This document shows, piece by piece, positions 1-48,664 of a DNA stretch of 48,664 nucleotides. The first letter of the stretch is position 1. Each line of letters begins with the position of its first letter. Source of the DNA: Actinomycetes bacterium (GTDB lineage: Bacteria > Actinomycetota > Acidimicrobiia > Acidimicrobiales > Acidimicrobiaceae); NCBI GenBank assembly GCA_021822605.1, contig JAKAQL010000013.1, forward strand, positions 1 through 48,664, in the 5' to 3' direction. Position numbers and translations under genes: made by a program. The notes below the pieces were generated by a model, which saw nothing but the letters and a program-made list of their open reading frames with translations, was not told the origin of the DNA and searched no databases.

Positions 1-1164
1 CCCGAGCACATAGCTCCCTTGGATACTTAAGTCCTCATGAGTTCTTGGCCCTCGATGTTGGAACCCAGCGGACGGTGCTTACTCGGTCGGCTAAGTATCG
101 GTAACTACAACGTGCGAAACCTACTTCAGAACCGAGGCAGCATAGGGACCAGACGTTAGAATGACAGGAGTCGTCTCGCAAACGAAGTGGACCGGGTACG
201 AGGGGCCTTCCACCTTGGCGGGGGGATAGCGCTGACTAGCTCAAGCGCACCGCATACACAACCACCTGGGACGATATCTCCTACCCCACTTTCTAACGTA
301 CCATTGCCCGCGAGTTTGAGTGCTTCAGCCCCCGCCATGCCTTCCGTCGGTGCTTCGTCGGAGCAATGGGCGGTTTGGTCCCACGAAGACGCTGTTTGGG
401 CCAAGCCATTGCCCCTTGCTGCCGCCCTCTCTGCTGAAGGGGACCATCTTGTCAAGTACTCGTTGATTCCGGATGTTCCGGTTTATGGTGCCCCAGCTGG
501 TGTAACGCAGACCGCGATAGCGGGTGTTATAGCACTCGCTTCGACCCCAGACCCCGGATAGGCACGCCGCGCCAATTGAGCTCAGGTTAACAATCTAAGA
601 TCCAGCCAACTTAGTCTTCTGCCGCGGCTGCGGATCTCTCAGCCTGCGCCGATTTTTCCGGTCGAGCCGAACTCCGTTTACCAGATCCTCGTGTCTATCT
701 CACCCGCGCTGGTAGACCATTCCATTGCTCAGCATGGCCAAATCATTGACACCAGTTGCGACTCCATTCGCCTCGTTCAAAAGTTGCCGTGGAATGGGGC
801 TGGCGTCACTGCATCCTTGGACTGCCCTTTACTTCCATACCGAGTTCCTGACCCTTGACAACCCATGCCTTCCCATACAAACTGATGACCGTCTCCATGT
901 AATTGGGGCGTTCGTGCGCGTAGGTCTTCGTGACCCGCAACATTAATACATTGCCACATGTGTTCAGAGGCGACGGCAACTGCTCAGGGCGGGACTCCGA
1001 GGGCACTGGGATAGACACAACCAGCTTCGTAGTGACGCATGGATCGGGGAGTACGCCGAAATCACACTCGCTTACACCCCGCACGAGGGGCATTCCAAGG
1101 CGACACGTCACCGAGCTCCGCCACCACCACCGTGTGAGGTGTCCCATCTCAATCGAGATCGCGG
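1..1164. other. Gene-poor left end
   Basis: I see no convincing gene here. Reading frames exist on both strands, the longest being 173 codons on the minus strand running into the next gene, but none has a recognisable domain or a good ribosome binding site. The stretch holds one copy of a 77-bp dispersed repeat (138-214). It may be decayed coding DNA or ordinary intergenic DNA. Confidence 0.5.
138..214 (-). repeat. Dispersed 77-bp repeat, copy 1
   Basis: This segment aligns without gaps to 22170-22246, with 63 of 77 positions identical by my hand alignment. Read on the minus strand, both copies encode a similar peptide: VEGPSYPVHFVCETTP here and VEGPSYSVRLVCETTP in copy 2, each followed by a run ending PYAA. 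Several differences are synonymous or conservative. A stop codon lies a few codons upstream in each copy, so these look like fragments of one gene family. The parent family is not recognised. Confidence 0.6.
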
Positions 1165-1173
1165 TGTTATAAT
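1165..1173 (+). promoter_or_regulatory. Extended -10 promoter element
   Basis: TGTTATAAT is a perfect extended -10 (TGn followed by TATAAT) 30 bases before the lipoprotein ATG. No good -35 is seen, which is usual for this promoter type. A GGAGG ribosome binding site follows at 1192-1196. Confidence 0.6.
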
Positions 1174-1202
1174 GGGAATAGTGGTCTAGACGGAGGTACG
1201 AG

Positions 1203-2138
1203 ATGTTCAAGATAGCTAAAATATTACCTGCAAGCAGCACGTTGTTGATACCTATCGTTCTCTCGGGTGCATTGCTGGCCTCCTGTGGAGCTTCGAGCGC
1301 GTCGGCGTCGCCGGTCCACCTCGCCAATCAACAGGCGCTCCTGTCCTCCTATCGGATGACACGGCAACAGCGTTCCTTCGCGATCGGCACAGTCGAAACG
1401 ATATCGACTGACGGGGGATCTGGCACCAGCCAAACCAATGGCTACGTCTACGAGACCGGAACGAACCCGATCACTATTGACGCCAGGCTTACCAACCAGA
1501 GTCACTCGACCTTTAGCGTGGGACTCGTCGATTCCTCGGAACTCGTCGTTGGCTCCACGATCTACTTTGGCATCCCTAGTAATGAACTCGGTTTAACGAC
1601 GCTGAGCGGTGCCAAGTGGATTCAAGCACCTCTCGCCCACCCACCCTCGTTGCTTACGAGCCCCTTAGTACAAGTCAACTCCACCGATCCCACGTCAGTT
1701 TTGGCCAATTTCGCGAGCCGTACTGGAGTCCCGATCACCAAGGTGGGTCCTGCAACCGTGGACGGACATGCCACCACTGAGTACTCAGCAAGCATTAACG
1801 CTCGCCAGTTTCTCCAGGTAGCGGCTACAAAAAGTGGTGGTAAGGCGCTAGCAAAGGCGTTGAACCAGGTCAATTTCGACAGCCCGATCATGGTGAAATT
1901 CTGGATCGGCAGTAACCAACTGCTTCGACAGTACACCATTTCGATGGATATTTCGGAACCACAACCTGGAGCACCTGGCAACAACGCCCCTGCGTCATAC
2001 TCCATTCAGGTGGACCTCTCTCAATACGGCAAGACATTTCCCGCGGTGAGCGCACCAGTCGGTGGTGTCATTAACGCCAAGACCTTCATCAGCGCGATTG
2101 AGGCTGAGGGCACGCCGCCTGCAGATGCTGGTGCATAA
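1203..2138 (+). CDS. LppX/LprG-type secreted lipoprotein
   Basis: This is a 311-residue predicted lipoprotein. An N-terminal hydrophobic segment ends in the lipobox LASC with the lipidated Cys at residue 28, so it should be anchored on the outer face of the membrane. The mature part resembles the LppX/LprA/F/G and LolA group in length and in stretches such as VDGHATTEYSASI, a fold known for binding lipids or carrying them across the envelope; that assignment is by resemblance only. The ATG has a GGAGG site six bases upstream and an extended -10 promoter. It stands alone, with no lipid-export partner nearby. Confidence 0.7.
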   Translation: MFKIAKILPASSTLLIPIVLSGALLASCGASSASASPVHLANQQALLSSYRMTRQQRSFAIGTVETISTDGGSGTSQTNGYVYETGTNPITIDARLTNQSHSTFSVGLVDSSELVVGSTIYFGIPSNELGLTTLSGAKWIQAPLAHPPSLLTSPLVQVNSTDPTSVLANFASRTGVPITKVGPATVDGHATTEYSASINARQFLQVAATKSGGKALAKALNQVNFDSPIMVKFWIGSNQLLRQYTISMDISEPQPGAPGNNAPASYSIQVDLSQYGKTFPAVSAPVGGVINAKTFISAIEAEGTPPADAGA

Positions 2139-2289
2139 CGTACCCGTCAACTGCACGGATCATAGGGTTGTCCGTCTCTGCCCACCTCAAGCCATCCAGA
2201 AGAGTTGCATCTGGGTCACGGTGTGAAGAGCGAGCAGTTCGATGAATGAACTGTCTGAAGGTAGTACGTCGCACTGATAGGGCCGTTCA

Positions 2290-2341
2290 GACTGGGAGAG
2301 GGTGATCCGGGAGCGGTACTTGGGGACCCGGGCCTCCCAGT
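2290..2341. other. Long GC-rich hairpin
   Basis: ACTGGGAG at 2290-2297 pairs perfectly with CTCCCAGT at 2334-2341, and an inner CCGGG/CCCGG pair lies inside the loop. It falls about 150 bases downstream of the lipoprotein gene and has no T-run, so it is not a standard terminator. It could be part of a structured RNA or a 3' end element. Confidence 0.45.
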
Positions 2342-2382
2342 GCCGATAAGATCAGCATTGCCTCCGATTGTTGCGGTCGTGC

Positions 2383-2404
2383 TGGGAGAGGCCTTGAGCT
2401 CCCA
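2383..2404. other. Second GGGAG hairpin
   Basis: TGGGAG at 2383-2388 pairs with CTCCCA at 2399-2404 across a 10-base loop. The strand motif CTGGGAGAGG is shared with the first hairpin, suggesting one repeated structural unit. Confidence 0.4.
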
Positions 2405-3323
2405 CCGTCTCGTGAATAGAGCAATACGCTCCCACGTTGTTTGGTCATGGAAGCGAATCCGTCTATCTACTGACTAGCCGTGGGACCGAGGATAAATCGA
2501 GACCATGTCGCTCCGGTTGTCCATTGCGTGCTCAAGCGCCAGATGGCAACGCCACGATTTGAGGAAGATCCAGCCGTAATCGATCGCTATGGTGACCGCA
2601 TCTCTCGGGGAGAGGAGCCGCCCTGGGGCCTGCAAACTCGCGAGACTCGGACCGGCGACAGCCTTCGTGGGTTGAGCACCGTCAAAGGACTCGATGATAC
2701 GCTGGGAAGTGGCAAACCACCAGAAGTTTGGACGGCGACGGCCGCAACACCCCGCCGGGAGCCCGCACCTCACCAAACAGCGCCAGCAGGAGCACTCCAT
2801 CATCTGTGCTTGTCTATGACACCCTGTGTACCGCTGTCGCGGTGCTGACCGTAGTGGGCAGTCAGGCCGCACCGCCAAACGCCTTGCCACGAAAGTGCGC
2901 CTGCTGGACTTGCCCGCCACAAGAACTGTAGCCCCACCACCCCACTCGAAATGACGGTAGGTACACCATCGTTGGCGCTGATACCTAACCTGTCTCCCGT
3001 GAGCGTCTTGCGACCCAGGAGTTGCAATAGGTGCCAGTACCTACCACCAGGAGGCGCGCAGCGTATTGACGAGCCTTTGGCTGGGAATGTCGGTGCGCAC
3101 TGTCTCAGCGGATCGCGTCTGGCTTATCTGCTATTTAGCACTGCAGCTGCCCGGGGCATACAGAGTTTCAACCAGCTGTCGTCTGTGCCGACTCGGTTCG
3201 TACACACCTCTTCGAACCCTAAACGTAGCCGCATCGCACAATAATACGTACCTGCAACGGATAGACCGCGAGTGGCCGAACCAACCTTGGACAAGCGATC
3301 ATGGAGGTGTTGTTAACGGTCGG

Positions 3324-4628
3324 TTACCACTGCGGCCAGTTGCCTGGGACCGAACCTGTGGGGCTATTCTGCAGCACTCCCCCAGGCGCACCCAGCGACG
3401 ATAGCAGCTGCGAGAAGTTGTAACCAAAAGCTGTAGAGTTTGAGCCATAGAACTGGCCGTAACTCATCGCCATCGTCTCGCCCAGCGCTCCACCATCTGC
3501 CCAACCGGTCTCGATACCGTCAGGACCGTTGTAGAGTGTCCCGATAACAGTATTCGGCGTCACTGACTGCCCAACACTGACATCGGGGTTGATGTCCTCA
3601 GCGGCGTAGACCACCAGGCCCGCTGCTGGTCCATTGGTGAGTCGGTAGGTGATAAATGTACCTCCTGGCCAACCTCCGTTGAACGTTGAGAGGACCACTC
3701 CATCGCCAATGGCATAGATCGGACCATATCCGTTGTAGTCAACGCCCTGATCAATTCTCCAGATTTGGAGGTCACCGATGGAGCGAATCGGATTGGCATA
3801 ACCACTGGGCGCTACTGCGGCTGGTGAGGGAGCAACCGAGGTCGGCGGCGGGCTTGACGAGCCTTGACCCTGCGATTGACTAGCAGCCTGTTGTGCAGCC
3901 TGTGCAGCCGCCGCCTGTTGTGCAGCCGCCGCCTGTTCGGCGGCGATCTGTTGTTGTTCAATCTGGGCCTGACGAGCTTGCTCCTCGGCAGCAAGTTGGG
4001 CAGCCACCATCTGCTGGATCTGAGTATTCACACTCGACAGCTCTGTCGACGCTTGCTGTTGCGCTGATTGCGCCTTCGCCTCCTGGGCACTCAACAAGTT
4101 GAGCAGTGATGCCTGTTGTGACTGATCAGCCCGTAGCTGCGATTGCTGATTCGCGAGTTGTTGTTGCACCGCTTCATAGGCATTGACCGCCTCTTCCTGG
4201 GTGGATGATGCGGTCGAGATGTCCTCCTGTGCAACCGCGGACGAGTTTGGGTTGTCCTGTAGAACGCTCAGGACCTGCGAGTCGGTACCGGCCTGCGCAA
4301 ATAGCGAAACGGCTTCTGAAACAATTTCAGCGTGAAGTTTCTTCAGCTCCGACTGCTTTTGAGCGATTGCCGCCTCTACGGTACTTTCCTTCGCTTGCAG
4401 CTGCTGAATCTGGGTCTCAACCGATGCGTAGTGTGAGCTGATCGATTGAACCTGTGCGTTAAGTGCTGCGATCCTCTGTGTTAGCGCACTAGCCTCCTGC
4501 TTCATTGACTGAACAGAACTCGTGAGCTGGGGATGAACCTCCGACGAAGTCGACACCGAGATCAGTACGACAGCTACTGCCGCACCTCCGATCGCCTGCC
4601 AGGCAGTACGCCTGAGCCGGTTTCTCAT
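3324..4628 (-). CDS. Coiled-coil envelope protein, degenerate LytM/M23 domain
   Basis: This 434-residue protein has an N-terminal membrane anchor or signal (about residues 8-27) and a long coiled coil (about 35-245, rich in Gln and Ala), as in EnvC/PcsB-like proteins. A low-complexity Ala/Gln/Pro/Ser linker follows, then a C-terminal domain around residues 285-365 that follows the M23 (LytM) pattern. The zinc ligands appear lost: the first His position reads RIDQGVDYNG, and the region that usually carries HxH reads VVYAAED. Degenerate LytM domains are known as activators of amidases rather than enzymes, so a role in cell separation is likely but unproven. The ATG has a TGGAGGG site upstream. 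Confidence 0.7.
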   Translation of the reverse strand: MRNRLRRTAWQAIGGAAVAVVLISVSTSSEVHPQLTSSVQSMKQEASALTQRIAALNAQVQSISSHYASVETQIQQLQAKESTVEAAIAQKQSELKKLHAEIVSEAVSLFAQAGTDSQVLSVLQDNPNSSAVAQEDISTASSTQEEAVNAYEAVQQQLANQQSQLRADQSQQASLLNLLSAQEAKAQSAQQQASTELSSVNTQIQQMVAAQLAAEEQARQAQIEQQQIAAEQAAAAQQAAAAQAAQQAASQSQGQGSSSPPPTSVAPSPAAVAPSGYANPIRSIGDLQIWRIDQGVDYNGYGPIYAIGDGVVLSTFNGGWPGGTFITYRLTNGPAAGLVVYAAEDINPDVSVGQSVTPNTVIGTLYNGPDGIETGWADGGALGETMAMSYGQFYGSNSTAFGYNFSQLLSSLGAPGGVLQNSPTGSVPGNWPQW

Positions 4629-4692
4629 CTACAAACCCTCCAGATACTCGGCGGTGGTCCACTGTGGGACAAGACCGAAATAGCCTGCGCAC

Positions 4693-4721
4693 AGACTAAC
4701 ACGGCTATACCGAAACCGCAA
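4693..4721 (-). promoter_or_regulatory. Promoter of the LytM-like gene
   Basis: On the minus strand TTGCGG and TAGTCT are separated by 17 bases, a good vegetative promoter spacing. The -10 lies about 65 bases before the ATG at 4628. Confidence 0.5.
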
Positions 4722-5076
4722 CCCTTCAAACAGTCATCGGCATAAATTGACATCTACTCAAACAACCCTGACGCACAGCTTGAGGTATCGCGAAGCTCAA
4801 CCGTATCTTTCAGGTCTTGATTTAAACAGAGCCTGTAGGAGTCTTTGATCTCCAGGCAATCGCTCGGCAAGTTACCTTGACAGGGGCCGATGGAGGTTAA
4901 GGGCGAGATTCCCCACCATCCTCTCTTCGCTGTGGTTGCTTCGCGGTGGCGGGGTTTCACTTGGGTAGGCCGTCTCATCATCGTCTCAACCTGGACCGAT
5001 TGACTTTAGCACCTCCACAGGTTGGAATCCGTAAACGCAGGAGCCTTCTAATTGATACAAGATCCAGAATCACAGC
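4722..5076 (-). other. Structured intergenic or leader region
   Basis: This lies between the flavoprotein stop and the LytM-like promoter, in the same direction. On the minus strand it carries a CCCC-G-CCACC / GGTGGGG stem (about 4911-4955) and, downstream, the hairpin at 4831-4857. No open frame here has a recognisable domain. It could be the flavoprotein transcript's 3' region or a long leader. Confidence 0.35.
4831..4857 (-). terminator. Possible terminator hairpin
   Basis: On the minus strand GCCT-GGAG pairs with CTCC-AGGC around an eight-base loop, with a small bulge, followed by TCTGTTTAAA. The T content is modest. It lies about 220 bases downstream of the flavoprotein stop and upstream of the LytM-like promoter. 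Confidence 0.35.
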
Positions 5077-6447
5077 TCAGACCAGAGTACGGGCCGCCCT
5101 GGATATTGCCTCATGAGCCAACGGATGTTGATCAGCAATTGAGGCAACGTCTGCAATAGTCGCTCCCAACGCGATCGCTGTCGCTAGTTCGCCGATGAGC
5201 TGGCCTGCCTCTTCTCCCACCACCCAGGCTCCAAGCAGGCGACCTGAACGCGCATCCCCAAAGAGTCGGACCTCGCCATAGGGCTCATTCAAGATCTGTG
5301 TCCGTGCCTCATGATCGAAGGGTGCCGCTACCTCAACCGTCTCGATCCCTCGGTTGATTAGGTCGGCTCGAGTCGATCCGACCCAGGCTGCCTCTGGGAA
5401 GGTAAAGATAGTGGCAGGTATTGTCTGGGGATCGACACGATCTACCGTTCGACCGGCCAGGATATTGCGAGCAACCGCTAGAGATTCGCGCGTGGCGGCG
5501 TGGAAGAGCATTTGGGTTCCCGTGATATCCCCTGCCGCAAAGATCGACTGCTCCCTTGTCGTACCTCCAGGTCCAACTATGAGCCGGCCCCGTTCATCGA
5601 GTAGACCAAGGGCCTCGGCACCGAGTGGGAGCACTGGATGCCGCCCGGTGGCCAATAAGACCAAATCTGCTTCAAAGAATGAAGGCTTTCCGAGCTTGGA
5701 GTACTTCACGCGATGACGGTCATCGACCTCCGTCACTTCGGCGCCGAGTTCGACACCAATTCCCTGCGCTAGGCCCTTAGCAACTAGCTCTGCAAAGTCA
5801 GGGTCCATACCTGGGAGCAGCTGATCGGCAACCTCGAATACCGTGACATCGACACCAAGGGCATGCCACATCGTCGCCACCTCTAGCCCAATGTATCCGC
5901 CTCCTATGACAGCGAGCCTGGCAGGCAACTCAGTGACCGTCGGTGTGACTGCGAACAAATCTCTACTTGTGACACAGTGCTCGATTCCCTTGATCGGTGG
6001 CATCGAGATATCCGACCCAGAAGCAAGGAGAATGTACTTTGCAGTCACCGTCTTGGCCTCAGACTTGGTCTCGAATGCCACAGTATGGGGGTCTAGGAGG
6101 GTTGCGATACCATCAATCAGGCGGATGCGGTCTCCGAGACTTGCGAGCTCCTGATCATGCTGTTGATAACGCAGTTGCTGCACCGAATCCTTGAATGCAA
6201 CCATCGACCGATAATCAGGCGGAGTCTCTGCTCGGAAGTATGGCATCGTACGGATGCCACGATACAACTCAGCTCCCTCGCGAATGGTCTTTGAAGGGAC
6301 GCATCCTTCAGCCAGACAATTCCCACTCATCACTCCCTTTGGATCAAGCATGAGAACTCGCTGGCCGGTACGGGCGAGTTGAAAGGCAGCGGGATAAGCG
6401 CCGCCGCCAGCTCCAATCGTGATGAGATCATATTCATAATCATTCAC
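5077..6447 (-). CDS. Dihydrolipoamide-dehydrogenase-like flavoprotein disulfide reductase
   Basis: This is a class I pyridine nucleotide-disulfide oxidoreductase of about 456 residues. It shows the N-terminal FAD motif (GAGGGAYPAA), the redox-active pair GNCLAEGCVPSK (Cys-x4-Cys), the NAD(P) motif VIGGGYIGLEVA, and a C-terminal dimerisation domain ending in QHPLAHEA, where His and Glu form the active-site base. The family includes lipoamide dehydrogenase, mercuric reductase and related enzymes; with no 2-oxoacid dehydrogenase genes alongside, the substrate is open. I place the start at GTG 6447 because the upstream TTGGAG serves better as a ribosome binding site than as the first codons; a TTG at 6462 is the alternative. 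Confidence 0.8.
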   Translation of the reverse strand: MNDYEYDLITIGAGGGAYPAAFQLARTGQRVLMLDPKGVMSGNCLAEGCVPSKTIREGAELYRGIRTMPYFRAETPPDYRSMVAFKDSVQQLRYQQHDQELASLGDRIRLIDGIATLLDPHTVAFETKSEAKTVTAKYILLASGSDISMPPIKGIEHCVTSRDLFAVTPTVTELPARLAVIGGGYIGLEVATMWHALGVDVTVFEVADQLLPGMDPDFAELVAKGLAQGIGVELGAEVTEVDDRHRVKYSKLGKPSFFEADLVLLATGRHPVLPLGAEALGLLDERGRLIVGPGGTTREQSIFAAGDITGTQMLFHAATRESLAVARNILAGRTVDRVDPQTIPATIFTFPEAAWVGSTRADLINRGIETVEVAAPFDHEARTQILNEPYGEVRLFGDARSGRLLGAWVVGEEAGQLIGELATAIALGATIADVASIADQHPLAHEAISRAARTLV

Positions 6448-7626
6448 AGTAACTGACTCCAATCCGATAGCTCAACCACTGAAACTACACGGCGTCGGTC
6501 GTCCAACCTATGACTCCACAACCGTTAGGGACTTTTGGCCGGCAGAAAGGGAAGCTAGACCAATTCGCGGGCAACCTTGTCTTGACCCGCCCACACGCCC
6601 TGATACTGACTGTTCTTGACAAGTTCGAGTGCCCGCGGCTCGGGCGTCGCCCACGTTCAAACCCTGTTTGCCCCACCTGCCGAAGCAACCGACACTCGAT
6701 CCAGGATTCTCCGCAAGGCCGGAACTCAGAGGTTACGATAACCATTGTCGTAGGCAATCCACCGTGATCGAGGACTAGCGACTGCAACTCCGAGGGCCGC
6801 CGTTCTAAGGCCGATGAACGATCGACATTCGGATGATGCAGCACTACGAACAGGTGCTACCCAGAAGGCTGCGCCAGATGAGACTGGCGAATCCCCCTGC
6901 TCCAAGGTAACCACACGCGATTACTCAGATGGGTATCCTCAGGAGAGGAGTGTGTCGCACGTCACGTGGAAACGTCCCCTAGTGAACCCGGACACCGTCG
7001 GCGAGGCTCTCCCTCCACCTGAACCTTAGGGCCACCTCGGTCTTGCGCAGTTCAGGCTACCCGATGGGCGGGCAACTGCGCAAGGACACATGGCCTGCCG
7101 GCGATGTTGATCGCACCAGACCCTGTCAGCCAGGCCACGCGCCGAAGCTCGCCTCGGCATTCCATTTGATCACCAACCAGTCGGTCTCGAGTACTCCCCG
7201 GCCAACCGTTATCGAACACATCTGGGAGTGCGTTGTGAGATTCCGAATTTGACGGACGTCAGCGACCAGTGCGCGCGTCCCGCCAGGAGGTAACTACGAG
7301 GCATGTCGCACTGTGACTGCATCCCCGGACCTGGAGCAGGTGGAAGGCCTGTCGAACCTAAGGTCGACCCTTCACATACGGGGGACGGACGTCATTGTCG
7401 ACGGCATAGCGGGTTTGCTTGGTTGACCTTGTCGCACCATTTTTCGTGGCCCACAGGAAGGTCGGTTAGGACATTCTCGTGGACAAGACGCGGGAGCCGC
7501 CATGCGACGACTCCCGCGTTTCCTACTTGCCCGACGAGATACTCCAACTTCGCCAAACAAGGCTAGGTCCGTCGACGTTCATCGCACTCGGGTTACTACA
7601 CCTGCACACACCCATTGTGGTCAAGC
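6448..7626. other. Gene-poor region between flavoprotein and nrdJ
   Basis: Nearly 1.2 kb with only short overlapping frames on both strands. An 87-codon plus-strand frame at 7303 has an AGGAGG upstream but at 12 bases' spacing, and its product looks like random Arg/His-rich sequence, so I do not call it. A strong hairpin at 7488-7519 is listed separately. Confidence 0.5.
7488..7519. other. Nine-base-pair GC-rich hairpin
   Basis: ACGCGGGAG at 7488-7496 pairs perfectly with CTCCCGCGT at 7511-7519 across 14 bases. It is about 110 bases beyond the nrdJ stop, so it may end or protect that transcript, though there is no T-run. Confidence 0.45.
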
Positions 7627-10377
7627 TTACGAGCATCCCGACGTTGTCCCACAACTTGAACATACGAAGCATGAACCAGATCGCTGCATCACGTTACCAC
7701 ACGAGTAGCAGTAAGGAGCATCGGACTGCGTGAATGATACAGCGTCGTCAAGGGGTGGCAGAGGCGTCTCGGAAGCCCCGTAACTCTCGTCGATCTCCCG
7801 CGTGGAGGTGATTGCCTGCTCATCGACAGGGAACAACAGGCTACGGGTACGCTCAGTCGTTGTATGGATCCCCAATTCGTCACGAGTCTCGATGTCGAGG
7901 TAATCGATGGCTAAACGTCGGAAAATGTAGTCGACCAGGCTTGAGGCGATGCGGATGTCCTGATCGTCAGTGATGCCAGCCGGCTCGAATCGCATGTTCA
8001 CATACTTACGAACGAATGTCTCCATGGGAACACCGTGCTGGAGGCCCAGGCTCACCGCGATAGAGAAGGCATCCATGACCCCTGCAAGCGTCGATCCCTG
8101 TTTGGAGACCTTGATGAACACTTCACCGGGTCGTCCATCCGGATACTCGCCAACCGTAGCGTAACCCTCGGCATCAGCGACCTGAAATGCATACGTCCTT
8201 GACTGTCGATGACGAGGTAACCGCTCACGCTTGGACTGCGATCCAAGCTCCGCAAGTTCGCGACGCAACTCGGCGACCTCGGCCGTGACGACTGGCGCCT
8301 CTTCTTTGCGCATCGTCTGGAGTGGCTGGCCGACCTTGCAGTTGTCCCGATAAATGGCAACGGCCTTCAAACCCAGTCTCCAACTCTCGATATAGGCCTC
8401 CTCGATGTCCTCTACCGTCGCGGTCTCGGGAAGGTTAACTGTCTTGGAGATTGCACCTGACAGGAAAGGCTGCACAGCTGACATCATCCCAATATGGCCG
8501 CGATAGCTGATGACGTTATCACCCATCGCACACGCAAAGACCGGGAGATGCTCCTGCAGCAGTTGTGGAGCTCCAAGGATAGTCTTGTGCTCATCGATGT
8601 AGGCCACGATTGAATCGATAGCTGCCTGATCATAGCCGAGCGATCGTAGGGCGCGAGGAACGGTCTGGTTGACAAAGGTCATCGTCCCGCCGCCAACCAG
8701 CGTCTTAAACTTCACGAGACCGAGATCTGGCTCAATCCCAGTGGTATCACAGTCCATGAGGAGACCGATGGTTCCGGTGGGCGCAAGCAAGGAGACCTGG
8801 GCGTTTCTCACCCCTTGCTCTCGAGCAAGGATTTCAGCCTCTTGCCATATCTCCTGTGCCGCTGAGAACAACTCCGGTGGTACGAAGTATGAATTAATCT
8901 TCGACACTTCCTCGTGATGCATCGCGATGACGCGCAACATCCCGTCGCGGTCAGCAACAAAGCCATCAAATGCGCCAACTCTTGCTGCGAGCCGTGCTGA
9001 GGTATCGTAAGCCACACCGGTCATAATCGCGGTGATTGCCGCACCATAGGCACGTCCTGCCTCCGAATCGTAAGGTAAACCGAGAGCCATCAAGAGGGCA
9101 CCAAGGTTGGCGTAGCCGATCCCGAGCTGCCGATACGCTCTCGACGTCTTGGCAATCTTCTCCGTTGGATAGTCAGCGTTGCCCACGAGAATATCCTGGG
9201 CGACGATCAGGAGCGATACAGCATGTGAGAACCCGTCTACATCGAAGGTCCCATCCTCATCGAGATACTTCAAGAGATTGATCGAGGCGAGGTTGCACGA
9301 GGAGTTATCGAGATGCATGTATTCACTACACGGATTCGATCCATTGATACGACCAGCATTCGGCGTTGTATGCCACCGATTGATGGTGGAATCGTATTGG
9401 ACACCAGGATCGGCACACTCCCATGCGGCCTGAGCGATCTGGCGCATCAGATCACGCGCTGGCAACCGCTTCAGCACGTCGCCGTTGGTAACCGCTCGCA
9501 ACTCCCAGTCACGACCCTCCAGGACTGCCTGCATGAATTCGTCGCTGACGCGAACTGAATTATTCGCGTTCTGATACTGGACCGAGAATGCGTCCTTTCC
9601 GTCTACCCCCATGTCAAAGCCAGCAGCCTCCAGCGTGCGAGCCTTGCGCTCTTCAATCGCCTTCGTCCAGATAAACTCCTCAATATCTGGATGATCGACA
9701 TCTAAAATGACCATCTTGGCTGCGCGACGGGTTTTACCTCCAGACTTGATGGTCCCCGCCGAAGCATCTGCACCCCGCATGAATGACACCGGTCCTGACG
9801 CCGTGCCTCCACCGTTGAGGTGTTCGAGTGATGATCGGATACGAGAAAGATTGACACCCGAGCCAGATCCGCCCTTAAAGATCACACCCTCCTCGCGGTA
9901 CCAATTCAAGATGGCATCCATTGTGTCATCAACTGAGAGTATGAAACAAGCTGATCCTTGCTGCGGCACCCCACGCACACCGATGTTGAACCATACTGGC
10001 GAGTTAAACGCTGCCCTCTGATGGATCAAAAGATACTTGAGCTCGTCGGCGAACACGGAGGCTTCTTCGGCATCAGCAAAGTAGCCGTCCTTCTCTCCCC
10101 AGCGTGCCAGAGTATCCACGATACGATTTGCTACCGTCTTTAAGGACCCCTCTCGATCGGCTGAGTCAAGGGCACCCCGAAAGTACTTCTGGGAGAGGAT
10201 GTTGGTAGCATTCATGCTCCAGCTGCTTGGCACCTCGACCGCTGGTTGCTCAAAGGCGACCTCACCCGTGCGATAGTTCGATATCTTGGCATCCCTGCGT
10301 TCCCACATCACTGACTCAAACGGACTCACTCCCTGCGAGGTGAAATGCCGCTCCAAGCCCTTCAATTGCCTTTTCAT
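7627..10377 (-). CDS. nrdJ: Adenosylcobalamin-dependent (class II) ribonucleotide reductase
   Basis: This enzyme reduces ribonucleotides to deoxyribonucleotides using adenosylcobalamin to make a thiyl radical, so it works with or without oxygen. In the 916-residue form, QGSACFILSVDD holds the first reducible Cys (about 144), NPCSE the thiyl-radical Cys with its Asn and Glu (Cys about 350), and SSCNLASINL the second reducible Cys (about 361). The C-terminus is a Cys-rich zinc-ribbon tail (CYSCGN, CSSCGT) typical of NrdJ. I choose ATG 10377, preceded by GGAGGGAG; an in-frame TTG at 10392 is just before that ribosome binding site. An NrdR-box-like palindrome lies upstream. Confidence 0.93.
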   Translation of the reverse strand: MKRQLKGLERHFTSQGVSPFESVMWERRDAKISNYRTGEVAFEQPAVEVPSSWSMNATNILSQKYFRGALDSADREGSLKTVANRIVDTLARWGEKDGYFADAEEASVFADELKYLLIHQRAAFNSPVWFNIGVRGVPQQGSACFILSVDDTMDAILNWYREEGVIFKGGSGSGVNLSRIRSSLEHLNGGGTASGPVSFMRGADASAGTIKSGGKTRRAAKMVILDVDHPDIEEFIWTKAIEERKARTLEAAGFDMGVDGKDAFSVQYQNANNSVRVSDEFMQAVLEGRDWELRAVTNGDVLKRLPARDLMRQIAQAAWECADPGVQYDSTINRWHTTPNAGRINGSNPCSEYMHLDNSSCNLASINLLKYLDEDGTFDVDGFSHAVSLLIVAQDILVGNADYPTEKIAKTSRAYRQLGIGYANLGALLMALGLPYDSEAGRAYGAAITAIMTGVAYDTSARLAARVGAFDGFVADRDGMLRVIAMHHEEVSKINSYFVPPELFSAAQEIWQEAEILAREQGVRNAQVSLLAPTGTIGLLMDCDTTGIEPDLGLVKFKTLVGGGTMTFVNQTVPRALRSLGYDQAAIDSIVAYIDEHKTILGAPQLLQEHLPVFACAMGDNVISYRGHIGMMSAVQPFLSGAISKTVNLPETATVEDIEEAYIESWRLGLKAVAIYRDNCKVGQPLQTMRKEEAPVVTAEVAELRRELAELGSQSKRERLPRHRQSRTYAFQVADAEGYATVGEYPDGRPGEVFIKVSKQGSTLAGVMDAFSIAVSLGLQHGVPMETFVRKYVNMRFEPAGITDDQDIRIASSLVDYIFRRLAIDYLDIETRDELGIHTTTERTRSLLFPVDEQAITSTREIDESYGASETPLPPLDDAVSFTQSDAPYCYSCGNVMQRSGSCFVCSSCGTTSGCS

Positions 10378-10441
10378 GCCCTCTCCCTCCAATATGGGAG
10401 CGCTTTAAACCCCCACAATTAGCGTTTCCTGCAAACTAGTG

Positions 10442-10457
10442 ACACTACATCTAGTGC
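10442..10457 (-). promoter_or_regulatory. NrdR box
   Basis: ACACTACATCTAGTGC matches the 16-base NrdR palindrome (ACACTATATCTAGTGT as I recall it) at 14 positions. It is 65 bases upstream of the nrdJ start and immediately downstream of the candidate -10, an ideal place for repression. A much weaker partner lies at 10463-10478, 21 bases away, whereas paired NrdR boxes are usually about 31 bases apart. Confidence 0.7.
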
Positions 10458-10464
10458 ACCACCC

Positions 10465-10470
10465 ACTATA
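10465..10470 (-). promoter_or_regulatory. nrdJ -10 element
   Basis: TATAGT on the minus strand, just upstream of the NrdR box. The -35 region is not close to consensus. Confidence 0.4.
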
Positions 10471-10729
10471 GCAGTTGACTCGGCCACTGTGAGAGAAATT
10501 CGAAAATTCCCTGTCTTAGGGGCTTATCAGCCAATGCTGTCACAAGACAACCTGCACAATGACACTAGGGCGAGTCAATGACACCGGAGCAATCGCTCGC
10601 ATCGCCACTAGAGTGTTGGTCTGGGTGGACCGGCTGCGGTTGGTAGCATATGTTGACCTGGGAACAGGGATCATTGCCCAAGGGCGATACTGTAGAAAAC
10701 GACTATGAGGTAAGGAGTTCGAAACCACG

Positions 10730-11533
10730 ATGCGCGTGACTCGGCCGCTCGCGATCGACGCTCGCGATCCTCTTGATCCAATCGATCGTTTCGCACTAGA
10801 CAGGCTTCTATCGAACGTTGATGGCAATGACGTTCGTGTGGTCGTGGTCATCCCCGCTTACAACGAAGCTGAGGCCTTGCCTGCCGTTCTGGCGACCATG
10901 CCTGGTCGTCTCGACGGTGTCGCCCCAACGGTCATTGTCGTTTCTGATGGATCGACCGACCAAACATGCAAGGTGGCCATTGCCAATGGTGCACTCTGCT
11001 GCGAGACCCCCATCAACAGGGGCCAAGGTGCGGCTCTCCGACTTGGTTACCTCGCAGCGCTTCGTCTTGGGGCAACGTATATCTGCGTAGTTGATGCCGA
11101 CGGACAATGGTCACCCGAAGGGCTCGTGACTGGCCTCACGTACCTCACGTCGGGGCGCGCAGACTTTGTCCAGGGATCACGGGTTCTTGGTTCGACTGTC
11201 GTCGGAGACCCTCTACGCGACCTTGGCGTCAAGGTGTTCGCTACCTTAATTTCGCGCCTGACCGGTGTGCCTGTTACCGATACGTCCTCTGGCTTGCGCC
11301 TCTTCACCACTGCGCTGGCTGGCAAACTCCGACTCGATCAACCGCAATATCAATCCTCAGAACTTCTGATCTCAGCTGCCTTTGCCGGAGCACGGATCCA
11401 GGAATTCCCCGTACACATGGTAAAGAGACTCGCAGGTCAATCTAAGAAGGCAACCAACCTCCTGTATGGTTGGTACTACGGACGGGCGGCGCTTCGAACC
11501 TATCTACGCGAACGCTGGATCGCACCCTCGTGA
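10730..11533 (+). CDS. Family 2 glycosyltransferase (dolichyl-phosphate-sugar-synthase-like)
   Basis: This 267-residue GT-A enzyme shows VVVIPAYNEAEALP near residue 38, the nucleotide-binding DGSTD motif, the metal-binding DADGQW segment and the later SGLRLF segment, all as in DPM1/DPG-synthase-like transferases that load a sugar onto a polyprenyl phosphate. It lacks C-terminal membrane helices, so it should sit at the cytoplasmic face. An AAGGAG lies 12 bases before the ATG, slightly far. Its last bases overlap the start of a YfhO-like gene by four bases, so the two are probably co-translated and may serve one lipid-linked glycan pathway. Confidence 0.82.
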   Translation: MRVTRPLAIDARDPLDPIDRFALDRLLSNVDGNDVRVVVVIPAYNEAEALPAVLATMPGRLDGVAPTVIVVSDGSTDQTCKVAIANGALCCETPINRGQGAALRLGYLAALRLGATYICVVDADGQWSPEGLVTGLTYLTSGRADFVQGSRVLGSTVVGDPLRDLGVKVFATLISRLTGVPVTDTSSGLRLFTTALAGKLRLDQPQYQSSELLISAAFAGARIQEFPVHMVKRLAGQSKKATNLLYGWYYGRAALRTYLRERWIAPS

Positions 11534-14160
11534 TTTCGGAGGCGAACCAAAAACACCGCCTCACCTACCGCAATTGGATGGTGCTTGCACTGCTTCCGGT
11601 GCTGACGATTGTGATTCCAGCCCTGCTTGGTCACCCCCCTATCCTTGGAGATAACGCCACTCAAAATATCTCCCTTCGATGGCTTGTTGGACAGGACTAT
11701 CGTGCTGGCCACCTTCCCACTTGGGACCCCTTCAACTGGGATGGGACGCCACTGCTCGCTGGGTTCAACGCCGGTGCTCTATACCCGCTGATGGTCTTCT
11801 TCGTGCTACTACCCGCCAGCGCGGCCATGACTGTAACCCTCAGCCTCTGCTGGCTCATCGCCGAGGTCGTCACCCTCAAGATCGCCGAGACCATCGGAAT
11901 CAACCGGTGGTTCGCAATCGCAGCCGGGGCCCTCTTTGTCGGGACGGGAGCCTTCACTGCACAGGTTGTTCATATCGACATGATCGAGGGTGACCTTGCC
12001 TCACTTGTGGCGATCCTCTTCCTGATGCGTTTGTTCGATGCCCCGACACGTCCGCAGCGGATCGCTAATGCAGCGGGGCTCGCCACCGCTTTCGCGTGCG
12101 CTGTATTTGCTGGGGCACCTGAGGCCATGCTCGCAAGTGTCGTGGCCCTTGGTGTGCTGTTTGTGGTGAAGTTGGCCTATCGTGCTCTTAGGCCAAGCAC
12201 GATTGGATTGACATTCCTTGCAGCGGTAGTCGCGCTCGGACTATCAGCTCCGCAATGGCTCACCGGACTTGCGTACACCGCTCTCTCGAATCGGGCACAT
12301 CTTCCAGCCCAGTACGCAGGGTTTGGGCCCTTTGGTTATCGCTTTTTCCCTCTGATCCTCTTTCCCTTCGCCTACGGGGGCTACAGCGGCGGATACCTCC
12401 CCAACTACTTTGGCAACTATAACCCATCAGAGATCACCATCGCCATTACCTCGGTGGGTCTCGTGTTCGCAATCATCGGCATCGCCACCCGCCATCTGCC
12501 CACTATCCAGCCCTGGGCGAAGTCGTTCCTGATCACGCTCATGATTGTCGCGGCGTTGCTAGCGCTTGGTTCTGAGACACCTGTTGCCACCATCGTATAT
12601 CATCTGCCGCTCTTCAGTCTTCAGCGCCTCGCGTCGCGCTATATCATCGATGTCGACCTCGCCGGCGTTCTTCTTGCAGCTGCTGGCGCCCAGTACTACT
12701 GGAATGATGGAAAACCGAAACCGTTGTCACGTTCGGTCACCTATCTTCTTGCTCTTCTCGGCCTCATCACCGTAGCTGTTGGAGCTAGCATCGTGCTAGC
12801 ACCGGTTACTTTTTTCAAGTTCGTCGACGCCAACTCAACTCCAACCCACACCGCCCTTTTGGAGATCCGCCTGTACATCATTGTCGAGACCATCGTGATG
12901 CTGGTGGTCCTCGGCACGCTTTGGGCGCGTCGATCACGAAGCACTCCCTCGGCAAAGAACAGCGGAGCCTCGCCGTATTCCAATCGGTGGATCCGGAACG
13001 TTCTCATCAGCGTACTGGTCTTTGACATGCTAGGGATGGCTGTTCAATTTGTGGTGCTGCCAGCGTTTTACGAACCCGCAGGGAATCCAGCGGCACCGTC
13101 CGCTAGTCAACTGATTCATGGTTCTGAACGTTACGGGCTCTATGACCCTAATCTCTACCTTTATGATCGGGCGATCGTTGCCAATGAACAACTCGACCGC
13201 AATGTCTTCACCCACACGGATTCCATCCAGGGATACGCCTCGTTGACGCTAGCTAGCTATAACGACCTCACCCACACCAAGACCCAGTCCACCCTCGATC
13301 CCGCCTTGATACCCTTCTACCACCAGCGCCTCAACATGGACCTGTTGATCACATCCCGTCGCTACTTCCGGCTGCCAGTTCAAACGTTGAAGCCGTCTGT
13401 CCTCGCGAACAATGGAGCTCGCCCGCTTCTACATGCCGACGAACCGAGCACCTTTTATGTAGGCAACATCCGAGCTGCGCGATCCGTATTGCTTCATCCA
13501 GGCTCTGGTGTTCACTCGCTGAAGGTTACCGCGACGAGCGTCGGCGGTCAATCCTTTGTCGACCTCAGAACAGTCGTTCATTCAGATGGATGGGCAACCG
13601 TCGAGCTTCCCTCCGCCTTCTCATCGCAGCTTCTCGCCTCTCTGATCGTTGTCTCTCATTCCCACCTGACGCGAACACGACCTATCGATGTTGTCGTCAC
13701 GACTCCCTCCACGGACCTGGAGGTAGCCGGACCATTGGTCAACCATCTCAATCCGCTCAAGTGGCGTACGTTCCAGGGAAAGTTCAGCTCTCTTGATTTC
13801 GTGAGCACGCATCCAACCGCTGGCTACCTTCGATCAAGTTCTACGATCACCGTGCTGTCACAGACACAAACCACCGATGGCACTCTCACCGCACGGCTGA
13901 AGACTACCCGCCCAGGTGTTATCACATCGACGCTTGCCTATGCACCTGGATGGGAGGCACGCACAGATACCGGCGCAACAGTCTCCGTCCATAACGATCA
14001 CGGCTTGCTTGCAATCGACGTACCGCAGGGAACAGGAGGGCTAACCCTGAGCTACAGTGCTCCCCACTTGCGTGACGCACTTGCACTTGGAGCCATCTCC
14101 CTGCTGCTCCTGGTCGGACTGCTTGGCTACGCCTGGTTTGATCGACAACGGACGATATAA
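11530..14160 (+). CDS. YfhO-like polytopic membrane protein
   Basis: This long protein has about a dozen predicted membrane segments in its first 480 residues, then a large external C-terminal region and a final membrane helix. That layout and the late PGWEARTDTG stretch fit the YfhO family, GT-C-like membrane proteins involved in glycosylating envelope polymers. I place the start at GTG 11530, which overlaps the glycosyltransferase stop as GTGA; this gives 876 residues. A GTG/ATG-type start at 11470 would need a 64-base overlap. Translational coupling with the GT2 gene suggests the GT2 enzyme supplies the polyprenyl-linked sugar. The acceptor is unknown. Confidence 0.75.
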   Translation: MISEANQKHRLTYRNWMVLALLPVLTIVIPALLGHPPILGDNATQNISLRWLVGQDYRAGHLPTWDPFNWDGTPLLAGFNAGALYPLMVFFVLLPASAAMTVTLSLCWLIAEVVTLKIAETIGINRWFAIAAGALFVGTGAFTAQVVHIDMIEGDLASLVAILFLMRLFDAPTRPQRIANAAGLATAFACAVFAGAPEAMLASVVALGVLFVVKLAYRALRPSTIGLTFLAAVVALGLSAPQWLTGLAYTALSNRAHLPAQYAGFGPFGYRFFPLILFPFAYGGYSGGYLPNYFGNYNPSEITIAITSVGLVFAIIGIATRHLPTIQPWAKSFLITLMIVAALLALGSETPVATIVYHLPLFSLQRLASRYIIDVDLAGVLLAAAGAQYYWNDGKPKPLSRSVTYLLALLGLITVAVGASIVLAPVTFFKFVDANSTPTHTALLEIRLYIIVETIVMLVVLGTLWARRSRSTPSAKNSGASPYSNRWIRNVLISVLVFDMLGMAVQFVVLPAFYEPAGNPAAPSASQLIHGSERYGLYDPNLYLYDRAIVANEQLDRNVFTHTDSIQGYASLTLASYNDLTHTKTQSTLDPALIPFYHQRLNMDLLITSRRYFRLPVQTLKPSVLANNGARPLLHADEPSTFYVGNIRAARSVLLHPGSGVHSLKVTATSVGGQSFVDLRTVVHSDGWATVELPSAFSSQLLASLIVVSHSHLTRTRPIDVVVTTPSTDLEVAGPLVNHLNPLKWRTFQGKFSSLDFVSTHPTAGYLRSSSTITVLSQTQTTDGTLTARLKTTRPGVITSTLAYAPGWEARTDTGATVSVHNDHGLLAIDVPQGTGGLTLSYSAPHLRDALALGAISLLLLVGLLGYAWFDRQRTI

Positions 14161-14329
14161 GTTTGCAAATAGTTTGCATTGGGGATGCCGACGTGATCGT
14201 GTCCGTGGTCAAGCGGCCTTTTGGCGCCCTTATCGTCATGCACGGTCGCATTCAACCAGTTCATCGCGCTTGATTTTGACCAAAGAGACCGCTCACCACG
14301 AACAAGGATCGCGCAACTCGCCGACCCGG

Positions 14330-14375
14330 TTCCAGCCACGAGCTGGAATAGGATAGCAACATGCCAGTTCGGCAT
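14330..14375 (+). promoter_or_regulatory. Paired inverted repeats ahead of the molybdoenzyme operon
   Basis: TTCCAGC-CACGA-GCTGGAA (14330-14348) is a perfect 7-bp inverted repeat, closely followed by ATGCC-AGTTC-GGCAT (14361-14375). Both lie within 70 bases of the first gene. They could be an operator and a leader hairpin. TAGGAT at 14348-14353 could be a -10. Confidence 0.4.
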
Positions 14376-14395
14376 CACTGTGCAAAGGGGACCAG

Positions 14396-15931
14396 TTGCT
14401 GACAGAACCAAGGAAACGGACCGAGACCTGGGTAAAGGTGCTCGATCAGAGTAAGTGTATCGGTTGTCACGCCTGCACCACCGCGTGTAAATCCGAAAAT
14501 GATGTACCGCTCGGGGTCACAAGGACCTATGTCAAGGCGGTTGAAGTCGGAGTCTTTCCTCACGTTCGTCGTAATTTTCAGGTTACTCGATGCAACCAGT
14601 GCGACAACCCACCCTGTGTGGCAGCCTGCCCCACAGGTGCCATGTACCAACGTGATGATGGCATCGTCGACTTTGACAAATCGATTTGCATTGGCTGCAA
14701 GGCATGCATGGCTGCGTGCCCCTATGATGCCATCTTCATCAATCCAGATGATCATTCAGCCGAAAAGTGCAACTTCTGTGCTCACCGACTCGAGGTGGGC
14801 CTCGAGCCCGCTTGTGTCGTCGTCTGTCCAACTGAAGCTATTTTGATTGGACGTCTCGAGGACATGAACTCTCCTGTGACAAAGACCATCCATCGCCAGA
14901 GCGTAGCGGTTCGATCACCTGACAAGGGAACGCGCCCGAAGGTCTACTACAAGGGTGCGCACCAAGCAACCCTTGATCCGATCGCAGCCACTCGCCCCAG
15001 CGGCGATACCTTCATGTGGTCCGAGATTCAGCGCGGACCCAATCTTGCGGTATCAGGCCATCCTGCGGACTTCCATGACTCCAATCTCTCCACCGAGGCG
15101 AAGCTCGCCTATGATGTTGCCCACTCAGCTCCGTGGGGGTGGAAGGTCAGCCTCTACACATGGACCAAGGGAATCTCGGCAGGTGCCTATCTCGTTCCGA
15201 TACTGCTCGCACTGCTTCACCGTCTGCCTTGGTCATCACCAGTCGTGCGATTCGTTGGACCCGTCACGTCTCTTGTATTCCTCGGCATCACCGGTATCTT
15301 GCTCATCATCGACCTCAAACACCCAGAACGGTTTCATCTGATCTTCCTCAAAGGTCGCCTCCAAAGCTGGCTCGTGCGTGGTGCCTGGGGTCTCATGCTT
15401 TTTGGGGGTGTCGTCACTCTTGACCTTGTTGCTGCCATTTTCCGTGCAAGAACATTTGAGGAACTACTGGCCATTCCGGGCATACCACTGGCTTGCCTCG
15501 CCGCCCTCTATACTGCGTTCCTCTTCGCCCAGGCAAAAGCCCGTGACCTCTGGCAAAATCCTCTGCTGCCACCCCACTTGGTGATCCAGGCACTGCTGGT
15601 GGGAGCGGCGATCACCTTGTTCGGTGCTGCAGCGGCAAATCCACTCCACGTTGCCTACCTTGACCGCATCGTCAGTGCCCTCGCCGTGATCAACCTGGCG
15701 ATGGTGATCGGCGAAGCCACTATCACCCATCCCACTGCGAAGGCGCATCTTGCCTCCTACGAGATGACCCGTGGGCGCTTCAAGTGGGCCTTTCTGGCAG
15801 GTATTCTTCTCAACCTACTCGCGATCGCCACTCCGCTCGTCGGTATGGATCTTGGGGTCGCCGCTCTGCTCTGCATTTTGCCCCTCGAACATGCCTTCGT
15901 ACAAGCTGGACAAGCGGTTCCGCTCGCCTGA
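14396..15931 (+). CDS. Fused four-cluster ferredoxin / NrfD membrane subunit
   Basis: This 511-residue protein joins the electron-transfer and membrane subunits of a DMSO-reductase-family complex. Residues 1-180 are a PsrB/DmsB-like ferredoxin with sixteen Cys in four groups (Cys 21/24/27/31, 66/69/74/78, 98/101/104/108 and 125/128/140/144), enough for four [4Fe-4S] clusters. From about residue 225 it is an NrfD/PsrC-like membrane part with about eight helices that would exchange electrons with quinone. These are usually two proteins. No signal peptide precedes the ferredoxin, so the clusters should face the cytoplasm. The start is TTG with AAAGGGG five bases upstream. It is first in an operon with the molybdenum subunit and a TorD-like chaperone. 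Confidence 0.85.
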   Translation: MLTEPRKRTETWVKVLDQSKCIGCHACTTACKSENDVPLGVTRTYVKAVEVGVFPHVRRNFQVTRCNQCDNPPCVAACPTGAMYQRDDGIVDFDKSICIGCKACMAACPYDAIFINPDDHSAEKCNFCAHRLEVGLEPACVVVCPTEAILIGRLEDMNSPVTKTIHRQSVAVRSPDKGTRPKVYYKGAHQATLDPIAATRPSGDTFMWSEIQRGPNLAVSGHPADFHDSNLSTEAKLAYDVAHSAPWGWKVSLYTWTKGISAGAYLVPILLALLHRLPWSSPVVRFVGPVTSLVFLGITGILLIIDLKHPERFHLIFLKGRLQSWLVRGAWGLMLFGGVVTLDLVAAIFRARTFEELLAIPGIPLACLAALYTAFLFAQAKARDLWQNPLLPPHLVIQALLVGAAITLFGAAAANPLHVAYLDRIVSALAVINLAMVIGEATITHPTAKAHLASYEMTRGRFKWAFLAGILLNLLAIATPLVGMDLGVAALLCILPLEHAFVQAGQAVPLA

Positions 15932-15994
15932 TGCGATCGATCAACCTCGCGTTATTAACGATGACTATCGTCTTCAAGACTTTAAGGAGTATTA

Positions 15995-18898
15995 GTGAGT
16001 GACCTCAACAAGCTAAGTGATCGTATTCGGGCAAGACGTGAGGCGGTCGATGCTGCTGGCGAGACGTTCTATCAGGGACCGTCGCGGACCGACCTCGCCA
16101 GCTTTCCCCCGAAGGAGAGCTGGGATGATTGGGTCGAACTCGACTCCCACCAGTGGCCTAAGCGGGTGGAACGCCACTCGATGTTGATTCCCACAACCTG
16201 TTTTAACTGTGAATCCGCCTGCGGTTTACTGGCCTACGTTGATCGTAGTACCCTGCAAGTCCGCAAATTCGAAGGTAACCCTGAACACCCAGGGTCACGA
16301 GGCCGAAACTGTGCCAAGGGGCCAGCTACCATCAACCAGGTAACCGATCCCGACCGAATTCTCTATCCACTCAAGCGTGTAGGGCCTAGAGGGCAGGGCC
16401 GATTCGAGCGTGTTTCCTGGGATGAGGCTCTTCGTGATATCGCCAACCGGCTACGAACGGCCATCCTCGAGGAGCGACAAAATGAGATCATGATCCACCT
16501 TGGACGTCCAGGCGAGGACGGCTACACGGAACGCGTCCTTGCCGCCTGGGGTGTTGACGGCCATAACTCCCATACGAATGTCTGTTCCTCAGGAGGGCGG
16601 GCAGGTTACCACTATTGGAGCGGTATCGACCGCCCAAGTGCCGACTTTGCCAATGCCAAGGTTATCTATCTCATCAGCTCTCATCTCGAGACCGGGCACT
16701 ACTTCAACCCGCATGCCCAGCGCATCACTGAAGCTCGCCAACGTGGTGCGAAGCTCATCGTGGTCGATACTCGGCTGTCGAACACAGCCACCCACGCTGA
16801 TCTGTGGATCTCTCCATGGCCTGGCACCGAAGCGGCGATGAATCTTGCCTTTGCAAACTACCTCATCCAGAACGATCTCTATGACCGTGAATTCGTGCGC
16901 AGGTGGTGGAACTGGCAAGAGTACCTCTCGGCTGAGGCACCGACGGAACCGCAAACCTTCGAGAACTTCGAGGTCCACCTCAAGTCGATCTATGCCGACT
17001 ACACGCTGGAGTTTGCCGCCGCTGAAACCAGAGTCGATATCGAGACGCTCCGCGAGGCAGCCGAGATCATCGGGACATCTGGGACAGCGCTCTCAAGCCA
17101 CAACTGGCGCTCTGCCGCTGCCGGGAACCTCGGTGGCTGGCAGGTATCGCGCACTACTTTTCTCCTGAATGCTCTCCTCGGCGCGGTAGCAACCCCTGGG
17201 GGAACCAACCTGAATGCCTGGAATAAGTACGTCCCCCGACCTATCCACACCCCCGGCCACCCTAACGTCTGGAACGAACTCTCATGGCCCTTAGAGTTCC
17301 CGCTGGCCATGAATGAACTCTCCTACCTCCTGCCTCACCTCATAGAACGGACCGGTCGGCGACTGGAGGTCTATATGACCCGTGTCTACAATCCCGTCTG
17401 GACCAATCCAGACGGCTTCTCATGGATCGAGATGCTCTTGGACGAACATAAAATTGGTTGTTACGTTGCACTCACCCCTACGTGGAACGAGACTTCTTTC
17501 TTCGCCGACTATATCCTACCGATGGGTCACGCATCGGAACGACACGACACCTTTTCATATGAACAGTACGATGGTCAATGGATTGGATTTCGCCAACCAG
17601 TGCTAAAAGTAGCACGAGAGCGGCTCGGAGGGCGGGTCTATGACACTCGCGAGGTGAATCCAGGAGAGGTGTGGGAGGAGAACGAATTCTACATTGAACT
17701 CTCCTGGCGTATTGACCCCGATGGATCTCTCGGAATACGGCAGTACTTCGAGTCGCGACGCCATCCCGGATCGAAGCTCACAGTAGAGGAGTACTACAGT
17801 TGGATGTTCGAAAACTCTGTACCTGGTCTCCCGGAGAGAGCAGCAGCAGAGAACCTCACCCCGTTGGAATACATGCAGCGTTACGGTGCCTTCGAAATTC
17901 GCAATGGGGTCGGGCAAGTCTTCGCGGAGGAGGTACCCGCGAGCGAACTTGAAGATTTAGCGGTGACGCCCTTCGGACGGGTGTACTCTAGCGCTCCCAA
18001 ACCTGTTACCTCCAATATCGTGCCAACTGGAGACCCAGCGCCCGATGACGAGGGTCGACGCCCCGTTGGCATCACCGTCGACGGTGCAGTGCGTCGAGGC
18101 TTCCCCACGCCATCTGGTCGTCTGGAGTTCTACTCCACGACACTCGCGGATTGGGGTTGGAAGGAGTATGCCACTCCGACCTATATCAAGAGCCACGTTC
18201 ATCCAGAACGACTCACTCCGGACCAGTTCCCGCTCATCTCAACGTTCCGGTTGCCAGTGCAGATCCACACACGCTCGGCAAACTCAAAGTGGCTTGATGA
18301 GATCGCGCACACCAACCCGGTATGGATCAACCCCGTTGATGCCTCACGCCTCTCCCTGAGTGATGGCAACCTGGTTCGGGTCAACACTGATCTCGGCTAT
18401 TTCGTTGCGAAAACCTGGGTCACCGAGGGGATTCGACCAGGTGTCGTCGCCTGTTCCCACCATATGGGCCGGTGGCGAATAGGCGATCTCGGGTCGTCGG
18501 CAATGATGCGCTCTGTCAGTCTCGCCAAGGAGGGAACTCAGTGGGGAATGCATCCCCACGGAGGTGCCCAGCCCTACGAGTCCAGCGACCCCGACACCGC
18601 CAGAATCTGGTGGACTGACATCGGTGTCCACCAGAACCTTACCTTTGGGGTGCATCCCGATCCAGTGTCAGGGATGCACTGCTGGCACCAGGTTGTGACG
18701 ATCACAAAGGCTGAACCAGAGGACCTTCATGGTGAAGTCCATGTTGACACCTCACGTTCACGAACAATCTTTGAACGCTGGATGCAGCTCACTCAATCAG
18801 CCGAGGATGTGTCGCCGAATGGTACTCGGCGCCCCCGCTGGCTTCTGCGCCCTCTGAAGCCGACAACGCAAGCCTTCGAACTCCCGACATCTGTTTGA
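15995..18898 (+). CDS. Molybdopterin oxidoreductase catalytic subunit without Tat signal
   Basis: This 967-residue member of the DMSO reductase family has a [4Fe-4S] site at Cys 69, 72, 76 and 106 (C-x2-C-x3-C-x29-C) and a likely molybdenum ligand Cys 197 in NVCSSGGRAG. The first 60 residues contain neither a twin-arginine motif followed by a hydrophobic stretch nor any other export signal, so it should work in the cytoplasm. The sequence resembles polysulfide/thiosulfate/tetrathionate reductases and also SoeA, the cytoplasmic sulfite dehydrogenase, which likewise lacks a Tat signal; I cannot choose the substrate. Sulfur chemistry fits an acidophile but is inference. The start is GTG with AAGGAG upstream; the stop overlaps the TorD-like gene. 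Confidence 0.85.
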   Translation: MSDLNKLSDRIRARREAVDAAGETFYQGPSRTDLASFPPKESWDDWVELDSHQWPKRVERHSMLIPTTCFNCESACGLLAYVDRSTLQVRKFEGNPEHPGSRGRNCAKGPATINQVTDPDRILYPLKRVGPRGQGRFERVSWDEALRDIANRLRTAILEERQNEIMIHLGRPGEDGYTERVLAAWGVDGHNSHTNVCSSGGRAGYHYWSGIDRPSADFANAKVIYLISSHLETGHYFNPHAQRITEARQRGAKLIVVDTRLSNTATHADLWISPWPGTEAAMNLAFANYLIQNDLYDREFVRRWWNWQEYLSAEAPTEPQTFENFEVHLKSIYADYTLEFAAAETRVDIETLREAAEIIGTSGTALSSHNWRSAAAGNLGGWQVSRTTFLLNALLGAVATPGGTNLNAWNKYVPRPIHTPGHPNVWNELSWPLEFPLAMNELSYLLPHLIERTGRRLEVYMTRVYNPVWTNPDGFSWIEMLLDEHKIGCYVALTPTWNETSFFADYILPMGHASERHDTFSYEQYDGQWIGFRQPVLKVARERLGGRVYDTREVNPGEVWEENEFYIELSWRIDPDGSLGIRQYFESRRHPGSKLTVEEYYSWMFENSVPGLPERAAAENLTPLEYMQRYGAFEIRNGVGQVFAEEVPASELEDLAVTPFGRVYSSAPKPVTSNIVPTGDPAPDDEGRRPVGITVDGAVRRGFPTPSGRLEFYSTTLADWGWKEYATPTYIKSHVHPERLTPDQFPLISTFRLPVQIHTRSANSKWLDEIAHTNPVWINPVDASRLSLSDGNLVRVNTDLGYFVAKTWVTEGIRPGVVACSHHMGRWRIGDLGSSAMMRSVSLAKEGTQWGMHPHGGAQPYESSDPDTARIWWTDIGVHQNLTFGVHPDPVSGMHCWHQVVTITKAEPEDLHGEVHVDTSRSRTIFERWMQLTQSAEDVSPNGTRRPRWLLRPLKPTTQAFELPTSV

Positions 18899-19755
18899 GT
18901 GCGAGCAACGAAGCTATGGTCGTCCAACGAAGTGCCGAGATTCTGGAGGCGATCGCCGAGGTAATCGAAAACCCTGACCCCCATCCAACGATCCCAGAAG
19001 TTCTTGACCTTGTTTGGACAAGGGATGCCTTTACCGAACTATTTGACTTCGACCTACCACCCTTTGCAAGCTACTACCTGACGATTGGGCCGGTACTTGG
19101 TGGAACCCCAGTTGACTACCTACGCGGTCTTCTCTCTGCTTACCTGCCGCCGGAGTTGCAGCCGACCCAACCAGACTCTTTGGCTTTTCTGTTGCGGTTG
19201 CTCGCCTTCCTTGCCGAACAAGAGAGCTGGGAGCGTGCCGAGGCAATCTTCTACGAAGCACTCAACCCGTGGCTCAGCACCTATGCTCACGCAGTGGCTA
19301 CCTTCGCCCCATCTGGGTTGCGTCGCATTGGAATCTTGCTCGGCGAGATCTGTGAAACGTGGTACGAAGCAGTTCCGCCGGTCACAACCTTGCCATATCT
19401 ATTGCGCCATGTCCCAGAGCCGCCATCGGAGGATGATCGCAAAGACCTCGTGGACTTTCTGTTGTCGCCAGTCGCCTCTGGATTGATCCTGCCGAGATCA
19501 CAACTCATCCGGATCACTCACCAGCGAGAAATCGGCATGCGACCAGGGGGAAGGCGCTTTAGCTTTGAGTCGCTGCTCGATACATCCCCCAAGGCGACCT
19601 TAGCCGCGGTACTCGAGTCCGTTGAGGGACAGTTGCGGTGGTATCAACCTATGGACTCCCCTGTCTCCAGATGGTGGCAGGAACGCCTCACCCGGACCCA
19701 TGAGCGCGTCAGCACCCTGTTGAGTCAGAGGGCTGAGTCAAGACTTGGCAACTGA
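18895..19755 (+). CDS. TorD/DmsD-like molybdoenzyme maturation chaperone
   Basis: This 286-residue, probably all-helical protein lies directly behind the molybdenum subunit and fits the TorD/DmsD/NarJ chaperone family in features such as LPPFASYYL, and LLRLLAFLAEQE. Such chaperones insert the molybdopterin cofactor and hold the enzyme until assembly. The start TTG overlaps the previous stop (TTGA); an ATG at 18916 is an alternative. At 286 residues it is longer than many TorD proteins (about 200), with a C-terminal extension from about residue 200 of unknown role. The family call rests on context and general features. Confidence 0.7.
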   Translation: MSASNEAMVVQRSAEILEAIAEVIENPDPHPTIPEVLDLVWTRDAFTELFDFDLPPFASYYLTIGPVLGGTPVDYLRGLLSAYLPPELQPTQPDSLAFLLRLLAFLAEQESWERAEAIFYEALNPWLSTYAHAVATFAPSGLRRIGILLGEICETWYEAVPPVTTLPYLLRHVPEPPSEDDRKDLVDFLLSPVASGLILPRSQLIRITHQREIGMRPGGRRFSFESLLDTSPKATLAAVLESVEGQLRWYQPMDSPVSRWWQERLTRTHERVSTLLSQRAESRLGN

Positions 19756-19824
19756 CGCAATCTTGAAGGACTGGCTGGCTGTCCTGGTTCGACAGGCCGC
19801 GCTACCGTTGGGCACAACTCGTTA

Positions 19825-19887
19825 ACAGTCCCATCTCCGACAGTCCTATCTGCAGATAATCCGATCTACTGATAATCCTGACATCGG
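19825..19887. repeat. Four degenerate 16-bp tandem units
   Basis: Four consecutive units of 15-16 bases begin at 19825, 19840, 19856 and 19872. The first three share TCC-n-ATCT in the same place; the fourth keeps ATAATCC. They lie in the 185-base gap between two converging genes. Their role is unknown; clustered protein-binding sites or slippage are possible. Confidence 0.5.
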
Positions 19888-19940
19888 CTCAATGTTCATT
19901 GCGAGAGTGGAAACCGTGATGGGCGCCTACTTGACACTCG

Positions 19941-20876
19941 CTAGTGGCTACCGCTCGCCAGGAAATCACGCCATGCCCGGTCCAAGCCCTCGCGCAGGTC
20001 TACATCTGCCTTGAGGCCAGCAATGCGAGCGCGCTCGAGCGACACTCGCACTCCTGGCATCTCGCCTGCCTTGGGAGGCACATGACTAGGATGCAGCTCT
20101 TTCCCGACCACTTGACTGACGAGTGCCACCAGCTCGTTCACCGAGACACTCTCTCCGGACCCGAAGGAAACCGGTCCGGCTAACTCGCCCTCCGCTAGTG
20201 ATAAGAAGGCACGAACGACGTCTTCCACATAGACAAAATCACGAAACTGATCGCCGTCACCATAGATGACAAACTCGCCCTGTCCCTGGGCATGTCGAAA
20301 GAGCCGGGGAACGATACTGTCTTTACGCCACATGTCAGGTCCATAGACGTTCGTCAAGCGAACGGCGGCCACTCGAACACCGTAGCACTCGGTATAGGCA
20401 GACCCCAGCATCTCATCAGCAGCTTTGCTGGCTCCATAGGGAGTAAGTGGCGCTAACGGCGAGAGTTCAGTAATCAGCTCTGTCCCACCACTCAGACCTA
20501 CCACGGCATTGGTGGATGCGAGGATTACCCGCTGGACTCCATGTCGTCGGCAAAACTCCAGCGCGTTATGAAAACCAACAAGGTTGGAGGCAAAGACATC
20601 GGCTGGGTCCTTGATCGACTCGAGCACAGACGTCCTTGCAGCCAGGTGCACGAGAATGTCCGCTCCGTTGGGTAACTCGTCATCTAAGGAGTCCCAAGTC
20701 GATCGGTCCTCGATAGCCCCACGCACAAAGTGATCGACACCCTCAACACGAGGTTGGTTCCTATCGACAATGGTGACCACCGCATTCTTACGTTGTAAGC
20801 TCTTCACAAGATGGGTGCCGATAAAACCGGAACCCCCGGTGACCACCACGTGACGCGCTGCGCTACCTTTTTCCAA
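19941..20876 (-). CDS. NAD-dependent epimerase/dehydratase (UDP-glucose 4-epimerase-like SDR)
   Basis: This extended short-chain dehydrogenase of 311 residues begins with the NAD motif GGSGFIGTH and contains the catalytic pair in PYGASK (Tyr-x3-Lys) and a Ser in the preceding ILASTNAVVG strand. A variable C-terminal half should bind a nucleotide-sugar. It probably epimerises or dehydrates a UDP- or dTDP-sugar for surface polysaccharide. The start used is TTG at 20876 with a weak TAGGTG upstream; a GTG a few codons later is possible. It diverges from the GtrA-like gene, another glycan-associated function. Confidence 0.82.
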   Translation of the reverse strand: MEKGSAARHVVVTGGSGFIGTHLVKSLQRKNAVVTIVDRNQPRVEGVDHFVRGAIEDRSTWDSLDDELPNGADILVHLAARTSVLESIKDPADVFASNLVGFHNALEFCRRHGVQRVILASTNAVVGLSGGTELITELSPLAPLTPYGASKAADEMLGSAYTECYGVRVAAVRLTNVYGPDMWRKDSIVPRLFRHAQGQGEFVIYGDGDQFRDFVYVEDVVRAFLSLAEGELAGPVSFGSGESVSVNELVALVSQVVGKELHPSHVPPKAGEMPGVRVSLERARIAGLKADVDLREGLDRAWRDFLASGSH

Positions 20877-21149
20877 CTACACACCTAACCATTCAGAAGA
20901 CACGATGAACCCAACGCAGACCGGCCCAGTGCACACGCCCTACGATGACGAGCAACCAGCACCCATCGCGGACCTGTAGACCTCAGCGCAAGCCATCACA
21001 TATTCGCTAATCAATATATCAATCCTAACCGTCAACGAGCCTCCCACAGACAGTGTGTTACCCCACCCCTAACGAAATGATAACATTTGACCTGCACTTT
21101 ATGGTCGCATATGCCTCATGCTGCGCACGTTGGCTGACCCCATGACTGC

Positions 21150-21155
21150 TATACT
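21150..21155 (+). promoter_or_regulatory. -10 element of a probable leaderless transcript
   Basis: TATACT ends eight bases before the GTG of the GtrA-like gene, so transcription should begin at or next to the start codon. No ribosome binding site is visible, as expected for a leaderless mRNA. Confidence 0.5.
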
Positions 21156-21163
21156 GGGCACAA

Positions 21164-21676
21164 GTGGAGACCATAGAACTCGTTGCACAGCGGATCGCTA
21201 CGCTTATCATCAGCGAAGAACAGTACCGTAGGGTACGGGCCATTTGGTCTCGTTTTTGGCGATATGCAACTGGGTCAGTAATCACGGCGCTGTTTTCGCA
21301 GCTTGTGCTCTTTTTCGTCTTCTCGGTACTGCGCCTGGAGAATGCGCGCGACTCGGCGATCACGGCGACGCTTATTGGAGCGGTGCCATCATACTTTATC
21401 AACCGCTACTGGGCCTGGGGCAAGAAGAGCCCGACCTCCTTCCGCAGGGAGGTTCTCCCCTATATTCTCATGGCGGTGACAGGACTCGTGTTCTCCACCT
21501 GGTTCGTGGACTTCTCTCATTCGCACGCCGGGTTCCTTGGCACTTCGCGTCTTGCGACCGACATCGTGGTCCAGGGGTCCTATCTTCTCTCCTTCGTTCT
21601 GTTATGGTTCGGAAAATTTACCTTCATGCATAAGTGGCTCTTTCGTAGCGCACCAGTAGCTGAGTCCGCACACTAG
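21164..21676 (+). CDS. GtrA-like membrane protein
   Basis: A 170-residue protein with four predicted membrane helices and the GtrA-family pattern FWRYATGSVITAL near the start and PSYFINRYWAWG after the second helix. GtrA proteins are thought to help flip polyprenyl-linked sugars across the membrane. The start is GTG with no ribosome binding site; a TATACT eight bases upstream suggests a leaderless transcript. The neighbouring sugar epimerase points to the same envelope glycan theme. Confidence 0.8.
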   Translation: METIELVAQRIATLIISEEQYRRVRAIWSRFWRYATGSVITALFSQLVLFFVFSVLRLENARDSAITATLIGAVPSYFINRYWAWGKKSPTSFRREVLPYILMAVTGLVFSTWFVDFSHSHAGFLGTSRLATDIVVQGSYLLSFVLLWFGKFTFMHKWLFRSAPVAESAH

Positions 21677-22266
21677 TTCACCGCTCTGCCTGGGCCTTCA
21701 CTCGCTCGGCAGGGGGGATTGCTTTGCCGCACTCATGCTGGTGCCAGAGAGGTCCAACCTCGATGGCAGCTATCGATTGCTACGCATTCTCGTGCGATAT
21801 GGACTGTGAGACGTGAAGCTTATCCAAGGTGGTGAATGTGGTCCCAATGTTGGCACGCCAGTTCAGTGTTGCCGGTGACACTTTCTCCTCAATCGTTCCC
21901 TGCCACCGAGCCAGGTTCCCGCCTCCTCGTTCGTTCGTTGCCATACGTCGTTGTACGAGCGCAAAGCTCATGCACTCATGCATTGTCGATCGACCTTAGA
22001 AACCGAATTCGTGGGTGGATGCCAAAAGGCAACTAGAACCACCAACGCAGCATGGTGTGGGCCCTGGCGATTTGACCGAGTGATCGCACTCCATAGGCAA
22101 CGCACCGGCGAACAGAGGCATCACTCGCCCAATGCGAACACGTAGCGGCCCAACGCCTCACTTCAACAGCAGCATAGGGAGCAGAGACGAGAGTAATCGG
22201 AGTCGTCTCACAAACCAAGCGGACCGAGTACGAGGGGCCTTCTACCGTTCTTCAGGAGGAGTAAGG
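21677..22266. other. Gene-poor convergent region
   Basis: 590 bases between the GtrA-like gene and the converging 302-aa gene. It contains copy 2 of the 77-bp repeat and short minus-strand frames without recognisable domains. A weak hairpin (CTGCC 21686-21690, GGCAG 21708-21712) lies just after the GtrA-like stop. Confidence 0.45.
22170..22246 (-). repeat. Dispersed 77-bp repeat, copy 2
   Basis: This is the partner of 138-214. On the minus strand it reads VEGPSYSVRLVCETTP followed by a segment with APYAA. A stop codon lies just upstream, and the frame runs on after the repeat to about 22033 with no similarity to copy 1. It sits about 20 bases beyond the stop of the 302-aa gene. Confidence 0.6.
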
Positions 22267-23175
22267 CTATCTCGACTCGCTTTCGCTAGAGTTGGTCCAC
22301 TCATGGGTTCGCTCGCCGAGTCTTAGCCAGTCAGCATAGGTCCTTCTCAGCAAGCGTTGTGGCCCCAGCGGCTCGAGAAGGTCATCATGGTGTTGCCGGA
22401 CCAACTCTACCCCACCACGCGCGACTACTGTGGCAGGGTCGACAACTATCACCGAACGACCAGACAGCACAGCCAGGTCACCAGCGATTGCCCGAGCGTC
22501 CGGTACCCAACTCGTCACCACGTAGTTCGCCTCCTTTCCGATATCGAAGATGGTGGCAGCGAAGTCGAAGACCGCTGCTGCCAGAAGCACCTGTATATCC
22601 GTCGTCGCCGATACCCCCACAAGGATCCGTTTCCCATCGCGAACTGTGCTCAAGCATCCATCAAGCGGCCGGAGGGCTGCACCTGCAATCTCGGCTTGAG
22701 AGGGCAAGAGAGACCGCAATGGAGCTAAAGTCAGAGTGCCCCAACCATTGACCACCCTTCGGTCCTGAAGGGAGCCTACACCAGGCGTACACACAACGAA
22801 TTCGTCCTCGCCAATAACGACACTCACGTGATCAGGGTACTGCTCGGCGAGCATGGATGGCATATCAATGGCGTACCCTCGGCGGCCATGATGGCGGAAC
22901 TGATAGAGGTGCGGAGCCGCCGACTCGATCTGGGTGATGGTGCCGCCTATTGTAGACCCGAGAACCTGGTCGAGGTCTGTGGGGGGCCCAGACAACGATT
23001 GCTGAAGAACGACAACTAGCGCGCCCTCCGCATCTGCGGAGAGGAATGTCTTCCACTCATACCCAGTCGATGGCCGCGTTCGCGAGGTACCCGTCCCACC
23101 ATGACGCAGAGGAGCCTGGTAGATACCGAGCGCATCGACAAAGAAGAGATGATGGTCCGGGATCGCACTTGTCAT
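22267..23175 (-). CDS. Hypothetical protein, 302 aa
   Basis: I do not recognise this protein. It is 302 residues, has no signal peptide or clear membrane helix, and looks like a two-part soluble protein: residues 1-150 mixed alpha/beta, and from about 185 a segment alternating hydrophobic strands and helices (RILVGVSATTDIQ, SVIVVDPATVV) that vaguely recalls a nucleotide-binding fold without a P-loop. Codon use is like its neighbours and the frame is long and uninterrupted, so it is very likely a real gene. The start is ATG 23175 with a weak ribosome binding site. A perfect 21-bp tandem duplication lies 45 bases upstream. Confidence 0.7.
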   Translation of the reverse strand: MTSAIPDHHLFFVDALGIYQAPLRHGGTGTSRTRPSTGYEWKTFLSADAEGALVVVLQQSLSGPPTDLDQVLGSTIGGTITQIESAAPHLYQFRHHGRRGYAIDMPSMLAEQYPDHVSVVIGEDEFVVCTPGVGSLQDRRVVNGWGTLTLAPLRSLLPSQAEIAGAALRPLDGCLSTVRDGKRILVGVSATTDIQVLLAAAVFDFAATIFDIGKEANYVVTSWVPDARAIAGDLAVLSGRSVIVVDPATVVARGGVELVRQHHDDLLEPLGPQRLLRRTYADWLRLGERTHEWTNSSESESR

Positions 23176-23219
23176 CCGTATGACTCTAGTCCCGCCCCCG
23201 ATCGGACGCTTGCTGGCAT

Positions 23220-23261
23220 ATGCCTCAACTGGTTAAGACCATGCCTCAACTGGTTAAGACC
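23220..23261 (-). repeat. Perfect 21-bp tandem duplication
   Basis: Two identical adjacent 21-base units (23220-23240 and 23241-23261), each containing CTTAACCAGTTGAG, a partly symmetrical core on the minus strand. It is 45 bases upstream of the 302-aa gene. The 21-base period is two helical turns, so both cores face the same side of the DNA. Confidence 0.8.
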
Positions 23262-23438
23262 ACTCGTTCAAGCGCTGGTGACCACAGCTAGGGTACACAT
23301 CGCTGCACACTCCACTCGGTGGGAGAAGGAGCGCCCCAACAGATCGGTTGTACTACGTTGGAGAGCGCTAGAAACAGGAGCGCCGGAGCAGGTGCGCCAG
23401 TAGCGCACCACCGGACAGCGCCCGCGGCACCTCCCTCT

Positions 23439-24779
23439 TCAGATCTGGGATAGTCCATTCGCCAAGTCATCGTCGATGACCACCACCTCGAAGCCCCGTG
23501 CCGCCAGCATCGAACCCGCTGCAGAGGCGCGATAGCCAGCAGCACAATGGACGACAACCGGCGTGGTCATGTCGATTTCGTGGAGTCGATCAGCCACTTC
23601 GTAAATCGGAATCTGCTTCGCACCAGGTAGACGACTCTGCCGATGTTCAGAAGGGTTGCGGACATCGAGCAACTGATGTGGCGTCGAGACGATGGTGTCA
23701 AAATATTCGGCAAAGTCAACGGCAGGGATCGACCGCTCGCCTACCACCGCACTCAACTCTTTGGCATCGACTTGGCCGAGGATGTGCTCAATACCAATGA
23801 AACCCAAGGAGGTGACGGCCGCGAGCGGGTCTGACGAGTCATCAGTAACAAGAATAATTTTCGAGTCACTAGGGATCGTCCACCCTAGGTAGGTGGAGAA
23901 CAGGGATCCATACTCCATGAGTCGGGCTCCATCGGGATGCGAGTCAAAATGATCACGGCGAGCCCTTATATCGACAGCGAGAGCACCCTCCTCACGCAAC
24001 TTCGCGGCCTCTGCGCCGGTCAACACGGGAGGAGTCTTGGGTCGGAGCGCTGACGCACCTGCAAGGTTGGCCGGCCCCATATGACGATAGTAGGCAGGGT
24101 ATGGATCGTAGCTTGCCATCAACATCGCGACAAAGTCATCCTCAGATGGATACTGGAAGACGATATTGACTCGTCGTTCTCCACCAACGGTACCGTCAGA
24201 GACCTCCTGAACGGAGACTGCAGAGCAGAATGAGCCAAAACCATGCGTGGGCATCAACTGAGTAGCACCAGGTAGGTCATCGGCAAGGCGATGAACGCTC
24301 TGGTACTGCGCATGTGTCAGCGGCTCCGTCATGTCCGCTGAGATCAGGTCGGTTCGACCAACGCTACCATAGAGCATGGATCCACCACTCATCACTGCAC
24401 CGACCGGGTCTTCGATGGAGGTAATCCGGAACGAGATATGCGTAGGAGTATGGCCAGGCGTGTGAAGAATGCTGACCGTCAGCGGACCAAACTCGAACAC
24501 ATCTCCGTCCCGTACCGGTACGCGCTCAAAGGCAACCGGGTCGTCGGCATGAACGAGATAGGGCACTCCAAGCTCACTGGCGAGTGCGAACCCACCACTG
24601 ACATAGTCGTTGTGCATGTGTGTATCACCAACGGCCGCGATGACGAGGCCTCGATCGGCGCAAGTAGTAATGATTCGATCAATATCACGCTGTGGATCAA
24701 CGATAAATGCCGTGCTCCCTTCTGAGATCACGTATGATCGATCACCAAGCTCAGGCGTCGCAATGACCGTAATGTCCAT
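23439..24779 (-). CDS. Persulfide-dioxygenase-like metallo-beta-lactamase with two rhodanese domains
   Basis: This 446-residue protein has an N-terminal metallo-beta-lactamase domain of the ETHE1/BaeB/CstB type, with the metal motif THMHNDY at 53-59 and HTPGHTP further on, then two rhodanese domains. The second keeps the catalytic Cys (VVVHCAAGYR, Cys 412). The first has ILVTDDSSDP where the Cys loop should be and looks inactive. Such fusions oxidise persulfides and move sulfane sulfur between thiols and sulfite or thiosulfate in the cytoplasm. The start is ATG 24779 with GAGGGGAAG upstream. A CsoR/CstR-like palindrome lies over the promoter. Confidence 0.85.
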   Translation of the reverse strand: MDITVIATPELGDRSYVISEGSTAFIVDPQRDIDRIITTCADRGLVIAAVGDTHMHNDYVSGGFALASELGVPYLVHADDPVAFERVPVRDGDVFEFGPLTVSILHTPGHTPTHISFRITSIEDPVGAVMSGGSMLYGSVGRTDLISADMTEPLTHAQYQSVHRLADDLPGATQLMPTHGFGSFCSAVSVQEVSDGTVGGERRVNIVFQYPSEDDFVAMLMASYDPYPAYYRHMGPANLAGASALRPKTPPVLTGAEAAKLREEGALAVDIRARRDHFDSHPDGARLMEYGSLFSTYLGWTIPSDSKIILVTDDSSDPLAAVTSLGFIGIEHILGQVDAKELSAVVGERSIPAVDFAEYFDTIVSTPHQLLDVRNPSEHRQSRLPGAKQIPIYEVADRLHEIDMTTPVVVHCAAGYRASAAGSMLAARGFEVVVIDDDLANGLSQI

Positions 24780-24804
24780 AAGAACGCTTCCCCTCTCAGC
24801 ACAC

Positions 24805-24828
24805 CCGTGCATATACCCTGCACGGTAT
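24805..24828 (-). promoter_or_regulatory. Candidate persulfide-responsive (CsoR/CstR-type) operator
   Basis: Two overlapping inverted repeats: CCGTGCA-TATACCC-TGCACGG (24805-24825, perfect 7-bp arms) and ATACC-n6-GGTAT (24813-24828). The ATACCC/GGGTAT pattern recalls operators of the CsoR/CstR family, and CstR controls persulfide enzymes in staphylococci. It lies between the -10 and the start of the MBL/rhodanese gene. No regulator gene is in the window. Confidence 0.45.
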
Positions 24829-24833
24829 CCCTT

Positions 24834-24839
24834 ATTCTA
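24834..24839 (-). promoter_or_regulatory. -10 element of the MBL/rhodanese gene
   Basis: TAGAAT on the minus strand, placing transcription start within the palindrome at 24805-24828. The -35 region is not close to consensus. Confidence 0.4.
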
Positions 24840-24981
24840 TCATGTCTCGGGACATCGTGTGGTACGTATGAAAATCAATTCACCATAATTCAGTGATCCA
24901 CTGTAGATGAACCACATCGCTGTTTGCATGGCAAGCAGCCGTTCTACGATGAATGCAACGAGTGACATCGTCGCGGTGACC

Positions 24982-24987
24982 TAGACT
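24982..24987 (+). promoter_or_regulatory. -10 element of the MFS gene
   Basis: TAGACT ends nine bases before the ATG of the transporter, and no ribosome binding site is visible between them. This suggests a leaderless or nearly leaderless message. Confidence 0.4.
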
Positions 24988-24996
24988 AGCAGGGTT

Positions 24997-26271
24997 ATGC
25001 CACAGCCCAGAGAGAACGCTCGCTCGAAGACGGGCGAGATTCTACGAGATCCAGTGATTCAACGGTTGACCGTTGCACGTAGTTTTGTGTCACTGGCCAA
25101 CGGCATGCTGCCAGTCGCCTTGAGTTTTACCATCCTTGGACTTCTTCACTCAGCCACCGACCTCGGCTTTATTCTCGGTGCTGAGACCCTCACCATGGTC
25201 GTCGCTATTCTCTTTGCCGGGGTACTCGCCGACCGCGTTCCTCGTAAATGGCTATTGGTGCTCTCAGACGCCCTGTTCGGTCTCAGCATGGTAGCCTCTG
25301 GCGTCTTTGCTATACTCTCGATCCGCCACGTCACGTACTACCTCCTTGCGGCGGTACTGATCGGATTCGCCGATGCCCTGTTTGTCCCCGCATTCGAGGG
25401 ATGGGCACAGCAGGTGATCCCCGTCCAGCAACGACAGCAGGCGAGTGCTGTTCGCAGCATCTATCGCAACATTGGCGCGATCGCCGGACCCTTTCTGGCT
25501 GCGCTCCTGGTGGCTTCGATCTCGGCTCCTTGGGCGCTCTTGGTGGCCGGCGCGCTACCTCTCGTCGGTGGCGCTATCTTTCTCAACCTACCCACGGGAG
25601 CAAACACCGGTGAATCCACTACTGCCTCCCTCGTGGCCGAACTGCGCAGCGGCTGGGGCGCCTTTCGGTCACGCAGCTGGATTTGGTCAGTGGATCTACA
25701 GTTCGCTCTCTGGCACGTCGTCATCTGGGCACCCTTGATGGTCCTTGGTCCAGTATTGGCCGAACATTACTACCACGGTGCAACCAGTTGGGCATTGATA
25801 TGGGCTGGTGTGGGCGTGGGCGGTGTTATTGGGGGTCTGGTTGCCTTTCAGTACCACCCGAAATACCCAGTGAGAACAGGCACCATCGCCATGGTTGGTC
25901 TGACTCCAGTGATGATCCTCCTTGCTCTCCACGCCAATATCTGGTTAACAAGCGCTGCTGCGATCCTCGGCGGAGCCGGACTGGAACTCTTCGGTGCACT
26001 CTGGTCCTACAGTTTCCAAACGCACGTACCAGCAGACGTGATCTCCAAAGTTGCAAGTTTTGATTTCCTCGCATCCGTCGCCTTCTTGCCCGTCGGACTC
26101 GCCATCGTCGTCCCACTCTCGCAACTCATCTCCGTGAAGGGGGTCTTCCTTCTTGGTGCTGTCTACCTCGTCCTCTCGGCGATCCTGGTCCTCTTGGTGC
26201 CATCAGTCCGCCGACTGGGCCGTACCCCGCCCGAGCAACTCATCCACACCGATGACCCAGGCGCTACTTGA
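24997..26271 (+). CDS. Major facilitator superfamily exporter
   Basis: A 424-residue membrane protein with about twelve predicted helices and the MFS loop motif between helices 2 and 3 (GVLADRVPRKWLL). Length and pattern fit the DHA3/EntS-like drug or siderophore exporter branch; the substrate cannot be read from sequence. It is divergent from the persulfide-dioxygenase-like gene. Its last eight bases overlap the end of the convergent pilC, leaving no room for a terminator between them. Confidence 0.85.
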   Translation: MPQPRENARSKTGEILRDPVIQRLTVARSFVSLANGMLPVALSFTILGLLHSATDLGFILGAETLTMVVAILFAGVLADRVPRKWLLVLSDALFGLSMVASGVFAILSIRHVTYYLLAAVLIGFADALFVPAFEGWAQQVIPVQQRQQASAVRSIYRNIGAIAGPFLAALLVASISAPWALLVAGALPLVGGAIFLNLPTGANTGESTTASLVAELRSGWGAFRSRSWIWSVDLQFALWHVVIWAPLMVLGPVLAEHYYHGATSWALIWAGVGVGGVIGGLVAFQYHPKYPVRTGTIAMVGLTPVMILLALHANIWLTSAAAILGGAGLELFGALWSYSFQTHVPADVISKVASFDFLASVAFLPVGLAIVVPLSQLISVKGVFLLGAVYLVLSAILVLLVPSVRRLGRTPPEQLIHTDDPGAT

Positions 26272-27481
26272 GCAGTTTGATGATGTCAAGCATCGGCAGG
26301 TAGAGGGCGATCACCATTCCACCGACGACGGTACCAAGGACGACGATGAGGAGGGGTTCGAGAAGAGAAGAGAGGGAATCGGTCATCGCGGAGACCTCCT
26401 GCGAATAGAAACGAGCGATTTTCTCGAGCATGGTATCGAGCGAACCCGACTCCTCGCCCACTGCAATCATCTGGGCTACCATGGGGGGAAATATCGGGTG
26501 GGTGCCGAGTCGCTCGGCGATCCCCTCACCCTGGGAAACTCCGCGCTTGGTGTCCAGTGCGGCCGCTGAGACAAGCGAGTTGTTGGCGACCCCGCTCGCG
26601 ATCTCGAGTGAGGGAACGAGGGTTACCCCACTGCGTATCAGGGTCGACAGGGTCGAGGCGAAACGCGCTACGGCGTATTTTTGAATCAGTACACCAAACA
26701 CTGGAAGCTTGAGGACTAGTCGATCCATCATGGCCTTTCCCCGTTTGGTGCGACGTACGCGAATGAATCCGACGACTAGCCCGACGTACAAGACGATCAG
26801 GAGCGGGAAGAATGTCACCGCTAGATGGGAAACGAACATCAAGATCCGAGTCGGTAGCGGAAGTTGGCTGCCAAGGGAGGTAAAAATACTTTGGAAGGTA
26901 GGCACAACGTAGACCAACATCGCGGTGAGGATAACCACGACCAACACCACGACTGCTGCAGGATAGGTCAGTGCGGACTTGATCTTGCGCTGGAGTTCGA
27001 CGCGAGTTTCCAACGTTTCGGCCGCCCGCGATAGCACTTGGTCGAGGGTTCCAGAGACCTCGCCAGCGCGGATCATCGCCACAAATAACGTGTCAAAGAC
27101 CTTTGGGAACGCCTCAACAGCCTCAGAGAATGACTTCCCAGCGGTTATCTCCTGGCGAATCGCGGTGACTGCATCCCGCAGTGTTGGATTATCGGTCTGG
27201 GTCTGGAGAATCGACAGGGCTCGCACAATCGTGATCCCTGACTCGATCATGGTGGCGAACTGCCGAGCAAAGACGGCCACCTCTGCGAGCTTGACACGAC
27301 GGGACAAGCCGAGATTCACGTCGCGCTTCAGAACAGGTACCCGCTTTGTGTTGACCGAGACCGGCAATAGGCCTAGATCTCGGAGATGACGAAGGACCGC
27401 CTCACGGCTGTCTGCGTCGATGGCGCCTTGCTTCACATTGCCCTGCGTGTCGCGGGCACGATACTCATAGGTTTCGAGCAC
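26264..27481 (-). CDS. pilC: Type IV pilus inner-membrane platform protein
   Basis: This 405-residue GspF/PilC-family protein sits in the cytoplasmic membrane and couples the assembly motor to the growing pilus. It has two homologous cytoplasmic GspF domains (around residues 65-190 and 270-395), each followed by hydrophobic helices, and the typical VFARQFATMIESGITIVRAL stretch. I choose GTG 27481, which has GGGAGG five bases upstream and overlaps the end of pilT by 17 bases. It is last in a pilB-pilT-pilC unit. Confidence 0.9.
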   Translation of the reverse strand: MLETYEYRARDTQGNVKQGAIDADSREAVLRHLRDLGLLPVSVNTKRVPVLKRDVNLGLSRRVKLAEVAVFARQFATMIESGITIVRALSILQTQTDNPTLRDAVTAIRQEITAGKSFSEAVEAFPKVFDTLFVAMIRAGEVSGTLDQVLSRAAETLETRVELQRKIKSALTYPAAVVVLVVVILTAMLVYVVPTFQSIFTSLGSQLPLPTRILMFVSHLAVTFFPLLIVLYVGLVVGFIRVRRTKRGKAMMDRLVLKLPVFGVLIQKYAVARFASTLSTLIRSGVTLVPSLEIASGVANNSLVSAAALDTKRGVSQGEGIAERLGTHPIFPPMVAQMIAVGEESGSLDTMLEKIARFYSQEVSAMTDSLSSLLEPLLIVVLGTVVGGMVIALYLPMLDIIKLLK

Positions 27482-28562
27482 CCAAACCTCCCATCGCTTC
27501 ATAGAGTTCACGCTGATTTGTGGTCGCGAGGAGCGCCGCCTCTCGTGAGATATGGCCGAGTTTGACGAGTCGAATGAGCGCGGAGTCCATCGTCTGCATC
27601 CCCATCTGTGCACTCGACTGCATAATTGAGTAGAGCTGATGGCTCTTGGCTTCGCGCACCACATTGCGTACTGCCGAGGTCGCTACCAGCACCTCGACTG
27701 CAACCGCGCGGCCTGGTTGATCGCATCGTGGTATCAGTTGCTGAGTGAGGATCGCCTGTAGGGACGCAGCGAGCTGTACCCGAATCTGTGCCTGCTGAAA
27801 CGAAGGAAAGACGTCGATCATGCGGTCAATGGCTTGAGGGGCATCTTGGGTGTGCAGAGTTGCAAAGACGAGGTGGCCCGTCTCAGCGGCCGTGATGGCA
27901 GCAGCAATGGTCTCAAAGTCACGCATCTCACCAACCATGATGACGTCGGGATCCTGTCGCAGAACTTGGCGTAATGCCGTCGCGAAGGCCTTGGTGTCGG
28001 TACCAACCTCTCGCTGGTTGACAATCGAGCTCCGATGAGCATGCAGGAACTCGATGGGATCCTCGATGGTGACAATGTGACGCCGCTGGGTACGGTTGAT
28101 GAGATCGATGATGGCTGCGAGTGTCGTGGACTTACCTGAACCGGTGGGGCCGGTAACCAATACCAGACCCTTCGGTATCTCAGCAAAGCTTTTGACGACT
28201 GGCGGCAGGTCAAGCGTCTCAAGTGGCGGTATCTGGTGAGGAATCACTCGAAAGACGGCACCGATGCTCGAGCGCTGCCGAAACAGGTTGAGACGAAACC
28301 TGCCTAGCCCACGCAACGAGTAGGCGAGATCGAGCTCCCATGCCTCCTCGAAACGCTCGCGCTGTGCCTGTGTCAAGATGGCATACACACCGTCACGGAT
28401 CGTCTCGGGATCGAGTTCTGGTGTTCCCTCAATCTCTCGAAGCGTGCCATAGACACGGATCAGGGGACGTGCGCCCACCGAAAGGTGCAGATCACTGCCT
28501 CTGGCCGCGACCAGCTCGCTGAGCAACGTATCGATCGAAAGCTTGTGTTGGGTCTCTAACAC
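27465..28562 (-). CDS. pilT: Type IV pilus retraction ATPase
   Basis: PilT is the hexameric ATPase that disassembles the pilus, powering twitching and DNA uptake. Seen here: the SDLHLSVG start of the N-terminal domain, Walker A GPTGSGKSTT, the Asp box ending TIEDPIEF, Walker B VIMVGEMRD, the His box HLVFATLHT, and AIRNVVRE-like region near the end as VRNVVREAK. The chosen GTG 28562 gives 365 residues with GAAAGGA eight bases upstream; a TTG at 28583 is possible. It overlaps pilC. Confidence 0.9.
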   Translation of the reverse strand: MLETQHKLSIDTLLSELVAARGSDLHLSVGARPLIRVYGTLREIEGTPELDPETIRDGVYAILTQAQRERFEEAWELDLAYSLRGLGRFRLNLFRQRSSIGAVFRVIPHQIPPLETLDLPPVVKSFAEIPKGLVLVTGPTGSGKSTTLAAIIDLINRTQRRHIVTIEDPIEFLHAHRSSIVNQREVGTDTKAFATALRQVLRQDPDVIMVGEMRDFETIAAAITAAETGHLVFATLHTQDAPQAIDRMIDVFPSFQQAQIRVQLAASLQAILTQQLIPRCDQPGRAVAVEVLVATSAVRNVVREAKSHQLYSIMQSSAQMGMQTMDSALIRLVKLGHISREAALLATTNQRELYEAMGGLGARNL

Positions 28563-28596
28563 GACTGATGTCCTTTCAGACAAATATGTGAGCTCA

Positions 28597-30303
28597 TCAA
28601 ATCAGCACTCTCAATATCTCTTCTATCGAGGTAACTCCCTGCAATACTTGAACCAAACCGGCTTGACGCAGAGTGATAAATCCCTGAGCAGCTGCTATTC
28701 GGTGGAGCTCCTCCATCGGCGCACGAGCGGCGATGGCTCTCCCGAGAGGCTCTGTGATCTCCAATAACTCGTGAAGAGCAACCCGTCCGTAATAGCCAGT
28801 TCGCGAACAACGCTCGCATCCCTTGGGATCGGCTCGGTAGAGGTGGAAGGCCTCCTCGGTCGCTGGCGCTGCAAAACCTACCTCTCGTAGCTCGTCACGA
28901 GTAATCGAGGAGGGTACTCGGCAGTTCAGACACAGTCGTCTGGCGAGGCGCTGCCCGACAACCGCCGTCAACGCGGAGGCGACAAGATAGGGCTCTACTC
29001 CCATCTCGAAGAGCCTTGTCGGTGTCGAGAGCGCGTCGTTGGTATGCAGTGAGGTAAGGACAAGGTGGCCCGTCAGAGCCGACTCGATCGCGATCTCCGC
29101 GGTCTCACGATCGCGCACCTCTCCCACCAAGATGATGTCCGGGTCGGCTCGAAGAATGGAACGAAGAGCTGACGAAAAGGTGACGCCTGCGGCAGGATTC
29201 ACCTGCATCTGCGCGACACCACTCAACTGGTACTCAACTGGATCCTCGACCGTGATGATATTAGTCTCGACTCGGTTGAGTCGATTCAACGTCGCATACA
29301 ACGTCGTCGACTTACCTGAACCGGTGGGGCCCGTGATGAGAATCGTACCCCATGGTTGATCGGTGAGCCGATCATAGAGCCGACGCACGTCAGGCAGGAA
29401 TCCGAGGTCTTCAAGGTCTAAACGAGCCGTTCCGGTATCGAGCACCCGGATAACGACCTTCTCACCGAGATAGGTGGGGAGCGTCGCCACCCGGAGATCG
29501 ACCTTCTGCCCCTCAATTCCCACACTGAAGCGCCCATCCTGTGGCCGTCGCCGTTCCGAGATGTCAAGCCCGGCGAGAATTTTGATGCGCGTCATGAGTT
29601 TGGCATGAACGTTGACGTTCAAACGCCCGACCTCATGGAGCACCCCATCAATGCGGAAACGAATCCGAATGGCCCCGTTGATGGGCTCGACGTGGATGTC
29701 GGACGCTCTGTCGAGGACGGCCTGGGAGATCATCTGATTGACAAGCGAGACGATTGGGCCATCCTCGACCACGTCCGCAACATCAGCCTTGACCGCCTCC
29801 TTTCGCTCCTCGGCTTGCTCAGAAAGATCAAACTGCTCCTTGAGGTTCAACTGGGAACGTTCAATAGTGGCAAGGAGCTGCGAATAGGTCACGACCACCA
29901 GATGAAGATCGCGTCGTAATATCGTTTTGAGATCATCCTTGGCAACGACATCCGTAGGATCTACCATTGCCACCATCATGGAGCTGGCCTCCTCACGAAT
30001 CGGGAGGGCAAGATAACGGCGCGCAGCCCGTGAGGGCAGAAGTGCAACGACACTTGGATCAAAGGTGAGACCATTGAGGTCGAGCTCCTCAACGCCATAA
30101 CGTTCCGAGAGAAAATGACAGAGCGCAATCTCATCAATCAGTCGACCCTCCACAAGGGCCCTAATCAACGAGCGTTGTTCATCCTTGGTCAAGAGCAGTT
30201 GGCGAATCGTGTCCTCTGCTACCAATCCTGCGTTCACGAGTCCACGCGCAAGCGAGGAGAGCTCAGGAGTAGTAAAGGTGCGCTCTAACGCGGACTCACT
30301 CAT
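28597..30303 (-). CDS. pilB: Type IV pilus assembly ATPase (GspE/PilB)
   Basis: This is the extension motor of the pilus. It has an MshEN-like N-terminal domain (about residues 15-160), a central N2 domain, and an ATPase core with Walker A GPTGSGKSTT, Asp box ITVEDPVEY, Walker B IILVGEVRD and the LTSLHTNDA His box. Four Cys in CLNC and CERC, flanking a short insert, form the usual zinc site. I start at ATG 30303 (568 residues, the normal family size). The frame continues upstream to 30600, but that part has no similarity to the family. pilT follows 34 bases later. Confidence 0.9.
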   Translation of the reverse strand: MSESALERTFTTPELSSLARGLVNAGLVAEDTIRQLLLTKDEQRSLIRALVEGRLIDEIALCHFLSERYGVEELDLNGLTFDPSVVALLPSRAARRYLALPIREEASSMMVAMVDPTDVVAKDDLKTILRRDLHLVVVTYSQLLATIERSQLNLKEQFDLSEQAEERKEAVKADVADVVEDGPIVSLVNQMISQAVLDRASDIHVEPINGAIRIRFRIDGVLHEVGRLNVNVHAKLMTRIKILAGLDISERRRPQDGRFSVGIEGQKVDLRVATLPTYLGEKVVIRVLDTGTARLDLEDLGFLPDVRRLYDRLTDQPWGTILITGPTGSGKSTTLYATLNRLNRVETNIITVEDPVEYQLSGVAQMQVNPAAGVTFSSALRSILRADPDIILVGEVRDRETAEIAIESALTGHLVLTSLHTNDALSTPTRLFEMGVEPYLVASALTAVVGQRLARRLCLNCRVPSSITRDELREVGFAAPATEEAFHLYRADPKGCERCSRTGYYGRVALHELLEITEPLGRAIAARAPMEELHRIAAAQGFITLRQAGLVQVLQGVTSIEEILRVLI

Positions 30304-30864
30304 AACCAACCATCGGCCGAAAACCCATGCGACCAAAGCCTCACCTATCTGGTGCATGAACCCCTTGAATCCATGAAGCACGATACCGCCAGCAAAACCG
30401 CCATGACCTGGCAACGCCTCACGACAACGCGATCCATCCAGAACTCTTGGGCACTGGGCAACAAGCAAAACGCGGGCTACAGAAGCTGACAATCCCCGCG
30501 ACGGAGCACTGCCTTGGAGATCCCAAGGAAGGCGGCGAAGAGCTCTCTCGAGAAGCATCCCTGTGGCTGTCGATCTCGGCCCATCCGTGCCATGGTTCAT
30601 TGCTCCGGGGACAACCTGGTCGCTCTCGAACAGCTTGGATCCCGGTCAGGTGACCACCTGACAGACGCGGCGAGGATAGCGCCTTCCTTCATCCCGGGCT
30701 CCCCTGATCGGGTCACGCTGTTGCTGGTCCCAACGAGCCCTGGGGTAGGGACGGAACCGTACCTTTGCCCTGAGCGGAACGCTCACGATTGCCCTGAGCG
30801 GAAAGCTCACGATAACGAGAATGGCGATCGACCTCTCACCCAGATCGGCCAGACCACCGCGCGA
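30304..30864. other. Intergenic region upstream of pilB
   Basis: 561 bases between the aroE stop and pilB, on the same strand. The pilB frame stays open for about 99 codons here but the sequence does not look like a protein domain. It contains the 24-bp tandem repeat at 30765-30812. The pilB promoter should be here but no clear one is visible. Confidence 0.45.
30765..30812. repeat. 24-bp tandem duplication with hairpins
   Basis: Two adjacent 24-base units (30765-30788 and 30789-30812) differ at one base. Each holds a small hairpin: TGAGCG-GAA-CGCTCA in the first, TGAGC-GGAAA-GCTCA in the second. They lie about 50 bases beyond the aroE stop. Confidence 0.75.
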
Positions 30865-31695
30865 TCAGAGGAGGGCATCCATGAACACAGCGAACTCCGG
30901 CAAGGTGCCATAAAAGAGCGAAAACGCGAGACGGGCTTGGGCAGCCAACATTGAGCGTCCGTCAAAGGCGCGGAGGCCCAGGTGGCGAGCAGCTCGGATT
31001 AGCGGTGTCGTCGTCGGGTCATAGACCATGTCGTAGACGACCTGAATCTCGTTGACCCTAGCGAGGTCGACGGGAACTCGCTCCTCGGCCCCCGCGCCCC
31101 TCATACCGACGGTCGTTGCGTTGATCACCAGGTCAACCGCCAAGCCACCCGTCTCCTCGCAGATCCCCACCGGACCTTCGAAAGAGTCCACCAACGCTCG
31201 CGCCCGTGCTGGGCTTCGATTAGCGAGGTAAACCTCACTGGCCCCCGCAATGAGCATTGCAAAGACAGCGGCGCGTGCGGCGCCACCACCCCCGAGGATG
31301 AGCACACGCTGGCCGTAGGGCTCAAACCCCACGAACAGTCGCAACGCTTCGAGAAGACCACGGGCATCGGTGTTGTAGCCGATGACGGAATCCTGGGAGA
31401 AGAGCACAGTATTCGCTGCGCCAATCCTGCGTACCTCATCATCTGCTCGATCAAGAAGTGGAAGCACCGCGACTTTGAGTGGCGCGGTCAGGTTTGCACC
31501 CTGGAAGCCAAGTGTCTGGAGCGCCCTGATGGTAGCACTGAGTTGCGTTGGCTGGGTTTGAAAAGCCAGATAGTCACCGGTCAGCCCGCTGCGGGCAAGA
31601 GCACCGAGATGGAGTCGAGGCGATAGGCTTTGCGCGATCGGATCGCCGAGTACGCAGGCTAAAGGGATGCTCGGACGGCTCGCTGCACCGGTCAC
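30865..31695 (-). CDS. aroE: Shikimate dehydrogenase
   Basis: AroE reduces 3-dehydroshikimate to shikimate with NADPH in aromatic amino acid synthesis. The 276-residue protein shows the shikimate site SLSPRLH, the catalytic Lys in NLTAPLK (Lys 74), the catalytic Asp in GYNTD (Asp 110), and the NADP-binding loop LGGGGAARA. The GTG start overlaps the mltG stop as GTGA, implying coupling. Finding aroE right after mltG and yqgF fits actinobacterial gene order, where other aro genes often follow; here they do not. Confidence 0.9.
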   Translation of the reverse strand: MTGAASRPSIPLACVLGDPIAQSLSPRLHLGALARSGLTGDYLAFQTQPTQLSATIRALQTLGFQGANLTAPLKVAVLPLLDRADDEVRRIGAANTVLFSQDSVIGYNTDARGLLEALRLFVGFEPYGQRVLILGGGGAARAAVFAMLIAGASEVYLANRSPARARALVDSFEGPVGICEETGGLAVDLVINATTVGMRGAGAEERVPVDLARVNEIQVVYDMVYDPTTTPLIRAARHLGLRAFDGRSMLAAQARLAFSLFYGTLPEFAVFMDALL

Positions 31696-32699
31696 GATCG
31701 TTCCCCGTACTGTGCGATGGCAGCCTGTTGTTCGGCGAAGGTATCAAAAAAGGAAAGATGTCGATGCCCACGTAAGGCGACAAAGTAGAGCCAGGTCCCA
31801 CGTGCTGGATGGAGTACACTTGAGATCCCAGCCGCATCAACGGCGCCAATCGGACCCGGTGGCAGACCTCGGTGGGTGTACGTGTTGTAGGCCGACGCAT
31901 CTTGGAGCTGGGTACCAGTGATCGGGTTCGAGTAGTTGGCGGTCGCAAATCGAACCGTCGAGTCCATTTCGAGCGGCATATCATCGCCAAGACGATTGAG
32001 GATGACACGAGCAACCTTGGCGTACCCTGACGGCGTGTTAGCCTCTCTCTCTGCGATGGAGGCGGCGACGATCACTTGGTCCGCCGTGAGACCGTGATAG
32101 GTTCCCGTTGGCATCAGTCCAACCGACTCAAACTCCTGGGTCGACCTATCCAGCATCTGTTGGATCAGTTCCTTCGGGGTACCAAGTGGATCGACAAAAT
32201 AAGTATCAGGGTAGAGTAATCCCTCCAGACTTGATCTTCCGGGTAGAAAGGGCGAATGAAATGCGTCAAGCTCGTTGGATTGGCGCAGGAAACTCGCTCC
32301 CGATAGACCTTCACCAGGGACACCCTTCAACTCTGCTGCAATAGCGGTCAACGTCATCCCCGGCAGCACATTGAGCCGAAGTGAAGCGGGGCCGCCGGTG
32401 AGTATCCCAAGGGTCCGTGCATACCCTTCGTTCGTACGCATGAAGTAGACGCCCGCGTCGATGACGCCAACTCCTTTGATCTCTGCGTAGGCTTTAAAGA
32501 GAAGCGGCGAGCGGACCACCAGTGCATCCCCAAGCTGGTCGACAATCGCGTTGACGGACTCCCCGGGATCAACGACCACCGCCACGGAATGCCCCTCCGA
32601 GCTGGGTCGCGACTCAAAGTAATAGCTAATCCCTAGGGTGATTACTACGAGCACCACAACGGTGACGCCGGCCAGGATAAACAGCCGTAACCTATGCAA
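31692..32699 (-). CDS. mltG: Endolytic murein transglycosylase
   Basis: MltG cuts nascent glycan strands in the membrane-proximal peptidoglycan and is thought to set glycan length. The 335-residue protein has one N-terminal membrane helix (about 8-28), then the YceG domain with the catalytic Glu 159 in SLEGLLYPDTY, the IVAASIAEREA segment and NTYTHRGLPPGPI. It lies between yqgF and aroE and overlaps aroE by four bases. Confidence 0.92.
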   Translation of the reverse strand: MHRLRLFILAGVTVVVLVVITLGISYYFESRPSSEGHSVAVVVDPGESVNAIVDQLGDALVVRSPLLFKAYAEIKGVGVIDAGVYFMRTNEGYARTLGILTGGPASLRLNVLPGMTLTAIAAELKGVPGEGLSGASFLRQSNELDAFHSPFLPGRSSLEGLLYPDTYFVDPLGTPKELIQQMLDRSTQEFESVGLMPTGTYHGLTADQVIVAASIAEREANTPSGYAKVARVILNRLGDDMPLEMDSTVRFATANYSNPITGTQLQDASAYNTYTHRGLPPGPIGAVDAAGISSVLHPARGTWLYFVALRGHRHLSFFDTFAEQQAAIAQYGERS

Positions 32700-32720
32700 A
32701 GCAGCGCCTACTCAAGATAG

Positions 32721-32752
32721 AGCCTAAGCACGGTGGAGCCTAAGCACGGTGG
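32721..32752. repeat. Perfect 16-bp tandem duplication at the yqgF 3' end
   Basis: Two identical 16-base units (32721-32736, 32737-32752). The second contains the last codons (HRA) and stop of yqgF; the first repeats them downstream in the gap before mltG. It is a small gene-end duplication. Confidence 0.8.
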
Positions 32753-33144
32753 AGTCCATCGAGGTACCGCTGGAGAATATCGGCGGCGGCGAGATCATCG
32801 ACACGGCCACGCTGATCGCGCGTCGAGACTCCTGCCTCCGTAAGCGCGCGTTCGACACCACGACTGGAGAATCGTTCATCGACCTCGACGATAGGGAGCC
32901 CAATGAGCGGTTGCAGTTCAACGATGAAACGTCGAGCCATCTGAGTGCTCTCGGTCTCTCCGCCATCGAGGGAAAGCGGCACACCCACAACCGCCATCTC
33001 CACACGATAGTCGTCAACGATACCTCGAACGCGATCCTGCCACCCGGACGTACGTGGGACAACCGCCAGTGGGAAACCAGCTCCATCGACACTCAGTGCA
33101 ACCCCGATCCGACGAAGCCCAGGGTCAAAGCCAGCAACTCTCAT
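32740..33144 (-). CDS. yqgF: Holliday junction resolvase-like / pre-16S rRNA nuclease
   Basis: A 134-residue RNase H-fold nuclease of the YqgF/RuvX family, which trims the 5' end of pre-16S rRNA. Visible active-site acids are Asp 7 in FDPGLRRIG, the Glu in VDERFSS and the late Asp in DDLAAADILQ. It starts two bases after the alaS stop and is followed by mltG, the usual alaS-yqgF-mltG order. The ribosome binding site is weak, so translation may depend on alaS. Confidence 0.9.
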   Translation of the reverse strand: MRVAGFDPGLRRIGVALSVDGAGFPLAVVPRTSGWQDRVRGIVDDYRVEMAVVGVPLSLDGGETESTQMARRFIVELQPLIGLPIVEVDERFSSRGVERALTEAGVSTRDQRGRVDDLAAADILQRYLDGLHRA

Positions 33145-33146
33145 CG

Positions 33147-35708
33147 CTAGGAGTCAAATCCTTTACGAAGCGTCTCTAAGGCCTGATCAAGCCGATCGAC
33201 CTGACGGCCGCCCGAGAGAGCGAGTTCGCGTTGCGAACCGACTCGGCCACCAACGGCGAGTGCAAGTGGCTCAAGCACCTCACTTGCGCCACGCTTGTTG
33301 GGATCGGCAACGGTCGCCACCAACGCAACCTTGCCGTCGACGACGCTCGCCAAAACAACGACGTCGGCGTGCGCTCGATTACGCAACTCAAGGGCGACAA
33401 AGCGTAGCTCCTGAGAGGAGAGACCATCGAGTCGTTCAACGATGTCGCGAGAGCGTTGTTGGGCTGCGACCTGACGAACGAGCGACCGTAGCTCCTCTTG
33501 GCGCATGTTGGCGAGCTGGGCCTCTAGTTCCCTATTCCTCGCGGATAGTGCCCCTACCCGCTCATGCAAGGTGTCACGACCTCCTGGCATCAGCTGCTCG
33601 AGGGTGTCGAGCTGGTGTTCGAGGGAGTGCACCGCATCGAGTGCGGCCAGCTGGGTGACCGCCTCGATCCTGCGGGTATTGGCACCAATGGAGCCCTCGG
33701 AGATCACCTTGAACAGACCGATCTCACCGAGCGCACCCACGTGGGTGCCACCGCAGAGCTCCATGGAGTTCGGTCCCGCATGGACAACTCGGACGACATC
33801 TTGGTACTGATCGCCAAAGAACGCAATCGCACCTTCGCTCACCGCGGCTTCCTTATCCTTGATCTCAGTGACCACCACTGCAGTACTCACTACCTGCTCC
33901 ATGATGAGCCGCTCCACTCGCTCAATCTCTTCCGTGGTGAGCGCTGACCAATGGGTAAAGTCGAAGCGTAGCCGTTCTGGGGCAACCAGCGACCCCTGTT
34001 GTGCAACATGCTCCCCAAGCACCTCGCGCAGCGCCCATTGGAGTAGATGCGTGGCGGTATGATTAGCCCGGATCCGTGCACGTCTTGGCCCATCGACGTC
34101 GAGCTTGACTTGCGCGCCCACCACCGGTTCCCCCTCGGTGAGCTCGATCCAGTGCCGAACGATGCCTTGTACGGGCTGATCGGTGTTGATTACCTTGGCC
34201 CGGAAACCATTGGAACTGATCCAACCGGTGTCACCGACTTGTCCTCCGCCCTCTGGATAGAAGGGCGTTCGGTCGACATAGAGCGCGAGTCCATCTGCCT
34301 CCTGTCCGACAAACTGGATCTCCCCAACCGCCTCCTCGACCTCATACCCGAGGAATTCGGTTTTCCCAAGTGTTTCGAGCACCCACAGGGCACCGGTTGC
34401 CTGTTCGCTCATCGCCTCATCGCCAAGACCCGCCTGCCGCGAGCGATGCCGTTGTTCGTCCATGGCGTTGTGGAAGCCTTGGAGATCAACCTCCACATCG
34501 CGATCGGCCGCAATCTCGGTTGTCAACTCGATTGGTACTCCAAAGGTGTCATGGAGCCGGAAGGCAACCTCCCCCGTCACCTTTCCGCTCACGATCGCGG
34601 CCTCCAGGATGGGTGCACCGATTGTGAGCGTCTGTTCGAACCTCGCCTCCTCGCGAATACCCAGTTCCAAGATCCGCTCCCGACGCTCGATCAACTCTGG
34701 GTACGCCTCCCCCATCGCCTCAATGACCCCGTTGACGAGGCGTTCAACCACCTCATGGCGCGCACCAAGGAGCTGAGACCGCAACACCAACCGACGAATG
34801 ATTCGTCGCAGAACATAACCTCTGCCCTCGTTGGTGGGAACGACCCCATCGGCAAGCAGAAAGGTCATCGCGCGAGAATGATCCGCGATGATGCGCAACC
34901 CGATGTCTTGATGATGGTCAACTCCATAGGTCCTGCCCGTCAACGACTCCGCCTCCTGCAGAATCGGATAGACAAGGTCGGTCTCGAAGACGGAAGGTCG
35001 ACCCTGAAGAATAGGAACGATGCGCTCGAGACCAGCGCCGGTATCAATACAGGGTTTTGGCAACGGTACGAGCTCGCCACTGGACTGTTGGTCAAACTGC
35101 ATGAAGACGAGATTCCAGATCTCAAGAAATCGTTCATCCGATCCATACGCGGGACCGCCATCCGCGCCGTACGCGACCCCCTTGTCGTAGTAAATCTCGG
35201 AACAAGGACCACACGGTCCGGTGTCTCCCATCTGCCACCAGTTGTCCTCATCGAGCCGTTGAATACGCGCTGGGTCAACTCCAATGCTGTCACGCCAGAT
35301 CTGTGCGGCCTCATCATCGGTGGTGTGTACGGTGACCCACAAGCGATCAGGTTCTAATCCAAGGACCTCGGTTACAAGTTCCCACGCGTAGGGAATCGCC
35401 AGTTCTTTGAAATAATCCCCGAACGAGAAGTTACCCAACATCTCGAAAAACGTAAGATGGCGGAGCGTCTGACCAATCTGATCGAGATCGTTATGCTTGC
35501 CACCTGCTCGCATACACTTCTGAATACTGGTAGCCCTAGGATACGGAGCTGGCTCCTCACCGAGGAAATACCGCTTGAACGGGACCATTCCTGCCACCGT
35601 GAAGAGCACCGTACGATCAAAGGGGATTAGGCTGGCCGATGGAACTGGGGTGTGGCCTCGCTCGACAAAGAAATCTCGAAACGCGCGTCGCAGCTCATTA
35701 GAGTCCAT
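33147..35708 (-). CDS. alaS: Alanyl-tRNA synthetase
   Basis: AlaS charges tRNA-Ala and edits mischarged Ser and Gly. The 853-residue protein has the class II catalytic core (motif 1 region near RGHTPVPSASL; TSIQKCMRAGGKHNDLDQIG), the editing domain with zinc-binding HTATHLLQWALR and the later CGGTHV, and a C-terminal C-Ala/DHHA1 domain. The ATG 35708 has GGAGAGG upstream, and the gene overlaps the preceding small gene by 11 bases; an open frame extends further upstream without family similarity. Confidence 0.95.
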   Translation of the reverse strand: MDSNELRRAFRDFFVERGHTPVPSASLIPFDRTVLFTVAGMVPFKRYFLGEEPAPYPRATSIQKCMRAGGKHNDLDQIGQTLRHLTFFEMLGNFSFGDYFKELAIPYAWELVTEVLGLEPDRLWVTVHTTDDEAAQIWRDSIGVDPARIQRLDEDNWWQMGDTGPCGPCSEIYYDKGVAYGADGGPAYGSDERFLEIWNLVFMQFDQQSSGELVPLPKPCIDTGAGLERIVPILQGRPSVFETDLVYPILQEAESLTGRTYGVDHHQDIGLRIIADHSRAMTFLLADGVVPTNEGRGYVLRRIIRRLVLRSQLLGARHEVVERLVNGVIEAMGEAYPELIERRERILELGIREEARFEQTLTIGAPILEAAIVSGKVTGEVAFRLHDTFGVPIELTTEIAADRDVEVDLQGFHNAMDEQRHRSRQAGLGDEAMSEQATGALWVLETLGKTEFLGYEVEEAVGEIQFVGQEADGLALYVDRTPFYPEGGGQVGDTGWISSNGFRAKVINTDQPVQGIVRHWIELTEGEPVVGAQVKLDVDGPRRARIRANHTATHLLQWALREVLGEHVAQQGSLVAPERLRFDFTHWSALTTEEIERVERLIMEQVVSTAVVVTEIKDKEAAVSEGAIAFFGDQYQDVVRVVHAGPNSMELCGGTHVGALGEIGLFKVISEGSIGANTRRIEAVTQLAALDAVHSLEHQLDTLEQLMPGGRDTLHERVGALSARNRELEAQLANMRQEELRSLVRQVAAQQRSRDIVERLDGLSSQELRFVALELRNRAHADVVVLASVVDGKVALVATVADPNKRGASEVLEPLALAVGGRVGSQRELALSGGRQVDRLDQALETLRKGFDS

Positions 35709-35952
35709 GAATTTCCCTTGCCTCTCCTTCGAGCACTCGATTCTTCTTACCGTTTTTGATGCCAGACTGATCACGGTAGGTCGCGATGGCCTCACGGACT
35801 GCCGTGCGCAGATCACCCTGCATCCGCGCCACCGCGCGACGCGAAGTCTGCTCGACTGACCGCTCTAACACAGGACGAGCGATGACTCTCAGGCGACGCG
35901 CCCCTACAACCCCTACACCAACTCCAAGTATGAACCAACGACTGCGCCGCAT
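35698..35952 (-). CDS. Small basic membrane-anchored protein next to alaS
   Basis: An 84-residue Arg-rich protein with one N-terminal hydrophobic segment (WFILGVGVGVVGARRL). The ATG overlaps the stop of the DUF948-like gene (TGATG) and its end overlaps alaS. Actinobacteria often carry a small DUF6167-type protein in just this place; the match is by position and size, not recognised motif. Function unknown. Confidence 0.65.
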   Translation of the reverse strand: MRRSRWFILGVGVGVVGARRLRVIARPVLERSVEQTSRRAVARMQGDLRTAVREAIATYRDQSGIKNGKKNRVLEGEAREIHGL

Positions 35953-36305
35953 CAATTGTAGCCCTCCCTTCGATCTCGGAACACTTTGCGACCACGCCGA
36001 ACCGCGAGACGTAGCCGTCCCATTGAGACAAACGGATAGCCGATCGTGTTCACAACCGTCTTGGTCATTCGGTCGATCGACTGGACATCACTCGCATGTT
36101 CCTCAAGCAGTTCCTTCGTCTCGCTCGCGGTGGTCGTCGCCTCATGCGCCAAACTACTGGCATAACGAATAAGGTCAATCATCTCTTGACGCCACTCGCT
36201 GGCAAAGGCGTCCATCTGTGAGCGCAACGTACGCACCTGAGCGATGAGAACAAGACAGATTACCAACAACACGATTGAGGCGATCGATGCTATCAATGAA
36301 ATCAA
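35952..36305 (-). CDS. DUF948-like membrane protein
   Basis: A 117-residue protein with an N-terminal membrane helix (about residues 3-24) followed by a coiled coil of about 60 residues and a basic tail, the DUF948 layout. The start is TTG 36305 with GGAGG seven bases upstream. It begins a new group with the 84-aa gene and alaS after a 122-base gap containing a relA 3' hairpin. Function unknown. Confidence 0.7.
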   Translation of the reverse strand: MISLIASIASIVLLVICLVLIAQVRTLRSQMDAFASEWRQEMIDLIRYASSLAHEATTTASETKELLEEHASDVQSIDRMTKTVVNTIGYPFVSMGRLRLAVRRGRKVFRDRREGYN

Positions 36306-36405
36306 CGCGCGACCTCCAGGGCAGGGTTTGCGCTCAGTCTAACGACCTCAACGCTATGGGGAACACCCCTCGGGTGCCGGCTTCACAACCGGTAACGCGG
36401 AGGCA

Positions 36406-36423
36406 CTGGTGCTCGCGCACCAG
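36406..36423 (-). terminator. relA 3' hairpin with GNRA-type loop
   Basis: CTGGTGC-GCGA-GCACCAG on the minus strand: a perfect 7-bp stem capped by a GCGA tetraloop, five bases beyond the relA stop. No T-run follows. It is likely a transcript end or stabilising structure. Confidence 0.5.
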
Positions 36424-36427
36424 CCAC

Positions 36428-38632
36428 TCAACGGGAACCATCCCCCACCACATCTTGCCGAGTATCGAGCGCCCTACGAGAACCGCCAGGAAGCAGCCGA
36501 TAGGCGTTGAAAACGCCGTCGAGCTGACGAATGGCACCGAGTACCGACGACAGATGACCGGGGTCAACCAACTCAAACTCGAAACGCATGCGAGAGACAT
36601 GGTCGCCTCCCGTTCTCGATGAGCTCATGGTGATGTTCACATGATGCTCACTCAACACCTTCGAGACATCGGCGAGTAGTCGTGCGCGATCCAACGCCAG
36701 GACCTCGATGGCCATCTGATAACTCGCGCCGCTGTCATGGGCCCATTCAACGTCGACGCGACGTTCACCTGCCCGCTTGAGAAGGTCAAGAACGTTCGGG
36801 CAATCGGTGCGGTGAATCCCTACCCCACGTCCCTGAGTGATGAACCCTACGATCTCGTCTCCAGGAATTGGATTGCAACAACGCGAGATGCGAACGAGCA
36901 CGTCCTCCATCCCCTCGACAAAGACCATGGGACCTTTGGAAAGGTGGCGCGGGCGCTGGTGTGAAACCGTCGGCGCGTAACCATCCGTCTCGAGCTCGTT
37001 CCGTTGGACCCGCTGGGCGACCGCGCGCGCAGAGACGTGTCCTTCACCAACCGCAACCAGGAGCCCTTCGCCATCATGAAGCCCGTTCATCTTGGCTAGC
37101 TTGGCGAGACCGGCCTGCGAGAGATGGGCATTGACCGCGAGATTCTCACGGCGAAAAGCCTTGGTCAGCTCATCTCGACCGATCTCAACGGACTCCTCAC
37201 GCCGTTCCCTGGAGAACCACTGACGGATTTTCGCCTTAGCCCGTGGGGTGACGACAATCGAGAGCCAATCCCGTGAGGGCGCAGCTGAACTCGACCGCGA
37301 ACTGACGATCTCCACCGTGTCTCCGGACCTCAGTGTTGACTCGAGGGGGACGAGGCGTCCGTTCACCTTCGCACCGATGCACCGATGGCCGACTTCGGTA
37401 TGAATCGAATAGGCGAAATCGAGGGGGGTCGCTCCGACCGGCAGGGTGACGACCTTTCCTTTGGGGGTAAAAACGTAGACCTCGTCCATCTCGAGATCCG
37501 ACTTTAAGTGCTCCAAAAATTCAAGGGGATCAGGCAGCTCCTCTTGCAGTTCCATGATGCGGTCGACCCACGCGGCATTCGTCGGGCCGGAACCCTCCTT
37601 GTAGCCCCAATGCGCTGCAATGCCGAACTCGGCCCGGCGGTGCATCTCGCGCGTCCTTACCTGTACCTCGAGCGGGTTTCCTTTGTCAAGGAGGACGGTG
37701 GTGTGGAGGGATTGATAAAGATTGAACTTTGGAGCGTTGATGTAGTCCTTGAAACGGCCTGGGATGGGCGCCCAAAGGGAGTGCACGACCCCGAGCGCTG
37801 CCCAGCAGTCCCGATCGTTGTCAGTGACGATTCTGACGCCGATAATGTCGTAGATCGAGTCAAAATCCTTATCCTTGATGATCATCTTCTCGTAGATAGA
37901 CCAGAGGTGTTTCGGTCGCCCCGTCACCTCCGCCTCGATACCGACCACCTCGAGCCGTTTGCGCAACTCCTCAATGACCTGGGCGAGATAGAGCTCGCGT
38001 TCCGGCGCCCTCGTCTCGATCATGTGGTCAATCTCTGCGTAGCGCCGCGGATGAAGGGTTGCAAACGCAAGATCTTCGAGCTGCCACTTCATGTCCTCGA
38101 TACCCAGGCGGTTCGCGAGTGGAGCGTAGATGTCCATCGTCTCCTGCGCGATCCGGCGTTGCTTCTCGACGGGGAGTGCAGCGATGGTACGCATGTTGTG
38201 CAATCGATCAGCCAGCTTAATCACCAACACCCGTGCATCTTTTGCCATGGCGATCAGCATTTTGCGCATCGTGGCGGCCTGCTGGGCCTCACGTGAATCA
38301 AAACTGATCCGATCGAGCTTGGTGAGACCATCAACGACCTCGGCAACAGTAGGCGTGAACTCCTCACTGATCTGAACCAGGGTCACCGACGTATCCTCCA
38401 CCGTGTCGTGGAGGAGGGCCGCCACCACGGCGGTCACATCGCCCCCGAGCGCCGCCGTGATCGTCGCAACACCAATAGGGTGAGTCACGTAGGGTTCCCC
38501 AGACCGGCGACGTTGGGACCCGTGGGCTATGCGAGCGAAGTTCAGCGCCCGATCGATCGTCGCACATGCCTCACCGGATGGGTCAAGTGCCATCGCATCG
38601 ATGAGTGATTGCAGATCCCGATCGGCCACCAT
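36428..38632 (-). CDS. relA: Bifunctional (p)ppGpp synthetase/hydrolase
   Basis: This long Rel enzyme (734 residues) makes and degrades (p)ppGpp in the stringent response. In order: an HD hydrolase domain with intact metal residues (His 51, His 75-Asp 76 in ALLHDTVEDT), the synthetase domain with RFKD at 293-296 (the R-x-K-D form of bifunctional enzymes) and EVQVRT, a TGS domain (VFTPKGKVVTLPVG), and a C-terminal ACT domain. It starts five bases after the secF stop, so it is in the secDF operon. Confidence 0.95.
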   Translation of the reverse strand: MVADRDLQSLIDAMALDPSGEACATIDRALNFARIAHGSQRRRSGEPYVTHPIGVATITAALGGDVTAVVAALLHDTVEDTSVTLVQISEEFTPTVAEVVDGLTKLDRISFDSREAQQAATMRKMLIAMAKDARVLVIKLADRLHNMRTIAALPVEKQRRIAQETMDIYAPLANRLGIEDMKWQLEDLAFATLHPRRYAEIDHMIETRAPERELYLAQVIEELRKRLEVVGIEAEVTGRPKHLWSIYEKMIIKDKDFDSIYDIIGVRIVTDNDRDCWAALGVVHSLWAPIPGRFKDYINAPKFNLYQSLHTTVLLDKGNPLEVQVRTREMHRRAEFGIAAHWGYKEGSGPTNAAWVDRIMELQEELPDPLEFLEHLKSDLEMDEVYVFTPKGKVVTLPVGATPLDFAYSIHTEVGHRCIGAKVNGRLVPLESTLRSGDTVEIVSSRSSSAAPSRDWLSIVVTPRAKAKIRQWFSRERREESVEIGRDELTKAFRRENLAVNAHLSQAGLAKLAKMNGLHDGEGLLVAVGEGHVSARAVAQRVQRNELETDGYAPTVSHQRPRHLSKGPMVFVEGMEDVLVRISRCCNPIPGDEIVGFITQGRGVGIHRTDCPNVLDLLKRAGERRVDVEWAHDSGASYQMAIEVLALDRARLLADVSKVLSEHHVNITMSSSRTGGDHVSRMRFEFELVDPGHLSSVLGAIRQLDGVFNAYRLLPGGSRRALDTRQDVVGDGSR

Positions 38633-38637
38633 GTTCT

Positions 38638-39753
38638 CTACGACGCCGGTAATCCCTCAGCCTCGACTGGAGCTTGTCGCCGCTCGAGACGAGCCCTGAT
38701 CTGCCGATAGCGGTGCTCACGCTCCTTGAAGCGCGCCAGCAGTGGTGATGCGATAAACAACGAGGAGTACGCTCCGCTGGTGAGACCAACCACCAACGCA
38801 AGACCGAAATTTTTCAGCGTGGTGGCACCAAGGACATACGCCCCAAGTATCAGCACCGAGAGGATCGGGATAATCGCCACCAGCGAAGTGTTCAAAGAGC
38901 GAGCGAGTGTCTGGTTCACAGACAAGTCAACCGCGTCGGAGTAATTCATCTTCCCTGGGTCGACAAGTCCACCGACATTCTCCTTGATGCGATCAAAGAC
39001 CACAATCGTGTCATAAAGTGAGTAGCCAAGAATCGTAAGGACTGCAATCACTGTCGACGGGGTGACTTGAAAACCGCTCAGTGCGTAGATGCCAACCGTT
39101 ACCAAAAGGTCATGCACCACTGCGATAAAAGCGGCAGCGGCCATCTTCCACTCAAAGCGAAGAGAGATATACAAGATGATCCCGACGAAGAAGGCGATCA
39201 AAGCCTTCACCGCGGCGTTGGTGATTTGACCTCCCCAAGTCGGTCCGACAAACTCGATGGCCACTGCTGAGGATGGGAGGTGGGCTTTGGCCGCAAGCAG
39301 CGAGGCGACCTGGTTCTCCTTGGCCGTACGCGCTGCACCAGAGAGCTTGGTAAGCCCAGCCTGCACCTCGACGGTGCGAGCTGAATGAGAACCAAGCGTT
39401 ACCACCGTCGCCTGGGTGACACCAGCCCGCGCCACGATCTTGCTTGCTTGAGCGACGGTCAGGGTAGCCGATGGCACCTGCCAACTCACACCGCCTTTGA
39501 AACTGATACCAAAGTTAAGACCACGAGCCGATAGTGCGGCAGCCCCCGCGACGATGACGAGGAAAGAGATCACAAAGTAGTAGCGGGAACGCTCGACAAA
39601 GGGGTAGTGGGTGGCACCAGCACCCAAACGCCGCCACCAAGATGCCTCGCTTGCATCAATGGTCTTGGTCTGAAAACCGTCGTTCTCCCTTGTATCCGCT
39701 GTGCCCGTTACCCCCGCAGCGTCAGGGCGATCATCAGCTACCATCTCACTCAT
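38638..39753 (-). CDS. secF: Protein translocase subunit SecF
   Basis: SecF works with SecD to pull proteins through SecYEG using the proton gradient. The 371-residue protein has a first membrane helix at about 70-90, a periplasmic domain, and five more helices with the conserved YDTIVVFDRIKEN segment. The ATG 39753 overlaps the secD stop (ATGA) and has AAGGGAG upstream; the open frame extends further upstream inside secD. relA follows. Confidence 0.93.
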   Translation of the reverse strand: MSEMVADDRPDAAGVTGTADTRENDGFQTKTIDASEASWWRRLGAGATHYPFVERSRYYFVISFLVIVAGAAALSARGLNFGISFKGGVSWQVPSATLTVAQASKIVARAGVTQATVVTLGSHSARTVEVQAGLTKLSGAARTAKENQVASLLAAKAHLPSSAVAIEFVGPTWGGQITNAAVKALIAFFVGIILYISLRFEWKMAAAAFIAVVHDLLVTVGIYALSGFQVTPSTVIAVLTILGYSLYDTIVVFDRIKENVGGLVDPGKMNYSDAVDLSVNQTLARSLNTSLVAIIPILSVLILGAYVLGATTLKNFGLALVVGLTSGAYSSLFIASPLLARFKEREHRYRQIRARLERRQAPVEAEGLPAS

Positions 39754-41249
39754 ACTCCCTTCGCGGCGACACGGCTCGGCTTGATCACTCCAGTACCTGC
39801 AGCCGACTCTCGGGTCACTTGAACCACTGGAACGCCGAGCCATCGGTAGTGTGTTGGCGAGATCGAGTTGCCAATCCACAACACCAACGGTCGGGTGAAG
39901 AACCATGCCGAGGCGACATCGAGGATCGTGGATAGCCCGAGGAAAAAGGCAAAGCCCCTCACGTCACCGATACTGAAATAGTACAGCAGTGCTGCACCAA
40001 TGAAGGAGACGAGGTCAGCTGCGATGATGGTGCGAAATGCCTTCGTAAAACCGGTATCCACTGATGCACGCAGGCTCCTTCCATTGCGAGCCTCGTCTTT
40101 GAGTCGTTCGAAAAAGACGATGTAGGAGTCCACAATCACGCCGATTGACACAATGATACCCGTTACCCCAGAGAGGTTGAGCGTCAGCTGTGCGCTATGG
40201 CCTAGATAGGCCATGATCGCCCAGAGCGCGGCAAAGGTGGTAGCAAGCCCACCAACCACCACGAGGCCGAGGAGTCGGTAATAAAAAATGGTGTAGAGCA
40301 TCACGAGAATCAGACCGACGATACCTGCGATCAAACCCGCCCGAAGGGATGCCGCACCAAGCGTTGGCGAGATTGTCTGAACCGTTTGCTGCACAAGCTG
40401 GACGGGGAGCGCCCCATACTGCAAGATGGTAGCGAGGTCGGTAGCGGAGGCCTGTGTGTAGTTTCCGGTAATCTGCCCCTGGCCGTTGAAACTGGTAGAG
40501 TTGATCTCCGGTGCTGACTGTACGGTCCCGTCAAGCACCACGGCTAAGAGCTGATGATAGTAGGTCTTGGCAATCTCGTTGAACAACGGCGCCCCTTTTG
40601 AGGTCAGCGTGAAGTTAATCGCCCATTGATTGGAGGCACTCTGGGACTCCGGTGCTGCATAGACACTCTTGATGGCGTTCCCAGTCATCAGCGTAGGTCC
40701 AACCACGTAACGCCCAATCACCGTCTTGGAGGTGCCCTGGTACTCCGGCAACAGCGCGGTCGAGGCAGAGGTTGCCTTCAACGGGCTCGTAGTGGGTACA
40801 TATTGGAGCGTTGACGTGGTGTTGGCAGCCGAGGTTGGACACGTCGGGGTGAGCTGGGACTTCTTCAGATGAAGGCTGGCCGGGGGCTTCGTGTAAAGCG
40901 GAGCCTCACAGAGGACCGGGCGAAACTGCAGGATCGCTGTTTGGCCGATGTAGCTGAGCGCCGTCTTAGGATCCTTGATGCCTGGCAGGTCTACGACAAT
41001 ATCGCTTCCCTGCTGACCGATGGATGGCTCCCCCACACCGAGGGCATTCACGCGGTTTTGAATGATAGAGATCGTCTCATTGAGGGTTGCAGTGTCGACC
41101 TTTCTTGCCGGCTTATAGACGACTGAAGCCCCGCCCTGAAGGTCGAGACCGAGAACAGGGTGATAACGGAGGGAGACCACCGCAGCAAAAGCAGCGAGTG
41201 CCACCACCGTGCTAATCAGGACCGAACGGATCCATCGCCCTTTACGCAT
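39750..41249 (-). CDS. secD: Protein translocase subunit SecD
   Basis: SecD, 499 residues: an N-terminal helix, the LGLDLQGGASVVY periplasmic P1 region, and five C-terminal helices with the conserved DSYIVFFERLKDE segment. An AAGGTGG lies before the ATG. The gene is 59 bases after tgt. yajC, normally between tgt and secD in this gene order, is missing. Confidence 0.93.
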   Translation of the reverse strand: MRKGRWIRSVLISTVVALAAFAAVVSLRYHPVLGLDLQGGASVVYKPARKVDTATLNETISIIQNRVNALGVGEPSIGQQGSDIVVDLPGIKDPKTALSYIGQTAILQFRPVLCEAPLYTKPPASLHLKKSQLTPTCPTSAANTTSTLQYVPTTSPLKATSASTALLPEYQGTSKTVIGRYVVGPTLMTGNAIKSVYAAPESQSASNQWAINFTLTSKGAPLFNEIAKTYYHQLLAVVLDGTVQSAPEINSTSFNGQGQITGNYTQASATDLATILQYGALPVQLVQQTVQTISPTLGAASLRAGLIAGIVGLILVMLYTIFYYRLLGLVVVGGLATTFAALWAIMAYLGHSAQLTLNLSGVTGIIVSIGVIVDSYIVFFERLKDEARNGRSLRASVDTGFTKAFRTIIAADLVSFIGAALLYYFSIGDVRGFAFFLGLSTILDVASAWFFTRPLVLWIGNSISPTHYRWLGVPVVQVTRESAAGTGVIKPSRVAAKGV

Positions 41250-41308
41250 TCGCCACCTTTATCATTGAAACCAAACACATGATCATAGCCACCTCTGGCT
41301 CTATAAAG

Positions 41309-42433
41309 TTAGTCGGCATGATCACCACCTCTCATGACTGGGCCACCCCAAACCCTGTCGATATCGGCAAGTAGCTCCTGCATCGAATTGCCCCTAATGG
41401 CTTCCCTGAGCCTTGTGATCAATCGAAACTGGAAGGCCAAGTTGTGAAGGGACAACAAGGTACCGGCGCTCTCGGTGTCCACATGAGCCAAGTGATGCAA
41501 AAGACCACGCGACACCCTCTGACATACACGACAATCACATTTTAGTTCCAGTGGCTCGTCAAGCCCACGGTTCGCCCGCCCCTTCACGCGCAGCGGCCCT
41601 TCGTCGGTGAGCGCGGTTCCATGTCGTGCGATCCGTGTCGGGGCTACACAATCGAACATGTCGACACCCAACGACGTTGCGTGCGCGAGAAGATAGGGGT
41701 CACCGACCCCCATCAGGTAACGAGGCTGCTCCTCCGGCAACCCAGCCACCACGGAGCGGATGGCCTCCAACGTACTCTCCCTAGACTCCCCGACGGCGAG
41801 TCCGCCAATGGCATAGCCGTCAAAGCCGATACGTGTGATCATCTCTGTACTTCGACCACGTAGCTCGGGATCCACACCACCCTGTACAATGCCAAAGAGC
41901 TGCTGGGTCTCGTCCCTATGCGCTGCACGTGAACGTTCAGCCCACTGGCCGGTGAGAACAAGATTGTCCTCAAGAACCTCTCGGGGGCTCGGGAGTTGGG
42001 TACATACATCAAGAGCCATTGCGATATCGGCTCCAATGCGCTCTTGGGTCGTCATAGCGTCTTCGGGTGTCAGCGTCACCCAAGAACCGTCATAGACATT
42101 GCGGAAATGAGCCCCCTCAGGGGTGATCTTCGCCCCGAGTGACATGATCTGAAATCCCCCTGAGTCAGTCAACGAAGCACCACGAAAGCCAGTGAACCTA
42201 GCCAGCCCACCCATCTGAGCGATGATATCTGCACCCGGCCGCAGCATCAGGTGATAGGTGTTGGAGAGCAACACCTGAAAACCAAGGTCGGCAACGAGTT
42301 CACTGGGAACGTAACGGACGAATCCTCGCGTCGCCACGGGCATGAAGAGAGGTGTCTCCACCAGGCCAGTTCGAAGGCGCAACTCCCCGCATCGAGCAGA
42401 CCCATCCCGATGGGCCACCGATAACGTCCTCAC
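41309..42433 (-). CDS. tgt: Queuine tRNA-ribosyltransferase
   Basis: Tgt exchanges guanine 34 of GUN-anticodon tRNAs for the preQ1 base. Visible are Asp 90 in SLTDSGGFQ, the nucleophile Asp in DMFDCVAPTR, QGG substrate loop (FGIVQGGVD), and the zinc site CDCRVC with a later His. The start is GTG 42433, which overlaps the queA stop as GTGA; 374 residues. The preQ1 synthesis genes are not in the window. Confidence 0.94.
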   Translation of the reverse strand: MRTLSVAHRDGSARCGELRLRTGLVETPLFMPVATRGFVRYVPSELVADLGFQVLLSNTYHLMLRPGADIIAQMGGLARFTGFRGASLTDSGGFQIMSLGAKITPEGAHFRNVYDGSWVTLTPEDAMTTQERIGADIAMALDVCTQLPSPREVLEDNLVLTGQWAERSRAAHRDETQQLFGIVQGGVDPELRGRSTEMITRIGFDGYAIGGLAVGESRESTLEAIRSVVAGLPEEQPRYLMGVGDPYLLAHATSLGVDMFDCVAPTRIARHGTALTDEGPLRVKGRANRGLDEPLELKCDCRVCQRVSRGLLHHLAHVDTESAGTLLSLHNLAFQFRLITRLREAIRGNSMQELLADIDRVWGGPVMRGGDHAD

Positions 42434-43494
42434 CAATGTTCCGGCGAATGGGCACCGCCCCCACCAGGTATAGCCGCGCCCTCACTCACGCGGCCGGTAG
42501 GAATCAGCATTGCATCCCCGAGGGAGAGAAACCGGAAGTCATTTGCAAGAGCATACCCGTACAGCGATCGCCAAGAAGATCCCACCGCCGCTGCAACCAA
42601 CGCCACCAACGTCGACTTCGGGACATGAAAATTCGTGAGTATCAGGTCAACGCATCGAAACTCGAAGCCGGGCACGATAAACAGCTGAGAGGACCCACAG
42701 AGCTCTCCACCGTGTGCAATGGTCTCCAAGGTGCGCACAACGGTAGTACCAATCGCGACCACCCTCCGGGCTGCACGAATTCGGTCATAGGCATCTTCGG
42801 TCACCCTGTAACGCTCTGCATGCATCTTGTGTTGTGCAAGTTCACGCTCCTTCACCGGTGCAAAGGTGCCGAGACCAACCTCGAGTTCGACTCTCACCAC
42901 CTCGATGTTGCGTCTCGCGAGATCCTCGAGAAGCTGTGCATCAAAATGAAGGCCAGCCGTTGGGGCCGCCACCGATCCCGGACGGTTGGCATACACCGTT
43001 TGATAACGATCAGGATCGATCTCAACACCCTCCAAATAGGGTGGCAACGGAATCTCGCCGTGATCGAAGACGGCGTCACCGAGTACCTCAACTCTTCGAG
43101 TGACTAGACCAGACCCCTCAGTGGAACCTTCGAGAACTCGGAAAACCGGTTGTGCCTGGAAATAGAGAAGTTCTCCATCGTGCACACGCGAGTTAGGTCG
43201 TACGAGCGCCTCGAATTGTGCACCCTGCGGGGAGAGAAGAAGAACTTCGACTGCTCCACCAGTCGCACGCTGGACGTGGAAGCGTGCAGGAATCACCTTA
43301 GAGTCATTGACAACGACTACATCGCCCTCGGAGAGGTACGACCCCAGATCAGCCACCTTTGCAACATGAAGCGACTGATCGAGGCCGACCAACAGCTTCG
43401 CAGAGCTGCGCGGCTCCGCAGGGATCCGGGCAATTCGCTCTGGTGGGAGGTCATAGTCATAGGCATCGATGACCGACCACTCCTCACCTCCCAT
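42430..43494 (-). CDS. queA: tRNA preQ1(34) S-adenosylmethionine ribosyltransferase-isomerase
   Basis: QueA adds the ribosyl part of SAM to preQ1-tRNA, making epoxyqueuosine. The 354-residue protein shows YDYDLPPERIARIP at the N-terminus and later VAAPTAGLHF and TNFHVPKSTL, all QueA hallmarks. It overlaps tgt by four bases, giving a coupled pair. The ATG has GGGAG 11 bases upstream. A 95-base gap separates it from the PhnZ-like gene. Confidence 0.94.
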   Translation of the reverse strand: MGGEEWSVIDAYDYDLPPERIARIPAEPRSSAKLLVGLDQSLHVAKVADLGSYLSEGDVVVVNDSKVIPARFHVQRATGGAVEVLLLSPQGAQFEALVRPNSRVHDGELLYFQAQPVFRVLEGSTEGSGLVTRRVEVLGDAVFDHGEIPLPPYLEGVEIDPDRYQTVYANRPGSVAAPTAGLHFDAQLLEDLARRNIEVVRVELEVGLGTFAPVKERELAQHKMHAERYRVTEDAYDRIRAARRVVAIGTTVVRTLETIAHGGELCGSSQLFIVPGFEFRCVDLILTNFHVPKSTLVALVAAAVGSSWRSLYGYALANDFRFLSLGDAMLIPTGRVSEGAAIPGGGGAHSPEHW

Positions 43495-43589
43495 GCTTGC
43501 GATGGCTCCCTTCGTCCCAAAGATCCCGTCACCAACAAGACCACACCCGATCCAAGGTTAGCCGGGCAAACGGAATCCGTCCACCATCG

Positions 43590-44117
43590 TCAATGGGCGC
43601 GTTCGAGTGCCTCTGCGATGATGGGGTAAAACTTCTCGATGTCCCCCCTGACCCTATGGGGGTCCTTGGCCATGTCGTCAGCGAGCCGAAGTCGAACCGC
43701 GTCATCAAAAAAGGGGCTGGCCTCGAATCTCTTCACTTCATCGAGCGCGAGTTGGCCTCCCTGCTCGACAAGTGTGGCGCGCGACTCCTTTGAAAGGCGT
43801 CCCCAATACCGTGGATCCGTGCGAACCAGATAGCGCTTCGCCGTCACGTGCAGACCGATGAGTTGGCCAACTCGTTCCGAGAAACCGAGCTCACGCACTA
43901 ACCGAGAGCCCTCGCTGGCGTGTTGGGACTCGTTTGAACCTGTCCACCAACCAAGATCGTGAAGCAGTCCCGCCACCGCCAACTCGCAGTCGCCGCTATC
44001 ATGCCAGAGCACCTCGGATGTCTGGACGAGATGATCGATAAGAGGGAGCTCTTCGCCAAAGTTCTCCAATAACTCTGGCTGACTTAAGAGGTCGATGACC
44101 TCACGAGCACTCACCAT
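43590..44117 (-). CDS. PhnZ-like HD-domain (diiron) oxygenase
   Basis: A 175-residue HD-domain protein. Metal ligands are in place: His 29, His 53-Asp 54 (LLHDLGWW), His 66, His 90 and Asp 147. The segment HVTAKRYL (Lys 94) followed by LSKESRATLVEQGG matches the substrate pocket of PhnZ, the mixed-valent diiron enzyme that cleaves 2-amino-1-hydroxyethylphosphonate. As I recall PhnZ numbering, the spacings H34-H58, H80-H104, H104-K108, K108-S126 and H104-D161 are all reproduced; Glu 22 matches Glu 27, but Tyr 24 is replaced by Asn 19. It is six bases after the ABC ATPase, so import of an organophosphonate is plausible. The partner hydroxylase PhnY is absent. Confidence 0.75.
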   Translation of the reverse strand: MVSAREVIDLLSQPELLENFGEELPLIDHLVQTSEVLWHDSGDCELAVAGLLHDLGWWTGSNESQHASEGSRLVRELGFSERVGQLIGLHVTAKRYLVRTDPRYWGRLSKESRATLVEQGGQLALDEVKRFEASPFFDDAVRLRLADDMAKDPHRVRGDIEKFYPIIAEALERAH

Positions 44118-44123
44118 GTGTCC

Positions 44124-45212
44124 TCAATCCGACTCGGCATACTCTGGTATCTGCACGTTCGCGTTATCCTGTTGAGGGAGGACCAAAAGTGTTGGCCCTC
44201 GCTGGAAAATCTCGACAGGGTCACCAACACTCAGAGCGATCGACTCCTCGGGCGAAACCGCAACGACCACCTTTGATCCATCCACCCCTTGCACGTGCGC
44301 GGCGAAGCTCGAGCCGAGAAATGACATCTCCACGAGACGACAGTCGCCGTCAGCGACTACTCGAATCCCTAACTGCTCGGGCCGAACCAGCACCGCAACC
44401 TCGCTGCCAGCTGACAGCGTGCCCCCAATGGAGAAGGCCCCGAATCCACGCGTCAACACCGTCCCTTCGCGTGTGGTCGTACCGTGAATTCGATTGACTT
44501 TACCAACGAATTCGGCTACAAATTCAGTGGCCGGTGCCGCATAGATCTCAGCTGGAGTGCCTAGCTGCTCAAGTACCCCTTGGTTCATTACCCCGATACG
44601 ATCGGCGATCGCAAGCGCCTCTTCCTGATCATGAGTTACAAAGATAGTGGCGATACCAACCTCTTTTTGAACCCTACGGATCTCCTCACGCAAACTCACA
44701 CGAACCTTTGCATCCAGTGCGGAAAGGGGCTCATCGAGCAATAGTACCGCCGGCTCGATAGCCAACGCTCGAGCGAGCGCGATCCGCTGCTGCTGCCCGC
44801 CAGAGAGTTGATGGGCGAAGCGTTCACCGAGATCGGCAAGACCCACGAGTTCAAGGAGCTCTCTGGAGCGGTCACGGCGTTTCGCGGCCGCGATACGGCG
44901 AATTTTCAGGCCGAACTCGATATTCTGTGCCGCCGTGAGGTGAGGGAACAGACTGTAATGTTGAAAGACGATCCCCATATTGCGCTTCGCCGTTGGTTGG
45001 TGTGTGATGTCCTGATCGTCAACGAAGACTCGCCCCCCATCCAGGCGTTCGAGGCCTGCTACCGACCGAAGGGCTGTTGTCTTGCCACAGCCGGACGGCC
45101 CGAGCAACACGACGAGCTCGCCGGCCCCAACATGTAAAGAAAAGCCGTCAAGGGCGTGCATGGCACCGTAGTACTTCTCAAGCCCCTCAAGCCGAAGTTC
45201 ACCCTGCGACAC
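44124..45212 (-). CDS. ABC transporter ATPase (PotA/PhnT-type)
   Basis: The 362-residue ATPase of the importer. Walker A GPSGCGKTT (38-46), signature LSGGQ (136-140), Walker B LLLDEP (157-162), the H-loop VTHDQEEA, and a C-terminal TOBE domain (about 280-350). The GTG 45212 has GAGGAGG four bases upstream and overlaps the end of the second permease by 14 bases. Polyamine, Fe(III) and 2-aminoethylphosphonate importers all use this type; the PhnZ-like neighbour favours phosphonate. Confidence 0.88.
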   Translation of the reverse strand: MSQGELRLEGLEKYYGAMHALDGFSLHVGAGELVVLLGPSGCGKTTALRSVAGLERLDGGRVFVDDQDITHQPTAKRNMGIVFQHYSLFPHLTAAQNIEFGLKIRRIAAAKRRDRSRELLELVGLADLGERFAHQLSGGQQQRIALARALAIEPAVLLLDEPLSALDAKVRVSLREEIRRVQKEVGIATIFVTHDQEEALAIADRIGVMNQGVLEQLGTPAEIYAAPATEFVAEFVGKVNRIHGTTTREGTVLTRGFGAFSIGGTLSAGSEVAVLVRPEQLGIRVVADGDCRLVEMSFLGSSFAAHVQGVDGSKVVVAVSPEESIALSVGDPVEIFQRGPTLLVLPQQDNANVQIPEYAESD

Positions 45213-46029
45213 GCATCCTCCTCGTTGATTTGCTACGACCGCCACCGAAGATGGTGACGAGTGAAAGCGGTATAAATGCCACCAAGAGTGCGACCAAGGA
45301 GACAGCAACCGCCTCCGCCGCCGCAGTCAGGCCAATCTGCACGATATAGACAGGGAAGGTATTGAAACTGAGAAGCGATGCCACCACGAACTCGCCCAAG
45401 GCATAGGCGCCGGCCAAGATCAACGCTCCAACCATCCCTGCTCGGAGGTTAGGCAACAAAACCCCGGTCAGTGTTCTCGTCCAGCTCGCACCTAAGGACT
45501 GGGACGCCTCTACCAGCGTATTGATATCGAGTGAGCGAACTGCGGTGTCAAAGGTTCGATAGCTGTAGGGCAAGGCGAGCATGACGTAGATCGGCGCGAG
45601 AATAAACGGAGAGGTCAGAATCAGGTTCAGAATGCTGTGGTAGGCTCCCAGCAAACCGAGTACGACAACCACAGACGGTACTCCGAGTGGCACAATACTC
45701 AGCGCATCGAGAAGGCCCCGAAGCTTAGGTATCCGCACGGTGACCCAAATGGAGGTGGGGATGACCAAGAGCCCGGTCAGGATGACGGTGGCTATAGCGA
45801 CTTGCAGCGATAGCCACAGGGAGGATCGGAAATTCGGATCATCAAACAATGACCGATAGGCCGAGAAGGTGATGTGGTTGTGAACTCCGAGAACCGAATA
45901 GCGCGCCGACGCGAGAATCGGGATCACGAAAAACGCTCCAACGATGGCGAGCACGACTGCGCGGAACATCCGTCCAATACCAGCTTGGCGCAGGTGGAGT
46001 CCATCGCCGCTAGGCGTTACCGTAACCAT
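45199..46029 (-). CDS. ABC transporter permease 2 (PotC/PhnV-type)
   Basis: A 276-residue inner-membrane permease with six predicted helices and the ATPase-contact loop EASQSLGASWTRTLTGVLLP. It overlaps permease 1 by 13 bases and the ATPase gene by 14. In this family two different permeases form the channel. Confidence 0.87.
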   Translation of the reverse strand: MVTVTPSGDGLHLRQAGIGRMFRAVVLAIVGAFFVIPILASARYSVLGVHNHITFSAYRSLFDDPNFRSSLWLSLQVAIATVILTGLLVIPTSIWVTVRIPKLRGLLDALSIVPLGVPSVVVVLGLLGAYHSILNLILTSPFILAPIYVMLALPYSYRTFDTAVRSLDINTLVEASQSLGASWTRTLTGVLLPNLRAGMVGALILAGAYALGEFVVASLLSFNTFPVYIVQIGLTAAAEAVAVSLVALLVAFIPLSLVTIFGGGRSKSTRRMRVAG

Positions 46030-46922
46030 CGCGAGGCCCTTTTCTGGCTCAGAACATAGACCGTCGCTGCCAATGCGACCACGATAATCATTCCCAAGCC
46101 GAGTGCATTTCCGAGATTCCCCTCACCGGCAGCGACGTTGCCTGAGATGAGACTCCCTATTTGAATCGGGACCAGCGGCAGTGTCCCTGACGTCAACGCC
46201 TCCGCGGTTGCATACGCGGCGAACGCATCGGCAAAGATAACGACAGTACCCGACAGAATGGCGGGTGATAGAATTGGCAAGCCCACTGACCACCAGAAAC
46301 GCGCCTTGGACGCACCCAAGGAACGCGCCGCTTCTACCCAGGCAGACTTAATATTCTGGATCGGTCCTAGCATCACCAAAATCATCACCGGGATCAGAAA
46401 GTACTGATAGACGATGATGAGCCCAACGACTGAATAGAGCGAGAATCCATGACTGTAGAGATTGATACCCATGCTCGAGAGAATCTTGGTGACGATTCCA
46501 AAATTGCCGAGCGTTGCGATGAAGGCAAAGGCAAGAGGAACGCCACCTGTGTTGGCGAGCACGCTTGAACTCGACTGAACAAGCGCACGCGGGCGCCCAC
46601 GGGTAGCAGCTACCGCCAAGGCAGCCACAAAACCAACCACCACCGCGATCACGGTGCTACCGATCGAAAGCTCAAAGGATGCGACAAAGGAATGTAGGTA
46701 CGGACCCGATAACGCTAGCTTCAGGTTCGCTAGCGTCGGCTTACCGCTGTCCGACTCAAACGCCCCCACCAGCACCGAAACAGCAGGAATGATGAGGAAA
46801 ATAGCGAGGAACAACAGATATGGAAGGACGCCGCCGTAGCGGCGAATCTCTCGGCGTCGTCGGGACGCGGGAGGAGAGCTGGGGGAACTCTCCTCCCGAT
46901 TGCGGATAAGGGTAGAGACCAT
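46017..46922 (-). CDS. ABC transporter permease 1 (PotB/PhnU-type)
   Basis: A 301-residue permease with six predicted helices and the EAA loop EAARSLGASKARFWWSVGLP. A basic N-terminal tail (SRRRREIRR) precedes the first helix. The ATG shares one base with the stop of the solute-binding-protein gene (TAATG), so the two are coupled. Confidence 0.87.
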   Translation of the reverse strand: MVSTLIRNREESSPSSPPASRRRREIRRYGGVLPYLLFLAIFLIIPAVSVLVGAFESDSGKPTLANLKLALSGPYLHSFVASFELSIGSTVIAVVVGFVAALAVAATRGRPRALVQSSSSVLANTGGVPLAFAFIATLGNFGIVTKILSSMGINLYSHGFSLYSVVGLIIVYQYFLIPVMILVMLGPIQNIKSAWVEAARSLGASKARFWWSVGLPILSPAILSGTVVIFADAFAAYATAEALTSGTLPLVPIQIGSLISGNVAAGEGNLGNALGLGMIIVVALAATVYVLSQKRASRWLR

Positions 46923-48061
46923 TAGACCTTTGGCCAGTTAGCGAGGATGACCGTCTGTGCGGCGTTGAGCTGGGCCTGACTCGGGAAGACTGGCGTCCCG
47001 CTCACAGCGGGTACCGCTGCAAGATAGGTCTTGTTGACCGTCCCTTCCTTGATCATTGAGCTCAGCCGAATCGGATCGGTATAACCCTTCAACCAGAGGT
47101 TCTGACCAGTGTTTGAGTAGAGGTACTCCTCCCAGAGACGAGCAGCTGCTGGATGCGGTGCATACTTAGCGATCGCCTGGGCGTAGTAAGAGGCATAGTG
47201 GACACCGTTGGGGATGACGACCTTCCAATCGATCTTGCCCTTCAATGCATTCTCGTAGGCGACATTGAGATAATCCCAGTCGATGTTGACCTTGACCTCA
47301 CCGGAACCGATGGTCGCAGCCGACGATTGCACGGGGATGAAGTTGCCGATGGCTTTGAGATGTTCAAAGTACTTGATCCCTGGCATGATGTTGTTGAAAG
47401 AACCACCGTTGCCGAGTGCCGCCGCGATCACTCCCGAGAACGCAGCTCCTGCATCCTCCGGATCACCATCGAGTGCTACACCCCCATGGAATGCAGGGTT
47501 GGTCAGGCTAGCAAAACTCGTGACCGGGGTCTTGGTAAGGGCTGCGTTGTATCCGATGGAGATGTAGCCGCCGTAGTCGCAGTACCACTGGCCAGAGGCA
47601 GACTTGCAGTCAGAGGGGATCTGACTCCAATCCTCGACCTTGTAGTCGGCGAAGAGACCCTTCTCGGCTCCTGATACCGCAAAGGGAATGCCCACATCGA
47701 CTACGTCGGCGGAACGCGAGGATCCCTTGAGTGTCGACAAGCCGTCAATCTCGGTGGCTGAGGACGCCTCGGGGCTAACGTCAGTAATTTTAATCCCATA
47801 CTTCTTTTGGAAGTCAGTCATGATCTGACCGTAGTTCGCCCAATCGTCAGGAAGCGCGGTGACAGTGAGTGCACCCTCTGCCTTCGCCGCCTTGACGAGA
47901 TTTACCATCCCTCCACAGGAGGCGAGCGAGGAGCAGGTTGCATAATCGACCGACTTACTGCCGGTAGTCGCGCTGCTGCTCGCACTCGACGAACTGCCAC
48001 AGGCACTCAGCAGGACCGCTGCCGCGCCCACCATCGCCACTCCAAACTTTATTACCTTCAA
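46922..48061 (-). CDS. ABC transporter solute-binding lipoprotein (family 1, AEP/Fe/polyamine-type)
   Basis: A 379-residue lipoprotein with lipobox LSAC (Cys 21) and a Ser-rich linker, then a two-lobe family 1 binding domain like PotD, AfuA and the PhnS2 group. In a Gram-positive-type cell it would be held on the outside of the membrane. The start is TTG 48061 with AAGGAG six bases upstream. It heads the importer operon. Its last 41 codons and stop are repeated exactly at the window's right edge. The ligand is inferred only from the PhnZ-like gene in the operon. Confidence 0.82.
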   Translation of the reverse strand: MKVIKFGVAMVGAAAVLLSACGSSSSASSSATTGSKSVDYATCSSLASCGGMVNLVKAAKAEGALTVTALPDDWANYGQIMTDFQKKYGIKITDVSPEASSATEIDGLSTLKGSSRSADVVDVGIPFAVSGAEKGLFADYKVEDWSQIPSDCKSASGQWYCDYGGYISIGYNAALTKTPVTSFASLTNPAFHGGVALDGDPEDAGAAFSGVIAAALGNGGSFNNIMPGIKYFEHLKAIGNFIPVQSSAATIGSGEVKVNIDWDYLNVAYENALKGKIDWKVVIPNGVHYASYYAQAIAKYAPHPAAARLWEEYLYSNTGQNLWLKGYTDPIRLSSMIKEGTVNKTYLAAVPAVSGTPVFPSQAQLNAAQTVILANWPKV

Positions 48062-48537
48062 AGCTGACTCCTTGTTGTTTTTGATGACTCATAACCCACT
48101 GGTTCACAACCTACGAGACCGAAAAGAACAGCGCGTCTCGGTTAACCCAACACTCGGTGAACGCTAACCAAACTTCCGTCCTCGCCACAAACTTGGATTC
48201 GTATCTGGCAATTTTGTGATCGCCACCCGCCGACCTGGATGTCCACCGCTGCCGGTTTGGAACGCAGCACCACCTCCATGACGATTTGATTCGCTAGCCC
48301 AAGAGACACCATCGCCCACACCACTCGGTTGTCCTGATCGAGAGGACACGGCAACGGCGGACGGCTAGCCCGCCTTCTCATCGATCGACCCGGTGCCGAT
48401 CGCCCTCAGTAAAATGAACCGACCGCTTGCGGGCTGTAGCAATGGAAGCTGCCTCACAGGGTGCTTGCCATCGTTGCAACCACGACGGCGCATCGGCAGT
48501 GGGCACCCTGCGGGGAGTGTCTAGGCGTGAGGAATGG
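48062..48537. other. Intergenic region between the binding-protein gene and its copy
   Basis: 476 bases. It holds a CGAGAC/GTCTCG hairpin (48114-48140) in the likely leader of the binding-protein gene and a long inverted repeat (48457-48510) just after the copy's stop. A 79-codon minus-strand frame (48142-48381) has no recognisable domain. No clear promoter is seen. Confidence 0.45.
48457..48510 (-). terminator. Long inverted repeat after the second binding-protein gene
   Basis: CAGGGTGC at 48457-48464 pairs with GCACCCTG at 48503-48510, with an inner TGCC/GGCA. On the minus strand it begins 27 bases beyond the stop at 48538. There is no T-run. Confidence 0.4.
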
Positions 48538-48664
48538 TTAGACCTTTGGCCAGTTAGCGAGGATGACCGTCTGTGCGGCGTTGAGCTGGGCCTGACTCGG
48601 GAAGACTGGCGTCCCGCTCACAGCGGGTACCGCTGCAAGATAGGTCTTGTTGACCGTCCCTTCC
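48538..48664 (-). CDS. 3' end of a second solute-binding-protein gene (partial)
   Basis: The last 41 codons and stop of a gene cut off by the window edge. All 127 bases are identical to 46922-47048, the same region of the full binding-protein gene, and the identity begins exactly at the stop codon; sequence beyond the stop is unrelated. It is either a true second copy or a product of assembly, since 127 is a common k-mer size. Confidence 0.6.
   Translation of the reverse strand, partial: EGTVNKTYLAAVPAVSGTPVFPSQAQLNAAQTVILANWPKV

Follow-up and report, generated by a model that had tools for sequence, protein, structure and literature searches.

The window (the whole stretch of DNA that was analysed, 48,664 nucleotides) contains three genes on the forward strand for a molybdoenzyme complex and its chaperone, and on the other strand a gene that we consider as a possible functional partner:

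14396..15931, + strand, fused ferredoxin/NrfD subunit of 511 aa, TTG start, electron wire and membrane anchor
15995..18898, + strand, catalytic bis-MGD subunit of 967 aa, GTG start, no Tat signal
18895..19755, + strand, TorD/DmsD/NarJ-type maturation chaperone of 286 aa, TTG start, 4-base overlap with the catalytic gene
23439..24812, - strand, MBL-fold and rhodanese protein, persulfide-dioxygenase-like, 4.5 kb from the operon and not part of it

The 511 aa subunit has the Pfam domains Fer4_11 (residues 60-152) and NrfD (residues 243-497). Its N-terminal part, about residues 12-200, is a PsrB-like domain with four [4Fe-4S] clusters, and about residues 249-506 form an NrfD/PsrC-like anchor of eight helices. 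In an alignment of 34 rows, 16 cysteines are invariant (C21, 24, 27, 31; C66, 69, 74, 78; C98, 101, 104, 108; C125, 128, 140, 144). The structural model proposed in the preliminary description was run with AF2 (pLDDT 82.7, pTM 0.83), and in Foldseek the single fused chain matches both PsrB (2vpw_B, TMt 0.83) and PsrC (2vpw_C, TMt 0.75) of the Thermus thermophilus PsrABC complex, in which, unlike here, B and C are separate proteins. PsrABC is exported. Only 13 codons without an RR pair lie between the in-frame upstream stop and the start of the fused subunit. Of the 95 fused rows, 27 run off the end of their locus, and none of the 68 whose N-terminus can be seen has the Tat pattern. The ferredoxin domain thus sits at the N-terminus of the membrane subunit without a signal, as first described.

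Molybdopterin, Molydop_binding and Fe4S4 domains (Pfam) were annotated in the 967 aa subunit, which carries one [4Fe-4S] cluster (C69, C72, C76, C106). Cys197 is the probable Mo ligand, which we presume from the alignment with ArrA. At this site all 45 family rows and all 10 SoeA-type rows have Cys-Ser, whereas in formate dehydrogenases Cys or Sec is followed by His. The PDB matches are ArrA, at the top, and the distantly related Thermus PsrA (127 bits), and the best-scoring named families are DmsA, PhsA, ArrA and PsrA. No NCBIfam model matched above its cut-off and all matches were far below, for example PhsA with 178 bits against 694 and TtrA with 104 against 1750. Three further PF00384 proteins are found in the same genome.

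The catalytic subunit had been described as lacking an export signal, and this holds. Three codons without RR separate its start from the in-frame upstream stop, so a Tat signal missed through another start is ruled out for this gene, as it is for the fused subunit. None of the 45 family catalytic rows (44 different) has the Tat pattern, which is imperfect, missing TtrA and the protein of locus L161 although the N-termini of both resemble Tat signals; RR pairs are nonetheless present in 14 of the 45. The best 13-residue hydropathy within the first 55 residues has a family median of 0.13 (highest 1.57), compared with 1.34 in the Tat-group rows.

The 286 aa protein matches Nitrate_red_del (Pfam, E 2.6e-5). 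Its AF2 model (pLDDT 92.8) matches DmsD, YcdY, TtrD and NarJ structures in Foldseek with weak E-values (best 1.0e-3), and 12 of the first 13 matches are, by title or presumably, members of the DmsD/NarJ family. A homologue was found in 44 of 85 loci, never more than 4 kb from the catalytic gene. Judged by its all-helical predicted fold and by its gene lying beside a molybdoenzyme gene, the protein is a chaperone of the NarJ family, in agreement with the initial annotation as TorD-like, and its client is presumably the catalytic subunit.

The complex belongs to a large, so far uncharacterised family, which annotated records name only as 'molybdopterin-dependent oxidoreductase', '4Fe-4S dicluster' or 'NrfD' protein. 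B and C are fused in 95 of the 96 loci where both parts were detected, which rules out an assembly or frame artefact. There are 115 loci in all, not all of them independent (Ferrithrix occurs twice, L012 and L102), of which 19 could not be scored, about 12 because the locus end is too near. One of these 19, Natrinema (L037), is fused, with a 607 aa ORF spanning both parts, and no B or C gene was detected in the 3.1, 9.0 and 10 kb upstream in L076, L080 and L097. The preliminary description regarded the fusion as unusual and thought that the complex could be an energy-conserving sulfur enzyme of these acidophiles. The fusion, however, is what a broadly distributed clade normally has, and the complex is no speciality of these acidophiles: by record titles the carriers are spread mostly across bacterial phyla and include plasmids of Rhodococcus, Thermomicrobium and haloarchaea. 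The complex is present in 67 of 198 genomes of the window organism's order. A search in the class around genome G198, aimed at Gammaproteobacteria, gave matches in 96 of 344 genomes; identities this high, mostly 57-69%, cast doubt on the class, and the result is used for wide occurrence only. The corresponding search around G199 gave 12 of 370 genomes, of which the 11 besides G199 are relatives of 30-36% identity, nine of them flagged as Tat-bearing.

The nearest catalytic relatives in the trees, at 30-36% identity, are Tat-exported complexes of Pseudomonadota, for example on a plasmid of Azoarcus sp. KH32C. They share the NrfD anchor, and in Azoarcus, L169 and L170 the order B, C, A, TorD, but B and C are separate, Tat signals are present on A and in L168-L170 also on B, and the loop charges lean the opposite way. 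Trees of the catalytic subunit, built from 45 family rows picked for spread from 110 usable ORFs, with Ferrithrix included twice and Sulfurovum omitted, place the family closest to Tat-exported NrfD complexes, with values of 98 in the large and 88 in the small tree, and FdnG far away. The trees join long branches, and the relatives from the window's own genome and other long rows are poorly placed in them. To find SoeA-type operons, the class of G199 was searched with the DmsC family; 50 of 141 genomes match, and 30 loci were taken; 12 places were chosen by eye, 11 had the operon, one was dropped at a contig end and 10 entered the tree. A joint clade with these DmsC-anchored putative SoeA rows was rejected (AU p 0.0015); a first tree was already at hand when this test was made, and the rows were recognised by anatomy (no Tat, DmsC-type anchor) and not matched to characterised SoeA; TusA and/or DsrE2 lie beside two of them. 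By the phylogeny called for in the preliminary description the family is not SoeA and groups with Tat-exported NrfD complexes instead; a placement within a formate or nitrate enzyme clade did not occur. On these trees the family is a lineage separate from canonical SoeABC.

For the membrane topology we compared lysines plus arginines (K+R) per loop in those fused sequences whose first helix could be recognised by its motif (56 of 96), dropping the rest. Because helix calling failed to find helix 7 in the fused set and divided two control sets into too many helices, the comparison is confined to loops L1-L6. From L1 to L6 the fused anchors have 0.9, 4.4, 0.8, 2.0, 0.6 and 2.9 (n=56) and the SoeC-type anchors 0.4, 4.9, 0.3, 1.7, 0.2 and 6.5 (n=11). 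The Tat-exported sets have 2.4, 1.4, 1.6, 1.0, 3.1 and 0.8 (sister-group NrfD, n=5), 2.5, 1.5, 1.5, 0.0, 2.0 and 1.5 (DmsC-type, n=2) and 2.9, 1.3, 3.3, 1.5, 2.0 and 1.4 (TtrC-like, n=4), with a weaker odd/even contrast than in the fused and SoeC sets. The even loops of the fused anchors are K+R-heavy, which would place the ferredoxin side inside and suggests that the anchor is inverted relative to its exported kin, as in SoeC.

One signal-less, unfused relative breaks this pattern. The complex on a Sulfurovum mangrovi plasmid (NZ_CP087125.1) resembles the family in its catalytic subunit (38% identity over 92%), NrfD anchor, downstream TorD and lack of signals on A and B, but B and C are separate genes and, aligned to the family, its NrfD anchor carries most K+R in L1, L3 and L5, which is the exported pattern. 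An extra first peak shifts the register of this anchor; in register it reads outward. The Sulfurovum catalytic gene is split in two frames in this record. The proposal that the whole active side faces the cytoplasm is supported by the absent signals across the family and by the loop charges, with this one exception.

No sulfur gene lies inside the window's own operon. We compared the neighbours of 85 loci within 4 kb (556 kb of sequence) and beyond (594 kb), verifying the neighbour clusters on one to five members each (Pfam or NCBIfam). Sulfur-related neighbours recur across phyla: MBL-rhodanese proteins of the persulfide-dioxygenase-like type (15 within, 3 beyond), which are the commonest, SulP sulfate permeases (13 and 2), DsrE2 (8 and 1), GcvH/LbpA (7 and 3) and TusA (4 and 0). 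LbpA and Hdr-like neighbours occur in a few loci, and the Rhodococcus jostii plasmid pRHL3 has the consecutive genes DsrE-TusA-BC-A-Mrp. The MBL-rhodanese homology cluster comprises 17 loci including the window, where the rhodanese domain of the 23439..24812 product was identified by Pfam and its MBL part by a sub-cutoff match to GloB. This protein is a possible functional partner, which would make cytoplasmic sulfite.

On contigs other than the window's, the genome carries a TusA-DsrE-HdrC-HdrB-HdrA-HdrCB-EtfBA-LbpA-DsrE-type cluster (sHdr), and an SQR above the model cut-off that adjoins a DsrE2-like gene. No AprA above cut-off was found in it, and the RR signal of its one short Oxidored_molyb protein does not fit a cytoplasmic sulfite oxidase. 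An sHdr marker is present in 12 of the 198 genomes of the order, and all 12 carry the complex (Fisher 1.1e-6; the test uses a hand count and ignores shared ancestry). Thermomicrobium roseum, another carrier, has an sHdr cluster (PMC6776052).

Owing to the sulfur-oxidation neighbours and this genome content, SoeABC, the cytoplasmic sulfite:quinone oxidoreductase of Allochromatium vinosum and Aquifex (PMC8076601, PMC6335251), stands as the nearest functional parallel, as first suggested. Both lack Tat signals and have a four-cluster ferredoxin, an 8-helix anchor expected to be inverted and TusA/DsrE neighbours; the SoeA-type rows of this analysis also share with the family the length of some 960 aa and the Cys-Ser at the Mo site. 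The family differs from SoeABC in a PsrC/NrfD-like instead of a DmsC-like anchor, in B and C being one protein instead of two of three separate subunits, in the order BC-A-chaperone instead of A-B-C, and in catalytic subunits that do not form one clade with those SoeA-type rows. We consider it probable that the complex is a cytoplasm-facing, membrane-anchored sulfite:quinone oxidoreductase, SoeABC-like in its working. The computation shows the gene structure, the folds, the lack of signals, the conserved fusion, the clade position, the neighbourhood and the co-occurrence with sHdr; the inverted topology is predicted, and substrate, direction, quinone site and any proton translocation are inferred. 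Sulfite would arise inside the cell via the sHdr pathway, in relatives probably via persulfide dioxygenase, and the 967 aa subunit would oxidise this toxic product to sulfate at its Cys-ligated bis-MGD site. From the catalytic [4Fe-4S] cluster two electrons would run along the four ferredoxin-domain clusters and reach a quinone bound at the inner face of the NrfD-type anchor, thereby entering respiration; this anchor would lie in the membrane inverted relative to exported Psr/Ttr-type enzymes. The chaperone would serve cofactor insertion, with export playing no part.

An overlapping reading with the same chemistry, possible though doubtful in our view, is that most carriers mainly remove sulfite from persulfide, cysteine or sulfonate breakdown and do not use it for lithotrophic growth. 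It fits the 55 of 67 carriers in the order without the sHdr marker, where another sulfite source or another substrate is needed, and the prevalence of MBL-rhodanese neighbours; however, a quinone-linked complex would still feed respiration, and in the window's own family the complex is present in all four genomes that have the sHdr marker.

It is unlikely that the enzyme works in reverse or on another sulfur substrate, as a cytoplasm-facing quinol:polysulfide, thiosulfate, tetrathionate or persulfide oxidoreductase taking sulfane sulfur from TusA/DsrE. The exported Psr/Phs/Ttr reductases share the NrfD/PsrC-type anchor and four-cluster Fe-S subunit, PsrB and PsrC are the nearest folds, the best-scoring catalytic families are those given above and the sister group is Tat-exported. 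Moreover, TusA and DsrE2 are carriers of sulfane sulfur rather than of sulfite, and SulP and DsrE2 neighbours also fit other sulfur chemistry. Nevertheless, the catalytic subunit of the complex has no Tat signal and scores far below all the NCBIfam cut-offs, PhsA and TtrA included, and the sulfite-forming neighbours (MBL-rhodanese; LbpA and Hdr-like in a few loci) occur together with sulfate permeases. Rhodococcus, Thermomicrobium and the haloarchaea are aerobes, which makes cytoplasmic polysulfide respiration unlikely there.

A formate or other carbon-substrate dehydrogenase, such as the tentative FqoABC, which likewise has an FdnG-like subunit and an 8-helix NrfD anchor and is reported in the same phyla, Actinobacteria and Chloroflexi (PMC8076601), or an arsenate enzyme, for which ArrA as top PDB match would speak, is very improbable in view of the invariant Cys-Ser in place of His, the remote position of FdnG, the scores (formate_DH_Act 77.5 against 1400, ArrA 124 against 1600) and the lack of arsenic genes among the identified recurrent neighbour clusters.

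If the complex is a sulfite:quinone oxidoreductase, a common gene set for which NCBIfam has no naming model would become recognisable as a cytoplasmic sulfite oxidase. Complete cytoplasmic sulfur oxidation would be extended to members of Actinomycetota, Acidobacteriota, Gemmatimonadota and Chloroflexota; passages of PMC8076601 list canonical SoeC in Proteobacteria, Clostridia and Aquificae, not in these four phyla. We give roughly even chances, slightly lowered from a little better than even by the exported pattern of the Sulfurovum NrfD, to the further reading that this is a second, independently evolved enzyme of its kind, whose ancestor, with an exported ferredoxin and an NrfD anchor, gave up its Tat signals, joined B and C into one protein, flipped the anchor and reached the inward-facing SoeABC design, and which then spread across many phyla, where it would complete sulfur oxidation by sHdr and persulfide dioxygenase without having been recognised in this role. 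Such an enzyme would also be a rare instance in which the turning over of a respiratory anchor in the membrane can be traced through evolution.

Three adjacent + strand genes encode the complex:
14396-19755, + strand: fused subunit BC, catalytic subunit A and chaperone, in this order.
This arrangement agrees with the preliminary description, as does the lack of a Tat signal on the catalytic and the fused subunit: given their start sites, neither could accommodate one. In the 511-aa fused subunit, Pfam identifies an N-terminal four-cluster ferredoxin domain and, C-terminal to it, an NrfD anchor; 16 cysteines of this subunit are conserved in every row of a 34-row alignment. Its model has eight membrane helices, and the single chain matches both PsrB and PsrC of Thermus (Foldseek). 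The 967-aa catalytic subunit contains molybdopterin, dinucleotide-binding and Fe4S4 domains (Pfam), with ArrA and PsrA as its best solved relatives. The predicted model of the 286-aa protein shows a DmsD/NarJ-like fold (Foldseek).

The catalytic subunit is matched at E ≤ 1e-30 in 73 of the 198 genomes of the order, 67 of which contain members of the family with the fused complex (≥50% identity to the catalytic subunit, fragments counted in). The scan of a species-genome collection gave at least 590 candidate stretches, and at least 569 encode a relative of some kind at E ≤ 1e-3, a threshold that other molybdoenzymes may also pass. Identity to the window's catalytic subunit is 56-76% in the 80 best of the 590 or more stretches. 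Judging by their titles, these come from Actinomycetota, Acidobacteriota, Gemmatimonadota, Chloroflexota, Binatia, Planctomycetota, Nitrospinota, Bacillota, and Delta- and Gammaproteobacteria; individual labels may be wrong because nearly all are metagenome bins. The complex is also found on plasmids of Thermomicrobium roseum, Rhodococcus jostii RHA1 and haloarchaea. Both the ferredoxin and NrfD parts were seen in 96 out of 115 loci and share one open frame in 95 of them, the sole exception being Sulfurovum mangrovi. No Tat motif was detected in 45 catalytic rows, nor in the 68 fused rows whose N-terminus is visible. In the available portions of the open-access literature on SoeABC, NrfD or fused subunits (PMC5114278, PMC6335251, PMC8076601, PMC6303296, PMC3534657, PMC13019369, PMC9386147, PMC10926707, PMC8056723) we found no description of the fused complex; the word beginnings 'fusion' and 'fuse' are absent from the main text of PMC8076601.

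The 45 family rows cluster together in an 82-row tree (support 100) and adjoin Tat-exported NrfD complexes (support 98); a reduced 32-row tree links family and Tat rows with support 88. Ten SoeA-type proteins, chosen by anatomy and not by match to a characterised SoeA sequence, group in the larger tree with PhsA and TtrA-like rows (support 91, with long branches). They are 952-984 aa long, lack a Tat signal and have as partners an Fe-S protein of 230-251 aa and an anchor of the DmsC type. TusA and/or DsrE2 adjoin two of them. These loci agree with the SoeABC descriptions in the accessible text of PMC6335251, which also gives the Acidithiobacillus caldus cluster soeABC-mogA-rhd-tusA-dsrE-hdr. 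Grouping the family and the SoeA-type rows into one clade was rejected by an AU test on the reduced 32-row tree (p 0.0015), performed once the first tree was already known. At the Mo site, Cys-Ser occurs in all 45 family rows and all 10 SoeA-type rows. The Tat group (12 rows) has Cys-Glu (9), no aligned Cys (2) or Cys-Ser (1, locus L163). The Cys-Ser pattern shared by the family, the SoeA-type rows and L163 is a convergence that is suggestive but falls short of proof. With Cys-Ser and an Fe-S partner that starts without a signal, this Tat-group member (L163/L174, genome G798) is possibly one more cytoplasmic form; the N-terminus of L163 itself is not visible.

According to the available part of a review of NrfD-like subunits (PMC8076601), the cytoplasmic location of SoeC's partners means that SoeC should be inverted. 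We applied the positive-inside rule to the anchors by summing K+R in loops L2+L4+L6 (even) versus L1+L3+L5 (odd).

Table. Summed K+R, even versus odd loops
Fused family (n=56): 9.3 vs 2.3
SoeC-type anchors (n=11): 13.1 vs 0.9
Exported sister-group NrfD (n=5): 3.2 vs 7.1
Exported DmsC-type (n=2): 3.0 vs 6.0
Exported TtrC-like (n=4): 4.2 vs 8.2

As the sums are reversed in the exported sets, the prediction is that the fused anchor has the opposite orientation to its closest relatives and the same one as SoeC. The unfused Sulfurovum complex counts against a simple charge-orientation rule: its A and B subunits lack signals, yet its NrfD loop charges follow the exported pattern. Either this anchor is transitional or the rule does not hold for it. 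The Sulfurovum catalytic gene is split over two frames.

A second, separate Fe-S/anchor fusion is the ferredoxin-DmsC fusion, in which ferredoxin motifs and an anchor of the DmsC type share an open frame of 585-672 aa. It is present in 17 of 30 fetched DmsC loci and in L225:
L180, L183, L184, L186-L189, L192, L195: DmsC-type B-C fusion.
L197-L201, L203, L205, L207: DmsC-type B-C fusion.
L225, 4538-6511: DmsC-type B-C fusion, flanked by two molybdopterin genes.
Upstream of the catalytic gene no B/C gene was detected in L076 (3.1 kb), L080 (9.0 kb) and L097 (10 kb), possible soluble or rewired versions of the complex. L076 and L080 retain the downstream MBL-rhodanese gene. A PemK/MazF-like toxin gene (Pfam, on L058) with a small upstream partner lies between fused BC and catalytic gene in two loci (L058:9394-9959, L065:9407-9963). 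In L076 this pair is also found ahead of the catalytic gene.

Among 85 loci, the genes that recur at up to 4 kb from the catalytic gene are the chaperone (44 loci), MBL-rhodanese (15), SulP sulfate permease (13), LysR regulators (9), DsrE2 (8), TusA (4) and LbpA/GcvH (4), with cluster identities resting on sampled members. These recurrent neighbours are rare farther out, despite slightly more sequence there. A MoCF_biosynth protein of the MogA/MoaB kind is near the complex in four loci. In L101, a single protein (12830-15040) that combines a SulP sulfate permease with STAS and rhodanese domains adjoins the complex, and TusA-, DsrE2- and MBL-rhodanese-like genes are also present. In Rhodococcus (L036:8799-9968) and Natrinema (L037:8897-10057) the chaperone's usual position behind the catalytic gene is taken by an Mrp/NBP35 ATP-binding protein, perhaps a substitute for the TorD-like helper that acts in Fe-S loading.

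The window's own genome encodes an sHdr-type cluster on another contig:
L234, 908-12355: sHdr-type cluster with EtfBA, a 721-aa Fe-S/CCG protein and two LbpA-like proteins.
Its genes are TusA, DsrE, HdrC-, HdrB-, HdrA- and HdrCB-like genes, two ETF genes, the Fe-S/CCG gene, the two GcvH/LbpA-like genes and a DsrE gene, with subunit names assigned by domain and order. The match of the first DsrE-like gene to its family is broken into two short segments. The cluster corresponds to the Group III sHdr arrangement, which the available text of PMC6067878 reports for Actinobacteria and Firmicutes. Such a system yields sulfite. A further contig carries SQR and a DsrE2-like gene; this SQR (L235:1734-2984) scores 569.8 against a cut-off of 525 with the 'type III SQR, selenoprotein subtype' model. 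No AprA above cut-off was found in this genome. The sHdr marker (HdrB match, E ≤ 1e-40) occurs in 12 of the 198 genomes of the order, all 12 of which have the complex (p = 1.1e-6, ignoring kinship), and 11 of them fall among the 18 genomes in which the catalytic subunit shares ≥68% identity with that of the window. There are 55 other carriers without the marker, therefore sHdr is not the sole partner. The complex is best read as an inward-facing sulfite:quinone oxidoreductase, in which sulfite and H2O would give sulfate at Mo(Cys197) of the catalytic subunit, five [4Fe-4S] clusters would relay the electrons to quinone on the anchor's inner side, and sulfate would exit via SulP or other carriers.
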